From positions 2,341,426 through 2,405,425 of the forward strand of contig NZ_RBIL01000001.1 in the NCBI RefSeq assembly GCF_003633755.1: a stretch of 64,000 nucleotides of DNA, given 5' to 3'. A model generated the notes under the pieces. The model did not search any database. It saw nothing but the letters and a program-made list of their open reading frames with translations, and was not told where the DNA came from. This DNA comes from Solirubrobacter pauli. Lineage in GTDB: Bacteria; Actinomycetota; Thermoleophilia; Solirubrobacterales; Solirubrobacteraceae. The translations under genes were made by a program, and so were the position numbers. Position 1 is the stretch's first letter, and each line of letters starts with the position of its first letter. Below are positions 1 through 64,000 of this stretch, in pieces.

Positions 1-179
1 ATGGACGAGCGCCAGGCCTGGATGGCGGCGACGATCACCTCGGGGGAGTCGGAGACCAGGACCTTCTGGTGCGTGGTCAGCGTCACCACCGTGTCCGGCG
101 TCGAGTCGATGGCGACGATCAGGTCGGGGTTGAGGTAGAAGTCCTCAGCCCGCGCGGATAGGCGGTGGAGACGGATCAC
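1..179 (-). CDS. flbD: FlbD-family flagellar protein (partial, runs off left edge)
   Basis: Reads leftward from a GTG at 179 and leaves the window after 59 codons, so the C-terminus is missing. The visible protein begins MIRLHRL and carries NPDLIVAID, then a TPDTVVTL strand and a SPEVIVAAI helix, which is the pattern of the ~70-residue FlbD family of Gram-positive and actinobacterial flagellar operons. This family is unrelated to the Caulobacter regulator of the same name and its role is poorly defined. It lies downstream of flgE in the usual order flgE-flbD-motA. A hairpin terminator separates it from flgE, so it is either read through or has its own promoter in 180-217, where I see no clear one. 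Confidence 0.85.
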   Translation of the reverse strand, partial: MIRLHRLSARAEDFYLNPDLIVAIDSTPDTVVTLTTHQKVLVSDSPEVIVAAIQAWRSS

Positions 180-217
180 ACCCCTGTCATCGGCACATGT
201 ACGACTGTTCTTAAGCG

Positions 218-245
218 AAAAAGCCCGCCGGATGGCGGGCTTTTT
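218..245 (-). terminator. Bidirectional intrinsic terminator after flgE
   Basis: A 7-bp GC stem, GCCCGCC (223-229) and GGCGGGC (234-240) with a GGAT loop, is flanked by five A on the left and five T on the right. It therefore has a T-run on both strands. It sits 28 bases past the flgE stop and upstream of flbD. Confidence 0.9.
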
Positions 246-272
246 GGCTCTACGTAAGGGAAAGAACGCGGA

Positions 273-1130
273 TTAGCGCTTCAGGTTCACCAGGTCCTGC
301 AGCATCTCGTCGGCCGTGGAGATGACGCGCGAGTTGGCCTGGAAGCCGCGCTGGGCGGTGATCATGTTGGTGAACGTCTGCGAGAGGTCGACGTTGGACA
401 TCTCGAGCGTGCCCGGGGACACGGGGCCGGCGCCGCCGATGCCCGGCGTGTTGACCGTCTTGGCGCCCGAGTTGGCGGAGACCGCCCAGGCGTTGCCGCC
501 GACGCGCTCGAGGCCCGAGGCGTTCGCGAAGTTCGCGATCGTCAGGCGGTAGCCCGTCTGCCGCGTGCCCGTGGCGCCGTCGATCCACGACACACCGCCG
601 GACGGGTCGATGGCCACGCTCGTGGCGTTGTCCGGGATCTTGACCGCGACGCCGGTCGTGATCGGGTTGCCCGTGCCCGGGTCCAGCTGGTAGCCGACGA
701 CGTACTGGCCGGCCGAGTTGGTCAGGAAGCCGGCCGTCGAGACCGAGAAGTTGCCCGCGCGGGTGTAGGTCGTCGGGTTGATCGGCGAGTTGGACGCGGT
801 GCCCGGGTTGCCCTCGCCGATCTGGAAGAAGCCTTCGCCCTGGATCGAGACGTCGAGCGGGCTGCCCGTCGTCTGCGACGTGCCGCCGGACATCAGGTTG
901 TCGATCGAGCCGAGCTTCACGCCAAGACCAACCTGGGCGGCGTTCGTGCCGCCGGTGGCGGCGTTCGAGCCGGCCGCGCCGCGCTGAAGCTGGTTCAGGC
1001 TGTCCTGGAACGTGACGCGCGACGACTTGTAGCCGACCGTGTTCACGTTCGCGATGTCATTCGCGGTGACATCGAGCATGACCTGGTGCTGCTTCAGACC
1101 GCTGATCGCGGAAAACATGCCTCGCATCAT
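273..1130 (-). CDS. flgE: Flagellar hook protein FlgE
   Basis: Product is 285 residues, the hook subunit polymerised on the rod outside the cell. The N-terminus (MMRGMFSAISGLK) and the motif ANDIANVNTVGYKS at about 24-37 are the conserved rod/hook-family D0 region. The C-terminal helix includes NSRVISTADEML. It is shorter than the ~400-residue enterobacterial FlgE and close in size to FlgG, so the variable surface domain is reduced. I call it hook rather than rod because it directly follows fliK and flgD, the hook-length and hook-cap genes, and because separate flgF and flgG genes are present at 20964 and 21697. A terminator follows at 218-245. Confidence 0.88.
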   Translation of the reverse strand: MMRGMFSAISGLKQHQVMLDVTANDIANVNTVGYKSSRVTFQDSLNQLQRGAAGSNAATGGTNAAQVGLGVKLGSIDNLMSGGTSQTTGSPLDVSIQGEGFFQIGEGNPGTASNSPINPTTYTRAGNFSVSTAGFLTNSAGQYVVGYQLDPGTGNPITTGVAVKIPDNATSVAIDPSGGVSWIDGATGTRQTGYRLTIANFANASGLERVGGNAWAVSANSGAKTVNTPGIGGAGPVSPGTLEMSNVDLSQTFTNMITAQRGFQANSRVISTADEMLQDLVNLKR

Positions 1131-1178
1131 GAGAGGGGGAGCTCCTTGGGGATTCTCTTTGGAGGGGTTGACCGCGGG

Positions 1179-1610
1179 TTAGGCGGAGACTTCGGCGATC
1201 TTCGAGGCGTCGATGCCGTTCTTGCCACCGACGGTCAGGGTCGCCTGGCCGTCCTTGGTGGTGGACACGCGCTCGACCTTGCCGGTCTGCAGGTTGCCGT
1301 CGGCATCGAGGTAGGAGACCGTGCGGCCGATCAGGCCGACGGCCGAGGACGTCGTCAGCGACGAGGCGATCTTCGTGTTCGTCTGCTGCATGTTCGTCAT
1401 GCCCTCGACCATGGAGAACGAGGCCATCTGGTTGATGGAGTCGTTCGTGTCCATCGGGCTCGTCGGGTCCTGGTGCGTGAGCTGCGCCACGAACAGCTTC
1501 AGGAAGCCGTCCTTGTCGAGCGTGGAGGCCTTGTTCGTGACGGTGTTCGCGTCGGTGCCCTGGGTGGTGGCCGTGTGCTTGGTGTCGCCCGTGGCGTTGA
1601 TGGCGGTCAT
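1179..1610 (-). CDS. flgD: Flagellar hook-capping protein FlgD
   Basis: Product is 143 residues and is needed as a scaffold cap during hook assembly. The N-terminal half contains the family core FLKLFVAQLTHQDP, followed by a MASFSMVEGM segment. The second half (about 90-143) holds short beta strands around LIGRTVSYL, resembling a reduced Tudor-like domain. It is well short of the ~230 residues of the enterobacterial protein and lacks the fibronectin-like insert. It lies between fliK and flgE with gaps of 21 and 48 bases, so it is co-transcribed with them. Confidence 0.9.
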   Translation of the reverse strand: MTAINATGDTKHTATTQGTDANTVTNKASTLDKDGFLKLFVAQLTHQDPTSPMDTNDSINQMASFSMVEGMTNMQQTNTKIASSLTTSSAVGLIGRTVSYLDADGNLQTGKVERVSTTKDGQATLTVGGKNGIDASKIAEVSA

Positions 1611-1631
1611 GAAGAGGGGGTGATCTCCGGA

Positions 1632-2990
1632 TCAGGCAAGGACGTCGACGAGCACGCCGTTGGGGAGGACAAGAGACGTGTCGGCAGGTGCAGGGGCTTC
1701 CGCGAGCCCTGCGTCACCCTGCGGACCAAAGCGCAGCGCACGCGCGCCGCCCGGCAGGTAGTCGTCGCCGAAGATGTCGGCCTGGGTCTGGCCGGCCTGC
1801 TGGTCCTGGAACTGCTGCTGCGTCGAGACGTCGAGCGAGAGCAGGTTCACGTCGCGGTCGGCGAGGTCCCGGCGCAGGTCGTCGGCGGCCTGCGTGAGCA
1901 GCTTCGCCGCCTCGGCGGAGTCGGCCACGAGCTGCGCCGTGACGCCCTGCGGCGTCGTCTTCAGGCGCACCTCGATGCCGCCGAGCTCGACCGGACGCAG
2001 GTGCAGCTTCGCGTGCGTGATGCCGCGGTCGGCGGCGATGCGGATCAGCGCGGCAGCGGTCTCGGGCGCGCGGTACAGCGGCACGGCACGCTCGGTGGCG
2101 ACCGGTGCGCTCGTCGGCGGGGCCGGAGCGACCGGGGCGGTCGGCGTGAGCGGCTGCGCGGCCGTGCTCTGGGCGGGCGCGTCGGCCGGCTTGGCCTGGA
2201 GCGTGCTCTGAGCGGTCTGCGAGCCGGCCTGCGGGTTCTGCTGCTGCGGCGTGTCGGACGAGGCCTGCTCGCCGCCCTGCGGCAGCGCCCAGGCGGCGTC
2301 GGGCTGCGGCGCCGCGGAGGCGTCGGCCGTCGGGGCGGCCGGGGTCGGCGGCGTGGTGGGCAGCTCGACCGCGGGGACGTCCGCCTGCGAGGCGGGCGTC
2401 AGGCCGGCGAGGAACGGCAGCGGGATGCCACCAGGTGTGCCGGCGGCGGGCGTGGGCGCCGGGGCGGGCGCGCCGGTCAGCGGCTCGCCCTGCGTGGCGG
2501 GGTCGCTGGCGGGCACCTGCCCGGTGAGGGCGAGGTTCGCGGGCGTGAACGTCGGCAGCGTCGGCTGCGGCGTGGCCTGCCCCTCACCGTCGACGGCGAC
2601 GCCCGGAGCGGCCGGCGTGGTCGGCAGCGCGGGGGTCGTCGCCAGCGGGCCGGCCAGCGGCAGCGCGAAGAGGTCCGGGGTGACGAGGCGCGGCTGCGGC
2701 TCGGTCGGCTCCTCCGTGGTCGGCTCGGTCGGCGCGTCGGCGGCCTTCGGCTCGTCCTTCGGCGCGTCCGCCGGCCTGCTCACGTCGTCGCGCCGCGTCG
2801 TGCGCGGGCCGTCGTCGCGGCGGCCACGCGGCTCGGAGCGCGGAGCGTCGTCGGCGCGCGGCGTGGCGGCGCCGAGCAGCGCGGAGAACGCGTCGGCCGG
2901 AGCATCCGGCTGGCGCCCGGCCAGCGGCGAGGAGGCTCGCTGCGGGAGCGCGACGGCGCGCGGCTGCGCGGTTGGGCGGTCTGTGGTCAT
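1632..2990 (-). CDS. fliK: Flagellar hook-length control protein FliK
   Basis: Product is 452 residues. Residues ~1-310 are a Pro/Ala/Thr-rich low-complexity region with no fold visible, as expected for the molecular-ruler part of FliK. Residues ~315-400 are the conserved hook-length control domain, recognised by LHLRPVELGGIEVRL and a following region rich in Q and D. This domain normally meets FlhB to switch export from hook to filament substrates. Start is ATG at 2990, five bases after the transglycosylase stop. flgD and flgE follow in the same direction. Confidence 0.88.
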   Translation of the reverse strand: MTTDRPTAQPRAVALPQRASSPLAGRQPDAPADAFSALLGAATPRADDAPRSEPRGRRDDGPRTTRRDDVSRPADAPKDEPKAADAPTEPTTEEPTEPQPRLVTPDLFALPLAGPLATTPALPTTPAAPGVAVDGEGQATPQPTLPTFTPANLALTGQVPASDPATQGEPLTGAPAPAPTPAAGTPGGIPLPFLAGLTPASQADVPAVELPTTPPTPAAPTADASAAPQPDAAWALPQGGEQASSDTPQQQNPQAGSQTAQSTLQAKPADAPAQSTAAQPLTPTAPVAPAPPTSAPVATERAVPLYRAPETAAALIRIAADRGITHAKLHLRPVELGGIEVRLKTTPQGVTAQLVADSAEAAKLLTQAADDLRRDLADRDVNLLSLDVSTQQQFQDQQAGQTQADIFGDDYLPGGARALRFGPQGDAGLAEAPAPADTSLVLPNGVLVDVLA

Positions 2991-2995
2991 GAGCC

Positions 2996-3685
2996 TCAGA
3001 TCTCGGAGGGCTGGTTGGAGGAGGAGTACGGCGTGACGGACGGAGTCGGAGCGGCTGCCGGGGCAGCGGAGGAGGGGGTGCGCAGCGACGCGGCGTTCTG
3101 CTGCACGATGCGGACGTAGTTCTGGGTCTCGGCGTACGGCGGGATGCCGCCGAAGCGCTTCACCGCGCCGGGCCCGGCGTTGTAGGCGGCCAGCGCCTTG
3201 GCGACGTCGCCGCCGAACGCGTCGAGCTGCTGCTTGAGGTACTTGGCGCCGCCGTTGAGGTTCTCGACCGGGTCGAGCACGTTCTTGACGCCCAGGCCGG
3301 CCGCGGTCGCGGGCATCAGCTGCGTCAGGCCGCGGGCGCCCACGGGCGAACCGGCGGTCGGGTTGAAGCCGGACTCCTGCTTGACGAGCCCGGCGAGCAG
3401 CGCGGGGTCGACGCCGTTGGCCTTGGCCGCGGCGGTGATCTCGGCCGCGTACGGCGTGCCGGCCGGCAGCTCGGAGGGGCCCGTCGGGGGAGTCGCGGTC
3501 GTCGGGGCCGCCGACGCCAGCGCGGCGAAGTTCGTGTTGGCCGGGGCGGTGGCGGTGCCTTGCGCGTTCGCCAGCGCGTTCGAGAACGCGGCGGGCTTGG
3601 CCGCCGGCGGCACGGCCATCGGGGTCTGGGCCGCGAGCATGGCCTGGATCTGGCTCATGCGGCTGATCGCGACTTCGATGCTCAT
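2996..3685 (-). CDS. Lytic transglycosylase (SLT domain) of the flagellar operon
   Basis: Product is 229 residues; it probably cleaves peptidoglycan so the rod or hook can pass the wall. An Ala/Pro-rich N-terminal half is followed by a soluble-lytic-transglycosylase domain at about 80-190, with catalytic Glu104 in VKQESGFNP, then [10 protein letters not shown] and [14 protein letters not shown]. The C-terminal tail is Ser/Pro-rich. No classical signal peptide is visible, so it may leave through the flagellar export system. Start is ATG at 3685, which overlaps the fliJ stop by four bases. It probably supplies the muramidase activity missing from the short FlgJ at 22434. Confidence 0.88.
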
Positions 3686-4146
3686 GCGGCGAGGGCTCCT
3701 CGGCGGTGGACGGCGAGCGCGAGCTCGTCGAGCGTGTTCTGGTTCTTGCGCGCCCACTCGGCGTTGTGCTCGGCGAGCTGACGCTCCTTGAGCTTGTCGA
3801 TGGCCTGGCGGTCGCGGGCGGCCGCGGCGAGGTGCTCGCGCTTGGCCTGCACCTCCGCCTCGCGGCGGGACAGCTCGAGCTCGGCGCTGCTGCGCAGCTG
3901 CTCCGTGCGCTCGACGTAGCTCTGGATGGCGCGCAGGTTCACCGCGGAGGTGAGCTGGCCGCCGGCGACGGCCGCGCGGTTGAGGTCGCACGCCTTGTGG
4001 ACCTCCGCGCGGGCCTCGTCGAAGAGCGTCTGCCCCTCGTCGCGGTGGCGGATCTCCTGCGTCAAGGCTTCGCGCGCCCGCTCTTCGGCGCGCTCTCGGA
4101 TGTCCCGGACCCGTTCGAGCCGGAACGTGAAGGAGGGAGTCTCCAC
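3682..4146 (-). CDS. fliJ: Flagellar export chaperone FliJ
   Basis: Product is 154 residues, almost entirely charged helix with heptad-like spacing ([18 protein letters not shown] at the N-terminus), as in FliJ, the coiled-coil stalk that works with the FliI ATPase and FlhA. I choose the GTG at 4146, giving [13 protein letters not shown], because the family starts just before an FRLE motif and because AGGAGG lies four bases upstream. Longer in-frame versions would run through the promoter region. It heads the unit fliJ-transglycosylase-fliK-flgD-flgE and is separated from fliI by unrelated genes. Confidence 0.85.
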
Positions 4147-4154
4147 GAAACCTC

Positions 4155-4181
4155 CTATCGGCAATTGGGGTCTGGACCTGA
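4155..4181 (-). promoter_or_regulatory. Candidate FliA-type promoter of fliJ
   Basis: On the minus strand, TCAG (4181-4178), 15 bases, then GCCGATAG (4162-4155). The last base of the -10 is eight bases before the fliJ GTG, so the transcript would be leaderless or nearly so. The -10 overlaps the AGGAGG sequence. Confidence 0.55.
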
Positions 4182-4192
4182 AGCGGCCGTCG

Positions 4193-4220
4193 GGACTTCT
4201 CGCCCGATCCCTGCCGTAGA
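4193..4220 (+). promoter_or_regulatory. Candidate ECF-type promoter of the sigma/anti-sigma operon
   Basis: GGACTT (4193-4198), 16 bases, then CGTAGA (4215-4220), reminiscent of the GGAACTT-N16-CGT pattern used by many ECF sigmas. It ends six bases before the GTG at 4227. Autoregulation by the downstream ECF sigma is inference. Confidence 0.35.
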
Positions 4221-4226
4221 GCGGGT

Positions 4227-4970
4227 GTGCACCTCGCCACCGCTGCGGTCTTCGCCGGTCTTTCGTGGACGCTTCCCGCGGGCTGGCAGTCGTTGCCAGC
4301 CCCGCCGCCGCTGCGCTGTCCGGGCCCGTCGGCGCTCGTGGCGGCGTCCGGCGCAACCGTCGTGATGGTCGGCGCGACCGACGATGTGACGCCGCGCGAC
4401 GTCGCGCGGCTGCCCCCGCGCCCGGCGCACTTCCGGCTGGCCGGCGAGCGGGAGCTGGAGTGCCTGGGGCAGGGGTCGGCGCTGGCGTGGCGCGAGCACG
4501 GCCGCGCCCTCACGGCGTGGGTGCGCGGCGGTGACGCGCGGCGTGGAGCGGTCGAGGCCCTGCTGGACAGCGTCGTCGTGCAGCGCGTCCCGCCGCCTCC
4601 GCCGCCGGCGGGCTGGGACACCGCGTTCTCGGGCACGGCCGACGCGATCCGCGTGCCACCCGGCTGGTCGGTGCGCGCGTTGCGCGTCCAGCGGGGCGTG
4701 GCCCGCCCGCGTGCGCTGTACCGGCTGACGAGCCGCGACGCGCGCGTGGTGCTGCGGGTGCGCGAGCACCGGCGCGGGCGCCCTTCGGCCGCGTTCCCGG
4801 CGGGCCGTGCGCCGCTTGTGTTCGACGCACGGGGACGCGCGGGGTTGAGCTTCCGCGGCTACCGGATCTCGTTCCGCGTCCTCGCGCGCGCGGGCGCGAG
4901 CGCACGGGATCTCGACTGGGCGCAGGTGAGCGCGCGCTCGGCCGGCTTCTCCTGGATCGGGCGGGAGTAG
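4227..4970 (+). CDS. Unknown protein preceding ECF sigma gene
   Basis: Product is 247 residues and I do not recognise the family. The first ~20 residues are mildly hydrophobic ([15 protein letters not shown]), which could be a weak signal peptide or anchor. The rest is Arg- and Ala-rich with many short beta-prone stretches and a PPPPPPAGW linker near residue 125 that splits it into two similar-sized halves. GTG start at 4227 lies just after a possible ECF promoter, and the stop is seven bases before the ECF sigma gene, so it is likely co-transcribed with it. A secreted or membrane-associated component of the sigma pathway is possible but not shown. Codon use matches the neighbours. Confidence 0.6.
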
Positions 4971-4977
4971 GGTTGCC

Positions 4978-5571
4978 GTGTCGACCGAGGAGCACGCCGT
5001 GCAGGACGCCGTCGCCGGCTGGAAGGTGCGCGTGGGGCGTCCCCTGAGCGCCCGCGGCGAGGCGACGCTCGTGCGGGCGGCGCAGGGCGGCTCGGCGGAG
5101 GCGGTCGACGAGCTGTTCCGGCGCCACTGGGGCGCGGCGCACCGCGCGGCGTGGCTCATCGTGCGTGACGCGTCCGCCGCGGAGGACATCGCCCAGGAGG
5201 CGTTCCTGTCCGCGCTGCGGTCGTTGGACCGGTTCGACCGGCGGCGGCCGCTGGGGCCGTGGTTGCACCGGATCGTCGTCAACCGCGCGATCGACTGGTC
5301 GCGCGCGCGGGCCCTGCGGCCGGAGACCTCCGCCGACGCCGTGCTCGAGCCGGTCGCGCAGGAGCCGGACGGCGGCGTCGGGGAGGACGTCGTGGCCGCG
5401 CTGGCGGCGCTCGGCCCGGAGCAGCGCGCGGTCGTCGTGCTTCGGCACCTGCTCGGCTACACGCCGGGCGAGATCGCGACGATGCTCGAGCTGCCGCGCG
5501 GCACCGTCAACTCGCGCCTGCGCCGGGCGCTCGACGCGCTGGCGGTCGCGCTCGGGGAGGACCGGCGATGA
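4978..5571 (+). CDS. ECF-type RNA polymerase sigma factor
   Basis: Product is 197 residues. Region sigma-2 spans about 35-100, with DELFRRHWGAAHR and the core-binding ASAAEDIAQEAFLSAL. Region sigma-4 spans about 130-190, with YTPGEIATMLELPRGTVNSRL as the helix-turn-helix. Regions 1 and 3 are absent, which defines the extracytoplasmic-function group. It starts at a GTG. It overlaps the next gene by four bases (ATGA); that gene encodes a membrane protein placed as its anti-sigma. The specific stimulus and regulon are unknown. Confidence 0.88.
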   Translation: MSTEEHAVQDAVAGWKVRVGRPLSARGEATLVRAAQGGSAEAVDELFRRHWGAAHRAAWLIVRDASAAEDIAQEAFLSALRSLDRFDRRRPLGPWLHRIVVNRAIDWSRARALRPETSADAVLEPVAQEPDGGVGEDVVAALAALGPEQRAVVVLRHLLGYTPGEIATMLELPRGTVNSRLRRALDALAVALGEDRR

Positions 5572-6656
5572 CCCGCGACGAGCTCGAGCGGGCGCTGCGA
5601 GCGGTCGACGTGCCGGACGCGGTCGCCGCGCGCGAGCGGGCGCGGGCGACCGTGCTGGCGGCGCACCGGGAGCGCGCGCCGCGCCGTGGGCCGCGGGCCG
5701 CGCTCGTGTGGGCGCTGGTCGCGTGCGCGGTCGCCGCGGTCGCCTTCTCGGCGCGGGACACGCGGCCGGCGCGTGAGGTGCGCGAGCGCGTCCGCGACGT
5801 GTTCGCCGCCCCGGCGCCGGTGCCGACCGCTGCGCCGGCGGCGCTGTCCGGCCGCGTCCTCGTCAGCGAGGGCGACGAGCTGTTCCTCGTCGCGCGCGGG
5901 AAGCGCGCCTCGCTCGGGCACTGGCGGGATGCGTCGTGGTCGCCGCGCGGGCTCTACGCGGCGGTCGCCGGCGGGAACACGCTCGCGGCGATCGACCCGG
6001 CCGACGGCACCGTGCGCTGGAAGCTCGTCCACCGGGAGGAGGTCCGGTTCCCGCGCTGGGCGCCCGGCGGCCTGCACGTGGCGTACCGGGCGGGCACGAC
6101 CCTGCGGATCGTCTACGGCAACGGCACCCACGACGTGCGCGCCGGCCGCGCGATGGCGCCCGTCGCGCCCGCCTGGCGGCCCGGGCAGCCCCGCACGGTC
6201 GCGTGGGCGGGGCTCGACGGGACCGTGACCGTCGAGGACGCCGACACCGCGAAGGTGCTCTGGACGCGCACGGGAGGCCGCGTTCGGCACCTCGCCTGGT
6301 CCGCCGACGGCCGGCGACTGCTCGTCGCCGGCGCCCGCAACGGCACGATCCACGACTTCGAGACGGGCGCGCGCACGCGCGTGCGCGCAGACGGGACGAT
6401 CGTCGCGGTCGCGTTCGACCGGCGGCTCGCCCTCGCGATCCACCGCGACGGCCGCACGGCGGTGCGTGTCCGCGGCGAGGTCGTGCTCAGCGCCCCGGGA
6501 CGGCTGCGCGACCTCGAGTGGTCGCCCGACGGACGGGCGCTCCTGGCCGCCTGGCCCGGTGCGGACCACTGGCTGGTCGTCCGCGGGCGGGAGGTCAGCG
6601 CCGTGCGCCACCGGTTCGGCGGCGCGGCGCGCGTGCGCGGCTGGGCTACTCCGTGA
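5568..6656 (+). CDS. Probable anti-sigma factor, membrane-anchored beta-propeller protein
   Basis: Product is 362 residues. A cytoplasmic N-terminal ~40 residues (MTRDELERALRAVDVPDAV...) is followed by one transmembrane segment at about 44-60 (AALVWALVACAVAAVAF). The outside domain has repeated W-SPRG, W-SADG and W-SPDG motifs typical of WD40/TolB-like propeller blades. Overlap with the ECF sigma stop, one membrane pass and a sensor-like outer domain make it the likely anti-sigma. No clear zinc-finger HxxxCxxC motif is seen, so it would be a non-ZAS type. Its 3' end overlaps the convergent osmC-like gene by 11 bases. Confidence 0.65.
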   Translation: MTRDELERALRAVDVPDAVAARERARATVLAAHRERAPRRGPRAALVWALVACAVAAVAFSARDTRPAREVRERVRDVFAAPAPVPTAAPAALSGRVLVSEGDELFLVARGKRASLGHWRDASWSPRGLYAAVAGGNTLAAIDPADGTVRWKLVHREEVRFPRWAPGGLHVAYRAGTTLRIVYGNGTHDVRAGRAMAPVAPAWRPGQPRTVAWAGLDGTVTVEDADTAKVLWTRTGGRVRHLAWSADGRRLLVAGARNGTIHDFETGARTRVRADGTIVAVAFDRRLALAIHRDGRTAVRVRGEVVLSAPGRLRDLEWSPDGRALLAAWPGADHWLVVRGREVSAVRHRFGGAARVRGWATP

Positions 6657-7215
6657 CGCTCTCGACGACGACGGGCACGCCGTTGGTGATCATGTCCAGC
6701 ACCGCGGAGCGGTCCTGCGCGTGCTGGACGAGCGCGCGCAGCCTCTCGTCGGAGGCGTCACCGGTGACGCGGAGCGTGACGCGGATCTGCGAGCTGCCGT
6801 TGCGGATGCCGTCGTCCACGCCGAAGCAGCCGCGCACGTCCATGTCCGCCTCCACGCGGGACTCGATCTCGGTCAGGCGGATCTTGCGGGCGGCGGCGCA
6901 GTAGGCGATCGTGGTCGTCAGGCACGCCGCGACCGCATGCAGCAGGTACTCGATCGCGCTCGGCCCGGTGTCGGTGCCCAGCAGCACGGTCGGCTCGCCC
7001 GCGTCGACGACGAACGCCTCCCGGCGGCTGACGTCCTCCCGGCCGGCGCCGTGGAAGCCCTGCATGCGCGAGCGGTTGTGGGCGCCGTTGATCCAGCGGT
7101 TCGTCGTGCGGAAGGTGAACGCGCCGAGCGCCGGGTCCGCGCGGATCGCGTCGATCGTGGCGAACAGCTGCTGCGTGTCGACGCCGTTGCGGATCGTGGA
7201 GATCATCTGCGCCAT
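6646..7215 (-). CDS. OsmC/Ohr-family protein
   Basis: Product is 189 residues, probably a thiol-dependent peroxidase-like protein of the OsmC fold. Diagnostic regions are FVVDAGEP followed by SAIEYLLHAVAACLTT, with the buried cysteine of the AAC motif, and a second half beginning ESRVEADMDVRG, which fits the OsmC domain. The usual first active cysteine, expected earlier in the chain in true Ohr proteins, is not obvious, so peroxidase activity is uncertain. It is convergent with the anti-sigma gene and lies directly downstream of the SARP-hydrolase gene on the same strand, 60 bases apart. A CGTTTACCG element sits in that gap. Confidence 0.8.
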   Translation of the reverse strand: MAQMISTIRNGVDTQQLFATIDAIRADPALGAFTFRTTNRWINGAHNRSRMQGFHGAGREDVSRREAFVVDAGEPTVLLGTDTGPSAIEYLLHAVAACLTTTIAYCAAARKIRLTEIESRVEADMDVRGCFGVDDGIRNGSSQIRVTLRVTGDASDERLRALVQHAQDRSAVLDMITNGVPVVVESVTE

Positions 7216-7250
7216 GACGAGATGACAGCCGACCGCGGTTGGGCGGCGGT

Positions 7251-7274
7251 ATAAGCGCCGGTAAACGGTCGGTA
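7251..7274 (-). promoter_or_regulatory. Candidate SARP operator and promoter of osmC-like gene
   Basis: On the minus strand, two TACCG pentamers at 7274-7270 and 7263-7259 repeat with an 11-base period, the spacing expected for SARP direct repeats. The second lies inside CGTTTACCG (7267-7259). A TTATAC-like -10 follows four bases later. The same CGTTTACCGG(N)CGC layout recurs upstream of the flavin reductase gene. Confidence 0.5.
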
Positions 7275-7275
7275 G

Positions 7276-9309
7276 TCAGTGCTCCACGGTGTAGAGGCGC
7301 CACTCGCGGGACGCGCCCGCCAGCGGCAGCTCGACCGCGCCGCGCTCGGAGAACTCGATGCCGCTGCCCGCGACCAGATCCTGCACGGTGCTCGTCGCCA
7401 GGATCTCGCCCGCGGTGGCGGCGCGCGCCACGCCCGCCGCGATCTCCAGCGCCGGGCCGCCGAGCCGGCCGTCGACGAGCTCGCACTCCCCGGTGTGCAC
7501 GCCGGCGCGCAGGCGCGGGATCGCCTCGGCGAGCGTGGACGCGCAGCGCACCGCGCGGGCGGGGCCGTCGAAGCTCGCACGGAACCGACCGGGAGGTGCG
7601 TCGAGCGGCTGGCCACGGAAGCGCGCCAGCGCCGCTCGGGCGATCGCCAGGTCGGGTTCGGGCACGTCGGCGTCCAGCACGGTGGTGAGGATGAGGTTCG
7701 GCTCGACGTCCTGGGCGCGCAGGTCCGCGAGGAAGCGCTCGATCGCCTCGAGCACCGCGCCTTGGTCGCCCTCCCACGGCAGGTGGTCGGAGCCGGGCGC
7801 CTCGACGACGTGCGCGCCGGGCAGCCGGGCGCCCATGTACCGGCTCGCCTCGCGCAGGTACTCCTGCGCCCGGTAGACGACGAGCGACGGCACCCGCACC
7901 GTCCCGAGCACGTGGCGGACGTCGATCTCCTCGTTCATGTCCGTGATCGCGGCGACCGCCGCGGGCGACGCGCCGCGCACGAGGTAGGACGTGTACCAGT
8001 CGATCGCGGCCTCGTCGGTGGCGATCGTCGGCGCGCGCTCCCGCAGGAAGCGCTCGACGGCGTAGCGTCCCCACTGCTCGGCCGTCGGCCGCAGCCAGCC
8101 GTCCTGCTCGGCGCGGCGGCCGATCGGGTAGTCCGGCGCCCAGTTGCGCCGAGCGTAGGCGCCGAGCGTGACGAGCGCCTGCGTGCGGTCGGGGTGCGTG
8201 GCGGCGAACAGCGTGCACATCGGCCCGCCCTCGCTCACCCCGACGACCACGGCCCGCTCCGCGCCGACGGCGTCCATCACCGCGCGCACGTCGTCCATCC
8301 GCTCCTCGAGCGAGGCGATCCCGAGCACGCGGTCGGAGAGGCCGGTGCCGCGCTTGTCGAACAGGATCAGCCGCCCGAGCTTCGCGAGCCCGCGGTAGAA
8401 GGACGCGAGCGCGGGCCATTCCCACCCGGGCTGGAACGAGCAGATGAAGCCGTGGACGAAGATGATGTCCAGCGGGCCGTCGCCGACCACCTGGTAGGCG
8501 ATCGAGTAGCCGCCGACGCTCTGCACGTAGCGGATCGGCTCGAGCTTGAGCGCGGCCTCGTCCGACGTCTCCTCGCGCCCGTCCAGCCCGGCGTCCTGGC
8601 GCAGGATCCGGCGCTCGAGCTCGCGCATCCGCGCCGACGGCTCCAACCCGAGCTCCTCGTTGAGCGTCTCCCGGTACGCGTGGTAGACGGCCAGCGCGTC
8701 CGCCTCCCGGCCCGAGCGGTAGAGCGCGACCATCAGCTGCGCGCGCAGCCGCTCGCGCAGCGGGTTCGCGGCGACGTGGCTCTCGAGCTCCCCGACCAGG
8801 TCGGCGTGCCGGCCGAGCTGGAGGTCGGCGTCCACCCGGTCCTCGACGCACACCAGCAGCCGCTCGCGCAGGTGCGCGGCCTCGACGAGCGCGAACGGCT
8901 CGGAGAACTCGGCGAGCGCCGGGCCACGCCACAGGTCGAGCGCGGCGGCGAACCGGTCCGACGCGGTCGCCGCGTCACCGTGCTCGAGCGCCTGCCGGCC
9001 CTCCCGCCGCAGCCGCTCGAACCGGTCGAGGTCGAGCGGCAGCTCCAGCGCGTACCCGGGCGGCCGCGTGTGCAGCGTGCCCGGCGGCAGCGCCTTCCGC
9101 AGCGCCGACACGTGGATGTGGACCATCTTCACCGCCGACTCCGGGACCTCTTCGCCCCACAGGTCGTCCACGAGCTGGTCGACGGACACGGTGCGGCCGG
9201 CGTCCAACGCCAGCCGCGCGAGCAGCGCCCGCGGCTTGCGCCCGCCGAGCTTGAGCGCCTCGCCGCCGCCGTCCACGACCTCGAGCGGTCCCAGTAGTCG
9301 CAGCTCCAC
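7276..9309 (-). CDS. SARP/BTAD regulator fused to alpha/beta-hydrolase and degenerate nucleotidyl-cyclase domains
   Basis: Product is 677 residues. Residues 1-95 are an OmpR-like winged helix of the SARP type (GRKPRALLARLAL, HIHVSALRKALP). Residues 95-240 are a BTAD tetratricopeptide-like region. Residues ~258-530 are an alpha/beta hydrolase with oxyanion region FVHGF, nucleophile Ser359 in GVSEGG and His509 in GSDHLPW; the usual acid position reads RAQE instead of RxGD. Residues ~536-677 match the C-terminal half of class III cyclases (RAGVHTGECELVDG), but are shortened near the N-terminus and read APPGRF where AGDGF is expected, losing a metal-binding Asp. It is thus probably a ligand-sensing activator rather than an active cyclase. 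Start is GTG at 9309. Confidence 0.85.
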   Translation of the reverse strand: MELRLLGPLEVVDGGGEALKLGGRKPRALLARLALDAGRTVSVDQLVDDLWGEEVPESAVKMVHIHVSALRKALPPGTLHTRPPGYALELPLDLDRFERLRREGRQALEHGDAATASDRFAAALDLWRGPALAEFSEPFALVEAAHLRERLLVCVEDRVDADLQLGRHADLVGELESHVAANPLRERLRAQLMVALYRSGREADALAVYHAYRETLNEELGLEPSARMRELERRILRQDAGLDGREETSDEAALKLEPIRYVQSVGGYSIAYQVVGDGPLDIIFVHGFICSFQPGWEWPALASFYRGLAKLGRLILFDKRGTGLSDRVLGIASLEERMDDVRAVMDAVGAERAVVVGVSEGGPMCTLFAATHPDRTQALVTLGAYARRNWAPDYPIGRRAEQDGWLRPTAEQWGRYAVERFLRERAPTIATDEAAIDWYTSYLVRGASPAAVAAITDMNEEIDVRHVLGTVRVPSLVVYRAQEYLREASRYMGARLPGAHVVEAPGSDHLPWEGDQGAVLEAIERFLADLRAQDVEPNLILTTVLDADVPEPDLAIARAALARFRGQPLDAPPGRFRASFDGPARAVRCASTLAEAIPRLRAGVHTGECELVDGRLGGPALEIAAGVARAATAGEILATSTVQDLVAGSGIEFSERGAVELPLAGASREWRLYTVEH

Positions 9310-9319
9310 GGCCAGACGC

Positions 9320-9367
9320 TACCGGCTCACGGTAAACGCCTGCCAGCCGTTTACCGGACGCCTACTG
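9320..9367. promoter_or_regulatory. Divergent operator between SARP fusion gene and flavin reductase gene
   Basis: Inverted repeat CGGTAAACG (9330-9338) and CGTTTACCG (9348-9356) with a 9-base spacer, plus an extra TACCG at 9320-9324, lies in the 95-base divergent gap. To the right the arm is followed by a possible -10 (CTACTG, 9362-9367), to the left by TAGCGT. The same CGGTAAACG occurs at 7259-7267 upstream of the osmC-like gene. Confidence 0.55.
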
Positions 9368-9404
9368 CCCGTTGGCCCGCCTGCGGTCCACTGGCGCCCT
9401 CCCC

Positions 9405-9866
9405 ATGACGCCCTCCTACCGCCACGCCCTCAACGCGACCGTGACCGGCGTGACCATCGTCACCACCCGCCTCGCCGGGATCCCCTTCGGCGAGACCGTC
9501 ACCGCGCTCAGCTCCCTCTCCGACGAGCCCCCGCTGCTCCTCGTGACCGTCTCCCCCACGCTCGCGATCGCCATCCGCTCCCGCGGCGCGTTCGCCGCCA
9601 ACGTCCTGGGCGACCACCAGGCGGACCTGGCCGAGACCTTCCGCGCCGTCGACCCGAGATTCGACCCGCGCGACTGGTGGCCGGTGTCCGGGGGCGGACT
9701 CCCCCGCCTGCACGGCGCCGCCGCCCGGTTCGAGTGCGAGGTGGACCGCGTCCACGAGGCGGGCGAGCGTGTGCTGGTCATCGGCGCGGTGACCCGCGCG
9801 GTGCGAGGCACGACGGCGCCGCTGGCGTTCGTACGGCGAGGCTACGCGGCGCCGCTCGCGGCCTAG
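9405..9866 (+). CDS. Flavin reductase-like domain protein
   Basis: Product is 153 residues, of the FMN-binding split-barrel flavin reductase family (HpaC/HsaB type), which reduces FMN or FAD with NAD(P)H for a partner oxygenase. Family features are TGVTIVTTR near the start, then SSLSDEPPLLLVTVSP, FAANVLGD, and HGAAARFECEVDR. I choose ATG at 9405, giving MTPSYRHALNATVTGV; an in-frame ATG-less extension to 9372 would consume the operator-proximal region. It is transcribed away from the SARP fusion gene. Its stop shares the palindrome CTAG with the convergent fliI stop. No partner oxygenase is in the window. Confidence 0.78.
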   Translation: MTPSYRHALNATVTGVTIVTTRLAGIPFGETVTALSSLSDEPPLLLVTVSPTLAIAIRSRGAFAANVLGDHQADLAETFRAVDPRFDPRDWWPVSGGGLPRLHGAAARFECEVDRVHEAGERVLVIGAVTRAVRGTTAPLAFVRRGYAAPLAA

Positions 9867-11350
9867 GACGGGATGTGCAGCGGCGGGATCGCGTTGTGCA
9901 ACGGCATGCCACCGTCGGCGCCGTTGCCGGCGGCCATCGCCGCGGCCGGGTCGATGACGTGGCCGTTGAGCACGGGCGCCTCCCAGGTGCCGCTCAGCTG
10001 GGCGAGCTGGGCCAGCGTCGCGTCGGCCGACTCGGCCGAGGAGGGCTCGGTGACGAGCTGCTTGAGGAAGCCGTCGATCGGGTCGCGGGCCTCGATGGCC
10101 GCGTCGATCTGCGGATCGGAGCCGGGCTGGTAGGCGCCGATCGAGATGAGGTCGGCCTTCTCCTTGTAGGTGGCCATGAGCTTGCGGACCTCGTTGCCGG
10201 CGGCGCGGACGTCGGGCGTGGTGATCTCGCCGACCAGGCGCGAGACGGAGGCCAACACGTCGACCGCGGGGTAGTGGCCCGCGTGAGCGAGGTGGCGCGA
10301 GAGCACGATGTGGCCGTCGAGGATGCCTCGGACGGCGTCGGCGATCGGCTCGTTCATGTCGTCGCCGTCGACGAGCACGGTGTAGAGCGCGGTGATCGAG
10401 CCGGAGGGCGAGGTGCCGGTGCGCTCGAGGAGCTTCGGGAGCATCGCGAAGACGGACGGGGTGTAGCCGCGGGTGGCGGGCGGCTCGCCGATGGCCAGGC
10501 CGACTTCGCGCTGGGCCATGGCGAAGCGCGTGACGGAGTCCATCATCATCATCACGTTCTTGCCCTGATCGCGGAAGTACTCCGCGATCGCGGTGGCGGT
10601 GAACGCGGCCTTCAGGCGGACCAGCGCGGGCTGGTCGGAGGTGGCGCAGACGACGACGCTGCGCGCGAGGCCCTCCTCGCCGAGGTCGCGCTGCATGAAC
10701 TCGAGGACCTCTCGACCGCGCTCGCCGACCAGGCAGATGACGTTGATCTCCTCCGAGGTCGACCGGGCGATCATGCCCAGGAGCGAGGACTTGCCGACGC
10801 CGGAGCCGGCGAAGATGCCGATGCGCTGGCCGCGCCCGCAGGGCACGAACGCGTCGAGCGAGCGCACGCCGAGCGAGACGCGCTCGTGGATGCGCGGACG
10901 GGAGAGCGGATCGGGCGGCGCCTGCTCGGCCGGGTACCAGCTCGTGTGCTCGATCGGGCCCTTGCCGTCGAGCGGGTTGCCGAGGCCGTCGAGCGCGCGG
11001 CCGAGGAGCGCATCGCTCACGTCGACCTTCAGCGGCTGGCCGGTCGCGACCACCTTGGAGCCGGGGCCGATGCCCTTGGGCTCGCCGAGCGGCATCAGCA
11101 GCGTGCGGCCCTGGCGGAAGCCGACGACCTCCGCGGGCACGGACGCGCGCCCACGGCCGGTCTCGATCGTGCAGACCTCGCCGACCTCGGCCTCCAGGCC
11201 GGTGGCCTCGGTGATCAGGCCGATCAGGTCGACGACACGGCCGGTGCGCCGGTGCAGGTCCGCCTCGCGGATCGCGAGCGTGGCCTCGTCAAGCAGGTCA
11301 TCTTCGGCAGCGCCGACCGCGTCGAGCGCGCTCTCCATCAGCGAGAACAT
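9863..11350 (-). CDS. fliI: Flagellum-specific ATP synthase FliI
   Basis: Product is 495 residues, the export ATPase at the base of the flagellar type III apparatus. A beta-barrel domain at ~30-115 is followed by the ATPase core with Walker A AGSGVGKSS at 181-189, MMMMDSVTRFAMAQREVG (Walker B region), and GEPPATRGYTPSVFA. It is longer than the 457-residue Salmonella protein owing to an acidic N-terminal helix and a C-terminal tail. ATG at 11350 is the first possible start, since an in-frame TAG directly precedes it. A FliA-like -10 ends eight bases upstream, pointing to leaderless translation. fliJ, normally next, lies 5.7 kb away. Confidence 0.93.
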   Translation of the reverse strand: MFSLMESALDAVGAAEDDLLDEATLAIREADLHRRTGRVVDLIGLITEATGLEAEVGEVCTIETGRGRASVPAEVVGFRQGRTLLMPLGEPKGIGPGSKVVATGQPLKVDVSDALLGRALDGLGNPLDGKGPIEHTSWYPAEQAPPDPLSRPRIHERVSLGVRSLDAFVPCGRGQRIGIFAGSGVGKSSLLGMIARSTSEEINVICLVGERGREVLEFMQRDLGEEGLARSVVVCATSDQPALVRLKAAFTATAIAEYFRDQGKNVMMMMDSVTRFAMAQREVGLAIGEPPATRGYTPSVFAMLPKLLERTGTSPSGSITALYTVLVDGDDMNEPIADAVRGILDGHIVLSRHLAHAGHYPAVDVLASVSRLVGEITTPDVRAAGNEVRKLMATYKEKADLISIGAYQPGSDPQIDAAIEARDPIDGFLKQLVTEPSSAESADATLAQLAQLSGTWEAPVLNGHVIDPAAAMAAGNGADGGMPLHNAIPPLHIPS

Positions 11351-11358
11351 CTAGGTCC

Positions 11359-11385
11359 GTATCGGCCGCGGGGGGCGGAACTTGA
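11359..11385 (-). promoter_or_regulatory. Candidate FliA-type promoter of fliI
   Basis: On the minus strand, TCAA (11385-11382), 15 bases, then GCCGATAC (11366-11359), eight bases before the fliI ATG. It is inside the flgB-fliI unit, so it would be an internal promoter. Confidence 0.55.
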
Positions 11386-11389
11386 GCCG

Positions 11390-12037
11390 CTAGGCCTTGG
11401 GCGACCGAGCGGACCGCTTGGCGGAGGGCTTCGCCAGCGCGGCCGCGACGACCTCGGTCGCGCGCTCGAGCTTGGTCTCGATCCGCGCGTCCACGTCACC
11501 CACGGGCGTGCGCACGATGCAGCCGCCACGGCCGACGCGCCGCTCGGCCTCGATCACGCACTGGTCGATGCCGCCGAGCGTGGCCTTCAGCTCCTCGGCC
11601 GCGCCCTGGACGATCTCGAGATCCTCCGGGTTGACCATGACGATCACCCGCTCACGCTCGACGATCCCGCGCAGCGCGCCCTGGACCGAGTCCAGCACCC
11701 GCTCGGGCTGGACCGACAGCGCGCCGGCCAGCACCTTGGACGCGAGCGCCATGCCCAGCTCGACCGCGCGGCGCTCGAGCTCGGCGGCGGTGTCCACCTG
11801 CGCGGCGCGCACCTCCTCGGTGGCCGCGGCCAGCGCGGACAGCGCCGGGGCGAGCGCCTCGAGCGCCTCGTGGCGACCGGCGGCGTAGCCCTCCTCGAGG
11901 GCCTGGCGACGGATCTGGTCGGCCTCGGCACGCGCCTCGGCGAGCACGTCCATGACGGCCGCGGCCTGGTCGGCCGGCGACAGCTCGGGCGCCGGCGGCT
12001 CGAGCATCTCGAAGTCGAATTCAGCGACGAAGCCCAT
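11390..12037 (-). CDS. fliH: Flagellar assembly protein FliH
   Basis: Product is 215 residues, the FliI-binding stator-like regulator of the export ATPase. After an acidic, Pro-rich N-terminus comes a long helix (AEARAEADQIRRQALEEGY) and a C-terminal V-ATPase E-subunit-like domain containing VNPEDLEIV and RVGRGGCIVRTPVGDVDARI, the best conserved FliH signature. It ends with a basic tail. It starts two bases after the fliG stop, and fliI follows after 39 bases holding a putative internal promoter. Confidence 0.9.
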   Translation of the reverse strand: MGFVAEFDFEMLEPPAPELSPADQAAAVMDVLAEARAEADQIRRQALEEGYAAGRHEALEALAPALSALAAATEEVRAAQVDTAAELERRAVELGMALASKVLAGALSVQPERVLDSVQGALRGIVERERVIVMVNPEDLEIVQGAAEELKATLGGIDQCVIEAERRVGRGGCIVRTPVGDVDARIETKLERATEVVAAALAKPSAKRSARSPKA

Positions 12038-12039
12038 GG

Positions 12040-13086
12040 CTACACCAAGGCGTCCTCGCCGGACCCGCCACCGCGGGAGATGACGATCGCGCCGGCCTCC
12101 TCGAGGCGACGGACGACACCCACGATGCGGCCCTGGGCCTCTTCCACCACACGCTTGCGCTGCGGCGGCTGGAACTGGATCTCCTCCTTGAGGAGCTCCG
12201 CGCCACGCTCGGACATGTTGCCGAAGATCTTGCCCGCGACGTCGTCGCTGACGCCGCGCAGGGCGATCGCGAGGTCCTTCTGGTCGACCTCCTTGAGCAC
12301 CATCTGGATCGAGCGGTCGTCGAGCTTGACGACGTCCTCGAAGGTGAACAGCAGGAGGCGGATCTCCTCGGCCAGCTCGCCGTCGGCCTTGGCCAGCTCG
12401 TCGAGCACGTTGCGCTCGGTCGTCCGGTCGGAGCTGTTGAGGATGTCGGCCAGGGACTTGACGCCACCGGCGGCCGCGTACTCCTGCGAGCCGACCGCGG
12501 ACAGCCGCGAGCGCATGACGCTCTCGACGTGCGACACGACCTCCGGCCGGGTCTCGGCCATGAGCGCGATCCGCAGGGCCACGTCGGCCTGGATCTCCGG
12601 GTCGATGTCCGACAGCACCTGGGCGGCGAGCGTCGTGTGCAGGTTCGAGACCACCAGCGCGATCGTCTGCGGCGACTCGTTGCGCAGGAAGACCACGATC
12701 TGCTCGGCCGGCGTGCGGCGCAGGAACTCGAACGGACGGCGCTCGATCGTGGCGGCGAGGCGCCCGATGATCTCCTCCGCGCGATCCTCGCCCAGCGAGC
12801 GCATCAGCACGCTGCGGGCGTAGTCCACGCCACCCTCGGCGAGGTAGTCCTCGGCGAGGACCGACTCGACGGCCTCCGTGATCACGTCACGGCAGACCTC
12901 GGTTGGGATCTTCTGGGCCTTGGCGAGCTCGAGCGAGAGCGCCTCCACCTCGGACTCACCGAGGTACTTGAAGATCTCGCCGGCCCGCTGCTCGCCGATC
13001 GCGACGAGCAGGGCGGCGGCCTTCTGGATGCCCTTGAGGCCGGCGGCGGTGACCGCCGGCTTCTCGATGTCCTTCAGCGCGGCCAT
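12040..13086 (-). CDS. fliG: Flagellar motor switch protein FliG
   Basis: Product is 348 residues and forms the rotor ring that contacts the stators and FliF. The N-terminal domain (KAAALLVAIGEQRAGEIFKYL) binds FliF. The middle domain carries NESPQTIALVVSNL, equivalent to the EHPQ region. The C-terminal domain contains the torque helix with alternating charge, around LDDRSIQMVLKEVDQKDL, and SERGAELLKEEI. Length and order match the family. It lies between fliF and fliH with gaps of only 4 and 2 bases. Confidence 0.95.
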   Translation of the reverse strand: MAALKDIEKPAVTAAGLKGIQKAAALLVAIGEQRAGEIFKYLGESEVEALSLELAKAQKIPTEVCRDVITEAVESVLAEDYLAEGGVDYARSVLMRSLGEDRAEEIIGRLAATIERRPFEFLRRTPAEQIVVFLRNESPQTIALVVSNLHTTLAAQVLSDIDPEIQADVALRIALMAETRPEVVSHVESVMRSRLSAVGSQEYAAAGGVKSLADILNSSDRTTERNVLDELAKADGELAEEIRLLLFTFEDVVKLDDRSIQMVLKEVDQKDLAIALRGVSDDVAGKIFGNMSERGAELLKEEIQFQPPQRKRVVEEAQGRIVGVVRRLEEAGAIVISRGGGSGEDALV

Positions 13087-13090
13087 CTGA

Positions 13091-14635
13091 CTAGTCCTCC
13101 GCCATCCAGGCCTTGACCTGCGCGGCGACGCGCTCGGGCTCGCGCTCCATCAGCTGGTCGAGCTGATGCATGCTGGCGTCCGGAGCGCGCGGCGGCAGCA
13201 TGGCCGTCGAGGCGTTGTCGAGCGTGAAGTTCTGGCCGGCGCCCGCCTCGAGCTGAGCCAGCGACACCGGCTCGGAGATCTCCGTCAGCCAGGCCGGCGT
13301 CAGGTTCTCGTTCTCGCGCTTGCGCATGCCGCGGGTCATGAAGAAGAGGAACAGCAGCGCCGCCAGGCCGAGGCCGACCCACTTGAGCGGACCGAGCAGC
13401 GTCGTCGGCACCGGGCCCGCCTTGGGCGTCTCCGCCTTGGCGAACGCGAACTGCGTCGAGGTGATCGTGTCGCCGCGCTGCGTGTCGACGCCGGCGGCGG
13501 TCGCGACCGTGTTCTTGAGCGCGGTCGCCACGTCGGCCGGGACCGACTTGTCGAGGATCAGGGCGACGTTCATCTTGTTGACCTCGCCCGGGGCCTTCTT
13601 GGTCTTGGTGACCTTCTTGTTGACGCCGTTGACGGTCGTCTGCTTCTTGTTCTCGTAGTTGCCGCCGGCGCCCGCGCCGTTGTTCCCGTTGTCGGAGTAG
13701 GTCGGGACGTTGCGGCCGGTGCCGGCCGTGCCACCCGCGCCGGCGGCGTTCGCGCCTTCCATCTTCTCGGACTCGATCGTCTCGGTCAGCGGAGTGCTCT
13801 GGCCGCCGTACGTCTCGGACTCCTCGGTCGTGTCGTCCACGTTGAGGTCGGCGTTGACGGTGACCTTGGCCTTGTTCGGGCCGAGCGTCTGGGCGAGCAT
13901 CGCGTTGATGGCCGCCTCCTTCTGGCGGGCGAAGCGCGCCTCGGCGGCCTGCTTGGTGCCGCTGCCGGTCGCGCCGGCCTCGTCGGACGGCCACAGGATC
14001 GTGCCGGTGGAGTCGGTGATGGTGACGTTCGCGCTCTTCAGGCCCTTCACGGAGGAGGCGACGGTCTGCGCCATGCCGCGCACGGCGCCCGGCTCGAGCG
14101 TGTCGGCCGTGTTGCCGAGCTGCACGGAGGCGGTCGCGGCCGAGGCCTCGTCCTGGAAGAGGTCGTCCTGCGGCATCACGACCTGGACCTGCGGGTTCGA
14201 GACGCCCTGCACGCTGGCCAGCGTCTTGCCGATCTCGCCCTCCAGCGCACGCTGGTAGGTGACCTGCTGCTGGAACTGCGAAGCGCCGAGCTTGCTCTGG
14301 TCGAGCAGGGTGTAGCCCTCGTCGGAGCCGCCGCCGCCCGTGGTCCCGACACCCTGCGAGGCGAGCGCGATGCGCGCCTGCGCCATCGAGGCCTTCTGCA
14401 CCGCGAGCGCCGTGCCGTTGTTCTGGAGCTCGTAGGCGATGCCCTGCTCGTCGAGCGCCGCGGTGATCTTGCCCGTCTGGGCGGGATCGAGGCCCGAGGC
14501 GATCGTCGAGTACGCCGGCGCCGTCGCGATCTTGAGCAGCAGGAAGGCGATCGCCAGGATGGCGAAGGCCGACACGCCGAGGATCGCCTTGGTCTTGGCG
14601 GGCAGGGCGAGGATGTTCTGGATGAAGGGCGGCAT
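13091..14635 (-). CDS. fliF: Flagellar MS-ring protein FliF
   Basis: Product is 514 residues and builds the membrane ring on which the basal body forms. Transmembrane segments are at about 19-38 (AILGVSAFAILAIAFLLLKI) and about 435-452 (LGLAALLFLFFMTRG). The periplasmic part has the ring-building motifs GTALAVQKASMAQARIALAS and the SNPQVQVVMPQDDLF region. A Gly/Asn-rich linker at ~300-330 is characteristic. The short C-terminal tail ends in acidic residues (AWMAED), the FliG-binding part. It lies between fliE and fliG. Confidence 0.95.
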   Translation of the reverse strand: MPPFIQNILALPAKTKAILGVSAFAILAIAFLLLKIATAPAYSTIASGLDPAQTGKITAALDEQGIAYELQNNGTALAVQKASMAQARIALASQGVGTTGGGGSDEGYTLLDQSKLGASQFQQQVTYQRALEGEIGKTLASVQGVSNPQVQVVMPQDDLFQDEASAATASVQLGNTADTLEPGAVRGMAQTVASSVKGLKSANVTITDSTGTILWPSDEAGATGSGTKQAAEARFARQKEAAINAMLAQTLGPNKAKVTVNADLNVDDTTEESETYGGQSTPLTETIESEKMEGANAAGAGGTAGTGRNVPTYSDNGNNGAGAGGNYENKKQTTVNGVNKKVTKTKKAPGEVNKMNVALILDKSVPADVATALKNTVATAAGVDTQRGDTITSTQFAFAKAETPKAGPVPTTLLGPLKWVGLGLAALLFLFFMTRGMRKRENENLTPAWLTEISEPVSLAQLEAGAGQNFTLDNASTAMLPPRAPDASMHQLDQLMEREPERVAAQVKAWMAED

Positions 14636-14643
14636 GACTTAGA

Positions 14644-14964
14644 TCAGACCTGCGTCTGGAAGATGGTCTGGACGGCCTCGACGGCCTTCGTGCGGATCTG
14701 GCTGGCCATCTGCATCGAGAGCTGGGCGCGCTCGACCGCCATGACCACGGCGGTGGGATCGGTCGCCTTGCCGGTGGCCAGGTCCTGCGCCGCGGTGGCG
14801 GCCTCGGCCTGCGTGTTCTGCAGGCCCTGGATCGCATCGCCGAGCATCGAGCCGAAGCCCGAGCCACCCTCGGTGGCGGTCGGCGGCTTGGTGATCGAGC
14901 CGATCGAACCGATGGAGCCGATCGAGCTGGCGCCGGTGACGGCGGAAGTCGGATCGATGGTCAT
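14644..14964 (-). CDS. fliE: Flagellar hook-basal body complex protein FliE
   Basis: Product is 106 residues, linking the MS ring to the rod. The C-terminal half has the family pattern ATDPTAVVMAVERAQLSMQM followed by KAVEAVQTIFQTQV. The N-terminal 45 residues are low complexity, with a four-fold SIG repeat. ATG at 14964 overlaps the flgC stop (TAATG). It lies between flgC and fliF as expected. Confidence 0.92.
   Translation of the reverse strand: MTIDPTSAVTGASSIGSIGSIGSITKPPTATEGGSGFGSMLGDAIQGLQNTQAEAATAAQDLATGKATDPTAVVMAVERAQLSMQMASQIRTKAVEAVQTIFQTQV
14893..14928. repeat. Four 9-bp tandem repeats in fliE
   Basis: Four in-frame copies of a unit close to GATCGAGCC (14893, 14902, 14911, 14920), differing at one or two bases each, encode the SIG tripeptide repeated near the FliE N-terminus. 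Confidence 0.85.
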
Positions 14965-15410
14965 TAGCGGAGGATCTCCAGGGTCTTGGCAAACATCTGC
15001 TTGGCGGCCGTCATCGCGGTCACGTTGGCCTCGTAGGCGCGCTGCGCGTCGATCAGGTCGACCATCTCGGTGACCGTGTCGACGTTGGGCATGCGCACGT
15101 AGCCCTCTTCGTTCGCGTCGGGGTGGCCGGGGTCGTAGACGAGCTTCCCGTTCGTCTGGTCCTCCGTGATCTCCGTCGCCTGGACGCCGCCGGGCGCGAC
15201 GCCCGAGGTGCCCATGGCGCGCGAGAGCTGCGAGCCGAACGTGCCGGGCTGGCCGACCGCGCGCAGCGTGACCTCCTTGCGGCGGTACGGGTTCCCGTCC
15301 GCGCCCTTGGTGGTCTCGGCGTTCGCGATGTTCTCCGCCGTGACGTTCATCCGGAGCCGCTGCGCCGTGAGCGCGGACCCCGAGATCTCCATGCCGCCGA
15401 ACATGCTCAT
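14964..15410 (-). CDS. flgC: Flagellar basal-body rod protein FlgC
   Basis: Product is 148 residues, a proximal rod subunit exported by the flagellar apparatus. The N-terminus (FGGMEISGSALTAQRLRMNV followed by ENIANAETT) and the C-terminus (EMVDLIDAQRAYEANVTAM) are the paired helical D0 segments of rod proteins, and YVRMPNVDTVTEMV is specific to FlgC. ATG at 15410 overlaps the flgB stop by one base, so the two are translationally coupled. Confidence 0.94.
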   Translation of the reverse strand: MSMFGGMEISGSALTAQRLRMNVTAENIANAETTKGADGNPYRRKEVTLRAVGQPGTFGSQLSRAMGTSGVAPGGVQATEITEDQTNGKLVYDPGHPDANEEGYVRMPNVDTVTEMVDLIDAQRAYEANVTAMTAAKQMFAKTLEILR

Positions 15411-15769
15411 CAGGCGACACCGAGGGCCGAGCGGATGATGGCCGTGCGCGCCTTCAGCACGGAGACGGCGGCCTGCTGCTCGAGCGCGTTGGCGGCGAGC
15501 TTGGCCGACTCGTTGTCGACGTCGATGGAGTTGCCGTCCGCCTGCGTCACGCCGACCGCCTGGTCGGCCTGGGTCGTGAAGGACGTGTGCTCCACCGTGG
15601 CCTTGTCGCCGGTGCCCAGCGCCGCGGCGAGGGCTCCGTGAAAGTCCACGTCGACGCGGCGGTAGCCGGGCGTCGAAGCGTTGGCGATGTTGGCGGCAAG
15701 CGCTTCGTGGCGCTGGGCAGCGCCCGAAATGCTGCGCTCAAGCGCCAGCTGTGTGGTATCGATCAGCAC
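15410..15769 (-). CDS. flgB: Flagellar basal-body rod protein FlgB
   Basis: Product is 119 residues, a proximal rod subunit. The N-terminal motif RHEALAANIANASTPGYRRVDVDF fragments (RHEALAANIANASTPGY) identify it. I choose GTG at 15769, giving MLIDTTQLALERSI, because rod proteins start close to this motif and an AGGAG lies ten bases upstream; the ATG at 15832 would add a Pro/Ser-rich stretch not seen in the family. It heads the leftward unit flgB-flgC-fliE-fliF-fliG-fliH-fliI and has a strong FliA-like promoter ~80 bases upstream. Confidence 0.92.
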   Translation of the reverse strand: MLIDTTQLALERSISGAAQRHEALAANIANASTPGYRRVDVDFHGALAAALGTGDKATVEHTSFTTQADQAVGVTQADGNSIDVDNESAKLAANALEQQAAVSVLKARTAIIRSALGVA

Positions 15770-15850
15770 GAGGGGACGGATCTCCTGGAGGGAAGAGGGG
15801 GGCGGTCCGTCCTTGGACCTCACGCGCTCCATCCTTGGTGCGCACTCCCT

Positions 15851-15878
15851 CTATCGGCGTGCCGCTCGGGGGCCTTTA
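15851..15878 (-). promoter_or_regulatory. Candidate FliA-type promoter of the flgB operon
   Basis: On the minus strand, TAAA (15878-15875), 16 bases, then GCCGATAG (15858-15851), very close to the sigma-28/SigD consensus TAAA-N15-GCCGATAA. It leaves a leader of about 75 bases before the flgB GTG. Confidence 0.7.
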
Positions 15879-15903
15879 GGGCTCAGACCCGATTAAATGG
15901 ACC

Positions 15904-15924
15904 GGCCCGCTCCATTGGCGGGCC
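15904..15924 (-). terminator. Hairpin after the fliT-like gene
   Basis: Perfect 7-bp stem GGCCCGC / GCGGGCC with a 7-base loop lies 16 bases past the stop of the fliT-like gene and before the flgB promoter. On the minus strand it is followed by GGTCCATTTAAT, a weak T-run, so termination is plausible but not certain. Confidence 0.55.
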
Positions 15925-15939
15925 GTTCGCGAAGAAGGT

Positions 15940-16266
15940 CTAGGCGCTGCGATTGACGAGGCCGTGCTCGACGGGCGGCGGGCCCGCATAGCCGCGCATG
16001 GCGGTCTTGTTGCGGTTCATGCCCCCGAGCTTCTGGAGCGTGAAGGCGCGGCCGGCCGACAGGCCGGCGTGGATCTCGGCTTGCAGCTCGACCAGGCGCT
16101 CGAGGTGCGCCCGGGCGGCGACGGGCGGGTGGCCGAGCGCGACCGAAGCGCTCAGGCGCTCCGCGGACGCCGCCGGGACTTCCTCCCAGCGGCCGTCACG
16201 GACGAGGTCCCGCTCGCGCTCGGCGAGGGCGACCAGCTCGGCCCAGGGCTGGGCCTCGGCGCTCAC
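15940..16266 (-). CDS. FliT-like flagellar protein
   Basis: Product is 108 residues, mostly helical with the pattern WAELVALAERERDLVRDGRW near the N-terminus and a second helix RAHLERLVELQAEIHAGL. This two-helix layout and its position right after fliS suggest a FliT-type export chaperone for the cap protein, but the sequence match is loose. Start GTG at 16266 overlaps the fliS stop (GTGA). A short basic C-terminus (GMNRNKTAMRGY) may be unstructured. Confidence 0.6.
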   Translation of the reverse strand: MSAEAQPWAELVALAERERDLVRDGRWEEVPAASAERLSASVALGHPPVAARAHLERLVELQAEIHAGLSAGRAFTLQKLGGMNRNKTAMRGYAGPPPVEHGLVNRSA

Positions 16267-16652
16267 GCCGGGCGCGGAGCGTCGGCGATCTCGGCCCACG
16301 CGTCGCGCAGCTCGGTGAGGAGCTCGGAGACTTCCTCGATCTTGGCCGGGTTCTGCTCGAGCGAGGCTTCGATCAGGTGCCGGCGGCAGAAGGCGTAGAT
16401 GCCCTGCAGCCGCGCGGCGACTTCACCGCCGCGCTCGTGGTCGAGCGTGACCGTGAGCTCGTCGATGATCGCCTCGGCCCGGCGCATCCGGTCCTGGGAG
16501 TTCGTCTTGTCGCCCTCGCGCATCGCGTAGGCGGCCTGGAACAAGAAGCGCAGGCAGCCGTCGTACAACATGACCACGAGCCGGCCAGGAGGGGCCGTGA
16601 GAATGCTCTGCTGCTTGTACTGGGCCGTCGGGTTGGCGGCGAAAGTAGCCAC
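16263..16652 (-). CDS. fliS: Flagellin export chaperone FliS
   Basis: Product is 129 residues; it binds flagellin in the cytoplasm before export. Family marks are YKQQSILTAPPGRLVVMLYD near the N-terminus, then FLFQAAYAM and a C-terminal helical bundle ending in AWAEIADA. GTG at 16652 gives VATFAANPTAQYKQQ; AGGAG lies nine bases upstream. It follows fliD in the same direction and overlaps the fliT-like gene. The flagellin gene it should serve is not in the window. Confidence 0.92.
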   Translation of the reverse strand: MATFAANPTAQYKQQSILTAPPGRLVVMLYDGCLRFLFQAAYAMREGDKTNSQDRMRRAEAIIDELTVTLDHERGGEVAARLQGIYAFCRRHLIEASLEQNPAKIEEVSELLTELRDAWAEIADAPRPA

Positions 16653-16738
16653 TGAAGAAGGCTCCTGGTGAGTCGGAGGGGAGGAGGAGGAGGGAGGGAT
16701 CGGTCTGGTGATCGGCGCGTGCGCGGGGTTCTTGAGGC

Positions 16739-18148
16739 TCACGGCAGCGTGGCGATCTGGCTCGTGAGCCACGCCTGCTGCGTCTGTGAGTTGCTGAGCG
16801 CCTTCTCCATGGCCGCGAACTGGGCCTTGAGACGCTTCTGCTCGACCTCCATGCGCTCGTTGAGCTTGGTGATCTGGTCGGTGAAGCCCTTGAGCGTCGT
16901 GTCGTCGGTCTTCATCCGGCCGGTGATGATGCCGTTGGTGCCGGTCTGCGTTCCGACGTAGTCGGCGATGACCGCCGACAGGCCCTTGGTCGCGCCCTGG
17001 CCCGAGAAGAGCTCCTTGACCTTGGTGTAGTCGTTGGCGATCGCGGCCTTGAGCTTCTCCTGGTCGACCGTGAGCTTGCCGGCGCGGGCGTCCTCGGAGT
17101 TGGTGCCCGCCTTGGGCACGCCGATGCCGAGATCCGACAGGCCGGTGAGGCCGAGGCCGGAGATGGCCTTGGTCATCGTCTCCTTGAGCGAGTTGAGCAT
17201 GGAGGCCATGCCCGTGTCGCCGAACAGCTGGCCCTTCTGCAGGTCGCTCGTGGTCGTCGCGGTCGGGACGCGCTTCTCGGTCAGCTCCGAGCGGGTCGCG
17301 GTGACGACCGCGTTGTAGGCGTCGACCAGCGCGGTGACCTTCTTCGCGATGTCCTCGGTGTTGACCGCGGGCTGGGTCGTGGTCACCGTCACCGGGCTGC
17401 TGGTGATGCCCTTCAGCGAGACGCGGACGCCCGGGATGATGTTCTCGAGGATGTTCGACTCGGGGTTGATCTCCGCGCCGCCGTTGACCTTGATCGCGGC
17501 GTTGAGCGTCGCGCCTGTGCGCGTGTAGGCCGGGTCCTCGGCCAGCGCGCTGCCGGCGCCGAGCTGCGAGGTGTCGACCGAGAAGTCGGAGTTGGCGCCG
17601 GTCTTGCGCGAGGAGAAGACGATCTGCTCGGTCGTGCCGTTCTTGACGACCGCGGCGTAGACGGGAGCGCCGTCCTTGGCGTTGATCGCCGTGGCGACGT
17701 CCTGGAGGGTCGCGTTGGCCGGGACGTCGATGTCGATCTTCGAGTTGCCGGCCGCGTTGGGGTCGTTGCCGTAGTAGAACGTCAGCTTGCCGGCGTTGGC
17801 CCCGGCGGTGTAGTTGAAGCCGTGCTGCGCGGACGACGCGAGGCGGCTGACCTCGATCGAGTTGCCGCCGATGCCGGCGCCGCCGAGGACGGTGACGTCG
17901 ATCTTCGTCGGGTCCGAGGACGCCGTCGTCTGGACGGGCTTCCACAGCGACGCGGACGACAGGTCGTTCGCGGCCGTCTTGACCGCGTCGAGCTTCGTCT
18001 TGATCGCCTGAAGGTCGTTCTTGTGCTGCGTGACCTGGGTCTGGCGTTTCTGCACCGCCGTGACCTTGGTCTGCTCGAGCTGCATCAGCTGGCTGATGAT
18101 CGACTCGGTATCAAGGCCCGACGCCATGCCGGTGAGGGAGATGGGCAT
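16739..18148 (-). CDS. fliD: Flagellar filament cap protein FliD
   Basis: Product is 469 residues and forms the cap that folds flagellin at the filament tip. The N-terminus has SLTGMASGLDTESIISQLM, the hallmark of FliD, followed by a long coiled-coil with TAVQKRQTQVTQHKND. The C-terminus has a second coiled coil (TDQITKLNERMEVEQKRLK) ending SQTQQAWLTSQIATLP. Length is typical. It lies between flaG and fliS in a leftward unit. Confidence 0.95.
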   Translation of the reverse strand: MPISLTGMASGLDTESIISQLMQLEQTKVTAVQKRQTQVTQHKNDLQAIKTKLDAVKTAANDLSSASLWKPVQTTASSDPTKIDVTVLGGAGIGGNSIEVSRLASSAQHGFNYTAGANAGKLTFYYGNDPNAAGNSKIDIDVPANATLQDVATAINAKDGAPVYAAVVKNGTTEQIVFSSRKTGANSDFSVDTSQLGAGSALAEDPAYTRTGATLNAAIKVNGGAEINPESNILENIIPGVRVSLKGITSSPVTVTTTQPAVNTEDIAKKVTALVDAYNAVVTATRSELTEKRVPTATTTSDLQKGQLFGDTGMASMLNSLKETMTKAISGLGLTGLSDLGIGVPKAGTNSEDARAGKLTVDQEKLKAAIANDYTKVKELFSGQGATKGLSAVIADYVGTQTGTNGIITGRMKTDDTTLKGFTDQITKLNERMEVEQKRLKAQFAAMEKALSNSQTQQAWLTSQIATLP

Positions 18149-18162
18149 GTCGATGGACTCCT

Positions 18163-18525
18163 CTAAAGGTCATCGCCGGACAGGATGTCCAGCGCTTTCG
18201 ACGGCGGGATGGTCTTGATGACGTTGCCTTCGAGGTCACGCACCTGGATGATCACCCGGTTCGATTCCTCGTCGCGCTTGAAGTGCAGCTCGCGGTTGTT
18301 CTTGTGCATCGCCTCGACGACCTCCGCAGCCTTGGCCACGAGCTCGCGGGCTTCCGGGGTGGGTGCCGGGGGAACGTCGCCGACGACCGTCCCGGTCTCG
18401 ACCACGCCCTGCTGGTGCGGATCCGTCGCCGTCGGGCGCGGGTCCTGCACTCCGGCCGCCGGCGCCGCGGGGGAGACCGCGGGCAGCTGCTGGTAGGGAG
18501 TGAAGCGACCGATCTGAAGAGTCAT
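18163..18525 (-). CDS. flaG: FlaG-family protein
   Basis: Product is 120 residues. The first ~60 residues are Pro/Ala-rich and variable. The rest matches the FlaG domain, with ELHFKRDEESNRVIIQVRD followed by GNVIKTIPPSKALDIL. FlaG proteins affect filament length in other bacteria; the mechanism is not well known. It lies directly upstream of fliD, the usual neighbour, with 14 bases between them. Confidence 0.88.
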   Translation of the reverse strand: MTLQIGRFTPYQQLPAVSPAAPAAGVQDPRPTATDPHQQGVVETGTVVGDVPPAPTPEARELVAKAAEVVEAMHKNNRELHFKRDEESNRVIIQVRDLEGNVIKTIPPSKALDILSGDDL

Positions 18526-18560
18526 CTCAGACCCGGTAGTCGGCGGGTGGTGGCGATCCT

Positions 18561-19379
18561 TTAGCCGACGGCGGAGAACAACACCGCGTCGTCGGAGAGC
18601 TGCTGCTTGAGCGTGCGCTTGAGCTGCGAGTGGATCTGGCAGATGCGGCTCTCGGAGACGCCCATGACCTCGCCGATCTCACGCAGGGTGAGGTTCTTGA
18701 CGTAGAGCAGGACGGCCACCTCGCGCTCGCGCTGCGGCAGGTTGTCGAACGCGCGGCGGAACTTGGCCTTGGCCTCCGAGTTGGCGGCCTGGTGCTCCGG
18801 GTCGCGCTTGGCGTCGCCGTCGGCGAGCGTGTCGATGCGCTCGACCGTGGTCTCGTCGTCGGAGATGACCAGCGTGTTGAGCGACGTCACGTCCGAGACG
18901 GAGATGTCGTCCTCGCGGCGGCGCAGCTCGTCGACCGTGATCGAGAGCGCGTCGGCGAGCTCCTCACGCGTCGGGCGGCGACCCTGGATCGTCGTGAACT
19001 GGTCACGGGCGCGGGCGATGTCGCGCTCCCAGCGGCGCAGCGAGCGCGGCGCCCAGTCCTGCCGGCGCAGCTCGTCGAGCACGGCGCCGTGGATGCGGGT
19101 CCACGCGAACTGCTCGAGCGTGGCGCCCTTCTCCGGGTCGTACCGGTCGATCGAGGCGATCAGCGCCTCCAGGCCACACGAGATGAAGTCCTCGACCTCG
19201 CAGCGAGCGGGCAGCTCGCGCACCTTCTTGAAGACGATGTACTTGACGAGCGGTGCGTAGGTCATGACAAGGCGATTGCGGACCTGCAGCGATCCGGTCT
19301 CCTTGTACTCACGCCAAAGCGCGAGGGCATCCTCCGCGCTGACGCGGCGGCGACTGCCTGAGGACGTCGTGGGCTTCAT
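18561..19379 (-). CDS. fliA: FliA/WhiG-type RNA polymerase sigma factor
   Basis: Product is 272 residues, an alternative sigma of the sigma-28 group. Region 2 is at ~35-100 (RLVMTYAPLVKYIVFKKVR, then EDFISCGLEALIASIDRYDP), region 3 at ~110-190, and region 4 near the end, with LREIGEVMGVSESRICQIH as the helix-turn-helix. Its position inside the flagellar cluster makes FliA (SigD) more likely than the sporulation sigma WhiG, which is of the same group. Candidate target promoters occur at seven flagellar genes here, including its own. No FlgM anti-sigma gene is recognisable in the window. Confidence 0.92.
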   Translation of the reverse strand: MKPTTSSGSRRRVSAEDALALWREYKETGSLQVRNRLVMTYAPLVKYIVFKKVRELPARCEVEDFISCGLEALIASIDRYDPEKGATLEQFAWTRIHGAVLDELRRQDWAPRSLRRWERDIARARDQFTTIQGRRPTREELADALSITVDELRRREDDISVSDVTSLNTLVISDDETTVERIDTLADGDAKRDPEHQAANSEAKAKFRRAFDNLPQREREVAVLLYVKNLTLREIGEVMGVSESRICQIHSQLKRTLKQQLSDDAVLFSAVG

Positions 19380-19429
19380 GGCGAGTAGGGAACTCCTGAG
19401 AGGGCGAGACGGACTGACGGACGCAGTCT

Positions 19430-19457
19430 GTATCGGGCGCTCACCGGAGTTTCTTCA
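19430..19457 (-). promoter_or_regulatory. Candidate FliA-type promoter of fliA
   Basis: On the minus strand, TGAA (19457-19454), 16 bases, then CCCGATAC (19437-19430). It gives a ~45-base leader with AGGAG before the fliA ATG and would allow autoregulation. It is one of the weaker matches in the set. Confidence 0.45.
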
Positions 19458-19727
19458 TCACCGATTTGGAGTAGGACGCTTTTCGGACAACCGGTAGGCC
19501 CAGGCCAATACCTGTGCGACAGCCGTCCACATCTGCTCCGGGATCTCCTGTCCGAGCGCCAGCTCGGTCAGCGCCGAGGCGAGCTCCGGGTCCCGGTGCA
19601 CCGGCACGCCCGCCTCGTGTGCGCGCTCGAGTATCTGGGCGGCGACGGCCCCTCTGCCGGCGGCCACGACCTTGGGGGCGCCGTCACCGGTGTACTGGAG
19701 CGCCGCGGTGATGTCGGGGTCAGGCAT
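19458..19727 (-). CDS. FhlB/YlqH-type protein (stand-alone FlhB C-terminal domain)
   Basis: Product is 89 residues and matches the cytoplasmic C-terminal domain of FlhB/EscU alone: AALQYTGDGAPKVVAAGRGAV fragments (AALQYTGDGAPKVVAAG), then AHEAGVPVHRDPELASAL and IPEQMWTAVAQVLAW. The NPTH autocleavage motif and the membrane domain of full FlhB are absent. In Bacillus the equivalent ylqH lies next to the FliK-like ylqG, as here; substrate-switch roles in export have been suggested for such proteins. Its ATG lies eight bases inside the upstream fliK-like gene, so the two are coupled. fliA follows. Confidence 0.88.
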   Translation of the reverse strand: MPDPDITAALQYTGDGAPKVVAAGRGAVAAQILERAHEAGVPVHRDPELASALTELALGQEIPEQMWTAVAQVLAWAYRLSEKRPTPNR

Positions 19728-20922
19728 AAAGATCCAGCGGCGCCTGTCGCGGTCGGACGTTTACCGTCGCCTCTAAACCGATCCCTTCCAAATTGGCGCG
19801 CAAACGCTCAGAGGCAAGGCTCGCGACTTGATGGGGGCGGCCTGCGGGGGTCGTCACCTCGGCCAGGAAGTGGTCGCCGCGCAGCTCGAGGCGGAGGTCC
19901 AGCTTGCCCAGCGTCGGCGACGTGAACGTGAGCATGACGACGTCCGCGGGCTCCCCGTCCGCCCCCGGGCGGCGAGCCGGCGGCTCCTCGACCTCCACGC
20001 GGGGCGGCTGGAGCGGCGGGGCCGGCATCCCCTGGCCGAGTACCTGGGGCTGCGGTTGCACGACCTGGGCGGGCTGGGCCTGCTCCGGCGGGGGCGGCGC
20101 GGGACCGTCCGCCGGCGCGGCCGTGGGTTGGGCCGGTGCGCTGCCGGGCTGGGCGGGCTGTGCAGGCACCGCGGGCTGCCCGGGTGCCGGTGCACCACCC
20201 GGTTGAGCGGGCTGCCCGGGCACCTGCGGCTGTGCGGGCGTGGCGGGTGCGCCCGACGGGGCCGGCGAGAGCACCGGTGGCGCTTTCGGCGCCGCGGCTT
20301 CGCCGGGCTCTGCCGGCTGGCCGGGCACGGCGGGCTGCGCGGCGGCCGGAGCACCGCCTGGCTGAGTGGGCTGCCCGGGCGCCGGAGCACCGCCCGGCTG
20401 AGTGGGCTGCCCGGGCGCCGGAGCACCGCCCGGCTGAGCGGGCTGGCCAGGAGCGGGTCTACCGCCGGGCTGGGCCGGCTGGCCCGGCACGGCAGGCGCC
20501 GGAGCGCCGCCCGGCGGGGCGGACTGGCCGGGCGCGGGCGCCTGCGCAGGCGTGGCCGGACCACCGGGTTGACCGGCGGGGCTGGGCAGCGGCAGCTTGA
20601 TCGGCGGCAGGTACGCACCCGTGCCGGCGGGGGCCTTCGGCATCGGCGGCCGACCCGCCGGCGCCTCGCCACCCTGCGGCTGGTCGGACTCGATCTGCAG
20701 CCACACGCGCTCCGCCGTGACCTCCTTGACCTTCAGCTTCAAGGTGGCGCCGGCCGCGATCTCCGGCGGCAGCTTGGCCGTGATCGGCATCCCGGCGATG
20801 ACGATCACGGCGTGCGTCTCCCCGCGGGAGGCGACGCGGGCCATCATCGACGCCCCTTCGCGAATCGGCACCGTCGGGAGCTGCTTGCGCAGCAGGGCGG
20901 CGGTGACAGCGATCGGATCCAT
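19720..20922 (-). CDS. Second FliK/YlqG-like protein with Pro/Gln/Gly repeats
   Basis: Product is 400 residues. Residues ~1-75 form a compact domain (REGASMMARVASRGETHAVI, LKLKVKEVTAERVWL) like the N-terminal part of YlqG. Residues ~90-300 are Pro/Gln/Ala/Gly repeats built on PGQPAQPGGAPA. Residues ~325-400 resemble the FliK hook-length control domain (PTLGKLDLRLELRGDHFLAEV). It pairs with the FhlB gene, which overlaps it. A true fliK is at 1632, so this may act at another export switch or as a second ruler. Start ATG at 20922 faces flgF across 41 bases. Confidence 0.72.
   Translation of the reverse strand: MDPIAVTAALLRKQLPTVPIREGASMMARVASRGETHAVIVIAGMPITAKLPPEIAAGATLKLKVKEVTAERVWLQIESDQPQGGEAPAGRPPMPKAPAGTGAYLPPIKLPLPSPAGQPGGPATPAQAPAPGQSAPPGGAPAPAVPGQPAQPGGRPAPGQPAQPGGAPAPGQPTQPGGAPAPGQPTQPGGAPAAAQPAVPGQPAEPGEAAAPKAPPVLSPAPSGAPATPAQPQVPGQPAQPGGAPAPGQPAVPAQPAQPGSAPAQPTAAPADGPAPPPPEQAQPAQVVQPQPQVLGQGMPAPPLQPPRVEVEEPPARRPGADGEPADVVMLTFTSPTLGKLDLRLELRGDHFLAEVTTPAGRPHQVASLASERLRANLEGIGLEATVNVRPRQAPLDLYA
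20345..20452. repeat. Three 36-bp tandem repeats in the fliK-like gene
   Basis: Three consecutive 36-base units (20345-20380, 20381-20416, 20417-20452), almost identical, encode a 12-residue unit read as QPTQPGGAPAPG. Degenerate copies of the same unit extend on both sides through about 20110-20560. Confidence 0.9.
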
Positions 20923-20925
20923 GAC

Positions 20926-20953
20926 TCAAGGATGCCGGTCCGACCGCCGATGG
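20926..20953 (+). promoter_or_regulatory. Candidate FliA-type promoter of flgF
   Basis: TCAA (20926-20929), 16 bases, then GCCGATGG (20946-20953). The -10 ends ten bases before the ATG at 20964, which excludes the upstream in-frame ATG at 20955 and suggests a leaderless message. Confidence 0.6.
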
Positions 20954-20963
20954 GATGTCCCGT

Positions 20964-21659
20964 ATGGATCGCGGCCTCTATCTCGCAGCCTCAGGCATGC
21001 TCGCCGAGCAGATCCGCCAGGACCAGATCGCGAACGACCTCGCGAACGCGTCGACCGCCGGCTACAAGGCCGAGCGCACGACGCAGCAGTCCTTCGGCGA
21101 GCTGCTCCTCACCAACTCCGTCACCGGCCAGCGCGTCGGCAACGTCACCACCGGCGTCGCGGTGACGAACACCGTCACCGACTGGACCCCGGGGACCATG
21201 AAGGACACGGGCGAGCCGCTCGACTTCGCGATCAACGGCGACGGCTTCTTCGCCGTCCAGACCGGCGCCGGCACGCGCTACACGCGCAACGGGCAGTTCA
21301 CCTCCGACGACCAGGGCCGCGTGACCACGCTCGAGGGCGACCTCGTGCTGGGGCGCAACAACCAGCCCGTCGCGCTCGGCGCCGATGGCAAGGTCGATCC
21401 GCGCCTGCTCAACGTCGTGACCCTGAACAACCCGGAGAAGGCCGGCAACTCGTACGTGACCGGCACGCCGGGCGCGGTCGCCGGCCAGGTCGCGGGCTCG
21501 GTCCGCTCGGGTGCGTTGGAGGCGTCCAGCGCCGATCCGACGCAGTCCATGGTGGACATGATGGCGTCGCTGCGCGCCTATGAGTCCGGCCAAAAAGTGA
21601 TCCAGACGATCGACGAGACGCTCGGCAAGGCCGCGGGCGCCGTCGGTTCGCTGACCTAG
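20964..21659 (+). CDS. flgF: Flagellar basal-body rod protein FlgF
   Basis: Product is 231 residues, a proximal rod subunit. N-terminal GLYLAASGMLAEQIRQDQIAN and DLANASTAGYKAE, plus the central EPLDFAINGDGFFAVQT and C-terminal MVDMMASLRAYESGQKVIQT, place it in the FlgF/FlgG family. I call it FlgF because it precedes the gene that fits FlgG best. ATG at 20964 is preferred over 20955 because a FliA-like -10 ends at 20953. flgG follows after 37 bases containing a second promoter-like element. Confidence 0.85.
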   Translation: MDRGLYLAASGMLAEQIRQDQIANDLANASTAGYKAERTTQQSFGELLLTNSVTGQRVGNVTTGVAVTNTVTDWTPGTMKDTGEPLDFAINGDGFFAVQTGAGTRYTRNGQFTSDDQGRVTTLEGDLVLGRNNQPVALGADGKVDPRLLNVVTLNNPEKAGNSYVTGTPGAVAGQVAGSVRSGALEASSADPTQSMVDMMASLRAYESGQKVIQTIDETLGKAAGAVGSLT

Positions 21660-21660
21660 C

Positions 21661-21688
21661 TCAAGTCGTCCGCTTAGAAAGCCGACCT
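21661..21688 (+). promoter_or_regulatory. Candidate FliA-type promoter of flgG
   Basis: TCAA (21661-21664), 16 bases, then GCCGACCT (21681-21688), ending eight bases before the flgG ATG. The -10 fits only in its first five bases, so this is the weakest member of the set. Confidence 0.4.
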
Positions 21689-21696
21689 AGATACCA

Positions 21697-22437
21697 ATGC
21701 TCGAAGGACTCCGAACCGCCGCGGCGGGCATGAAGGCGCAGCAGTTCAAGCTCGACGCCGTCTCGAACGACCTGGCCAACGCCAACACCACTGGCTACAA
21801 GCGCCTGCGCGTCGGGTTCTCGGACCTGCTGTACGAGCAGGGCGGGCGCCCCACGATCTCCAACGAGGCGCAGGTCGGCACCGGCTCGCGCGCCGTGTCC
21901 GGCGGTCGTACCTTCGAGCAGGGCAACCTGCAGCAGACCGGCAAGCCCACCGACGTGGCCATCCAGGGCCCGGGCTTCATCCGCGTCAAGCTCGCCGACG
22001 GCCGTGACGCGCTGACGCGCGACGGCAACCTGCACATCGACTCCGACCGCAAGCTCGTGACGAGCTTCGGTGGCACCGTCAGCCCCGAGATCAAGTTCGC
22101 CGAGGGCGTCGCGGAGTCCGACATCTCGATCGGCCGCGACGGCACGGTGATGGCCAAGGGCCAGGCCGTCGGCCGGATCCAGCTCGCCAACGTCCGCTCG
22201 CCCCAGAACCTCGAGTCGGTCGGCGACAACGCCTTCATCACCACCGCGCGCTCGGGCAACGCCGTCGCCACCCCGGCGACCACCGTGCTCGAGCAGGGCG
22301 CGCTCGAAGGCTCCAACACGGACATGGCGCAGGCCATGACCGACATGATCGAAGCCCAGCGGACCTACCAGCTGACCTCCAAGGCGATCCAGACCGCCGA
22401 CCAGATGATGGAGATCGCCAACGGGGTCAAGCGATGA
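21697..22437 (+). CDS. flgG: Flagellar basal-body rod protein FlgG
   Basis: Product is 246 residues, the distal rod subunit. It starts MLEGLRTAAAGMKAQQFKLD, with SNDLANANTTGYKR, central PTDVAIQGPGFIRV and C-terminal MTDMIEAQRTYQLTSKAIQT. Length is close to the 260 of typical FlgG. The stop overlaps the flgJ start (ATGA). It belongs to the rightward unit flgF-flgG-flgJ-flgN-flgK-flgL. Confidence 0.92.
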   Translation: MLEGLRTAAAGMKAQQFKLDAVSNDLANANTTGYKRLRVGFSDLLYEQGGRPTISNEAQVGTGSRAVSGGRTFEQGNLQQTGKPTDVAIQGPGFIRVKLADGRDALTRDGNLHIDSDRKLVTSFGGTVSPEIKFAEGVAESDISIGRDGTVMAKGQAVGRIQLANVRSPQNLESVGDNAFITTARSGNAVATPATTVLEQGALEGSNTDMAQAMTDMIEAQRTYQLTSKAIQTADQMMEIANGVKR

Positions 22438-22694
22438 GCTCGATCAACTCGATCTCGACGACGTCGCTGCCCGCGGACATCCGCGCCGCCGGCACCGACG
22501 CGATCAAGGACTACAAGTCGGCCGTCGGCTTCGAGCAGATGCTCGCCGGCCAGCTGGTGAAGAGCATGGTGAGCGAGAGCTCGCTCGGTGAAGGCCCCTA
22601 CGCGTCGACGATGCAGGACACGCTGACCTCGGCGCTGACCGGTGGTCAGGGTCTGGGCCTCGCCCGGCAGATCTACAAGGAGATGCAGTCGTGA
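22434..22694 (+). CDS. flgJ: Rod-binding protein, FlgJ N-terminal domain only
   Basis: Product is 86 residues and corresponds to the rod-binding domain of FlgJ: AVGFEQMLAGQLVKSMV, then YASTMQDTLTSALTGGQGLGLA. The peptidoglycan-hydrolase half of proteobacterial FlgJ is missing, as in other Gram-positive bacteria; the separate transglycosylase at 2996 probably covers this function. It overlaps flgG by four bases and flgN by four. Confidence 0.85.
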   Translation: MSSINSISTTSLPADIRAAGTDAIKDYKSAVGFEQMLAGQLVKSMVSESSLGEGPYASTMQDTLTSALTGGQGLGLARQIYKEMQS

Positions 22695-23200
22695 CCACGG
22701 TCCTCGAGGCCGAGCTGCTCGTCCACCTGGACCAGCAGATCAACTCCGCTCGCCAGCTGCTCAAGCTCGTCCTCGCCCAAGGTGGCGCGATCCGCGAGCG
22801 CGATACCGAGGCCGTCCTGGCCCGGCTCGCCGACATCCAGTCGGAGATGGTCCGTCGCAACGGCCTCGAGCAGGAGCGCACCAGCCTGCTCCAGCGGGCC
22901 GGCGTCGCGCTCGGCATGCCCGCCACGAACGTCACGCTCGAGCGCCTCTGCAGCCTCATCACCCCCGGCGCCGCGTCCGCGGCGATGCAACGATCCGCCG
23001 AGCTGCGTGGTCTGCTCGCCGAGATCGCCCGCGAGCACGGCATCAACCGTGCCCTGATGCGCCAGGAGCTGACGTTCCTGTCGCACCTCACCCGCCTGAT
23101 CGGCCAAGAGGCCGAGCCGGGCTACAGCCCTCCCAACGGCGCACGCCCCAACGCCGCACCAGCGCCCTCCACCTACCGCGCACTGGACCTCCAGGCCTAA
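22691..23200 (+). CDS. flgN: Flagellar export chaperone FlgN
   Basis: Product is 169 residues, largely helical, with LEAELLVHLDQQINSARQLL at the start and the conserved pattern GAIRERDTEAVLARLADIQ, matching FlgN, the chaperone for FlgK and FlgL. The last 25 residues are Pro/Ala-rich and probably disordered. GTG start at 22691 overlaps flgJ; flgK and flgL follow directly, which supports the assignment. Confidence 0.87.
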   Translation: MTTVLEAELLVHLDQQINSARQLLKLVLAQGGAIRERDTEAVLARLADIQSEMVRRNGLEQERTSLLQRAGVALGMPATNVTLERLCSLITPGAASAAMQRSAELRGLLAEIAREHGINRALMRQELTFLSHLTRLIGQEAEPGYSPPNGARPNAAPAPSTYRALDLQA

Positions 23201-23216
23201 CCCCACCTGATCCCTC

Positions 23217-24566
23217 ATGCCCGTCTCCTCCTTCTTCGGCATGCAGACCTCGCTGCGTGGCCTTCTGGCCCACCAGCGCATGCTCGACACCACCGGCCAC
23301 AACATCGCGAACGCGTCGACGCAGGGCTACTCCCGCCAGGAGGCCACCCTGCAGGCGTCGCGGGCCGTGCAGCTGACGCTGACCAACAACGTCAACACGG
23401 TCGGCGCGCAGCTCGGCGCCGGCGTCGACGTCACCGGCTTCCGCCGCATCCGCGACCAGTTCCTGGACTCCCAGTACCGGGCGCAGAACACGAACGTCAA
23501 CGAGTGGAACGCGAAGGCTGATGCCCTCGACACGGCCGAGCTCTCGCTCGCGGAGCCGGGCGAGAACGGCATCAACCAGCAGCTCGCCAACTTCTGGAAC
23601 GCGTGGTCGGACCTCGCCGGCGCCGCCAACGACAACTCGGCCAAGCAGTCGCTGGTCCAGAAGTCGAACGGCCTCGCCGACTCGATCCAGTCCGTGCGCG
23701 CGCAGATGGTCGCCGCGCAGGAGCGCGCCCAGGGCCAGTACGCCGCGATCACCGGTCCGGGCGGCGAGGTCGAGAAGGTCGCGACCGAGCTCGCGGACCT
23801 CAACAAGGTGATCTCGCAGGCGATGATGGTCGGCGAGTCCCCCAACGACCTGCTCGACCGCCGCGACCTGCTGATCGACAAGCTGTCCGGCTACGGCCAG
23901 GTGTCGGTCGAGAACCTCGACAGCGGCTCCATGAACATCTCGTTCGTCGACCGCACGAACGGCACCGCGCACCCGATCGTCACCGACCGCACCGCGACCT
24001 GGTCCGGCCCGCCGATCGGCGACTGGAACCCGGGCGGCGAGATGGGCGGCCTGCTGGCCACCGGCAAGACGCCCGGCGGCATGATCGCCGGCTACCTGAA
24101 CCAGATCGACACGATCACCTCCTCGCTCGTGAGCGCCGTCAACGCGGCCTACGGCGGCGAGTTCTTCAGCGTCGGCACGCCCGCGGGCGCGACCGTCAAG
24201 GTCGCCGACGCGCTGCAGGCCAACCCCTCTTCGGTCACGGCCGGCAGCGGCGCGGCCGGTTCCAACGACCTCGCCCTCAAGATCTCGCAGCTGCGCGGCA
24301 GCGCGGCGATCGACGGCGAGTACAAGGTCTTCGTCGCCAAGGTCGGCGGCGATCTGAACGAGGCCCAGCGGATGCAGGGCAACGCGCAGATCCTCACCGA
24401 CTCGGTCGAGAACCGCCGCCAGAGCGTCTCGGGCGTCTCCATGGACGAGGAGATGTCGAACCTCGTCCGCTTCCAGCGCGCCTACCAGGCGTCGGCGCGC
24501 GCCATGTCAACGATGGACGAGATGCTCGACGTCCTGATCAACCGCACCGGAAAGGTCGGCCTCTGA
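23217..24566 (+). CDS. flgK: Flagellar hook-associated protein 1 FlgK
   Basis: Product is 449 residues, the first hook-filament junction protein. The N-terminus has GHNIANASTQGYSRQEATL, the classic FlgK motif, then DQFLDSQYRAQN and NFWNAWSDLA. The C-terminus ends in SNLVRFQRAYQASARAMSTM, the D0 helix. It is shorter than the 550-residue Salmonella protein, mainly in the middle domains. It is preceded by flgN and its stop overlaps the flgL start (TGATG). Confidence 0.95.
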   Translation: MPVSSFFGMQTSLRGLLAHQRMLDTTGHNIANASTQGYSRQEATLQASRAVQLTLTNNVNTVGAQLGAGVDVTGFRRIRDQFLDSQYRAQNTNVNEWNAKADALDTAELSLAEPGENGINQQLANFWNAWSDLAGAANDNSAKQSLVQKSNGLADSIQSVRAQMVAAQERAQGQYAAITGPGGEVEKVATELADLNKVISQAMMVGESPNDLLDRRDLLIDKLSGYGQVSVENLDSGSMNISFVDRTNGTAHPIVTDRTATWSGPPIGDWNPGGEMGGLLATGKTPGGMIAGYLNQIDTITSSLVSAVNAAYGGEFFSVGTPAGATVKVADALQANPSSVTAGSGAAGSNDLALKISQLRGSAAIDGEYKVFVAKVGGDLNEAQRMQGNAQILTDSVENRRQSVSGVSMDEEMSNLVRFQRAYQASARAMSTMDEMLDVLINRTGKVGL

Positions 24567-25477
24567 TGCGCGTCACGACTTCGATGATCCAGCGCAACGT
24601 CCTCGCTGATCTCAACACGCTGTCCGAGAAGATGGCGAAAACGCAGGCGAAGGCCTCGTCGCAGAAGGAGATCACGAGACCGTCGGACGACCCGTTCAAC
24701 GCGGCCCGCGCGATGGGCCTGCGCCAGACGCGCGACGCGAACGACCAGTACAAGCGCAACATCAACGACGCGCAGGGCTGGCAGGACGCGACCGAGTCCT
24801 CGCTGGGCGCGATGACCGACTACGTCACGCGCGCCAACACGCTGGTGCTGCAGGGCGCGACCGACACGGCCGACGCCGAGTCGCGGCTCGCGATCGCCGC
24901 GGAGATCGACCAGATCATCCAGGGCCTGAAGGAGACCGCCAACGCCACCTACGGTGACAGCTACCTGATGGCCGGCACCGCCACCAACGTCGCGCCCTAC
25001 AAGCTCGGCCCCGACGACACCTTCCAGGGCAACGAGGCCGGCTTCGACCCCGCCATCCCGGGCGTCGTGCGCGAGATCGGCCCGGGCGTGACCATGACGA
25101 TCAACCTCGTCGGCCGCGAGATCCTGGGCGACGGTGGCGCCGACGGCAAGCTGCTGAGCGCGCTGCGCCAGATCTCCACGAACTTGAAGGCCAACGACAG
25201 CGCCGCGCTGCAGACCGACACCGGCGTGCTGAAGGCCCAGCAGGACGCGCTGCTCAACGTGCGCGCCCGCAACGGCTCGATGACGAACCGGCTGATGGCC
25301 GCCCAGACGCGCCTGGACCAGATCCAGGGCGCCGTGACGGAGCAGCTCTCGAACACCGAGGACGCCGACTTCGCCAAGACGATGATCGACTTCAACTCGC
25401 AGTCGGCCGCCTACCAGGCCTCGCTGCGCGCCGGCGCGAACATCGTGCAGTCGTCGCTCATGGATTTCCTCCGCTAG
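24566..25477 (+). CDS. flgL: Flagellar hook-associated protein 3 FlgL
   Basis: Product is 303 residues, the second hook-filament junction protein. It starts MRVTTSMIQRNVLADLNTL, followed by KEITRPSDDPFNAARAMGLR, a motif shared by FlgL and flagellins. The C-terminus has RLDQIQGAVTEQLSNTEDAD and AYQASLRAGANIVQSSLMDFL. Its location right after flgK and absence of a flagellin variable domain point to FlgL rather than flagellin. Confidence 0.92.
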   Translation: MRVTTSMIQRNVLADLNTLSEKMAKTQAKASSQKEITRPSDDPFNAARAMGLRQTRDANDQYKRNINDAQGWQDATESSLGAMTDYVTRANTLVLQGATDTADAESRLAIAAEIDQIIQGLKETANATYGDSYLMAGTATNVAPYKLGPDDTFQGNEAGFDPAIPGVVREIGPGVTMTINLVGREILGDGGADGKLLSALRQISTNLKANDSAALQTDTGVLKAQQDALLNVRARNGSMTNRLMAAQTRLDQIQGAVTEQLSNTEDADFAKTMIDFNSQSAAYQASLRAGANIVQSSLMDFLR

Positions 25478-25485
25478 GCCGATAA
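25458..25485 (+). promoter_or_regulatory. Candidate FliA-type promoter of fliW-csrA
   Basis: TCATGG (25458-25463), 14 bases, then a perfect GCCGATAA (25478-25485) overlapping the flgL stop region. It leaves a ~60-base leader ahead of fliW. Confidence 0.6.
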
Positions 25486-25550
25486 GGCCCTAGAAGCGAT
25501 CCGTTTCACCTCCCTCCCTCCGTTCCCTCCTCCAGGACCTCTCTTCGCCC

Positions 25551-25988
25551 ATGAGCATCACCATCGATTCCTCGCGCTTCGGCACGCTCGAGATCGCGTC
25601 CGAGGACGTCATCGAGTTCCCGACGGGCCTGATCGGCCTCGGCGGCACGTCCTACGCCCTCGTCGCCCCGTCCGAGGACGGCGCGTTCTGCTGGCTGCAC
25701 TCGCTCGAGGACGCCGACCTGGCGCTGCCGGTCGCCAACCCGTGGCACTTCTTCAGCGACTACGCGGTCGACCTGTCCGACGAGGCCGCCAAGCCGATCA
25801 CGGCCGACCCCGCCGACGTCGCCGTCTGGGTGACCGTCCGCGCCGGCGCCGAGCTCTCGGACTTCTACGCGAACCTGCGCGCCCCGATCCTCGTCGCCGA
25901 GGGCAAGGGCCACCAGATCATCAACGAGGCCGCCGACGCTCCCGTCCGCGCCCCGCTCTTCCCGGCCGCCGTGGCCGCCGCGGCGTAA
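25551..25988 (+). CDS. fliW: Flagellar assembly factor FliW
   Basis: Product is 145 residues. It has the FliW pattern: DVIEFPTGLIGLGGTSYALV near the start, FCWLHSLEDADLALPVANP, and a VWVTVRAGAELSDFYANLRAPI section. In Bacillus and Campylobacter FliW binds both flagellin and CsrA and relieves CsrA repression of flagellin translation. csrA follows after 44 bases, so the partner switch is present. It probably has its own FliA-type promoter. Confidence 0.93.
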   Translation: MSITIDSSRFGTLEIASEDVIEFPTGLIGLGGTSYALVAPSEDGAFCWLHSLEDADLALPVANPWHFFSDYAVDLSDEAAKPITADPADVAVWVTVRAGAELSDFYANLRAPILVAEGKGHQIINEAADAPVRAPLFPAAVAAAA

Positions 25989-26032
25989 GCCGCACTTCCA
26001 ACCCACCCGCAGCGTAAATCCAAGGAGGAACC

Positions 26033-26251
26033 ATGCTGCTCATCACCCGCCGTGTCGGCGAGAAGATCATGGTCGGCGACGACGTCGTCGTGCACGTCAT
26101 GGAGATCGTCGGCAACACCGTCCGCGTGGGCATCGAAGCCCCGCGCAGCACGCCGGTCTACCGCGAGGAGATCTGGCACGCCGTCCGTGACGAGAACCGC
26201 GCCGCGGCCCACGCCGCTCCGGTCGAGTTCCCCTCGCCCGCGAAGGCGTAG
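26033..26251 (+). CDS. csrA: Carbon storage regulator CsrA
   Basis: Product is 72 residues, an RNA-binding translational regulator. MLLITRRVGEKIMVGDDV and VRVGIEAPRSTPVYREEI are diagnostic; the Arg in GIEAPRS is the RNA-contacting residue of this family. AGGAGG lies five bases upstream of the ATG. Paired with fliW, it should control a flagellin message, but none is in this window. The C-terminal 15 residues are Ala/Pro-rich. Confidence 0.95.
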   Translation: MLLITRRVGEKIMVGDDVVVHVMEIVGNTVRVGIEAPRSTPVYREEIWHAVRDENRAAAHAAPVEFPSPAKA

Positions 26252-26308
26252 ACCGCACGAACATCGGCCGTACCGCTAGGCGCCGCCGATCCGGGGTACG
26301 GTCTTGGA

Positions 26309-26980
26309 ATGAACTTGTCCAAGACCGCCCGCAACCTCGCGGTTGCCGACATCGCCCTGGCGTTCGCGCGTGATCGCCTCGCGGCGAAGCTGCCGGGCGT
26401 CGAGCCGCGCAAGAAGAAGCGCTCGGGCGCCAAGAAGCTCCTGCTGGGCGGCGGCGTGGCCGCCGCCGTCGCAGCGCTGCTCTTCAAGCGCGAGTCCGTC
26501 AAGGGCCTCCTCCCCGGCGGCTCCGGCGACAGCGCCCCGCCCGCCGAGCCCGGCGGCTACACGCCGCCCCCGGTCTCCAACTACGACGCCTCCGGTCCGG
26601 TCGCGAACACCGCGACCGCCGTGCCCGTCCCGCCCGCCTACGAGGAGCCGGCGATCGACGAGGCCGCCGAGGAAGCCGCCGCCGCGGCCGAGGCCGCCAA
26701 CATCGGCGGCACCGTCTCCGACTACGCGGGCCCCGAGGGCGAGACCGCCGATGACGCGTTCGCGCCGCTGGCCGAGGCCGGCGAGGGCGAGGCCGAGGGC
26801 CAGGAGCAGACCGAGGACGAGCTGCGCGAGGCCGCGGAGCCGTTCGACGGCCGCAGCCCCGAGGAAGCGCAGCTCGACGAGGCGATCGAGGCCACCGAGA
26901 ACGCCGAGCAGATCGAGCCGGTCAAGCCGGCCGACGACTCCGAGTGGAACACGTGGTCCGGGCGGTCCACGAACCCGTAA
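26309..26980 (+). CDS. Unknown single-pass membrane protein with acidic tail
   Basis: Product is 223 residues; I do not recognise a family. A basic N-terminus (about 20-43, EPRKKKRSGAKK) leads into one transmembrane segment at ~43-59 (LLLGGGVAAAVAALLF). The remaining ~160 residues are low complexity, rich in Ala, Glu and Pro with a strongly acidic second half, and probably disordered. The positive-inside rule would place the acidic tail outside if the segment spans the membrane. It ends seven bases before uvsE and may be co-transcribed with it. Confidence 0.6.
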   Translation: MNLSKTARNLAVADIALAFARDRLAAKLPGVEPRKKKRSGAKKLLLGGGVAAAVAALLFKRESVKGLLPGGSGDSAPPAEPGGYTPPPVSNYDASGPVANTATAVPVPPAYEEPAIDEAAEEAAAAAEAANIGGTVSDYAGPEGETADDAFAPLAEAGEGEAEGQEQTEDELREAAEPFDGRSPEEAQLDEAIEATENAEQIEPVKPADDSEWNTWSGRSTNP

Positions 26981-26987
26981 GGGTTCA

Positions 26988-27926
26988 GTGCGCCTCGGTT
27001 TCGCGGTAAAGGTCCTCGGTGAAGGCGGACTGCCCAGCAGCGATGCACGCCGCTGGCAGTCCGGCCCTCACCTGCGGCAGTCCCTGGAGTACCTGACCGC
27101 GGTCCTGGAGTACCTGGGCCGCCACGAGATCCGGATGTACCGGATGACCTCGGACCTGGCGCCCTACGCGACGCACCCGGACCTGCCGCAGTTCCACACC
27201 CAGGTCGAGGAGTGCGCCGAAGCGCTCGCGCGGGTGGGCGCGCTCGCGCGGGAGCTGGACATCCGGCTCTCCAGCCACCCCGGCCAGTACATCGTCCTCA
27301 ACTCGGAGAACGAGAAGGTCGTGGCCGGGGCCGTCCGCGACCTCGAGGTCCAGGCCGCGCTGCTGGACGCGATGGGCTGCGGGCCGGAGGCGGTCGTCGT
27401 GCTGCACGTCGGCAGTGCGCAGGGCGACGGGCTCGGGCGCTTCGAGGCCGGGTTCGAGCGCCTGTCGCAGCGTGCGCAGGCGCGCCTGGTGATCGAGAAC
27501 GACGACCGCACGTTCGGCCTCAACGACGTGCTCGAGCTGCACCGGCGCACGGGCGCGCGCGTCGTCTGGGACATCCTGCACCACCACTGCAACGACCCCG
27601 ACGGCATCCCGGACCGCGAGGCGCTGGAGCTCGCGCTCGCCACCTGGCCGGACGACGTCGTGCCCAAGATCCACTACTCCACGCCCAAGACGGCGATGGA
27701 GGAGCGCAAGAAGAAGGTCGGGCGCAAGACCGTGACCGAGTGGGTGCTGCCGCAGCTGCGCGCCCACGCGGACATGATCGACCCGATCGCGTTCGCCCAG
27801 TTCCTGCGCGAGACCGCGGCGGGGCTGGAGTTCGACGTGATGCTGGAGGCCAAGGGCAAGGACCTCGCCCTTTTACGTCTTCGTGAGCAAGTCGAGCGGG
27901 AGATGGCCAAGCCGCAGCGAACTTAA
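26988..27926 (+). CDS. uvsE: UV damage repair endonuclease UvsE/UvdE
   Basis: Product is 312 residues, a TIM-barrel, metal-dependent endonuclease that nicks DNA 5' of UV photoproducts. The N-terminus VRLGFAVKVLG is the first barrel strand; YRMTSDLAPYATHPDL, LSSHPGQYIVLNS, VVLHVGSAQGD, LVIENDDRTFGLNDVLEL and VVWDILHHHCNDP contain the conserved His, Asp and Glu metal ligands; KIHYSTPK is the last motif. GTG at 26988 is chosen because the family begins with an RLGY/F motif and the upstream frame is a shadow of the previous gene. Confidence 0.92.
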   Translation: MRLGFAVKVLGEGGLPSSDARRWQSGPHLRQSLEYLTAVLEYLGRHEIRMYRMTSDLAPYATHPDLPQFHTQVEECAEALARVGALARELDIRLSSHPGQYIVLNSENEKVVAGAVRDLEVQAALLDAMGCGPEAVVVLHVGSAQGDGLGRFEAGFERLSQRAQARLVIENDDRTFGLNDVLELHRRTGARVVWDILHHHCNDPDGIPDREALELALATWPDDVVPKIHYSTPKTAMEERKKKVGRKTVTEWVLPQLRAHADMIDPIAFAQFLRETAAGLEFDVMLEAKGKDLALLRLREQVEREMAKPQRT

Positions 27927-27967
27927 CGCGAGCCCGTGCCCGGATCGGCCACAATACGTCCCAGTTC

Positions 27968-29491
27968 ATGAGCACGCTCGTGGGCATGCAGCTCAGCGGC
28001 CGGTACCGGCTCGACGCCCAGATCGGCGCGGGAGGGATGTCGACGGTCTATCGGGCCTTCGACCAGAACCTGGAGCGTCGCGTCGCGATCAAGCTCCTGC
28101 ACCGGGAAATGCAGGGTGACTCCGACCAGCTCGAGCGCTTCCGGCGCGAGGCGCGCGCGGTCGCGCAGCTCTCGCACCCGCACGTCGTCGGCGTGATCGA
28201 CACGGGCGAGGACGACAACCGCCCGTACATCGTCTTCGAGTACGTCGAGGGCGAGACGCTCAAGGACCGCATCCGCCGCCTCGGCCGGCTGCCCGTCGAC
28301 GAGTCGTTGGCGTACGCGATCGAGATCGCCCGCGCGCTCGGCTCGGCGCACGCGCACGACATCGTGCACCGCGACGTCAAGCCCCAGAACGTGCTGCTCG
28401 ACCCCGAGGGCTCGGCGAAGGTCACCGACTTCGGGATCGCGCGCTCGCTGCGCGACGACGGGCTCACCGCCGACGGCCGCGTGCTCGGCACGACGGACTA
28501 CGTCTCGCCCGAGCAGGCGCTCGGCCACGACGTCGACGGCCAGTCCGACATCTACTCGCTCGGCGTCGTGCTGTTCGAGATGCTCACGGGCGACGTCCCG
28601 TTCCACGGCGAGAACCAGATCGCGGTGGCGATGAAGCACGTCCGCGAGGACCTGCCGGACATCCAGGTGCTGCGCCCCGATGTCTCCGCGACCACCGCCG
28701 CGGTGCTGGACCGGATGACGGACAAGGACCTCTCGCACCGCTACCCCGACGTGCCGGCGCTGATCGCCGACCTCGAGGACGCGCTGGCGATCGAGGCGGC
28801 CCGGTCGGGCACGTCGACCGGGGAGGCGACCGCGGTCATCCGCACGCTGCCGGCGCGGACGCAGCGGCGCCTGCCGTTCCGCATGCGCCACTCGATCCCG
28901 CTGCTCGCCGTGCTGGCGCTGGTGGGCGTGGCCGTGACCATCATCGTGATCGTCGCCGGCGACGTCCCCGAGCGCGTGGTCGACCGTGGCACCGGCGCGG
29001 GCCGCGTCGAGTCGACCCCGCAGGGCACGCGGACCGTGTCGGTCCCGCGCGGCTCCGCGCAGGACTACGACCCGCTCGGTGACGAGGAGGAGCACGGCGA
29101 GGAGGCCAACCGCGTCGTGGACCGCGACGACGGCACGAGCTGGACGACCGAGACGTACGAGGCCGGCATCGAGGGCGCGGGCAAGGAGGGCGTCGGCATC
29201 TACGTCGACGCCCGGCCCGAGGTCGAGGCGGTCCAGATCCAGGTCAAGACGCCCAAGCCCGGCTTCAAGGCGACGATCTACGCGGCCCCGGCCGGCCCGG
29301 TGCCCAAGTCCGTGCCGGAGGGCTGGACCAAGGTCGGCGGCGGCACGGTCAAGGACAAGGACCAGCGCTTCAAGCTCGACACCGGCGGCGAGTCGTTCCG
29401 CTACTACCTGGTCTGGATCACGGACCTCGGTGACGCGGACAGCGCCGCGATCTCCGAGATCCGCCTGTTCCAAGAAGTCCCGCGTCGCTAG
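27968..29491 (+). CDS. Membrane Ser/Thr protein kinase with discoidin-like outer domain
   Basis: Product is 507 residues. The kinase domain spans ~1-275: GAGGMSTVYRAFD glycine loop, AIKLL with the catalytic Lys, HRDVKPQNVLLD catalytic loop, and DFGIARS. A transmembrane segment lies at ~305-325 (LLAVLALVGVAVTIIVIV). The outer domain (~345-507) has NRVVDRDDGTSWTTETY and ends in a beta-rich part typical of F5/8-type C (discoidin-like) sugar-binding folds. Its ligand is unknown; wall glycan is a reasonable guess. The 3' end overlaps the convergent ddl gene by four bases. Confidence 0.88.
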   Translation: MSTLVGMQLSGRYRLDAQIGAGGMSTVYRAFDQNLERRVAIKLLHREMQGDSDQLERFRREARAVAQLSHPHVVGVIDTGEDDNRPYIVFEYVEGETLKDRIRRLGRLPVDESLAYAIEIARALGSAHAHDIVHRDVKPQNVLLDPEGSAKVTDFGIARSLRDDGLTADGRVLGTTDYVSPEQALGHDVDGQSDIYSLGVVLFEMLTGDVPFHGENQIAVAMKHVREDLPDIQVLRPDVSATTAAVLDRMTDKDLSHRYPDVPALIADLEDALAIEAARSGTSTGEATAVIRTLPARTQRRLPFRMRHSIPLLAVLALVGVAVTIIVIVAGDVPERVVDRGTGAGRVESTPQGTRTVSVPRGSAQDYDPLGDEEEHGEEANRVVDRDDGTSWTTETYEAGIEGAGKEGVGIYVDARPEVEAVQIQVKTPKPGFKATIYAAPAGPVPKSVPEGWTKVGGGTVKDKDQRFKLDTGGESFRYYLVWITDLGDADSAAISEIRLFQEVPRR

Positions 29492-30483
29492 AAGGCGACC
29501 GAGCGCTCGGCGTTGAAGCGCTCGACGGCGAGCGCGACGAGCCGGTCGCACAGCTGCGGGAGCGGCAGCCCCGAGTGCTCCCAGAGCTTCGGGTAGACGC
29601 TCGTGCGCGTGAAGCCGGGAAGCGTGTTGAGCTCGTTGACGAGCACGCGGTGGCCGTCCTCGACGAAGAAGTCCACGCGGGCGAGCCCGGAGCAGCCGAC
29701 GCGCACGAACGTGTCGACCGCGAGCCGGCGCACGTCCTCGATCACGCGGTCGTCGAGGCGGGCGGGAACCACGAGCTCCATGCCGCCGTCGGTGTACTTA
29801 GCCTCGTAGTCGTACCAGTCGGCGCCGCCCGTCAGGACGATCTCGCCGGGCACGGACGCCTCGACCGCCGTGCCGAAGCCGAGCACGGAGCACTCGACCT
29901 CCAGCCCGGGCGAGAAGCCCTCGACGATCACGAGGCTGTCGTGGGCGAACGCGCCGTCCAGCGCCGGGCCGAGCTCCGCCTCCGAGGACGCCTTGGCGAT
30001 GCCGACCGAGGAACCCAGCCGCGCGGGCTTGACGAACACCGGGGTGCCGAGCACGGCCAGCTCGCGCAGGACCGCCTCGGGCTCGGTGCGCCAGCGCGCC
30101 AGGTGCACGCCCGCGTACGGCACCTGCGGCACGTCCGCGGCGGCGAGCACCTCCTTGAAGACGATCTTGTCCATGCACAGCGAGGACGCGAGGACGCCCG
30201 CGCCGACGTAGGGCACGTCGAGGAGCTCCAGCAGGCCCTGGAGGGTCCCGTCCTCGCCGAACGGGCCATGGAGGACCGGGAAGACGACGTCGGCGCCGAG
30301 CAGGCCGCCGCCGGGCGTCAGCGCCAGCACCTCGTCGCCGTGGCGCCAGGTGCCGTCGCGCTCGATCAGGACGTCGACGACCTCATGCCCCGCTTCGGCG
30401 ACGCCCTCGCGGACGGCGGCGGCGGAGTTCAGGGAGACGTCGTGCTCGGAGGAGCGACCGCCGGCTAAGACCGCGACCTTCAC
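29488..30483 (-). CDS. ddl: D-alanine--D-alanine ligase
   Basis: Product is 331 residues, an ATP-grasp ligase making D-Ala-D-Ala for peptidoglycan precursors. AGGRSSEHDVSLNSA is the N-terminal substrate-binding motif, FPVLHGPFGEDGTLQG the next. VFVKPARLGSSVGIAK contacts ATP; WYDYEAKYTDGGMELVVPA is the omega-loop region with the Tyr typical of D-Ala specificity; RVDFFVEDG and VNELNTLPGFT hold metal ligands. GTG at 30483 overlaps the pknB stop by four bases, placing it in the cell-wall kinase operon. A second ligase is at 63268. Confidence 0.94.
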   Translation of the reverse strand: MKVAVLAGGRSSEHDVSLNSAAAVREGVAEAGHEVVDVLIERDGTWRHGDEVLALTPGGGLLGADVVFPVLHGPFGEDGTLQGLLELLDVPYVGAGVLASSLCMDKIVFKEVLAAADVPQVPYAGVHLARWRTEPEAVLRELAVLGTPVFVKPARLGSSVGIAKASSEAELGPALDGAFAHDSLVIVEGFSPGLEVECSVLGFGTAVEASVPGEIVLTGGADWYDYEAKYTDGGMELVVPARLDDRVIEDVRRLAVDTFVRVGCSGLARVDFFVEDGHRVLVNELNTLPGFTRTSVYPKLWEHSGLPLPQLCDRLVALAVERFNAERSVAF

Positions 30484-32288
30484 GGCGTCGGGGTGGCGGT
30501 TGGAGTGGCATTGGGGTCAGGCACGACGGCAATGGTGACCGTGCCACCGGTCGAACGCCGGGTGCCGGCCGCCGGCGACTGCCCGATGACGCGGCCGACG
30601 AGGGCCGGATCGCCCTGCCGCTCGACGGTCTTGACCTTGTAGCCCGCGTCCTCGAGCGCCTGCGTGGCCTCTTCGGCGGTCGGGTTGTCCGTGGTCACGT
30701 CCGGGATCTGCGGGCGTTCCTTGGCGACGACCAGCGCGACGGTCGAGCCGGGCGCGACGGTGGTCCCGTTCGCCGGGTTCTGCTCGAGCACCGTGCCGGG
30801 CGGCTCGGAGCTCTCGCGCTCGGTCACGTCGGCGCTCAACCCGGCGCTCTGCAGGGCCTGCTCCGCACCCTCGCGCGTGTTGCCGACGAGCCCCGGCACC
30901 GTCACGCCCTCGCGGCCGCGGCTGACGGTCAGCGTGATCGTCCGGCCCTTGGAGACGCTCCGGCCCTGCTCGGGCGAGGAGCTGATGACGTCGCCCTCGG
31001 GCACGGAGTCCGAGTACGCGCGCTCGACCTTGGGCTTGAACCCCGCGGCCTCGAGCGCCTGCTCGGCCTCCTCCTGCGAGGTCCCCACGACCGCGGGCAC
31101 GGTCACCTGCTCGCGCCCGGCCGACACACGGATCTCGACGGCCGCGCCCTCGCGTACCTCCGAGCCGGCCTCGGGGTTCTGCGAGATGACCTCGTCGCGC
31201 TTGACCTCGTCGCTGACGACGTTCTCGATGTCCGGCTCGAGGCCGCGGCGCTGCAGGATCGCGATCGCGTCGTCGGCGTTGCGGCCGACGAGGTTCGGGA
31301 CGGTGACCTTCTCGCCGCCCGCGAAGAGGAAGAACGCGCCGACGGCCAACGCGGCGATCACCAGCAGCCCGAGCGCCCACAGCCACCAGCGCGACCGCTC
31401 GACCTCCTCCTCGACGTAGGGGTCAACGACGACCGGCGGCGGCTCGGCGACGATCCGCCGCGTGGGCGCGTGGCGGGCCTGCTCGAGCGCCGCGATGAAC
31501 TCCTCGGCGCTCTGGAAGCGCAGGTTCGGGTCCTTCTCCAGCGCCCGCAGCACGACGGCCTCGAGCGCGGGCGGGATGCCCGGGCGCAGCTGGCCGGGCG
31601 GGACCGGGCGCTCGTTGACGTGCTTGAGCGCGATCGAGACCGGCGCCTCGCCGTCGAACGGCACGTGCCCGGTGAGCAGCTCGTAGAGCACGATCCCGGC
31701 CGAGTACAGGTCCGAGCGCCGGTCGACCGGGTGCCCGTTGGCCTGCTCGGGCGAGAGGTACTGGACCGTGCCGACGATCGCGCCCGTCTGCGTCATCTCG
31801 GAGTTGCCGGCGCGCGCGATCCCGAAGTCGGCGACCTTGGCCTCGCCCTCGGGGTCGAGGATGACGTTCTGGGGCTTGATGTCGCGGTGGACGATCCCGC
31901 GCCGGTGCGCGTAGGCGAGCGCCCGCAGGACCTGCTCGACGAGCCCGACCGCGATGTGCGGCGGCAGCGGGCCGCGCTCGGTCACGAGCTCCTTGAGCGT
32001 CTGCCCGTCGACCAGCTCCATCGCGATGTAGGGCGTGCCTTCCCACTCGGACCGGTCGAAGATGCCGACGATGTTCGGGTGCGTGAGCCCGGCCGCGGCC
32101 TGCGCCTCGCGGCGGAAGCGCTCGTGGAACTCCGGGTCCGTCGCATAGCGCCCGCCGAGCAGCTTGACCGCGACGCGGCGCCCGAGCACCTCGTCCTCGG
32201 CGCACCAGACCTCGGCCATGCCGCCGGCGCCCAGGCGCTTCATCGCCCGGTAGCGGCCGTCGATCATGGTGTCGCGGGCGATGATCAT
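30480..32288 (-). CDS. pknB: PASTA-domain Ser/Thr protein kinase PknB/Stk
   Basis: Product is 602 residues. The kinase domain (~1-270) has GAGGMAEVWCAED, AVKLL, HRDIKPQNVILD and DFGIARAGN. A transmembrane segment is at ~303-322 (LWALGLLVIAALAVGAFFLF). Outside are four PASTA repeats (~330-395, 397-463, 465-530, 532-595) beginning TVPNLVG, TVPAVVG, TVPGLVG and IPDVTT, which sense muropeptides or lipid II in homologues. It lies between pbpA, whose stop it overlaps, and ddl, as part of the division and wall regulatory cluster. A short Pro/Thr tail closes it. Confidence 0.95.
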   Translation of the reverse strand: MIIARDTMIDGRYRAMKRLGAGGMAEVWCAEDEVLGRRVAVKLLGGRYATDPEFHERFRREAQAAAGLTHPNIVGIFDRSEWEGTPYIAMELVDGQTLKELVTERGPLPPHIAVGLVEQVLRALAYAHRRGIVHRDIKPQNVILDPEGEAKVADFGIARAGNSEMTQTGAIVGTVQYLSPEQANGHPVDRRSDLYSAGIVLYELLTGHVPFDGEAPVSIALKHVNERPVPPGQLRPGIPPALEAVVLRALEKDPNLRFQSAEEFIAALEQARHAPTRRIVAEPPPVVVDPYVEEEVERSRWWLWALGLLVIAALAVGAFFLFAGGEKVTVPNLVGRNADDAIAILQRRGLEPDIENVVSDEVKRDEVISQNPEAGSEVREGAAVEIRVSAGREQVTVPAVVGTSQEEAEQALEAAGFKPKVERAYSDSVPEGDVISSSPEQGRSVSKGRTITLTVSRGREGVTVPGLVGNTREGAEQALQSAGLSADVTERESSEPPGTVLEQNPANGTTVAPGSTVALVVAKERPQIPDVTTDNPTAEEATQALEDAGYKVKTVERQGDPALVGRVIGQSPAAGTRRSTGGTVTIAVVPDPNATPTATPTP

Positions 32289-33673
32289 TGTCCGAGCGCC
32301 TGCAGCACTTGCTTGGCGATGGGCGCGGCGACGGTGCCGCCCTGGCCCTGCTCGCGCTCGATGATCACGGCCACGGCGACGTCCTTTGTGAAGCCGATGA
32401 ACCAGAGGTCGTTGATGCCCTGGGCGATGTTGATCTCGGCCGTGCCGGTCTTGCCCGCGACCTCGACGCCCGAGAGCGCCGCCGCGGTGCCCGAGCCCTC
32501 GCGCACGACGGACTTCATCATCGTCCCGACCTTGGCCGCGGTGTCCTCGGACATCACGCGCTCGGCCTCCTCGGGCAGCGGCTCGTCCGTGGTGCGCCCG
32601 TCCGGATCGACGATCTTCTCGACGAGCCGCGGCTGCATCCGCACGCCCCCGTTGCCGATCGTCTGCGCGACCGTCGCCATCTGCAGCGGCGTGACCAGCA
32701 GCAGGCCCTGGCCGATCGCCGTGCGGCCCACGTCGACCCGGTCCGAGCTCATCGGGAGGATCTTGTTGGCCTTCACGTCACGTGGCCCGCTCGCCGTCAT
32801 CTGGTCGTCGGGGTAGTCCATCGGCGGGTCCTCGCCAAAGCCGAACCGGTCCATGTACTCCTGCATGCGGTTGCGCCCCAGCTTCACGCCGACCTCGGCC
32901 CACACCGTGTTGACGGAGTTGGTGAGCGCCTCGGTGAGGGTGATGTCGCCATAGTCGCGCTGTCCGAAGTTGTTCAGCGGCGTACCCGAGATCACCTTCC
33001 CGTTCTTGCCGTCGACGCGCGAGTCGGGCTGGTAGCGACCGCTGTCGATGGCGGCGGTGGCGGTCACGGTCTTCATCGTCGATCCCGGCGGATACAGGCC
33101 CTGGGTGGCGCGGTTGAACACGCTCTTGGCGTCCTCGGGCTTGTCGGGGTCGAACGACGGCGTACCCGCCAGGACCTTGACCGAGCCGTCCTTGACGCCG
33201 AGCGCGACGACCGCGCCCTGGTGGCCCTGCAGCAGGTCGTAGGCCAGCTCCTGGGCACGCGGGACGAGCGTCGTCTGCAGGTCGTCGCCGACCTGCGTGT
33301 CCTTCGTCAGCGAGTCGATCAGGCTCGAGAGCTCCTGCTTGCGGCCGACGAGCGCGTCGTTGTAGTAGCGCTCCAGGCCCGCGCGGCCGATCCGGACGTT
33401 GTCGAAGCCGACCGGCAGCGCGAACAGCGAGCCGGTGGGGTAGCGCCGCCCGTACCGGCCGCCCGACAGGCGCGTGCTGCCCGCGAGCACCTCGCGGTTC
33501 GCCGCCCGGATCACGCCGCGTTTGATCCGCTGCTCCTCGATCCGCACGCGCGCGTTGTCGGGGTTCTCGCGCAGCCGCTGCGCGCCGAACACCGACCAGC
33601 GGGACGTGAACCCGATCAGCACCGCGAACAGGACCAGGAACACGACGTAGAGGCGGAAGATCGGGACGTTCAC
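32285..33673 (-). CDS. pbpA: Class B penicillin-binding protein (PbpA-like transpeptidase)
   Basis: Product is 462 residues. A single N-terminal membrane anchor (LYVVFLVLFAVLIGF, about 7-21) is followed by a short dimerisation region and the transpeptidase domain: PPGSTMKTV with the active Ser, NSVNT as the SxN motif, and AGKTGTAE as KTG. GTG at 33673 is chosen since it overlaps the ftsW stop as GTGA and directly precedes the anchor. The pair with the SEDS glycosyltransferase upstream forms a synthase for wall elongation or division. Confidence 0.92.
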   Translation of the reverse strand: MNVPIFRLYVVFLVLFAVLIGFTSRWSVFGAQRLRENPDNARVRIEEQRIKRGVIRAANREVLAGSTRLSGGRYGRRYPTGSLFALPVGFDNVRIGRAGLERYYNDALVGRKQELSSLIDSLTKDTQVGDDLQTTLVPRAQELAYDLLQGHQGAVVALGVKDGSVKVLAGTPSFDPDKPEDAKSVFNRATQGLYPPGSTMKTVTATAAIDSGRYQPDSRVDGKNGKVISGTPLNNFGQRDYGDITLTEALTNSVNTVWAEVGVKLGRNRMQEYMDRFGFGEDPPMDYPDDQMTASGPRDVKANKILPMSSDRVDVGRTAIGQGLLLVTPLQMATVAQTIGNGGVRMQPRLVEKIVDPDGRTTDEPLPEEAERVMSEDTAAKVGTMMKSVVREGSGTAAALSGVEVAGKTGTAEINIAQGINDLWFIGFTKDVAVAVIIEREQGQGGTVAAPIAKQVLQALGQ

Positions 33674-34956
33674 GAGGGTGTTCGGGCCCGGTTGGAGATC
33701 AGCAGCAGCAGCGCCAGCAGGATGAAGTTGGCGACGATCGACGAGCCGCCGTAGCTCACGAACGGCAGCGTGACGCCGGTCAGCGGGATCACGCGCGTGA
33801 CGCCGCCGACGATCACGAACACCTGCAGCGCCATCACGGCGGTCAGGCCGGTCGCGAGCAGCTTGGAGAAGCTGTCGGTGGCCAGCGTCGCGATCTTGAA
33901 GCCGCGCTCGGCGATCAGCATGTACGTGGCGATCACGCCGAGCCCGCCGACGAGCCCGAGGTCGTTGACGATGACGGCGTAGATCATGTCCGTCTCCGGC
34001 GCCGGGATCAGCGGGCCGCCGTCCGGCACGCGCAGCACGGCAGCGCCGAGCCCTTGGCCGAACAGCCCGCCGTCCGCCATCGCGAACATGCCGTTGGCGA
34101 TCTGGTAGCCGGTCGAGTCGTAGGTCTTGAACGGGTCCAGCCAGATGTCGACGCGGTCCTGCACGTGGCTGATCGTCGAGGCGAAGAAGTACGCGCCTGC
34201 GGCGAACATGCCGAGCCCGATGACGACGAAGCTGAGCCGGTTCGTCGCCACGTAGATCAGCGCCAGGAACGCGCCGAAGTACATCAGCGACGAGCCGAGG
34301 TCGCGGATGAACACGAGCATGAACATCGCCGCGCCCCAGACCACGAGCAACGGGCCGAGGTGCTTGAACGGCGGGATCGTGATGCCGAGGAAGCGCCGCG
34401 AGCCCTGCACGAGGACCTGGCGCGTGTCGCGCAGGTAGGCGGCGAGGAAGATGACGATGGCGATCTTGCCCAGCTCGGCGGGCTGGAAGGAGATCGGCCC
34501 GACGCCGACCCCCAGGTACGCGCCGTTGACCTGCTGGCCGATGCCCGGCACGCGGGGGAGCAGCAGCAGCGCGAGCCCGGCGAGCGCGATCGTGTAGCGG
34601 TAGCGCTCCAGCACGCGGAAGTCGCGCAGGAGGAAGATCGTCGCCACGAACGCGATCAGCCCGATCACGAACCACTGCGCCTGGTCGCGCGCCAGGTCCT
34701 CGTCGATCCGGTAGACGACCACGAGCCCGAAGCACGCGAGCACCGCCACCAGCGGGAACAGGTACGGGTCCGCGTGCGGCAGCGTGAAGCGGATCACGAG
34801 GTGCCCGGCGAAGCACAGGGCGAGGAAGATCCCGCCGTACGTCAGGGAGACGTCCGACAGCAGCTCGTTGCGTTGGATGAAGATCGCGGCGAACCCCGCC
34901 GTCACCAGGAGCGACGCCGGGATGAGCGCCAGCAACTCGCGGTTGCGGGCGCTCAT
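33670..34956 (-). CDS. SEDS-family peptidoglycan glycosyltransferase (FtsW/RodA)
   Basis: Product is 428 residues with about ten hydrophobic segments. Conserved SEDS parts are ISFQPAELGKIAIVIFLAAYL, the VFIRDLGSSLMYFGAFL segment with the catalytic Asp region, ETDMIYAVIVNDLGLVGGL, and VTLPFVSYGGSSIVAN near the end. It polymerises lipid II and works with the class B PBP encoded next. In the related mycobacterial cluster the equivalent is called rodA; which process it serves cannot be told from sequence alone. Confidence 0.92.
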   Translation of the reverse strand: MSARNRELLALIPASLLVTAGFAAIFIQRNELLSDVSLTYGGIFLALCFAGHLVIRFTLPHADPYLFPLVAVLACFGLVVVYRIDEDLARDQAQWFVIGLIAFVATIFLLRDFRVLERYRYTIALAGLALLLLPRVPGIGQQVNGAYLGVGVGPISFQPAELGKIAIVIFLAAYLRDTRQVLVQGSRRFLGITIPPFKHLGPLLVVWGAAMFMLVFIRDLGSSLMYFGAFLALIYVATNRLSFVVIGLGMFAAGAYFFASTISHVQDRVDIWLDPFKTYDSTGYQIANGMFAMADGGLFGQGLGAAVLRVPDGGPLIPAPETDMIYAVIVNDLGLVGGLGVIATYMLIAERGFKIATLATDSFSKLLATGLTAVMALQVFVIVGGVTRVIPLTGVTLPFVSYGGSSIVANFILLALLLLISNRARTPS

Positions 34957-34957
34957 G

Positions 34958-36289
34958 TCAGGAGATCTTGCCGTCTTCGAGGTCCTTGACGAGCGACTCG
35001 GCGTCGTCCTTGGAGCGCAGCTTGTGGTCCGTGAACGTCGTCCGGCGCGCCGTGGGCACGCTCTGGATCGTCACGCCCGAGTGACGGACCGGCTGATAGA
35101 GCTCGATGCCGAGCGGGAGGTCGTACGGCAACCCGTGGTAGAGCGTCACCTCTCCGCGGGTCTCGTCCACTCCGACGAAGTACACCTGCCGGGTGGCGAG
35201 CCAGAACGCGGCCAGCAGGCCGACGAGGCATCCCAGGACGATCAGCTTCCCGGGTGAGAAGAGCCGCAGGCGCCGTCTCTTGGACGCCGGCTCGCGGCGC
35301 GGAGGCGCGTGCGGGCGCTCTTCCTCCTCTTCATCGATCGGCTGCGCGCGCGGACGCACCGCGGAGAGCGCGACGGTGCCGGAGGCGCGGTAGGCGGCCT
35401 CGCGGGCGACGGCCTCGTCGCCGGTCCGCGTGTGCCCGGTCGGCCGGCTGACGCCCTGGCGCGGCTCGGAGACGGCCTCGCCGGTGAACGTCTGGTACTC
35501 GTTCGTCTCGCCGTCGTGCGGGATCTCGTAGGCCTCGGTCGGCTGGTCGAGCGTCGAGCCGCCCACGGCGACCTCTTCGATCCGGAAGAGGATGATCGTG
35601 ATGTTGTCGCGGCCGCCGGCGTCGTTGGCGGCCGCGATCAGCGCGCGGCCGAGATCCGTGAGCGAGCGCTCCTGGTCGGCCAGCAGGGCCTTGAGCTCCG
35701 GCTCGCGGACCATCGCCGTCAGGCCGTCCGAGCAGACCATGAACAGGTCGCCGGCGCGCGCGGGCTCCTCGAAGACGTCGACCTGCACGCTGGGCTCCGG
35801 GCCGAGCGCGCGGGTGATCACGGATCGCTGCGGGTGCGTCTCCGCCTGCTCCTCCGTGAGCTTCTCGCGGTCGATCAGCTCCTGCACGAGCGAGTGGTCC
35901 TTCGTGATCCGGCGCAGCTCGCCGTCGCGCAGCAGGTAGCAGCGCGAGTCGCCGACGTGCGCGACCGTCACGGTGCTCTCGCCGACGTAGGCGGCGGTCA
36001 CGGTCGTGCCCATGCCGTGGCGCCCGGACTGGGTCCGCGAGCGCTCGTGGATGGACCGGTTGGCCTCCTCGATGATCCGCCTGAGGCCTTCGCCGGGCGA
36101 GCCGCCGTCGGGCAGGCCGGGCGCGAACGACTCGACCGCCATCTCCGACGCGACCTCGCCGGCCTGGGCGCCGCCCATGCCGTCGGCGACGACGAACAAC
36201 GGCGCACGCACGAAGTAGTTGTCTTCGTTGCCCGTGCGCTGCAGGCCGAGGTCCGACCCGTGCCAATGCTCAGCGATTCGCAGCATCAC
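34958..36289 (-). CDS. pstP: PP2C-type Ser/Thr phosphatase PstP
   Basis: Product is 443 residues. The catalytic PP2C domain (~1-240) has SDLGLQRTGNEDN, FVVADGMGG, TVAHVGDSRCYL, FMVCSDGLTAMV and GGRDNITIILF with the metal-binding Asp residues. An acidic linker (IDEEEEERPHAPPR) and one transmembrane segment at ~360-380 (LIVLGCLVGLLAAFWLATR) follow, then a short outer domain. It counteracts the Ser/Thr kinases of the cluster. The start GTG/ATG overlaps the fhaB stop (GTGATG). Confidence 0.93.
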   Translation of the reverse strand: MMLRIAEHWHGSDLGLQRTGNEDNYFVRAPLFVVADGMGGAQAGEVASEMAVESFAPGLPDGGSPGEGLRRIIEEANRSIHERSRTQSGRHGMGTTVTAAYVGESTVTVAHVGDSRCYLLRDGELRRITKDHSLVQELIDREKLTEEQAETHPQRSVITRALGPEPSVQVDVFEEPARAGDLFMVCSDGLTAMVREPELKALLADQERSLTDLGRALIAAANDAGGRDNITIILFRIEEVAVGGSTLDQPTEAYEIPHDGETNEYQTFTGEAVSEPRQGVSRPTGHTRTGDEAVAREAAYRASGTVALSAVRPRAQPIDEEEEERPHAPPRREPASKRRRLRLFSPGKLIVLGCLVGLLAAFWLATRQVYFVGVDETRGEVTLYHGLPYDLPLGIELYQPVRHSGVTIQSVPTARRTTFTDHKLRSKDDAESLVKDLEDGKIS

Positions 36290-36777
36290 CGCTCGTAGGA
36301 GAACACGCTGTCGCCGATCCGGATCTTGTCCCCGGCGTGCAGGGGCTGAGGCCCGCGGAGCGGCTCCTCATTGAGATACGTGCCGTTCGTGGATCCGAGA
36401 TCCTCCAAGACCATCACATCTCCCTGCGGGGTCAGCCGCGCGTGCTTTGAAGACGCGAATCCGTCCTCGAGCCGGATGTCCGCCTGGTCCCCACGACCGA
36501 GCAGCGCTCCCTCGCTGAGATCATAGGCGGAGCCGGGCGCCAGGCCCGCCGCGGTGTCGACCCGCAGCTTGGGCCGGCCGATGTCGCGGGCCATCGGCGT
36601 GGACGCGCTGTACATGCCGGTCGCGCCCTCGTCGTAGTCCGCGCTCGGACCGACGTACCCCGGCTCGGTGCCGCGCCGCAGGTCCTTCAGCGCCGAGCGG
36701 GCGACCCACAGCAGGAACAGGTACAGCACGGCGAGGAAGCCGAACTTGAGGGCGACGGAGATCGGCTCGAGCTCCAT
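36286..36777 (-). CDS. fhaB: Membrane-anchored FHA-domain protein FhaB
   Basis: Product is 163 residues. An N-terminal hydrophobic anchor (~10-27, FGFLAVLYLFLLWVARSAL) leads to a forkhead-associated domain at ~85-163, with LLGRGDQADIRLED, SSKHARLT and LGSTNGTYLN, the phosphothreonine-binding loops. It should recruit phosphorylated partners of the kinases in this cluster. It overlaps pstP by four bases and follows fhaA by two. Confidence 0.93.
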   Translation of the reverse strand: MELEPISVALKFGFLAVLYLFLLWVARSALKDLRRGTEPGYVGPSADYDEGATGMYSASTPMARDIGRPKLRVDTAAGLAPGSAYDLSEGALLGRGDQADIRLEDGFASSKHARLTPQGDVMVLEDLGSTNGTYLNEEPLRGPQPLHAGDKIRIGDSVFSYER

Positions 36778-36779
36778 CG

Positions 36780-37538
36780 CTACTCCAGCTCGAAGGTGAC
36801 GCGGGAGGTCCCGAGCTCGATCACGTCGCCGTGGCGGATCGACTGCGGGCCGTCGACGCGGCGGCCGTTGACCTTGATGCCGTTGGTCGAGCCCAGGTCG
36901 TTGACGATCCAGGATCCGCCGGACGGCCGCACCTCGGCGTGGCGGCGGGAGACGTTCGCGTCGTCGAGCACGACGTCGCAGTCGCGGCTGCGGCCGAGCA
37001 CCGCGCCACGCGCCGACACCGTGACGCTGCCGCCGTGCTCGACGTGCAGGCGCGCCTCGCCCCGCTGCGGGTGCGGCTCGCGCAGCGGCTCCGACAGCCG
37101 GGCGGACGCCGAGTACACCTGCGTGTGGCCCTCGTCGCCCTGGCTGGGCGCGTCCTGCTCGCGGGCGGGCGGCTTGACGAGCCGCGCCTGGATGCCGAAC
37201 TCGCCGAGCCGCAGCCGCTCGTCGGTGCGGAAGGTGATCTGCGGGCTCGTCATCAGCGCGATCCGCTCGCTGCGCGCGTGCTCGAGCAGGTAGCCGGCGA
37301 GCTCACTGGCCAGCTCCTCCTCGTAGCCCTCGAACTGCTGGCGGTCCTGCTTGGACAGCCATACCGCGTACTCGTTCGGCGCGTAGACGCGGGAGAGCGA
37401 CTGCACCTTGTGCTCGTCCATCTCCTTCGTGAGCTTGCGCGCGATCTCCACAGGCCGCACCTCGGACTTGAAGGCACGGGAGAACGTGCCCTCGACGAGC
37501 CCGGCGAGCTTGGATTCGAGGTTGCGCAGTACGCTCAT
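36780..37538 (-). CDS. fhaA: FHA-domain protein FhaA (DUF3662-FHA)
   Basis: Product is 252 residues. Residues ~1-125 form the DUF3662 domain (NLESKLAGLVEGTFSRAFKS, then PVEIARKLTKEMDEH). Residues ~165-252 are the FHA domain with LGRSRDCDVVLDD, SRRHAEVRP and LGSTNGIKVNGR. In mycobacteria FhaA binds phosphorylated MviN and PbpA. It heads the leftward unit fhaA-fhaB-pstP-ftsW-pbpA-pknB-ddl; no distinct promoter could be named in the 57 bases upstream. Confidence 0.93.
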   Translation of the reverse strand: MSVLRNLESKLAGLVEGTFSRAFKSEVRPVEIARKLTKEMDEHKVQSLSRVYAPNEYAVWLSKQDRQQFEGYEEELASELAGYLLEHARSERIALMTSPQITFRTDERLRLGEFGIQARLVKPPAREQDAPSQGDEGHTQVYSASARLSEPLREPHPQRGEARLHVEHGGSVTVSARGAVLGRSRDCDVVLDDANVSRRHAEVRPSGGSWIVNDLGSTNGIKVNGRRVDGPQSIRHGDVIELGTSRVTFELE

Positions 37539-37595
37539 GCGCCGCTACGCGGGTCCGATGGCCATGATTGCCGGTGCACAGTATCCGCCTCGGCG

Positions 37596-39242
37596 TCACG
37601 GCTCCACCACCCCGGCCCCCCGAATGCGGGGGATCGCGACCGCCAGAGCCCCGGCGACGACGCTCGCGAGCACGGCGTTGCGTGGCTCTGGAGCGCCGAT
37701 CGCGTCCGCTATGGCGAACGCCGACGCCCCCAGCGCGGCGGCCCAGGTGGATGCTCCGACGAGATCGAGCGTCAACCAGCGGCCGCGCACGATCCAGGGC
37801 AGGACGGCGGCGGCGACCGCGAACAGCGCCGCGTAGAGGAGCGCTCCGCTCTCGAGCAGCGGGCCGAGCACCCGGTCGGCCGCCTGCTCGACGGTCGCCG
37901 GGGTCCGCTCGGGCGGACCCGCGAGCAGGTCGCGCTCGACCAGCGGCGCCGCGAGCAGGGTCCACCAGGCGCCGAGCGCGCCGAGCGCCGCCCGGGCGAA
38001 CCACGTGCGTGCGCGGCCGGCCAGGGCGGGATAGGCGAGCGCCAGCGTCGCGAGGCCCAGCAGCGGGGCGGCCGCGGGCAGCGTCCAGGTGGTGCCATGG
38101 CGGCGCAGCAGCGCGGGGACGGGCACGAGCGCGAGCCCGGCCAGCAGCGCCGCTCCCGGCCGTTCGACCGACAGCGTGGCGAGCGTGGCCGCGGCGACGA
38201 CGAGCCAGCCCAGGCGCGGGAGCAAGGCGACCGCGGCGACCGCGGCCAACGCCGGGAGGACCGGCTGCTCCGCCCACGCCAGCGCGCCGGCGCACAGCCC
38301 GCCGGCGGCCGCGGCGGCGAGCCCGCGGGCCACACCGCGCGGGAGCTCGAGCGCCGTGTCGTCGTACGGCAGGGCGACGGTGCCGCCCTCGTCGGAGACG
38401 TCGTCGAGGGTGTCGGAGAGCGCGTCGGCCAGCTCGTCGAGCGTCCCGCGCTCGGCGGGCTTGGGACGCAGCGCGCGGTCGATCGCCGCGCACAGCTCGG
38501 GCGGCAGGTCCTTGCGGGCGCGCTTGAGCGGTGGCAGCACGCTGCCGAGGCGCTTCGCGGTCGCGGCGGGCGAGCCGGCGCGCACGGGGTTGACGCCCGC
38601 CAGCGCCTCGTAGAGGACGAGCGCGAGGCTGTAGAGGTCGCAGCGGTGGTCGATCCGCTTGCCCTCGGCCTGCTCGGGCGCCATGTAGGCGAGCGTGCCG
38701 ACGACGTCGCCGGTGCGGGTCAGCGGCTCGTCGCCGGCGAGGTGCGCGACGCCGAAGTCGGCGAGCTTGGCGACGCCCGCGGCCGAGCGCGGCGCGTCGG
38801 GGATGAGCACGTTCTGCGGCTTGACGTCGCGGTGCACGACGCCGCGCTCGTGCGCATGGCTGAGCGCGCTGCACAGCGCGAGGCCGATCCGCAGCACGTC
38901 GCGGTCGCTGAGCAGCCCGTCGGCGCTGAGGTCGTCGACGGTCCGGCCGTAGACCAGCTCCGACACCAGGTAGCGGGCCTGCGAGTCCTGGCCGGCGTCG
39001 AAGATCGCGACGATACCCGGGTGGTCGAGCCGGCCGGCGGCCAGGGCCTCGCGCTGAGCGCGCGTGGGATCGCCGCCGCCGCCGGACGGGATCACCTTGA
39101 CCGCCACGGCGCGCTGCAGCCGCTCGTCGGTGGCGGCGTAGACCGTGCCGAACCCACCCGCGCCGAGCCGCTGGCCGAGCCGGTATCGGTTCAGGACGAG
39201 GTCGGCCGACAGGGTCGCCGGGAGCTCATCCGTGATCTCCAT
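37596..39242 (-). CDS. Ser/Thr protein kinase fused to polytopic membrane domain
   Basis: Product is 548 residues. The kinase domain (~17-275) has RLGAGGFGTVYAATD, AVKVIP, HRDVKPQNVLI and DFGVAHLAGD, then APEQAEGKR. From ~318 onward the chain is Ala/Leu-rich with six to eight predicted membrane segments and little extracellular loop. A kinase with a multi-span C-terminus differs from the single-pass kinases nearby, so its input may come from within the membrane. ATG at 39242 begins just before the domain; an ATG at 39302 would add 20 residues. It faces the next gene divergently. Confidence 0.85.
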   Translation of the reverse strand: MEITDELPATLSADLVLNRYRLGQRLGAGGFGTVYAATDERLQRAVAVKVIPSGGGGDPTRAQREALAAGRLDHPGIVAIFDAGQDSQARYLVSELVYGRTVDDLSADGLLSDRDVLRIGLALCSALSHAHERGVVHRDVKPQNVLIPDAPRSAAGVAKLADFGVAHLAGDEPLTRTGDVVGTLAYMAPEQAEGKRIDHRCDLYSLALVLYEALAGVNPVRAGSPAATAKRLGSVLPPLKRARKDLPPELCAAIDRALRPKPAERGTLDELADALSDTLDDVSDEGGTVALPYDDTALELPRGVARGLAAAAAGGLCAGALAWAEQPVLPALAAVAAVALLPRLGWLVVAAATLATLSVERPGAALLAGLALVPVPALLRRHGTTWTLPAAAPLLGLATLALAYPALAGRARTWFARAALGALGAWWTLLAAPLVERDLLAGPPERTPATVEQAADRVLGPLLESGALLYAALFAVAAAVLPWIVRGRWLTLDLVGASTWAAALGASAFAIADAIGAPEPRNAVLASVVAGALAVAIPRIRGAGVVEP

Positions 39243-39329
39243 TGCAGGCGATTTCGCCGCAAAGGCGTACTTCCCTCCGGTACCCCTGTCATCCTGGGAC
39301 ATCCAGCCGCCGCTGAGGAGACCCCTACT

Positions 39330-40493
39330 TTGTCCTTCTTCGACGAGGACGACGAGCCCACTCGCACCAGCTCGCGCACACGCACCCAGGCGCGTGTCCG
39401 CCCTCGCTCCGCCCGTCCCGCCGGCCACGGCGCAGCGCCCGATGCGCAGGCGCTGCTCGTCCGACGCATCGTGGCGGTCGTCGCGGGCGCGGTGCTGCTG
39501 TTCGTCCTGTTCTTCATCGTGCGGGCCTGCAACGACAGCCGGCACGACACCGCGCTCAAGGACTACAACCGCCAGGTCTCGAACCTCGCGACGGCGTCGC
39601 GGCAGACCGGCGACTCGCTGTTCAAGGCGCTCAGCGCCGCCGGCCAGGGCTCGGCGAACGACCTCTACCAGCAGATCATCGCGATGAAGAGCTCGGCCGA
39701 CGGCACGCTCAAGCAGGCGCAGGAGCTGAGCGTCCCTGGGGACATGACGGACGCCCAGCAGTCGCTGCTGATCGCCCTCGAGCTGCGCCGCGACGGCCTC
39801 GCGGCGATCGCGGAGAAGATCCAGCCGGCGATGGGCGACGAAGGTGAGGTCGCCGACCGCGCGATCGAGGCGATCGCCGCGCAGAACCGCTCGTTCGACG
39901 CGTCGGACGTGCTCTACGACGCCCGCGTGAAGCCGTTCATCGACGACGCGCTCAAGCGCGCCGGCGTCGGTGGGCAGACGATCGAGTCCTCGCCGTTCAT
40001 GCGCGAGATCTCGTGGGTCGCGCCGTCGTTCGTCGCCGCGCGCCTGGGCAAGTCGCTGTCCACCGGCGGCGAGGACGGCAACGGCAACACCACGAGCAAC
40101 GACGAGCCGACCGGCCCCGGCCTGCACGGCTCCGGCCTCAACGGCACCTCCTACGGCGACGTGAACCTGCAGCCGGGCAACCCGAACCGGATGACGTACG
40201 CGGCCGGCCAGCCGTTCACGGTCTCGTTCACCAACCAGGGCGAGAACGAGGAGTTCAACGTCAAGGTCACGCTGAAGATCGCCCGCACGAGCGGTGGCGG
40301 CAAGACGATCACGTTGCAGCAGACCGTTCCGAAGATCACCCCGGGTGAGAAGGTCACGGTGTCTCTGCCGCTCAAGGAGGAGCCGGCGGCGGACACCGCG
40401 CTCACCATCTCGGTCAACGTCGCCAAGGTCCCCGGCGAGGAGAAGACCGACAACAACAAGGCGTCGTACCCCGCGATCTTCAGCCAGGGGTAG
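39330..40493 (+). CDS. Membrane-anchored protein with CARDB-like C-terminal domain
   Basis: Product is 387 residues from a TTG at 39330 with GAGGAG nine bases upstream. A charged, Arg-rich N-terminus is followed by one transmembrane segment at ~48-66 (IVAVVAGAVLLFVLFFIVR). A helical outer region (~70-240) precedes a Gly/Asn/Thr linker and a beta-sandwich (~275-387) with AGQPFTVSFTNQGENEEFNV, typical of CARDB adhesion-like domains. Its role is unknown. It lies divergent to the multi-span kinase gene and ten bases ahead of the DUF4446 gene. Confidence 0.72.
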   Translation: MSFFDEDDEPTRTSSRTRTQARVRPRSARPAGHGAAPDAQALLVRRIVAVVAGAVLLFVLFFIVRACNDSRHDTALKDYNRQVSNLATASRQTGDSLFKALSAAGQGSANDLYQQIIAMKSSADGTLKQAQELSVPGDMTDAQQSLLIALELRRDGLAAIAEKIQPAMGDEGEVADRAIEAIAAQNRSFDASDVLYDARVKPFIDDALKRAGVGGQTIESSPFMREISWVAPSFVAARLGKSLSTGGEDGNGNTTSNDEPTGPGLHGSGLNGTSYGDVNLQPGNPNRMTYAAGQPFTVSFTNQGENEEFNVKVTLKIARTSGGGKTITLQQTVPKITPGEKVTVSLPLKEEPAADTALTISVNVAKVPGEEKTDNNKASYPAIFSQG

Positions 40494-40503
40494 CCTCCGA
40501 GCC

Positions 40504-41031
40504 GTGTCGGAGTTCTCGGACGGGCCAGGCATCGTCGCGCTTGCCGCCGCGGGCGTGGCCCTGGTGGCGCTGGTCTGGCTGCTGGTGCTCAGCCTGCGCT
40601 TCCGGCGGCTGCGCGGGGCCCAGCGGCTGGTGCTGGGCGAGCACGGCCAGCAGGACCTCGTCGCCCACGCGAGCGAGCTGCAGGCCGCCTTCGCGGCGCT
40701 GCACGCCCGCGTGGACGAGGTCTCCGAGCACCTCGCCGAGCGGATGGCCGCGGCCGAGGACCGGCTGGACGGCGCGATCGCTTACCGCGCGCTCGTGCGC
40801 TATGACGCCTACAACGAGATGTCCGGCCACCAGTCCACGACGCTCGCGCTGCTCGACGCCGACCACAATGGCGTGGTGATGTCCTCGATCGTGCACCGCG
40901 ACTCCGCGCGCCTGTACTGCAAGCAGGTCCACGGCGGCCGCGGGGAGCACCAGCTCTCACCCGAAGAGGAGGAGGCGGTGCGCCTCGCGCTCGCCGGCGA
41001 GGTCGGATCCGTGATGCTGGAGACACATTGA
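40504..41031 (+). CDS. DUF4446-family membrane protein
   Basis: Product is 175 residues. One N-terminal transmembrane segment (~8-27, GIVALAAAGVALVALVWLLV), a helical stretch with charged heptads (~55-95), and a C-terminal domain with YRALVRYDAYNEMSGHQSTT and GVVMSSIVHRDSARLYCKQV followed by LSPEEEEAVRLAL, which is the DUF4446 pattern. Function is not known. It often lies near chromosome-partition or replication genes in other bacteria. GTG start; it overlaps pheA by four bases. Confidence 0.88.
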   Translation: MSEFSDGPGIVALAAAGVALVALVWLLVLSLRFRRLRGAQRLVLGEHGQQDLVAHASELQAAFAALHARVDEVSEHLAERMAAAEDRLDGAIAYRALVRYDAYNEMSGHQSTTLALLDADHNGVVMSSIVHRDSARLYCKQVHGGRGEHQLSPEEEEAVRLALAGEVGSVMLETH

Positions 41032-41861
41032 GAGTCGCGTATCTCGGCCCGCCCGGGACGAACAGCGACGAGGCACTACGCGCGGCGGCGCCCGACGCGG
41101 AGGGCGTTCCGCTGGCGACGCTGCGCGACGTCGTGCTCGCGGTGCAGGAGCGGCGGATCGAGCGGGCGCTGGTGCCGATCGAGAACGCGCTCGAGGGCGG
41201 GGTGGACCCGGTCCTGGACTGCCTCGCGCTCGAGGCGCACGACGTGTCGCTGGTCGGCGAGGTCGTGCACCCGGTGTCCTACTGCCTGGCCGCCGGCCGG
41301 CAGCTCGCGCTGGACGAGGTGACGATGGTGCTCTCGCACCCGCAGGCGCTGGGCCAGTGCCAGCACTGGATCGCCGCCCACCTTCCGCAGGCCTCGGTGG
41401 TGCCGACGGCATCGACGGCGGACGCGGTCCGCGAGGTCGCGGCCGACGCGACGGGCACGCGCGTGGCGATCGGGCCGCGGCTCGCGGCCCGGCACTATGG
41501 CGCGATCACGCTCGCCGAGGACCTCGAGGACGATGCGGGCAACGCCACCCGCTTCGGCTGGCTGGCGCCGACGGACGCCGCGCCCGATCCCCCCGCGGGC
41601 GGGCCGGCCAAGACGATGCTGGTGTTCTGGGGCGCCGGGTCGGCGTCCCCCGGCTGGCTCGTCTCGTGCCTCGCGGTGTTCGCGTTCGCCGGCGTGAACC
41701 TCGTCCGGATCGAGTCGCGGCCGTTGCGCCGGAAGATGGGCGAGTACATGTTCTTCCTCGACCTCGAGGGGTCCACCGGGAGTGCCTCCGTGGGATCCGC
41801 CGTCGCAGATCTCCATAAGCACGCCGAGGTGGTTCGAGTCCTCGGCTCCTTCGGCACCTGA
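41028..41861 (+). CDS. pheA: Prephenate dehydratase
   Basis: Product is 277 residues; it converts prephenate to phenylpyruvate for phenylalanine synthesis. AYLGPPGTNSDEAL and RRIERALVPIENALEGGVDP are the N-terminal substrate motifs, with NALEG in place of NSxEG. HPQALGQCQHWI and a region with NATRFGWLAP (Thr-Arg-Phe motif of the active site) follow. The C-terminal ACT domain (~195-277) has WLVSCLAVFAFAGVNLVRIESRP, which normally binds Phe (split here: FAFAGVNLVRIESRP). TTG start overlaps the DUF4446 stop. No chorismate mutase domain is fused. Confidence 0.93.
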   Translation: MRVAYLGPPGTNSDEALRAAAPDAEGVPLATLRDVVLAVQERRIERALVPIENALEGGVDPVLDCLALEAHDVSLVGEVVHPVSYCLAAGRQLALDEVTMVLSHPQALGQCQHWIAAHLPQASVVPTASTADAVREVAADATGTRVAIGPRLAARHYGAITLAEDLEDDAGNATRFGWLAPTDAAPDPPAGGPAKTMLVFWGAGSASPGWLVSCLAVFAFAGVNLVRIESRPLRRKMGEYMFFLDLEGSTGSASVGSAVADLHKHAEVVRVLGSFGT

Positions 41862-41864
41862 GTA

Positions 41865-41884
41865 AGCGGTCCGAACGGACCGCT
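41865..41884. promoter_or_regulatory. Perfect inverted repeat after pheA, overlapping a possible promoter
   Basis: AGCGGTCC and GGACCGCT with a GAAC loop form a perfect 8-bp stem, three bases past the pheA stop. A TACACT -10-like hexamer at 41884-41889 begins at its right edge, ten bases before the HNH gene. It could be a terminator without T-run, or an operator for the HNH gene. Confidence 0.5.
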
Positions 41885-41899
41885 ACACTCCCGAACCAG

Positions 41900-42502
41900 A
41901 TGGCTACTGCCGTCCCCCCAGGCCCACTGGGGTCCGTGCCGCCTGATGACCACCAGCGGCACGGACCTGATACCGACGGCTCGCCAAGCCGTTGGAATGG
42001 TGGTCGTGTGCTGGTGCTCAACGCCACGTATGAGCCCATCAACGTGTGCACGGTGCGTCGTGCCACGGTGCTTCTCCTCAAGGACAAGGCCGAGGTCGTC
42101 GAGGTCGGCTCCGTCGACCTGCACTGGGCCACCGGCTCCCTGCCGCGGCCGGTCGTCATCCGCCTGGTCACGTACGTCCGCGTCCCGCGGGACTCGCACA
42201 AGCGCAAGATCACACGCCGCGCGGTGTTCGCCCGCGACGGCTGGATGTGCCAGTACTGCGGCGCCCGCACGAGCCTGACGGTCGACCACGTGATCCCACG
42301 CTCCAAGGGCGGCGGGTCCGGCTGGGACAACATCGTCGCCGCGTGCGCGCCGTGCAACCGCCGCAAGGCCGACCGCCTGCCGCACCAGATCCACATGCAC
42401 CCGCGGACGAAGCCGCACACGCCGGGCGCCCACATCTTCATCCAGCTGGCCTCGCCGACGATCCCGGCGACCTGGCGTCAGTACCTCCCGCAGGCCGCCT
42501 GA
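41900..42502 (+). CDS. HNH endonuclease family protein
   Basis: Product is 200 residues. The HNH module (~110-155) has CQYCGARTSLTVDHVIPRS, then NIVAACAPCNRRKADR, giving four Cys for a structural zinc and the HNH catalytic residues. Upstream, VLVLNATYEPINVC and VLLLKDKAEVVEV belong to a widespread actinobacterial and cyanobacterial HNH subfamily of unknown target. The first ~35 residues are Pro/Gly-rich and may not be conserved; an in-frame GTG just before LVLNATYEP is an alternative start. It is not next to a restriction or mobile system. Confidence 0.85.
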   Translation: MATAVPPGPLGSVPPDDHQRHGPDTDGSPSRWNGGRVLVLNATYEPINVCTVRRATVLLLKDKAEVVEVGSVDLHWATGSLPRPVVIRLVTYVRVPRDSHKRKITRRAVFARDGWMCQYCGARTSLTVDHVIPRSKGGGSGWDNIVAACAPCNRRKADRLPHQIHMHPRTKPHTPGAHIFIQLASPTIPATWRQYLPQAA

Positions 42503-42534
42503 CCCAAAAGCGGAGTGACCGGCGGCGCTTTGGG
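42503..42534 (+). terminator. Hairpin after HNH gene
   Basis: CCCAAAAGCG (42503-42512) pairs with CGCTTTGGG (42526-42534) with one bulged base. It directly follows the HNH stop and precedes the metalloprotease gene. No T-run follows, so it is a weak terminator call. Confidence 0.45.
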
Positions 42535-42551
42535 GAACCAGAGCGCTTGCC

Positions 42552-44039
42552 ATGTCTGCCCCGTCTTCACCTTCAGCGGGCCCGTCGCTCGCAGGTCGTA
42601 TCGCCGCCGCGATCGCGTTGACGATCGCGTTCTACGTGCTGGCCCTCGTCATCGGCGTCGGCCTGATCGCCGCGCCGATCATCGGTTGGGCCAATGGCAC
42701 CGGGAACATCTGGTTGACCATCACCGCCATCTTCCTCGGCGGGTCGATCCTGTACGCGATCGTCCCGCGGCGCAGCCGGTTCGAGCCGCCGGGGCTCCGG
42801 CTCACGGACGCCGAGGCACCGGGCCTGCTGGGCATGATCCGCGAGGAGGCGGAGGCGGTCGACGAGCCGCCCGTCGACGACGTCTACCTGACGATGGAGA
42901 TCAACGCGGCGGTCACGCAGGCCTCCAAGGGCCGGCGGGTCATGATCGTGGGGCTCCCGCTCGTGGAGCTGCTGTCCGAGCGGGAGCTGCGGGGCGTGAT
43001 CGCGCACGAGTTCGGCCACTACCGCGGCGGCGACCTCAAGGCGGGCCCGTTCATCTGGCGCACCCGCGCCGCGATCGGGCGGACGATCGACCAGCTGAGC
43101 GAGGACGACGGCGACGAGTCGTGGACGCAGCGGCTCGTCCGGCTGCCGTTCATCTGGTACGGCAAGGCGTTCATGCGCATCACCGCCGCGATCTCGCGCC
43201 GCGAGGAGTTCGCGGCCGACCGGTGCGCCGTCGAGCGGGTGGGTCGCGACGCGCTGATCTCGATGCTGCACCGCATCCGCGGCGGCGCCGCGGCGTTCGA
43301 CGCGTACTGGCACAACGAGGTCGTCCCGGTGCTCCAGGTCGGCCGCCGCCCGCCCGTCGCCGAGGGCTTCAAGCGCTTCATGGCCGACGAGCAGGTCCGC
43401 GAGTCGACCGACTCGTTCGTCGCCGACCAGCTGAAGGCGAAGTCCGACCCGTACGACTCGCATCCCTCGCTGGCGGAGCGGATCGCCGCGGTCGAGGGCC
43501 TGCCGGCCGACGACCAGGGCGACTCGACGCCCGCGATCGGTCTGATCCGCGACCCGCAGGCGCTCGAGCGGCGCGTGATGGAAGGGATCCTCGGCGAGGA
43601 CGCCGCCCAGTTCGAGCCGGTCGACTGGGACGAGGTCGGCGTCGAGGTCTACGGCGTCCGCGCTCGCGCGAGCGTCGAGCAGTTCGCGGACTTTCTCGAC
43701 GGCGTGACGATCGGGACGGTCCCCGACGCGGTCGACCGGATCCCCGCGACGGCCTACGAGCTCGTCGAGCGGGACACGGACCAGCAGCCCTACGCCGAGG
43801 AGGCGCTGACGTCCGTGCTCGGCGACGCCGTGCTCGTCTCGCTCAAGGAGCACGGCTGGGAGCTGCACGCCCCGCCGGCCGAGCCGGTCAGCGCCGCGCG
43901 CGGCGACACCTCGCTGCTGCCGATGCACCTGGTGCACGCGCTGCGCGACGGCAAGCTCTCCGCCGACGAGTGGCGGGAGCGCATGGGCGAGCTCGGCGTG
44001 GCGGACCTGCCGCTGGGCGCCCGCGCGCACGTGGCTTAA
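42552..44039 (+). CDS. M48-type membrane metalloprotease
   Basis: Product is 495 residues. Two transmembrane segments lie at ~17-45 and ~52-70. The peptidase core has VIAHEFGHYRGGDL with the HExxH zinc site, and RREEFAADRCAVER providing the third ligand, as in HtpX/Ste24-like M48 enzymes. An unassigned C-terminal region (~290-495) carries a short helical end with LVHALRDGKLSADEWRERM, resembling the SHOCT-type short oligomerising motif. Its likely role is membrane protein quality control, by analogy only. Confidence 0.85.
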   Translation: MSAPSSPSAGPSLAGRIAAAIALTIAFYVLALVIGVGLIAAPIIGWANGTGNIWLTITAIFLGGSILYAIVPRRSRFEPPGLRLTDAEAPGLLGMIREEAEAVDEPPVDDVYLTMEINAAVTQASKGRRVMIVGLPLVELLSERELRGVIAHEFGHYRGGDLKAGPFIWRTRAAIGRTIDQLSEDDGDESWTQRLVRLPFIWYGKAFMRITAAISRREEFAADRCAVERVGRDALISMLHRIRGGAAAFDAYWHNEVVPVLQVGRRPPVAEGFKRFMADEQVRESTDSFVADQLKAKSDPYDSHPSLAERIAAVEGLPADDQGDSTPAIGLIRDPQALERRVMEGILGEDAAQFEPVDWDEVGVEVYGVRARASVEQFADFLDGVTIGTVPDAVDRIPATAYELVERDTDQQPYAEEALTSVLGDAVLVSLKEHGWELHAPPAEPVSAARGDTSLLPMHLVHALRDGKLSADEWRERMGELGVADLPLGARAHVA

Positions 44040-44315
44040 AGACACGAGACCCCGGTCGACAAACCGGGGCCTCGCTCACAACCTGCTGGACTTGCTGCCG
44101 TATTCGACTTTTCTAGCGGCCAGAGGGACTACTCCTGGCATCGTCTACGGCGGTGCACCGGTGTGGATTCCGCTAAACGCGGGGTCCAGCGCCGGCTGGT
44201 CTAGCGGCCGGGCACCTCCAGGGTCCCACAAGAACTGTCACTCAACTTCGGACCACCCCCTTTCTCTGGTGATTCGAAGAGTACCGAACGTCCCGGCGGA
44301 CGCAAAGTGACAATC
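44040..44315. other. Gene-free, structured intergenic region downstream of gyrA and the metalloprotease
   Basis: No credible protein gene is seen in this ~275-base gap between two convergent genes. It contains a hairpin (ACCCCGGT / ACCGGGGc, about 44049-44070) whose minus-strand side is followed by GTGTCTTT, and a duplicated 10-mer TCTAGCGGCC at 44112-44121 and 44200-44209. It is visibly less GC-rich than the flanking genes. I could not match it to tmRNA, SRP RNA, RNase P RNA or 6S RNA. A small RNA or a long gyrA 3' untranslated region is possible. Confidence 0.5.
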
Positions 44316-44345
44316 GTCCAGGGTCGTCTCGATGACGCCCTGGAC
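44316..44345 (-). terminator. Hairpin downstream of gyrA
   Basis: GTCCAGGG (44316-44323) pairs perfectly with CCCTGGAC (44338-44345), with a further inner CGTC/GACG pairing. It starts 16 bases past the gyrA stop. On the minus strand it is followed by GATTGTCACTTT, so the T-run is poor. Confidence 0.6.
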
Positions 44346-44360
44346 GGTCATTGCGCCTGC

Positions 44361-47006
<2,646 letters not shown>

Positions 47007-47013
47007 GCCTTAC

Positions 47014-49577
<2,564 letters not shown>

Positions 49578-49580
49578 GGA

Positions 49581-49874
49581 TCAGCGATGGGTCGCACGGG
49601 GGCGCAAGCGCTTCACCGCCGGCTGTCCCAAGGCGTCGTTCAGCCGGCTCACGACGAGCTCGGACATCAGGTCCAGCTCCTGCGCCTGGACGGCGCTGCC
49701 ACAGTCGATCGTGAGCTCTCCGTCGCGCTCGTAGGCGGGCTGGCAGCTCGCGAACGAGCCGGCGATCACCGGCCAGTGGCGCTGGATCTTGGCGATCAGC
49801 GTGGCGGGCTCGAGGTCGTCCCCGAGCGCGTCGAGCGCGAACGAGACGGGCCGCGGGTTGCGTCTCCGCCTCAC
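49581..49874 (-). CDS. DciA/DUF721 family protein
   Basis: Product is 97 residues. HWPVIAGSFASCQPAYERDG and LTIDCGSAVQAQELDLMSEL match the DUF721 domain, whose DciA members help load the replicative helicase in bacteria that lack DnaC/DnaI. A basic start (MRRRRNPRPVSFAL) and end (KRLRPRATHR) would suit DNA binding. ATG at 49874 overlaps the recF stop by four bases. The order recF-DUF721-gyrB is typical for actinobacteria. Confidence 0.87.
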   Translation of the reverse strand: MRRRRNPRPVSFALDALGDDLEPATLIAKIQRHWPVIAGSFASCQPAYERDGELTIDCGSAVQAQELDLMSELVVSRLNDALGQPAVKRLRPRATHR

Positions 49875-51028
49875 GCCGCGTCCTGCCCGAGCCCGGGAGT
49901 CGGAGCCCCCTGGGCGACGACTCCCAGCGACGCGAGCCTCCTAGGCGAGACGTCGCCGTCGACGATCTCGATCCAGGTCACGTCGGGCTCCTTGCCGCCG
50001 GGCACGTGCTCGAGCTCGGTGGTCGTGATCACAGCCTGCCCCTCGCGGCGCAGGAGGTCCACCAGACGGCCGCGGCGGGTCGCGTCCAGCTCCGACATCA
50101 CGTCGTCGAGCAGGATCAGCGGAGCGGCCCCGTGCTCGGTCGCCAGCTCCTCGCGCTCGGCGAGCAGCAGCGCGAGCAGCCCGAGGCGCTGCTGGCCGCG
50201 CGAGCCGTAGGACCTCAGCTCGCGTCCTTCGCGGCGGAACGTGAGGTCGTCCCGGTGGGGGCCGTGGCCGGTGAACCCGCGCTCGAGGTCGGAGTCGACG
50301 CGCTCGGCCAGCTCGGCGGCGAGCGCCTCCGCCGTGGCGGCCGTAGACCGCGGCCGGTAGCGCAGCTCCACCTCGCCTTCGAGCCCGAGGCCCTGTGCAT
50401 GCTGTGCATAACGGGGGCGGAGCCTGTCGACGGTGGCGGCGCGGTCGGCCATCAGCGCCACGCCGTGGCGGGCCAGCTCGGCGTCCCAGGCCGGCAACGA
50501 GGCCCGCGAGGCCCGGCCGGCGCGGATGCTCGAGAGCAGCGCGTTGCGCTGCGCCAGGGCGGCGCTATAGGAGCGACGCGTGCCCGCACGCGAGGGCCAC
50601 AGCGCCGCGACCACCTGATCCAGGTGCGCGCGCCGCAGCGCCGGGGCGCCGAGCACGAGCTCCAGCCGGTCCGGCAGGAACACGGAGACGAGCGGCCGTG
50701 CACCGGTGCCGACGAGGTTGTCCACAGCCGCGCCGTCCGCCTTCAGGCGCTTGGCCTCGCCGGGCTTGAAGCCGACCGTCACCTCGTGGCGGCCGAGGGC
50801 GTCCTCGCTCGTCAGCTCCAGCCGGGTGAGCTCGGCGCCGAAGCGGACGACCTCGCGCTCGTTCGAGGTCCGGCACGAGCGCGCGGTGCAGGCGAAGTAG
50901 ATCGCCTCCAGCAGGTTCGTCTTGCCGGCGCCGTTGCGGCCGGTGATGACGGTGAGCCCCGGCCCGAGCCGGACCTCCGCAGCGTGGTACGTGCGGAAGT
51001 CGCGGAGCGTCAGGCCGGTGAGGATCAC
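49871..51028 (-). CDS. recF: DNA replication and repair protein RecF
   Basis: Product is 385 residues, an SMC-like ATPase for recombination repair at gaps. LTLRDFRTYHAAEV and TGRNGAGKTNLLEAIYF (Walker A) open it; SYGSRGQQRLGLLALLLA is the ABC signature and LILLDDVMSELDATRR the Walker B region. Length is typical. It lies between dnaN and the DUF721 gene, all leftward. Confidence 0.95.
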   Translation of the reverse strand: MILTGLTLRDFRTYHAAEVRLGPGLTVITGRNGAGKTNLLEAIYFACTARSCRTSNEREVVRFGAELTRLELTSEDALGRHEVTVGFKPGEAKRLKADGAAVDNLVGTGARPLVSVFLPDRLELVLGAPALRRAHLDQVVAALWPSRAGTRRSYSAALAQRNALLSSIRAGRASRASLPAWDAELARHGVALMADRAATVDRLRPRYAQHAQGLGLEGEVELRYRPRSTAATAEALAAELAERVDSDLERGFTGHGPHRDDLTFRREGRELRSYGSRGQQRLGLLALLLAEREELATEHGAAPLILLDDVMSELDATRRGRLVDLLRREGQAVITTTELEHVPGGKEPDVTWIEIVDGDVSPRRLASLGVVAQGAPTPGLGQDAA

Positions 51029-51042
51029 GTTTCAGATTGTGA

Positions 51043-51112
51043 CGCCCGGGAGGATGATCCCCCCGGGCGAGTCGTCCCAGCGAAACGAGCCCGCAGGGCG
51101 AGGCTTCGCCCT
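51043..51112 (-). terminator. Two hairpins between dnaN and recF
   Basis: AGGGCGA/TCGCCCT (51095-51112) overlaps the dnaN stop codon, and CGCCCGGG/CCCGGGCG (51043-51069) lies further on, 15 bases before recF. Neither has a T-run. They may partly terminate or stabilise the dnaN message. Confidence 0.5.
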
Positions 51113-52214
51113 AGACGTTGAGCCTGATGGGCATCAGGAGGTACTGGAACCCGGAGCCGTCGCCGGCCTCGAGCAGGCCCGGCCGCAGCGGCGAGATGAG
51201 CTTGATGATCACGTCGCCGTCGACGGCCTCCAGGCCGTCGCGCAGGAACTCCGGGTTGAAGCCGATCTCCAGCGGCTCGCCCGCGAACGGGACCGGGATC
51301 GTCTCGCGCGCCTCGCCGACATCCGGCGTGCGGGCGGACACCGTCAGCTCGCCCTCGGTGAACGCGAGCCGCAGCGGCGCGTTCTTCTGGGCCAGCAGCG
51401 AGATGCGGCGCACCACGTCGGTGACCTCGCCGCCCGCGAGCCGCAGCTCGTGCTCGTAGGCGTCCGGCAGGAGCTGGCGGTAGTTCGGGAACTGGCCGTC
51501 GATCAGCCGCGAGGACAGCACGATCCCGCCGGCCGCGAACACGACCTGGTTCGCGCGCACGGAGACGGACAGCGTGTCGGCGCTCTCGTGCTGGACGATC
51601 CGGGTGAGCTCCTGCAGCGCACGGGCCGGGACGTTGGCCTCGAACGAGCCGGCCAGCGCCTCCTCGAGCTTGGTCTCCTTGACCGAGAGCCGGTAGGAGT
51701 CCGTCGCGACCATCCGCAGCTCGTCGCCGGCGGCTGAGACGAGGATGCCGGTGAGCACCGGGCGCGTCTCGTCACGCGAGGCCGAGCGCGCGACCTTGTT
51801 GACGGTGCCGACGAACGCGTCGCCCGGCACCTCGACGACGTCGCCCTCGATCTCCGGGAACGGCGGGAAGTCCTCGAGGCGGAGCGTGCGGATGTAGAAG
51901 GAGGCCGAGCCGCCGAGGATCTCGACGTCCTGCTCGACGGGCCGCAGCTCGAGCGAGACCTCCTTGCCGGGGAGCGCCCGGACGACGTCGACCACCAGGC
52001 GGGCCGGCAGCACCAGCGAGCCTTCGCGGACGACCTCGCCCTCGAGCGGCACGCGGAGGCCGATCTCCATGTCCGTCGCGCGCAGCTCGATCCCGTCCTT
52101 GGTGGCCAGGAGCTGGACACCGGACAGCGCCTGGACCGCGCTGCGCGTGGATGCGGCGCGCGTCACCGTCTGGAGCTGGGCGAAAAGCGCGTCGCGCCGT
52201 GTCGTGATCTTCAT
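51111..52214 (-). CDS. dnaN: DNA polymerase III beta subunit (sliding clamp)
   Basis: Product is 367 residues. MKITTRRDALFAQLQTVTRA starts the first of three similar clamp domains; ATDMEIGLRVPLEG, FEANVPARALQEL and ATDSYRLSVKE are conserved; the end YLLMPIRLNV is the usual clamp C-terminus (YxxMPxRL). It follows dnaA in the same direction across a ~150-base gap containing DnaA-box-like sequences. Confidence 0.96.
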   Translation of the reverse strand: MKITTRRDALFAQLQTVTRAASTRSAVQALSGVQLLATKDGIELRATDMEIGLRVPLEGEVVREGSLVLPARLVVDVVRALPGKEVSLELRPVEQDVEILGGSASFYIRTLRLEDFPPFPEIEGDVVEVPGDAFVGTVNKVARSASRDETRPVLTGILVSAAGDELRMVATDSYRLSVKETKLEEALAGSFEANVPARALQELTRIVQHESADTLSVSVRANQVVFAAGGIVLSSRLIDGQFPNYRQLLPDAYEHELRLAGGEVTDVVRRISLLAQKNAPLRLAFTEGELTVSARTPDVGEARETIPVPFAGEPLEIGFNPEFLRDGLEAVDGDVIIKLISPLRPGLLEAGDGSGFQYLLMPIRLNV

Positions 52215-52404
52215 TCGGCTGCCGCCTTACGCGTCGAGATCGGGTGATGAATCTGTTCAGTGGTCATCGGGGCTGTTCAATCTGTGCACAAGCCTGACGA
52301 ACGCCGCTGGAGAGCGGACGCGCCCTGTGCATGAACTGTCGAAGTCTGTCAGGAGCTCCGGACCGCATCAGTTACCGCCGAGTGACCGGAGCAGGTTGTG
52401 CACA
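52215..52404. other. dnaA-dnaN intergenic region with two TTGTGCACA sequences
   Basis: TTGTGCACA occurs at 52396-52404 on the plus strand (end of dnaA) and inverted at 52283-52291. It differs by one base from the actinobacterial DnaA box TTGTCCACA. The gap is only ~150 bases and has no clear AT-rich unwinding element, so it is at best part of an origin. Confidence 0.4.
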
Positions 52405-53705
52405 GCCTCGTAGGCCTCGCGGTCGGAGGCCATCCGCTCGGTGGTGCGGCGGCAGGCGTGCAGGACGGTGGTGTGGTTGCGGTTGCCGAACGCGCGGCCG
52501 ATCGTCGGCAGCGTGGCACCCGTCAGCTCGCGCGCGACATACATGGCGACCTGGCGGGCGAAGGCGGCGGGCTGCGTGCGGCTCGCGGACAGCAGGGCCT
52601 CCATCGAGACGCCGAACGCCTCGCACGCGCCCTCCTGGATCTCCTTGATCGTCGGCGCGGCCTTCTTCTTGCTCAGCTCGGGGTAGAGGCCGGCGAGCAC
52701 CTCCGCGGCCAGCTCCGCTGTGACGGGACGCCCCGTCAGCGAGCCGAAGGCGACCACGCGGATCAGCGCGCCCTCGAGCGCGCGGATGTTCGCGTCCACG
52801 CGCTCGGCGATCAGGTCCAGCGCGGCGGGGTCGACCTCGCCGACGTCGTCCTGCGCGACCCGCTTGCGCAGGATCACCAGGCGGGTGGCGCGGTCGGCGG
52901 GGCGCACGTCGCACACGAGCCCGGCCTCGAAGCGCTCGCGCAGCCGGTCCTCGAGCGCGTCCAGGTCCCGCGGCGGCCGGTCGGACGTCAGCACGAGCTG
53001 GGCGCCGGCCTGGTGCAGGACGTTGAAGGTGTGGAAGAACTCCTGCTCGGTCTTCGCCTTCTGGGCGAGGAACTGGACGTCGTCGACGAGCAGGACGTCG
53101 ACGCCGCGGTACTGCGCCTTGAAGCCCTCCATGTCCCCGCCCTGGATGGCGGCGACGAAGTGGTCGGTGAACGCCTCGGCCGTCGTGTAGCGGGCGGTCA
53201 TGCCGCCTCCGTGCTCGTGGACGTAGTTGGCGATCGAGTGCAGCAGGTGCGTCTTGCCCAAGCCGGGCGGACCGCAGATGAAGAGCGGGTTGTAGGCCAG
53301 GCCCGGCGTCTCGGCGACGGCCAGCGCGGCCGCGTGCGCGAGCCGGTTGCTCTCGCCGATCACGAACTGGTCGAAGGTCAGGCGCGGGTTCAGCTGCTGG
53401 GACGCGGGCGCCTGCACGCGGGGGACGGCGACCGCCGGCGTCTCGGGCGGCGTCTCCTCCGGATCGGCGATGCGGACGGTCGCGCCGGGGCCGAGCACGG
53501 TCTCCGCGCAGGCGGTCAGGACGCGTCCGAAGCGGGTCTGCGCCCACGAGCGGACGTCGTCGGGCGCCTCGAGGACGATCGTCGTCCCGTCGACCTCCCG
53601 GAAGCCCATGCGCTCCAGCCAGATGTGCCAGGTGGACTCGTTGACCGCCTTGCGGAGCTCACCGCGGAAGCGGTGCCAGACGGTGGCGGAATCGAGTGCT
53701 GACAC
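52368..53705 (-). CDS. dnaA: Chromosomal replication initiator protein DnaA
   Basis: Product is 445 residues. Domain I (~1-80, WHRFRGELRKAVNESTWHIW), a short Pro-rich linker, the AAA+ domain (LTFDQFVIGESNRLAHAAAL, Walker A GPPGLGKTH, LLVDDVQFLAQK) and domain IV (AFGNRNHTTVLHACRR, the DnaA-box binding signature). I choose GTG at 53705 because it gives VSALDSATVWHRF in line with family length; the long frame to 53981 runs through the rpmH leader. Confidence 0.95.
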   Translation of the reverse strand: MSALDSATVWHRFRGELRKAVNESTWHIWLERMGFREVDGTTIVLEAPDDVRSWAQTRFGRVLTACAETVLGPGATVRIADPEETPPETPAVAVPRVQAPASQQLNPRLTFDQFVIGESNRLAHAAALAVAETPGLAYNPLFICGPPGLGKTHLLHSIANYVHEHGGGMTARYTTAEAFTDHFVAAIQGGDMEGFKAQYRGVDVLLVDDVQFLAQKAKTEQEFFHTFNVLHQAGAQLVLTSDRPPRDLDALEDRLRERFEAGLVCDVRPADRATRLVILRKRVAQDDVGEVDPAALDLIAERVDANIRALEGALIRVVAFGSLTGRPVTAELAAEVLAGLYPELSKKKAAPTIKEIQEGACEAFGVSMEALLSASRTQPAAFARQVAMYVARELTGATLPTIGRAFGNRNHTTVLHACRRTTERMASDREAYEAVHNLLRSLGGN

Positions 53706-54011
53706 GGGCGCGCGGAGGGACCTCCTCGGCGGCACCGAGGATCGGGGATGGGCTACGAAGGGGGCCGCAAAACGGCCGGAGCGCGAACATAGCAAAGGGT
53801 CGGGGACCCGATACGCCCCTTCCCAGGAGGGCTCCGCAAATCGCGCACGAATGTGAACGCGGGCGTTGTCCACATCTGTCCGCAGCATGTGCATTGCCCT
53901 GTGCGCAGGCTCGGCGTTGTATCCTTGTTCGCCGCCGCGCAGCGTGCTCGGCTCGGTGCTGCGCCGAGCCACGCGAACCATCCCGGCCCGCGGCTAAGGA
54001 GTCCACGAAAC
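53706..54011. other. dnaA-rpmH divergent region with a DnaA box
   Basis: This 306-base gap holds a perfect TTGTCCACA at 53866-53874, with looser relatives just downstream (CTGTCCGCA, TGTGCGCA). A TCCTCGG/CCGAGGA hairpin (53723-53741) and a competing GGAGG/CCTCC pairing (53714-53725) lie in the dnaA leader; a GGCTCGG/CCGAGCC hairpin (53950-53970) lies in the rpmH leader. It is a candidate origin or dnaA autoregulatory region. No repeated box cluster typical of actinobacterial oriC is seen. Confidence 0.5.
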
Positions 54012-54155
54012 GTGAAGCGCACCTACCAGCCCAAGAAGCGAAAGCGCGCCCGCACCCACGGGTTTCGTCAGCGCATGAGCACCAAAGCGGGCCGCCTCGT
54101 CCTGAAGCGGCGTCGCGACAAGGGCCGCAAGCGGCTCAGCGTCAGCGACAAGTAG
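54012..54155 (+). CDS. rpmH: 50S ribosomal protein L34
   Basis: Product is 47 residues. [17 protein letters not shown] and [15 protein letters not shown] are the near-universal L34 sequence, packed with Arg and Lys. GTG start at 54012 is preceded by AAGGAG at ten bases. Too short to be called by length alone, but the sequence is decisive. It is divergent from dnaA, as in most bacteria, and leads the rpmH-rnpA-yidD-yidC unit. Confidence 0.96.
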
Positions 54156-54165
54156 CCTCGAGCCC

Positions 54166-54558
54166 ATGCGCGATCGCGCCTCCCGCCGCCGCAGGTTGTC
54201 CCGCAGCGCGGAGTTCGAGCGCGTCTATCGCCAGGGCAAGTCGAAGGCCAACCGCTTTCTCGTCCTCTACGCCTTTCCCCGCGAAGAGGACAACCCGCCT
54301 TCTTCCTCGTCCGAGGAGGAAGGCCCGCGGCTTGGCCTCTCCGTCTCGCGGAAGGTCGGCGGTGCCGTCGACCGCAACCGCGTCAAGCGCGTGCTGCGCG
54401 AGGCCTTCTGGCAGGAGGCCTCACGCCTGCCGACCGGTTCGGACTACGTGGTCGTCGCGCGGCCCGACGCCCGTGACCTCGCCGAGCGCGAGGGCACCGA
54501 GGGCATGCGCACCGCGCTCGCGGAGCTGGTCGACGGCCTGGGCGGCTCGCCGGCGTGA
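54166..54558 (+). CDS. rnpA: Ribonuclease P protein component
   Basis: Product is 130 residues, the protein partner of RNase P RNA in tRNA 5' processing. The start [20 protein letters not shown] and the RNR motif [16 protein letters not shown] are diagnostic. An acidic, Ser-rich insert [14 protein letters not shown] at ~42-56 sits between beta strands and is unusual. It lies ten bases after rpmH and overlaps yidD by four bases. Confidence 0.94.
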
Positions 54559-54788
54559 AGATCCTCGCGCTTGCGCCCATCCGCTTCTACCAGCGGTTCA
54601 TCTCGCCCGCGTTCCCGCGTCGGTGCAAGTACCACCCGACCTGTTCGCAGTACGCGGTCCAAGCCATCCAGCGCTATGGCATCCTCAAGGGCGGCGCCCT
54701 CGCGGCGTGGCGCTTGCTGCGCTGCAATCCCTTCAGCCACGGCGGTTACGACCCCGTGCCCGTCCGTGACACCTCTCCCGTTAGCTAA
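54555..54788 (+). CDS. yidD: Membrane protein insertion efficiency factor YidD
   Basis: Product is 77 residues. [33 protein letters not shown] and [16 protein letters not shown] contain the three conserved cysteines and the closing GGxDPVP of YidD. It assists YidC-dependent insertion. GTG start at 54555 overlaps rnpA; yidC follows after three bases. Confidence 0.95.
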
Positions 54789-54791
54789 CTC

Positions 54792-55718
54792 GTGATCAAC
54801 CTCTTCGCTGATGCCCATGGCGGCACGCCGGTCATCCAGCCGCTGATCGACTTCTTCCACTGGATCCTCATCCACATCCATGACGTGCTCAAGGATGTGC
54901 CGGGTTCCTGGGGCTGGTCGATCATCGCGCTGACGATCCTCGTGCGCGCGTGCTTGCTCCCTCTGACGTTCAAGCAGTTCCACTCGATGCAGCGGCTCGC
55001 GCATCTCCAGCCGGAGATGAAGAAGCTGCAGGAGCGCTTCAAGAACGACAAGGAGCGCATGAACCAGGAGATGATGAAGTTCTACCGCGAGAACAAGGTG
55101 AATCCGTTCGCCTCGTGCCTCCCGATGGTGGCGCAGTTCCCGGTCTTCATCTCGCTGTACTACATGCTCCGGGTCGACCTCCGGTACGACATCTGCCCGG
55201 AGATCAACAACGGGCTGGCGAAGCCGATTCCCTGTGGATCGAGCGACGCGTCGCAGTTCCTGTTCATCAGCGACCTGACGGACAAGGCCACCGGCGGCAC
55301 GCTCGCCGTCCTGATCATCCTCTACGTCGGCTCGCAGCTGCTGTCCACGCTGCTGATGTCGACGACGACGGACCGCACGCAGCGCCTGATCTTCATGGCC
55401 CTGCCGTTCATCTTCGTCCTCTTCGTCATCCAGTTCCCGGCGGGCCTGCTCGTCTACTGGATCACGACGAACCTCTGGACGATCGTGCAGCAGGCGATCA
55501 TCAAGAAGCGTCTCGGCCCGCTCCGTCCGGCACTCGCCGAGGGGGAGAAGCCGCCGAGCCTGATGGACAGCTTCCGCCAGGCCAGCTCGACGACGTCGGC
55601 CGCGCCGGCGAAGAAGCCGAAGACGCAGGCCCGCGGCGAAGAGCCCAAGGGCAAGCCCGCCGGACCCCCGCCGAGATCACCGCGTAAGAAGAAGAAGCGT
55701 TCAGGGAGACGTCGATGA
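54792..55718 (+). CDS. yidC: Membrane protein insertase YidC
   Basis: Product is 308 residues, of the short Gram-positive type without the large periplasmic domain. Membrane segments lie at ~32-52 (WGWSIIALTILVRACLLPLT, with the groove Arg), ~105-125, ~165-185 and ~200-235. QPEMKKLQERFKNDKERMNQ forms the cytoplasmic hairpin. The C-terminal ~60 residues are Lys/Arg/Pro-rich (PRKKKKRSGRRR), typical for ribosome contact. No lipobox is seen at the N-terminus. It overlaps jag by four bases. Confidence 0.95.
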   Translation: MINLFADAHGGTPVIQPLIDFFHWILIHIHDVLKDVPGSWGWSIIALTILVRACLLPLTFKQFHSMQRLAHLQPEMKKLQERFKNDKERMNQEMMKFYRENKVNPFASCLPMVAQFPVFISLYYMLRVDLRYDICPEINNGLAKPIPCGSSDASQFLFISDLTDKATGGTLAVLIILYVGSQLLSTLLMSTTTDRTQRLIFMALPFIFVLFVIQFPAGLLVYWITTNLWTIVQQAIIKKRLGPLRPALAEGEKPPSLMDSFRQASSTTSAAPAKKPKTQARGEEPKGKPAGPPPRSPRKKKKRSGRRR

Positions 55719-56176
55719 GCGATTCCGCCGACCGTGTGAAAGACCTGCTGGAGCACGTGAGCGACGCGCTCGCGTTGGACGCCGACGTCGTCATCGAGGA
55801 GGAGGGCCGGATCATCAAGGCCACGCTCGAAGGCGACGACCTCGGCCTCTTCATCGGGCGGCACGGCCAGACGATCGATGCCGTGCAGCACCTGGCGTTC
55901 AAGACCGCGACGCGTGACCAGCCGCCGTCGGCCGGCGTGCGCGTGGTGGTCGACGCGGCGGGCTACCGGGAGCGCCGTGAGCTCGCGCTGCAGCGGCAGG
56001 CCGACGAGGCCGCCGAGAAGGCCGTCGACTCCGGTCGCCCCGTCGCGCTGGACGCGATGAGCGCGACCGAGCGCAAGGTCGTGCATGAGTACCTGAAGGA
56101 CCGCGACGACGTCGAGACGTACTCGGAGGGCACCGAGCCCGACCGGCACCTCGTCGTGGCTCCCCTCGAGGGCTGA
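55715..56176 (+). CDS. jag: Jag/KhpB RNA-binding protein (KH-R3H)
   Basis: Product is 153 residues. The KH domain has LGLFIGRHGQTIDAVQHLA with the GxxG-type loop; the R3H domain has LDAMSATERKVVHEYLKDR. The N-terminal Jag-N domain of longer homologues is missing. Homologues bind small RNAs and affect division. It follows yidC as in most bacteria. Confidence 0.93.
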   Translation: MSDSADRVKDLLEHVSDALALDADVVIEEEGRIIKATLEGDDLGLFIGRHGQTIDAVQHLAFKTATRDQPPSAGVRVVVDAAGYRERRELALQRQADEAAEKAVDSGRPVALDAMSATERKVVHEYLKDRDDVETYSEGTEPDRHLVVAPLEG

Positions 56177-56222
56177 GGCGTGCAGCCCCGCCGCCCCACC
56201 CCGATCATCCGGCCTTAGACGC

Positions 56223-56236
56223 GTTTCACGTGAAAC
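56223..56236. other. parS site 1
   Basis: Perfect 14-bp palindrome GTTTCACGTGAAAC, the core of the universal ParB-binding site. It contains the GTG start codon of rsmG at 56230. Confidence 0.95.
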
Positions 56237-56895
56237 GGTTGGAGGACGTCGCGCCGGCGCACGCCGTGGATGCGCTGGCGCGGATCCTCGGCTTCCAGTC
56301 GATCGAGCCGACGGCGTCGACGACCGTCCGCGACCCGGCGGAGGCCGTCGGCCGGCACGTCGGCGATTCGCTGTCCGCCCTGGCATTGCCCGAGGTCGCG
56401 GACGCACGGCGCATCGCCGACCTCGGCTCGGGCGCCGGGTGGCCCGGCTTGGCGTTGGCCGCAGCACTGCCCGACGCGCACGTCTGGCTCGTGGAGAGCG
56501 CGATCCGCCACTGCCGCTACCTCGAGCAGGCGGTCGACATCGGTGAGCTGGCGAACGTGACCGTCGTGCACGCGCGGATCGAGGAGTGGAGCGGCGAGCA
56601 CGACCTCGTCACGGCCCGGGCGCTGGCCGCGCTCGCGGTGCTCGTGGAGTACGCGGCGCCGCTGCTCGAGCTCGGTGGGCACTTCGTCGCCTGGAAGGGT
56701 GCGGTCTCCGACGACGAGGACGCGTCCGGGCTGCGGGCCGCCGAGATCGTCGGCTTGGAGCGCACGCAGATCCTGCCGGTCGTTCCGTACGACGGCGCGC
56801 GCGACCATACGCTTCACGTGTTCCGCAAGGTGCGGCCGACGCCGACGCGCTTCCCGCGCCGCGCCGGCATGGCGACGAAGCGGCCCCTAGCCTGA
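56230..56895 (+). CDS. rsmG: 16S rRNA (guanine-527-N7) methyltransferase RsmG
   Basis: Product is 221 residues, SAM-dependent. VGRHVGDSLSAL, IADLGSGAGWPGLALAAALP (motif I) and LVESAIRHCRYLEQ match RsmG/GidB, and VTARALAALAVLVEYAAPLL with FVAWKG closes the core. GTG at 56230 lies inside a parS palindrome; there is no good ribosome-binding site, so a leaderless or coupled start is possible. It overlaps the convergent membrane gene by nine bases. Confidence 0.93.
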   Translation: MKRLEDVAPAHAVDALARILGFQSIEPTASTTVRDPAEAVGRHVGDSLSALALPEVADARRIADLGSGAGWPGLALAAALPDAHVWLVESAIRHCRYLEQAVDIGELANVTVVHARIEEWSGEHDLVTARALAALAVLVEYAAPLLELGGHFVAWKGAVSDDEDASGLRAAEIVGLERTQILPVVPYDGARDHTLHVFRKVRPTPTRFPRRAGMATKRPLA

Positions 56896-57210
56896 GCGGG
56901 ATAGCGGCCGGCCGGGTCCGCGCCGGTAGTGCAGGAGCCAGTACGGAACCATGGCCAGCGGTCCGGTGACGCACATCAGCACTGCCCAGATGGCCTGCTG
57001 GTCGTCGGGGAGGTCGCGCTTGAACACGTCGCGCGCGTACGTCACCACCAGCACGATCACGGCGGCGAAGGCGGCCACGTGCGCGCCGATCATGGCCGGG
57101 GACGCGAGCAGGTCGTCGTCTCCCGTCGTCCAGGCGCGGGCGAACCCCACGGCGAACAGGACCATGTGGGCTAGCACGAGCAGCGTGACGGCGAGCACGA
57201 GGGCGCGCAT
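56887..57210 (-). CDS. Small unknown membrane protein
   Basis: Product is 107 residues with three hydrophobic segments: ~4-24 (LVLAVTLLVLAHMVLFAVGFA), ~43-62 (IGAHVAAFAAVIVLVVTYA) and ~77-95 (AIWAVLMCVTGPLAMVPYW, followed by WLLHYR). The PYWLLHYRR ending resembles the phospholipase D nuclease N-terminal type or 'PLDc_N' membrane hairpins, but the match is weak. It is the only minus-strand gene between dnaA and the tRNA and is bracketed by parS sites. Confidence 0.65.
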   Translation of the reverse strand: MRALVLAVTLLVLAHMVLFAVGFARAWTTGDDDLLASPAMIGAHVAAFAAVIVLVVTYARDVFKRDLPDDQQAIWAVLMCVTGPLAMVPYWLLHYRRGPGRPLSRSG

Positions 57211-57225
57211 ACGACCCGTGTACCC

Positions 57226-57239
57226 GTTTCACGTGAAAC
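57226..57239. other. parS site 2
   Basis: Perfect GTTTCACGTGAAAC palindrome, 16 bases upstream of the small membrane gene and 21 bases from site 3. Confidence 0.95.
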
Positions 57240-57260
57240 ATCGCGTGCAGAATGCCCCGC

Positions 57261-57274
57261 GTTTCACGTGAAAC
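57261..57274. other. parS site 3
   Basis: Perfect GTTTCACGTGAAAC palindrome, about 41 bases upstream of the parA start, within the presumed parA control region. Confidence 0.95.
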
Positions 57275-57315
57275 ACCCCGGTCCGACCGATCACGCCGCT
57301 AGCTTCGGAGTCCGC

Positions 57316-58071
57316 ATGGGCACCATCTACGCGATCGCGAACCAGAAGGGCGGGGTCGGCAAGACGACCACCGCGGTGAATGTCGCCGCGTGCATCGCCG
57401 CCGCCGGCTACGAAACGCTCGTCGTGGACGTCGATCCCCAGGGCAACGCGACGGTGGGCCTGGGTGTCGCGCGCGAGGGCGTGGGGGTCTATGACGTCCT
57501 CGGAGGGGACGTTTCCGCCCGGGACGCCGTCCGCGCGACCGACATCGAGCGCCTCTCGATCCTCGTCTCCACCCCGGATCTCGCCGGCGCCACGATGGAG
57601 CTGCCGCGCATCCCGGGCTCGGAGCGCCGCCTCCGCGAGGCGCTCGAGCCGCTCCGCGAGGACTACGCCTTCATCCTGCTCGACTGCCCGCCGTCGCTCG
57701 GTCCGCTCACGGTGAACGCCCTCGTGGCGGCTGAGCGGGTCATCGTCCCGGTCCAGACCGAGTACTTCGCGCTCGAAGGCCTCGCCGGTCTGCTGGACAC
57801 GTTGTCCCTCATCCAACGCGAGCTGAATCCGCGGCTGACCGTCGCCGGGATGCTCCTGACGATGCACGACGCGCGCACGCGCCTCGCGCAGGATGTCGAG
57901 CGCGAGGTCCGTGCGCACTTCCCGGCCCTCGTGTTCGACACCGTCATCCCGCGCAACGTCCGCCTGGGCGAGGCGCCGAGCTACGGCATTCCCGTCATCC
58001 ACCACGACCCCCACAGCTCCGGGGCCGAGGCCTACTTCTCGCTCGCCAAGGAGGTGGCCGCGCGTGGCTGA
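57316..58071 (+). CDS. parA: Chromosome-partitioning ATPase ParA
   Basis: Product is 251 residues. IYAIANQKGGVGKTTTAVNV is the deviant Walker A; VVDVDPQGNATVGLG and ILLDCPPSLGPLTVNAL follow. ATG at 57316 has GGAG six bases upstream; a GTG at 57268 lies inside parS site 3 and would add an atypical Pro-rich leader. It overlaps parB by eight bases and drives segregation of the origin via ParB-parS. Confidence 0.96.
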   Translation: MGTIYAIANQKGGVGKTTTAVNVAACIAAAGYETLVVDVDPQGNATVGLGVAREGVGVYDVLGGDVSARDAVRATDIERLSILVSTPDLAGATMELPRIPGSERRLREALEPLREDYAFILLDCPPSLGPLTVNALVAAERVIVPVQTEYFALEGLAGLLDTLSLIQRELNPRLTVAGMLLTMHDARTRLAQDVEREVRAHFPALVFDTVIPRNVRLGEAPSYGIPVIHHDPHSSGAEAYFSLAKEVAARG

Positions 58072-58939
58072 CCGTCCCCGGGGCATGGGCCGCGGTCTCG
58101 CCGCGATCCTCGCGCCCACTGAAGGCACCGCGCCCGGCGCCGAGCTGCGCAAGCTGCCGGTCGACCTGATCGCGCCGAACCCGCGCCAGCCGCGCCGGGT
58201 CTTCGACGAGGAGTCCCTGCTCGCGCTGTCGGAGTCCGTGAAGGAGCGCGGCGTCATCCAGCCCGTGCTGGTGCGCCCGTGCCCCGGTGGCTCCTACGAG
58301 CTGATCGCTGGCGAGCGTCGCTGGCGCGCGGCCCAACTGGCCGGCTTGGAGGTCGTCCCGGCCGTCGTGCAGCCGCATGAGGACCGCGAGTCGCTCGAGA
58401 TCGCCCTGATCGAGAACATGGCCCGCGAGGACCTCAACCCGATCGAGGAGGCCCGTGCCTGCTCGCTCCTCGTCGACGAGCTCGGGCTCACCCGCGAGGA
58501 GGTCGGTCGCCGCGTGGGCCGGTCGCGAGTGGCCGTCTCGAACCTGCTGCGCCTGCTGGACCTGCCGGACGAGGTGCTGGACCTGCTCGTCGAGGGTCGG
58601 CTCACCGAGGGCCACGGCCGTGCGCTCCTGATGGCGCCCGACCATGGCGACCGCCGCCGCCTCGGCCGCAGCGCCGCCGACGAGGACTGGACCGTGCGTG
58701 AGACCGAGGCCCGCGCGCGCGAGACCACGCGCCCGCCTGAGGTCGCTCCGAAGGTCACGCGCGAGCTGCATCCGGATCAGGAGGAGGCCGCGGCGCGGAT
58801 CGGCGACGTCTTCCTACGCGCGTTCGGCGCCGACGTGCGGGTCAAGCCGCGCGGCACGGGCTACACGGTGGCGCTCAACTTCGAGTCGCTGGACGAGGCG
58901 CTGGAGCTCGCTTCGCGCTTCGATCGCCGACGCGTGTAA
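58064..58939 (+). CDS. parB: Chromosome-partitioning protein ParB
   Basis: Product is 291 residues, a CTP-dependent parS-binding clamp. RGMGRGLAAIL is the N-terminal ParA-interaction region; APNPRQPRRVFDEESL and LIAGERRWRAAQLAGL form the CTP-binding domain; LIENMAREDLNPIEEA and EEVGRRVGRSRVAVSNLLRL the helix-turn-helix. GTG at 58064 has AAGGAGG eight bases upstream. It binds the three parS sites just upstream. Confidence 0.96.
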   Translation: MADRPRGMGRGLAAILAPTEGTAPGAELRKLPVDLIAPNPRQPRRVFDEESLLALSESVKERGVIQPVLVRPCPGGSYELIAGERRWRAAQLAGLEVVPAVVQPHEDRESLEIALIENMAREDLNPIEEARACSLLVDELGLTREEVGRRVGRSRVAVSNLLRLLDLPDEVLDLLVEGRLTEGHGRALLMAPDHGDRRRLGRSAADEDWTVRETEARARETTRPPEVAPKVTRELHPDQEEAAARIGDVFLRAFGADVRVKPRGTGYTVALNFESLDEALELASRFDRRRV

Positions 58940-58947
58940 AAGCTCGC

Positions 58948-58953
58948 TATCAT
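58948..58953 (+). promoter_or_regulatory. Candidate -10 of tRNA-Ile
   Basis: TATCAT lies ten bases before the tRNA, after the parB stop. No convincing -35 is seen at the expected spacing. Confidence 0.4.
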
Positions 58954-58963
58954 GCCGCCTCGC

Positions 58964-59037
<74 letters not shown>

Positions 59038-59042
59038 CTCGC

Positions 59043-59071
59043 AAAGGCCACCTCCGGGTGGTCTTTCTCGT
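59043..59071 (+). terminator. Terminator of tRNA-Ile
   Basis: AAAGGCCACC (59043-59052) pairs with GGTGGTCTTT (59057-59066) with one G:U, loop TCCG, followed by CTCGTTCT. It lies six bases past the tRNA. Confidence 0.75.
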
Positions 59072-59094
59072 TCTCGGCGCCGTAAGGTGGACGC

Positions 59095-59628
59095 ATGGGT
59101 CTCCTCTCGACCGCGAAGCTCTATCTCCAGCGCACGGAGACCGTCGACGCGCCCACGGACCTCTACGAGCACGAGATCGGCCTGCTCGAGGGCGGCACGC
59201 TCGACCTGCGCACGCTGCGCGGCAACCCGACGCTGATCGTCAACACGGCGAGCAAGTGCGGCCTCACGCCGCAGTTCGAAGGCCTGCAGGCGCTCTACGA
59301 CCGCTTCGGGAGCCAGGGCCTGCAGGTCGTCGGCAGCCCGTCGGGCGACTTCGCCGCCCAGGAGCTTGACGACGCGGACGCGATCAGTGGGTTCTGCCAA
59401 CGCAACTACGGCGTCACGTTCACGATGACCGAGAAGGTCTCCGTGCGCGCGAACCCGCACCCGCTCTGGGGCGACCTGGCCCGCCAGCCGAACTCCGGCC
59501 CGCCGACCTGGAACTTCTCCAAGTACCTCGTGGGTGCCGACGGCCGGCTGCTCGCGCGCTTCTCCTCGACGACGAAGCCCGACTCCTCGCGGCTCACCGC
59601 CGCGATCGAAGCGGCGCTCCACGCGTGA
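59095..59628 (+). CDS. Glutathione peroxidase-family thiol peroxidase
   Basis: Product is 177 residues, probably a thioredoxin- or mycothiol-linked peroxidase. TLIVNTASKCGLTPQFEGLQ contains the peroxidatic Cys; the family's WNFSKYLVG (Trp, Asn) is near 145-155. The Gln of the usual tetrad is replaced around GSPSGDFAAQEL (normally FPxNQFGxQEP), an unusual motif with SG in place of NQF. The C-terminal helix is normal. It is convergent with the response regulator gene, six bases apart. Confidence 0.85.
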   Translation: MGLLSTAKLYLQRTETVDAPTDLYEHEIGLLEGGTLDLRTLRGNPTLIVNTASKCGLTPQFEGLQALYDRFGSQGLQVVGSPSGDFAAQELDDADAISGFCQRNYGVTFTMTEKVSVRANPHPLWGDLARQPNSGPPTWNFSKYLVGADGRLLARFSSTTKPDSSRLTAAIEAALHA

Positions 59629-59634
59629 GGACGA

Positions 59635-60297
59635 CTAGGGCTTGAGCCGGTAGCCGATGCCCCGCACGGTCTCGAATCGCTCGGAGCCGAGCTTGCGACG
59701 CAGGTAGCCGACGTAGACGTCGACGACGTTCGAGCCTGGGTCGAAGTCGTAGCCCCACACGTGCGAGAGCAGCTGCTCGCGCGTGAGCACCTGGCCGGGA
59801 TGGCGGAGGAACGTCTCCAGCAGCGAGAACTCCTTGGCGGTCAGCTCGGCCTCGCCGTCGTCGGCCGCGGCCCGCCGTGTGCGGACGTCGAGCGTGATGC
59901 CGCCGGCCGACAGGATCAGCGTCGGCGGCTCGCCACCCGCCTGGCGCAGCCGCGCCCGCACGCGTGCCAGCAGCGCGTCGAACACGAACGGCTTGGTCAC
60001 GTAGTCGTCGGCGCCGAGGTCGAGGCCCGTGACCATGTCCTCGACCTCGTCGCGCGCGGTCAGGACGAGCACCGGGAGCCGCTCCTGGCGGGCCTGGAGC
60101 GCCCGCAGCACCGCGAAGCCGTCCTGCCCGGGCAGCCCGATGTCCAAGATCAGGAGGTCGAACTCCGCGGCGCGAGCGAGGTCCGCGGCGCGGTCCCCGT
60201 CCTCGCAGACCGTCGTCGTGTACCCCGCGGCCCGCAGGCCCTTCACGAGGAACGACGACAGCCGCGGCTCGTCCTCGGCGATCAGGATGCGGCTCAA
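59635..60297 (-). CDS. OmpR-family response regulator
   Basis: Product is 220 residues from TTG at 60297, with GGAGGTG upstream. The receiver has ILIAEDEPRL, phosphoacceptor Asp52 in LLILDIGLPG, and DYVTKPF with the conserved Lys. The winged-helix domain (~125-220) has LTAKEFSLLETFLRHPGQVL and NVVDVYVGYLRRKL. It overlaps the histidine kinase stop by four bases and is the cognate regulator. Targets are unknown. Confidence 0.94.
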   Translation of the reverse strand: MSRILIAEDEPRLSSFLVKGLRAAGYTTTVCEDGDRAADLARAAEFDLLILDIGLPGQDGFAVLRALQARQERLPVLVLTARDEVEDMVTGLDLGADDYVTKPFVFDALLARVRARLRQAGGEPPTLILSAGGITLDVRTRRAAADDGEAELTAKEFSLLETFLRHPGQVLTREQLLSHVWGYDFDPGSNVVDVYVGYLRRKLGSERFETVRGIGYRLKP

Positions 60298-61694
60298 CGG
60301 GACACCTCCGGTCCGGCTAACGGCACGACGACAGTGAACGTGGCGCCGGCGCCCGCCGGGCTCGAAAGAGTGGCGCGACCGCCGTGGGCCTCGGCGATGG
60401 CGCGGACGATGGCGAGGCCGAGCCCGGCGCCCTCGGACCGCCGACGGCTCCCGGCCGCGCGCGCGAAGCGCTCGAACACGCGCGCCTGGTCCTCCTCCGA
60501 GACGCCCGGGCCGCTGTCGCGCACCCACAGCGCCGCCTCGTCGCCGTCGACGGAGCTCCCGATCCAGATCACGTCGCCGTCCTGCGTGTGCTGGACGGCG
60601 TTCTGCGCGAGCCCCATCACCGCCTGCGTGAGCCGCTGCCGGTCGGCCTGCAGCACCGCCTCACCCCGCGCCTCGAGCGCCCACGCCCGGCGGCCCAGCC
60701 CGGCGGCCTTGTCGAGCAGCTCGTCGGTCAAGGCGCCGAGCTCGACCTCGCCCACGCGCAGGAAGTCGCTGCGCTCGGCCTTGGCCAGCAGCAGCAGGTC
60801 GTCGACGAAGCGGCTCATGCGGTCCAGCTCGTCGGTGACGAGCGCGATCGTCTCGCGCCGCTCGTCGGGGTCGTCGCCGAGCAGCTCGAGGTGGCCGCGG
60901 ACGATCGTGATCGGCGTGCGCAGCTCGTGCGAGGCGTCGCTCACGAACGCCCGCTGGGAGGCGAACGCGCCCTCGAGCCGGTCGACCATCGCGTTGAACG
61001 TCCGCGAGAGCTCCGCGATCTCGTCGTTGCCGGAGACCGGGATGCGTCGCGTGAGATCGGTTTCCGAGATCGACCGGGCGGTGTCGTCGAGCGCCCGCAG
61101 CGGCGCCAGCAGGCGGCCGGCCACGACCCAGGCGAGCGCGGACGCGATCAGCAGCACCGAGAGCAGCACCAGCGTGGCCAGCCGCATGGCTTCCATGACG
61201 TCGTCGCGCTCCGCGCTCAGGTCGGCGGCGACCACGAACACGCCGCGCGGCTCGGTCCCCGTCTGGGGCACCGGGACGGCGAGGTAGCGAACGGTCTCCG
61301 TGGGCGTCTCGACCTCGCCGCGCTCGGGATCGCGCAGCGTCCCCCAGCGCGCGGTCTCGCCGCCGAGCGAGAGGCGCCCGCCCCGGCCACCGGAGATCGT
61401 CTTGAACAGTCGCCCATCGACGAACATCACGACCGTCTCGTCCGGGGCGAGGACGTTGCGGGCCTCGTAGAGCCGGAACAGGGCGGCGAGCGAGCCGCCG
61501 TCGCTGACGGAGGCGAGCTGGCGGAACTCCTCGACCTCCTGCTGCAGCGACTCGTCCAGGCGGTCGTCGGCCCGCACGACGAGCACCTCGTAGATGGCGA
61601 CGACCGACACGACGGTCGAGAACGCCATCAGCACGACGAACGCGGCGAGGATGCGCGTGCGGGCGCCGCCGAAGATCCGCCGTCGAAGACCCAA
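60294..61694 (-). CDS. Sensor histidine kinase (HAMP-HisKA-HATPase)
   Basis: Product is 466 residues from TTG at 61694. Membrane segment 1 is ~13-38, an outer domain of ~130 residues follows (Asp/Glu rich, no known fold recognised), membrane segment 2 is ~172-194, then HAMP to ~245. Phosphoacceptor His256 is in SDASHELRTPI; the ATPase has the N-box LAQNAVQH, DSGPGV and GAGLGLAIV boxes. It pairs with the downstream response regulator. Confidence 0.94.
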   Translation of the reverse strand: MGLRRRIFGGARTRILAAFVVLMAFSTVVSVVAIYEVLVVRADDRLDESLQQEVEEFRQLASVSDGGSLAALFRLYEARNVLAPDETVVMFVDGRLFKTISGGRGGRLSLGGETARWGTLRDPERGEVETPTETVRYLAVPVPQTGTEPRGVFVVAADLSAERDDVMEAMRLATLVLLSVLLIASALAWVVAGRLLAPLRALDDTARSISETDLTRRIPVSGNDEIAELSRTFNAMVDRLEGAFASQRAFVSDASHELRTPITIVRGHLELLGDDPDERRETIALVTDELDRMSRFVDDLLLLAKAERSDFLRVGEVELGALTDELLDKAAGLGRRAWALEARGEAVLQADRQRLTQAVMGLAQNAVQHTQDGDVIWIGSSVDGDEAALWVRDSGPGVSEEDQARVFERFARAAGSRRRSEGAGLGLAIVRAIAEAHGGRATLSSPAGAGATFTVVVPLAGPEVSR

Positions 61695-61734
61695 GGGCAG
61701 GAACGCTAGGGGGAACGGCTAAGGAAGCGCTTAC

Positions 61735-62733
61735 GTGCGCGCCTACCCGCGGATTCGCTTCATGGGCTCCAAGTACCGGCTCGCACCGCGGCTGGCGGAG
61801 GTGTTCGCCTCGCTGCCGCCCGGCCCGGCGATCGACGCCTTCAGTGGCAGCGGCGTCGTGGCTTACACGCTCAAGGCGAGCGGCCGCGAGGTGCTGGCCA
61901 ACGACATGCTCGTGTTCACCAGCACGCTGGCCGAGGCGCTCGTGGCCAACGCCGATGAGCAGCTCACCGACGCCGACGTGGCCCGCATCTGCTCGCCCAG
62001 CCGCGACGGACGCGACTTCATCGCCAGCACGTTCGACGGCCTGTACTTCCCGCCGAGCGACCACGCGTTCCTCGACAGCGCGTGGTCGCACATCGACGAG
62101 CTGGAGGGCGCGAAGCGCGCGCTGGCCCTGAGCGCGCTCTGCCTCGCGGCCGCGCAGAAGCAGCCGCGCGGCGTGTTCACGGTGACGACGCCCCGCTACG
62201 ACGACGGGCGCCGGCAGCTGCGCATGAGCCTGCAGGAGCTGTTCGTCGAGGCCGTCGGGCGTTGCAACGCCGCCGTGATCCCCGGCCGGGCCCGCGCGCG
62301 CTGCGGCGACGTGTTCGACGTGAACGAGCCCGCCGCCGTCGCCTACCTGGACCCGCCGTACGCGCCGCCCCGCGACGACACGTGCTACGTCAAGCGCTAC
62401 CACTTCCTCGAAGGCCTGGCGACCTACTGGCGCGGGCAGGAGATCATGTGGGAGACCCGCACGCGCAAGCTGGCCAAGCGCCACACGCCGTTCGCCTCCA
62501 AGCGCACCGCACCCGACGCGCTGGACCGGCTGTTCGACCACTTCCGCGCCGCCGACGCGCTCGTCGTCTCCTACGGCTCGAACGCCGCGATCTCCGGCGA
62601 CGAGCTGGAGGCGCTGATCGGCCGGCATCGCCGCTCCGTCGAGCGGATCGAGCTCGAGCACCGGTACGCGTTCGGGACCCACGCGACCGCGCAGCGGCGG
62701 GCCGCGACCGAGTACGTCTTCGTCGGCCGCTGA
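61735..62733 (+). CDS. D12-class N6-adenine DNA methyltransferase (orphan)
   Basis: Product is 332 residues. IRFMGSKYRLAPRLAEVF is the N-terminal motif X of the Dam/D12 class, FSGSGVVAYTLKA the SAM-binding motif I and VAYLDPPYAP the catalytic DPPY motif IV. The target recognition part lies between ~75 and 190. GTG start has AAGGAAG upstream. No restriction endonuclease gene is adjacent, so it is probably solitary; target sequence cannot be told from here. Confidence 0.88.
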   Translation: MRAYPRIRFMGSKYRLAPRLAEVFASLPPGPAIDAFSGSGVVAYTLKASGREVLANDMLVFTSTLAEALVANADEQLTDADVARICSPSRDGRDFIASTFDGLYFPPSDHAFLDSAWSHIDELEGAKRALALSALCLAAAQKQPRGVFTVTTPRYDDGRRQLRMSLQELFVEAVGRCNAAVIPGRARARCGDVFDVNEPAAVAYLDPPYAPPRDDTCYVKRYHFLEGLATYWRGQEIMWETRTRKLAKRHTPFASKRTAPDALDRLFDHFRAADALVVSYGSNAAISGDELEALIGRHRRSVERIELEHRYAFGTHATAQRRAATEYVFVGR

Positions 62734-62756
62734 GCCGGCGGGGTAGACTCACGCAG

Positions 62757-63248
62757 GTGCAGGAGATGGTGATCTACGGCGTGAGCTTCGACATGGTCGG
62801 CAAGCAGCCGATCGTGCTTTTGAAGGCCGTCGACACGAACAAGTTCCTTCCGATCTGGATCGGGCATCCAGAGGCGGCGGCGATTTTGATGAAGCTCCAG
62901 GGGGCGTCGACGCCGCGGCCGATGACGCACGATCTCCTGTTCGACATGCTCGGGGAGCTCGAGGTCACGTGCACGCGCGTCTCGGTCACCGAGCTGCGCG
63001 AGAACACGTTCTACGCGTCGATCACGCTGTCAGTGAACGGACGCGAGGTCGAGATCGACTCGCGGCCCAGCGATGCGCTGGCGCTCGCCGTGCGCTCCGG
63101 CGCGCCGATCTTCGCCGCCGAGGACGTCATCGCCGAGTCCGCGATCGAGTTCGAGCACGAGGTCGAGGACACCGAAGAGGTCGTCGACAAGTTCAAGGAG
63201 TTCCTGGACCGCGTGACGCCGGAGGACTTCGCCGGCGGCGATACGTAG
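62757..63248 (+). CDS. DUF151 bifunctional nuclease family protein
   Basis: Product is 163 residues. VIYGVSFDMVGKQPIVLLK, LPIWIGHPEAAAI, RPMTHDLLFDMLGEL and IDSRPSDALALAVRSGAPIF are the DUF151/BFN pattern; plant members have nuclease activity, bacterial ones are uncharacterised. An acidic C-terminal tail (EVEDTEEVVDKFKEFLD) follows. GTG at 62757 or ATG at 62766 are both possible. It lies 23 bases after the methylase gene. Confidence 0.87.
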   Translation: MQEMVIYGVSFDMVGKQPIVLLKAVDTNKFLPIWIGHPEAAAILMKLQGASTPRPMTHDLLFDMLGELEVTCTRVSVTELRENTFYASITLSVNGREVEIDSRPSDALALAVRSGAPIFAAEDVIAESAIEFEHEVEDTEEVVDKFKEFLDRVTPEDFAGGDT

Positions 63249-63267
63249 GTAGGCCGCGACCTCAGGC

Positions 63268-64000
63268 TCAGGGCGCGAGCGAGCGCGCGACCGCGAGGTC
63301 CAGCACGCGGGCCACGAAGTCGTCGAAGCCGATCCCGGCCGCGTCGGCGGCCAGCGGCAGCAGCGACGTGTCCGTCAGACCCGGGATCGCGTTCGCCTCG
63401 AGCACGGTGAGGTCGTCGCCGTCGGTCATCAGGTCCACACGGGCGAAGCCGGAGCAGCCCAGCACGCGCCACGTCGCCAGCGCGAGCGCCTGCGCGCGGG
63501 CGGCCAGCTCCTCCGACAGGTCCGCCGGGCAGACGAACCGCGTGCGCCCGATCTCGTAGCGCGACTCGAAGTCGTAGAAGTCCTCCTCCGTCGGGATCGC
63601 CTCCACGACGGGGAGTGCCTGCGGCCCGTCCGGCCCGTCGATGATCGAGACGGCGAGGTCACGCCCGGGCACGTAGCGCTCGAGCAGGATCTTCGAGTCG
63701 TACGAGAAGGCCGACACGAGCGCGTTGGGCACGTCGGCGGCGCTGCTGGCGAACTTGATGCCCAGCGCCGAGCCCTGGCCCGCGGGCTTGACGACGATCG
63801 GGAAGTCCAGCCGCTCCTCGATCACCGGCAGCGCCTTGGCTGCGCCGAGCTCGCCGAACGCGGCCTGGGAGAACGCGTAGAAGTCGGGCGTGGGGATGCC
63901 GGCGTCGCGCAGCGCGTGCTTGGCCACGACCTTGTCCATGCAGCGGATGCAGGCGCCGGGGCGGGAGGCCGTGTAGGGGACGCCGACGAGCTCCAGGAGC
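63268..64000 (-). CDS. Second D-alanine--D-alanine ligase-like ATP-grasp protein (partial at right edge)
   Basis: At least 244 residues; the N-terminus lies beyond the window. LLELVGVPYTAS and MDKVVAKHALRDAGIPTP match the Ddl middle, FPIVVKPAGQGSALGIKF contacts ATP, EDFYDFESRYEIGRTRFVCPA is the omega-loop with the Tyr kept and Lys replaced by Arg, and RVDLMTDGDDLTVLEANAIPG contains the metal ligands (split: RVDLM and EANAIPGLT). It is paralogous to the ddl at 29488 and could be a second ligase or a related dipeptide ligase. Confidence 0.88.
   Translation of the reverse strand, partial: LLELVGVPYTASRPGACIRCMDKVVAKHALRDAGIPTPDFYAFSQAAFGELGAAKALPVIEERLDFPIVVKPAGQGSALGIKFASSAADVPNALVSAFSYDSKILLERYVPGRDLAVSIIDGPDGPQALPVVEAIPTEEDFYDFESRYEIGRTRFVCPADLSEELAARAQALALATWRVLGCSGFARVDLMTDGDDLTVLEANAIPGLTDTSLLPLAADAAGIGFDDFVARVLDLAVARSLAP

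What the first reader, a model, noticed from the sequence alone, without database searches (positions are those of the whole stretch)
7276..9309. SARP-BTAD regulator fused to alpha/beta hydrolase and a dead cyclase domain
One 677-residue chain joins a DNA-binding SARP domain, a BTAD domain, an alpha/beta hydrolase with intact nucleophile Ser359 and His509 but an altered acid position, and a class III cyclase remnant that has lost a metal-binding Asp and about 20 residues of its start. Hydrolase folds act as small-molecule receptors in plants (strigolactone and karrikin receptors) and in bacterial RsbQ. A regulator that hydrolyses or senses its own ligand, with the old cyclase kept as a regulatory domain, is a plausible undescribed design.
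Basis: partly seen in the sequence, partly recalled or inferred. Interest (0 to 1): 0.78.

Follow-up and report, generated by a model that had tools for sequence, protein, structure and literature searches.

The report
Hydrolase-sensing gene activator with dead cyclase
This soil bacterium makes one protein that joins a gene-activating DNA-binding unit to a small-molecule-binding hydrolase that in related proteins is wired to a cAMP-making enzyme; the enzyme part is kept but dead, and in unrelated bacteria the same enzyme also died or vanished whenever a DNA-binding unit was attached, which suggests evolution repeatedly rewired one sensor from a chemical messenger to direct gene control.

Summary
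Window 7276-9309 (-) is one 677-aa protein: SARP winged helix + BTAD + alpha/beta hydrolase + class III cyclase remnant. The last two parts are the LipJ/Rv1900c (lipase-adenylyl cyclase) unit. The fusion is in 6 of 7 Solirubrobacter genomes and one sister genus, with all domains under purifying selection. The cyclase is dead: second metal Asp and catalytic Arg lost, 18 residues deleted after the first strand, yet the predicted fold is intact. The hydrolase keeps Ser359, His509 and an Asp-to-Glu acid. New here: 131 of 133 stand-alone relatives keep the cyclase residues, whereas every relative found with a DNA-binding domain (SARP in Sinorhizobium, Paraburkholderia; LuxR-type in Thermomicrobiales, Gemmatimonadales, Shinella/Phyllobacterium, Caballeronia) has a dead or missing cyclase. 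A candidate SARP operator (11-bp-spaced TACC repeats around CGTTTACC) lies in both gaps flanking the gene in five species; its full patterns occur nowhere else in the 7.1-Mb genome. Best reading: a one-component activator in which the hydrolase senses a ligand and DNA binding replaced the cyclase output; predicted targets are a flavin reductase and an OsmC gene. Ligand and activity are untested.

The parts
7276..9309 (-). SARP-BTAD-hydrolase-dead cyclase fusion gene, 677 aa, GTG start
   Evidence: conserved in 6 of 7 genus genomes
9037..9309 (-). SARP winged-helix DNA-binding domain, residues 1-91
   Evidence: Pfam PF00486; AfsR 8k60 44% identity, TMt 0.92 over the SARP-BTAD part
8590..9036 (-). 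BTAD, residues 92-240
   Evidence: Pfam PF03704 E 3.8e-48
7717..8538 (-). alpha/beta hydrolase domain, residues 258-531; Ser359 codon 8233-8235, Glu483 codon 7861-7863, His509 codon 7783-7785
   Evidence: Pfam; fold Z up to 32.6 to esterases; column conservation
7282..7701 (-). catalytically dead class III cyclase domain, residues 537-676
   Evidence: LipJ profile; 1ybt alignment; own model pLDDT 94.9, Z 21.9 to 1ybu; lost residues
9331..9366 (+). candidate operator A between fusion gene and divergent flavin reductase: TGCC-N7-TACC-N7-TACT repeats around CGTTTACC, next to palindrome GGTAAACGCCTGCCAGCCGTTTACC (9331-9355)
7248..7275 (-). candidate operator B between fusion gene and OsmC gene: TACC-N7-TACC-N8-TACC repeats around CGTTTACC
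6646..7215 (-). OsmC-like protein gene, predicted target, downstream of operator B
   Evidence: Pfam PF02566; synteny in all fusion-bearing Solirubrobacter loci
9405..9866 (+). flavin reductase-like gene (alternative TTG start 9372), divergent, predicted target
   Evidence: Pfam PF01613; synteny

Best explanation
The protein is a one-component transcription activator. Its input is the alpha/beta hydrolase domain of the LipJ/Rv1900c family, which probably binds and may slowly hydrolyse a small ester- or lactone-like ligand. In stand-alone relatives this domain is coupled to an apparently active class III cyclase. Here the output has been replaced by an N-terminal SARP-BTAD module, and the cyclase has lost catalysis but kept its fold, most likely as a dimerising or signal-relaying scaffold. 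Ligand occupancy would control whether SARP protomers sit side by side on 11-bp-spaced TACC repeats and recruit RNA polymerase to the divergent flavin reductase gene and the downstream OsmC gene. Shown by computation: domains, homology, loss of catalytic residues, predicted folds, selection, conserved repeats. Inferred: ligand sensing, role of the dead cyclase, binding to the repeats, activation.
For: SARP-BTAD matches AfsR over the whole SARP domain. Hydrolase+cyclase is co-linear with LipJ. Low dN/dS in each domain between close species: SARP 0.09-0.19, BTAD 0.13-0.28, hydrolase 0.08-0.23, cyclase remnant 0.09-0.23. Hydrolase triad kept in all SARP fusions of the clade. Every relative found with a DNA-binding domain has a dead or absent cyclase, while 131 of 133 without one keep D, D and R; no Pfam domain hides in 46 N-terminal extensions. 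Closest pair: Sinorhizobium terangae SARP fusion with dead cyclase beside S. meliloti stand-alone with intact cyclase residues, SH-aLRT 99. CGTTTACC is the only 8-mer in all ten flanking gaps of five species, 0 of 2000 shuffles; [TA]ACC pairs at 11 bp in the downstream gap of 5 of 6 loci against 0.01 expected; the full patterns occur nowhere else in the genome. The sister-genus fusion has three 11-bp tandem repeats of GGCGCCTACCG just after its stop codon. SARP operators are direct repeats spaced 11 or 22 bp near -10 (PMC10936776), and AfsR's C-terminal domains restrain its SARP domain (PMC10936776).
Against: No ligand, activity or binding data. Two DNA-binding relatives lack the catalytic triad (Phyllobacterium Ser->Ala; Thermomicrobiales His->Tyr), so hydrolysis may not matter generally. 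S. soli carries a duplicate without SARP but with a dead cyclase, which has no obvious output. Interdomain arrangement is uncertain (pTM 0.58). The 25-bp palindrome at operator A is intact only in the window genome and S. phytolaccae. In G068 the neighbours differ, so the regulon is not fixed.
Confidence: 0.55

Rival explanations
1. Bifunctional enzyme: the hydrolase is a working catabolic or detoxifying esterase and the fused SARP simply couples its own expression to the local operon; no ligand sensing.
For: Intact Ser-Glu-His triad; nearest structures are true esterases and perhydrolases; neighbours are metabolic enzymes.
Against: The same hydrolase family is wired to cyclases and, repeatedly, to different DNA-binding domains, including versions without the triad, which fits an input domain better than a substrate-processing enzyme.
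Confidence: 0.2
2. The hydrolase-cyclase tail is a constitutive dimerisation and stability module; the SARP part activates without any signal, like small SARPs.
For: Small SARPs have no sensor domain (PMC10972967); class III cyclase folds dimerise (established knowledge of the family).
Against: Hydrolase catalytic residues would not need to be kept; in AfsR the C-terminal domains are inhibitory and ligand-responsive (PMC10936776).
Confidence: 0.15
3. The dead cyclase still binds a nucleotide and is itself the sensor, the hydrolase being the relay.
For: The fold and many non-catalytic positions (FDGPARA, GVHTGECE) are kept.
Against: Second metal Asp, Arg and neighbouring nucleotide-site residues are gone and the alpha1-alpha2 region is deleted; some DNA-binding relatives lack the cyclase domain entirely but keep the hydrolase (Paraburkholderia, Caballeronia).
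Confidence: 0.07

Closest known systems
LipJ / Rv1900c (alpha/beta hydrolase + class III adenylyl cyclase, Mycobacterium tuberculosis; 1ybt/1ybu)
   Same: Residues 259-674 align end to end; the cyclase fold matches; Rv1900c also lacks the canonical Asn (PMC4886424).
   Different: No SARP-BTAD there; here the metal Asp and Arg are lost and 18 residues are deleted; score 257 bits against the family cut-off 800.
AfsR and large/medium SARPs
   Same: N-terminal SARP-BTAD, 44% identity to AfsR with TMt 0.92; 11-bp direct repeats at candidate sites.
   Different: Sensor is a hydrolase-cyclase unit instead of NOD/NB-ARC + TPR; no AAA domain found.
EmbR (SARP-BTAD + FHA, Mycobacterium tuberculosis; 2fez)
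   Same: SARP-BTAD with a single C-terminal signal-input domain of a different family.
   Different: Input there is a phosphopeptide-binding FHA domain.
PimR-type SARP-LAL regulators
   Same: [quoted passage not shown] operator of heptamers with 4-bp spacers (PMC5930380).
   Different: That half is the ATP/GTP-binding LAL-like part, not the cyclase fold or a hydrolase.
RsbQ and plant D14/KAI2 receptors
   Same: Same hydrolase fold with a catalytic triad acting in signalling (1wom Z 29.1, 3vxk Z 28.9).
   Different: They signal through a partner protein; about 22% identity; plain esterases match as well or better.

Membership tests
SARP family transcription activators | N-terminal winged helix followed by BTAD | tested here: met
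   Pfam PF00486 and PF03704 above cut-offs; AfsR structural match
SARP family transcription activators | Operator of direct repeats spaced 11 bp near the promoter | tested here: inconclusive
   Conserved 11-bp-spaced TACC repeats in both flanking gaps; binding not tested
SARP family transcription activators | Recruits RNA polymerase and activates transcription | not testable with these tools
   needs in vitro transcription
Large SARP / SARP-LAL | C-terminal NB-ARC/AAA (and TPR or LAL) region | tested here: not met
   No such domain in the Pfam scan; the tail is hydrolase + cyclase
LipJ (NF058673) bifunctional lipase/adenylate cyclase | Hydrolase followed by class III cyclase fold, co-linear with LipJ | tested here: met
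   residues 259-674 against 10-448 of 449; cyclase fold Z 21.9 to 1ybu
LipJ (NF058673) bifunctional lipase/adenylate cyclase | Curated score cut-off 800 bits | tested here: not met
   256.7 bits
Class III nucleotide cyclase (enzyme) | Two metal-binding Asp and transition-state Arg | tested here: not met
   second Asp -> Gly574, Arg -> Gly626, first Asp not conserved in orthologues
Catalytic alpha/beta hydrolase | Ser nucleophile, His, acidic residue in register | tested here: met
   S359, H509, E483 (D in sister genus); activity not tested
RsbQ/D14/KAI2-type receptor hydrolase | Ligand-triggered interaction with a signalling partner | not testable with these tools
   fold shared; no ligand or partner known

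The most novel reading that the evidence does not exclude
LipJ-type hydrolase domains are a widespread small-molecule sensor whose output has been swapped repeatedly, in about five or more lineages, from cyclic-nucleotide synthesis to direct DNA binding (SARP or LuxR type), each swap accompanied by death or loss of the cyclase; the Solirubrobacter protein is one for which a conserved candidate operator and target genes can be named.
Probability: 0.5. Interest if true: 0.8.

Novelty: new variant of a known kind. Interest (0 to 1): 0.68.

Why it matters
What the hydrolase domain of Rv1900c-type cyclases senses, and whether it is a sensor at all, I did not find settled in the papers I could read. 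Repeated replacement of the cyclase by DNA-binding domains on the same hydrolase argues that the hydrolase is the input. It also provides a handle: a regulator with a short candidate operator lets ligands be screened by simple transcription assays in a harmless soil bacterium. And it is a case where the decay of an enzymatic domain tracks a change of signalling output across unrelated bacteria.

Tried and rejected
Searches were run with a query in the wrong reading frame and say nothing. Antisense or overlapping ORFs as the explanation: rejected, the 7276-9309(-) frame is the one conserved as protein. Idea that N-terminal extensions of other relatives hide DNA-binding domains: rejected, 0 of 46 have a Pfam match. 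Idea that L209 is another dead cyclase: it is a stand-alone draft-genome sequence with a deletion covering the first Asp and otherwise intact residues; counted as an exception. Independence of the Thermomicrobiales case (L028) from the Solirubrobacter clade could not be shown by tree (AU p 0.27; the two further tests of that call did not finish); the different type and end of the DNA-binding domain argues for it. The palindrome at operator A is intact in two species only, so I favour the direct repeats. OsmC or flavin reductase next to other LipJ-like genes: not found outside Solirubrobacter. The 2004 survey of actinobacterial cyclases (PMC2447327) is held only as abstract and references, so its domain-fusion section could not be checked.

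Full report
What is there. The minus-strand frame 7276-9309 encodes 677 residues from a GTG start. Pfam finds a winged helix (24-76), BTAD (92-236) and an alpha/beta hydrolase (282-520). No Pfam cyclase model fires, but the NCBIfam LipJ model aligns co-linearly over 259-674, and the tail alone matches the Rv1900c cyclase 1ybt at E 4e-15. AlphaFold gives pLDDT 92.8 for the whole chain with uncertain domain arrangement (pTM 0.58). The cyclase part alone gives pLDDT 94.9 and Z 21-22 to the Ma1120 and Rv1900c cyclases. The hydrolase gives Z up to 32.6 to esterases, and the SARP part TMt 0.92 to AfsR.

Who else has it. The full fusion is in 6 of 7 Solirubrobacter genomes (73-94% identity outside the own genome) and in one genome of another genus of the family, G068, at 58%. 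A bridging query over the BTAD-hydrolase joint found no further clear case in 232 genomes of the order and 246 drawn from the phylum. In the genome-contig scan the hydrolase-cyclase unit is otherwise without SARP, in many phyla. In S. soli a second, SARP-less copy with an equally dead cyclase sits just upstream of the fusion; on a careful tree it nests inside the fusion clade (99/91), so it most simply descends from the fused form. The S. soli fusion still contains MDPIRYV at the joint, matching the start of the SARP-less copy.

State of the active sites. In relatives without SARP the first metal Asp is present in 98%, the second in 98% and the Arg in 98% of sequences. In the fusions the second Asp is Gly or Asn, the Arg is Gly or Ala, the Asn/His position is Glu or Asp, and 18 or more residues after the first strand, including the near-invariant GDxxW, are deleted. 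The hydrolase nucleophile and His are kept in all; the acid is Glu in Solirubrobacter and Asp in G068. dN/dS between close species is 0.08-0.28 in the SARP, BTAD, hydrolase and cyclase-remnant domains, so the cyclase remnant is not evolving like a neutral tail; only the short linker varies freely.

The wider rule. Of 135 non-SARP relatives gathered, 131 keep all three cyclase residues. The four exceptions are the S. soli duplicate, one deletion variant in a draft genome (L209), and two proteins, L028 (Thermomicrobiales) and L074 (Gemmatimonadales), that both carry a C-terminal LuxR-type (GerE) domain. Plasmid searches then gave further proteins, chosen because the match reached into a DNA-binding domain or ended before the cyclase: Sinorhizobium terangae SARP-BTAD + hydrolase + dead cyclase (L230), Shinella and Phyllobacterium hydrolase + dead cyclase + GerE (L231, L232), Paraburkholderia caribensis SARP-BTAD-like + hydrolase without cyclase (L233, read from its sequence, not scanned with Pfam), and Caballeronia hydrolase + GerE without cyclase (L235). 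I found no protein of this family with both a DNA-binding domain and an intact cyclase. Counting lineages that still have a cyclase domain, 5 of 5 with a DNA-binding domain are dead against 2 of 135 sequences without one (my arithmetic, including the two intact plasmid sequences L237 and L238; Fisher p about 5e-8; the sequences without one are not independent of each other, and 5 is an upper count because L028 may belong with the Solirubrobacter clade). On a quick tree the DNA-binding state needs at least 7 changes, and the S. terangae fusion is sister to an S. meliloti stand-alone protein with intact cyclase residues (SH-aLRT 99). Monophyly of L028 with the Solirubrobacter clade is not rejected. 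From memory, some mycobacterial cyclases with AAA and HTH-LuxR parts are active, so the rule is claimed only for this hydrolase family.

Surroundings and operator. In all fusion-bearing Solirubrobacter loci the flavin reductase (divergent), the fusion and OsmC lie in this order, beside fliI where the locus reaches that far; a TolB-like gene follows in the opposite direction, separated in S. soli by an acyl-CoA dehydrogenase-like gene and another ORF. Between fusion and flavin reductase, and again between fusion and OsmC, the octamer CGTTTACC occurs in all five species examined. It is the only 8-mer common to all ten gaps, and 0 of 2000 shuffled sets share any. It sits inside direct repeats of TACC-like half-sites 11 bp apart. 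The full patterns match once each in the 7.1-Mb genome, at exactly these two places; the patterns were written from these sites, so what is informative is the absence of other matches and the cross-species conservation. G068, with different neighbours (a glyoxalase-family gene upstream, a small winged-helix-like gene downstream), has three 11-bp tandem repeats of GGCGCCTACCG directly after the fusion's stop codon. This is the layout described for SARP operators: direct repeats at 11 or 22 bp with the last repeat close to -10 (PMC10936776; PMC5930380). In the window the sequence TAGCGT lies 7 nt before the GTG, which would suit a leaderless transcript (inference).

Mechanism and limits. The best-supported account is a one-component activator with the hydrolase as input and SARP as output, the cyclase retained as a folded, non-catalytic part. 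In AfsR the C-terminal domains restrain the SARP domain until ATP binds; a similar release by a hydrolase ligand is inference. Whether the ligand is hydrolysed is open, since two DNA-binding relatives lack the Ser or the His. The genes flanking the operators hint at flavin or peroxide chemistry, no more than that. No activity has been measured.

Verdict. Taken alone the protein is a new variant of SARP regulators built on a known hydrolase-cyclase unit; together with the repeated loss of the cyclase it is of clear interest.

Noticed in passing
L024 2990-4237 (S. soli): Tandem SARP-less copy of the hydrolase + dead cyclase just upstream of the fusion; no obvious output domain, possibly a partner or decoy.
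   Followed up: partly
L231 3672-4556 and L232 3687-4558: The Shinella and Phyllobacterium hydrolase-dead cyclase-GerE genes are both followed by a carboxymuconolactone decarboxylase family gene and an NTF2-like gene, a conserved cassette that may be their target.
   Followed up: no
L234 1641-3041 (Mesorhizobium): Reverse order in a more distant hydrolase: N-terminal cyclase domain followed by hydrolase.
   Followed up: no
L239 2501-3109 and L236 2513-2983: Rhizobium has a short BTAD protein 76% identical to the start of the S. terangae fusion, and Ensifer canadensis a short ORF 72% identical to its dead cyclase: possible broken remnants of the same fusion.
   Followed up: no
window 9863-14635: FliI, FliH and neighbouring flagellar genes (FliG/FliF-like by eye) lie directly beside the fusion locus; FliI, FliH and FliG are syntenic in the genus.
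   Followed up: partly
L232 and L028, hydrolase active site: Nucleophile Ser replaced by Ala in the Phyllobacterium GerE fusion, and His replaced by Tyr in L028: hydrolase domains of regulators that cannot be ordinary hydrolases.
   Followed up: partly
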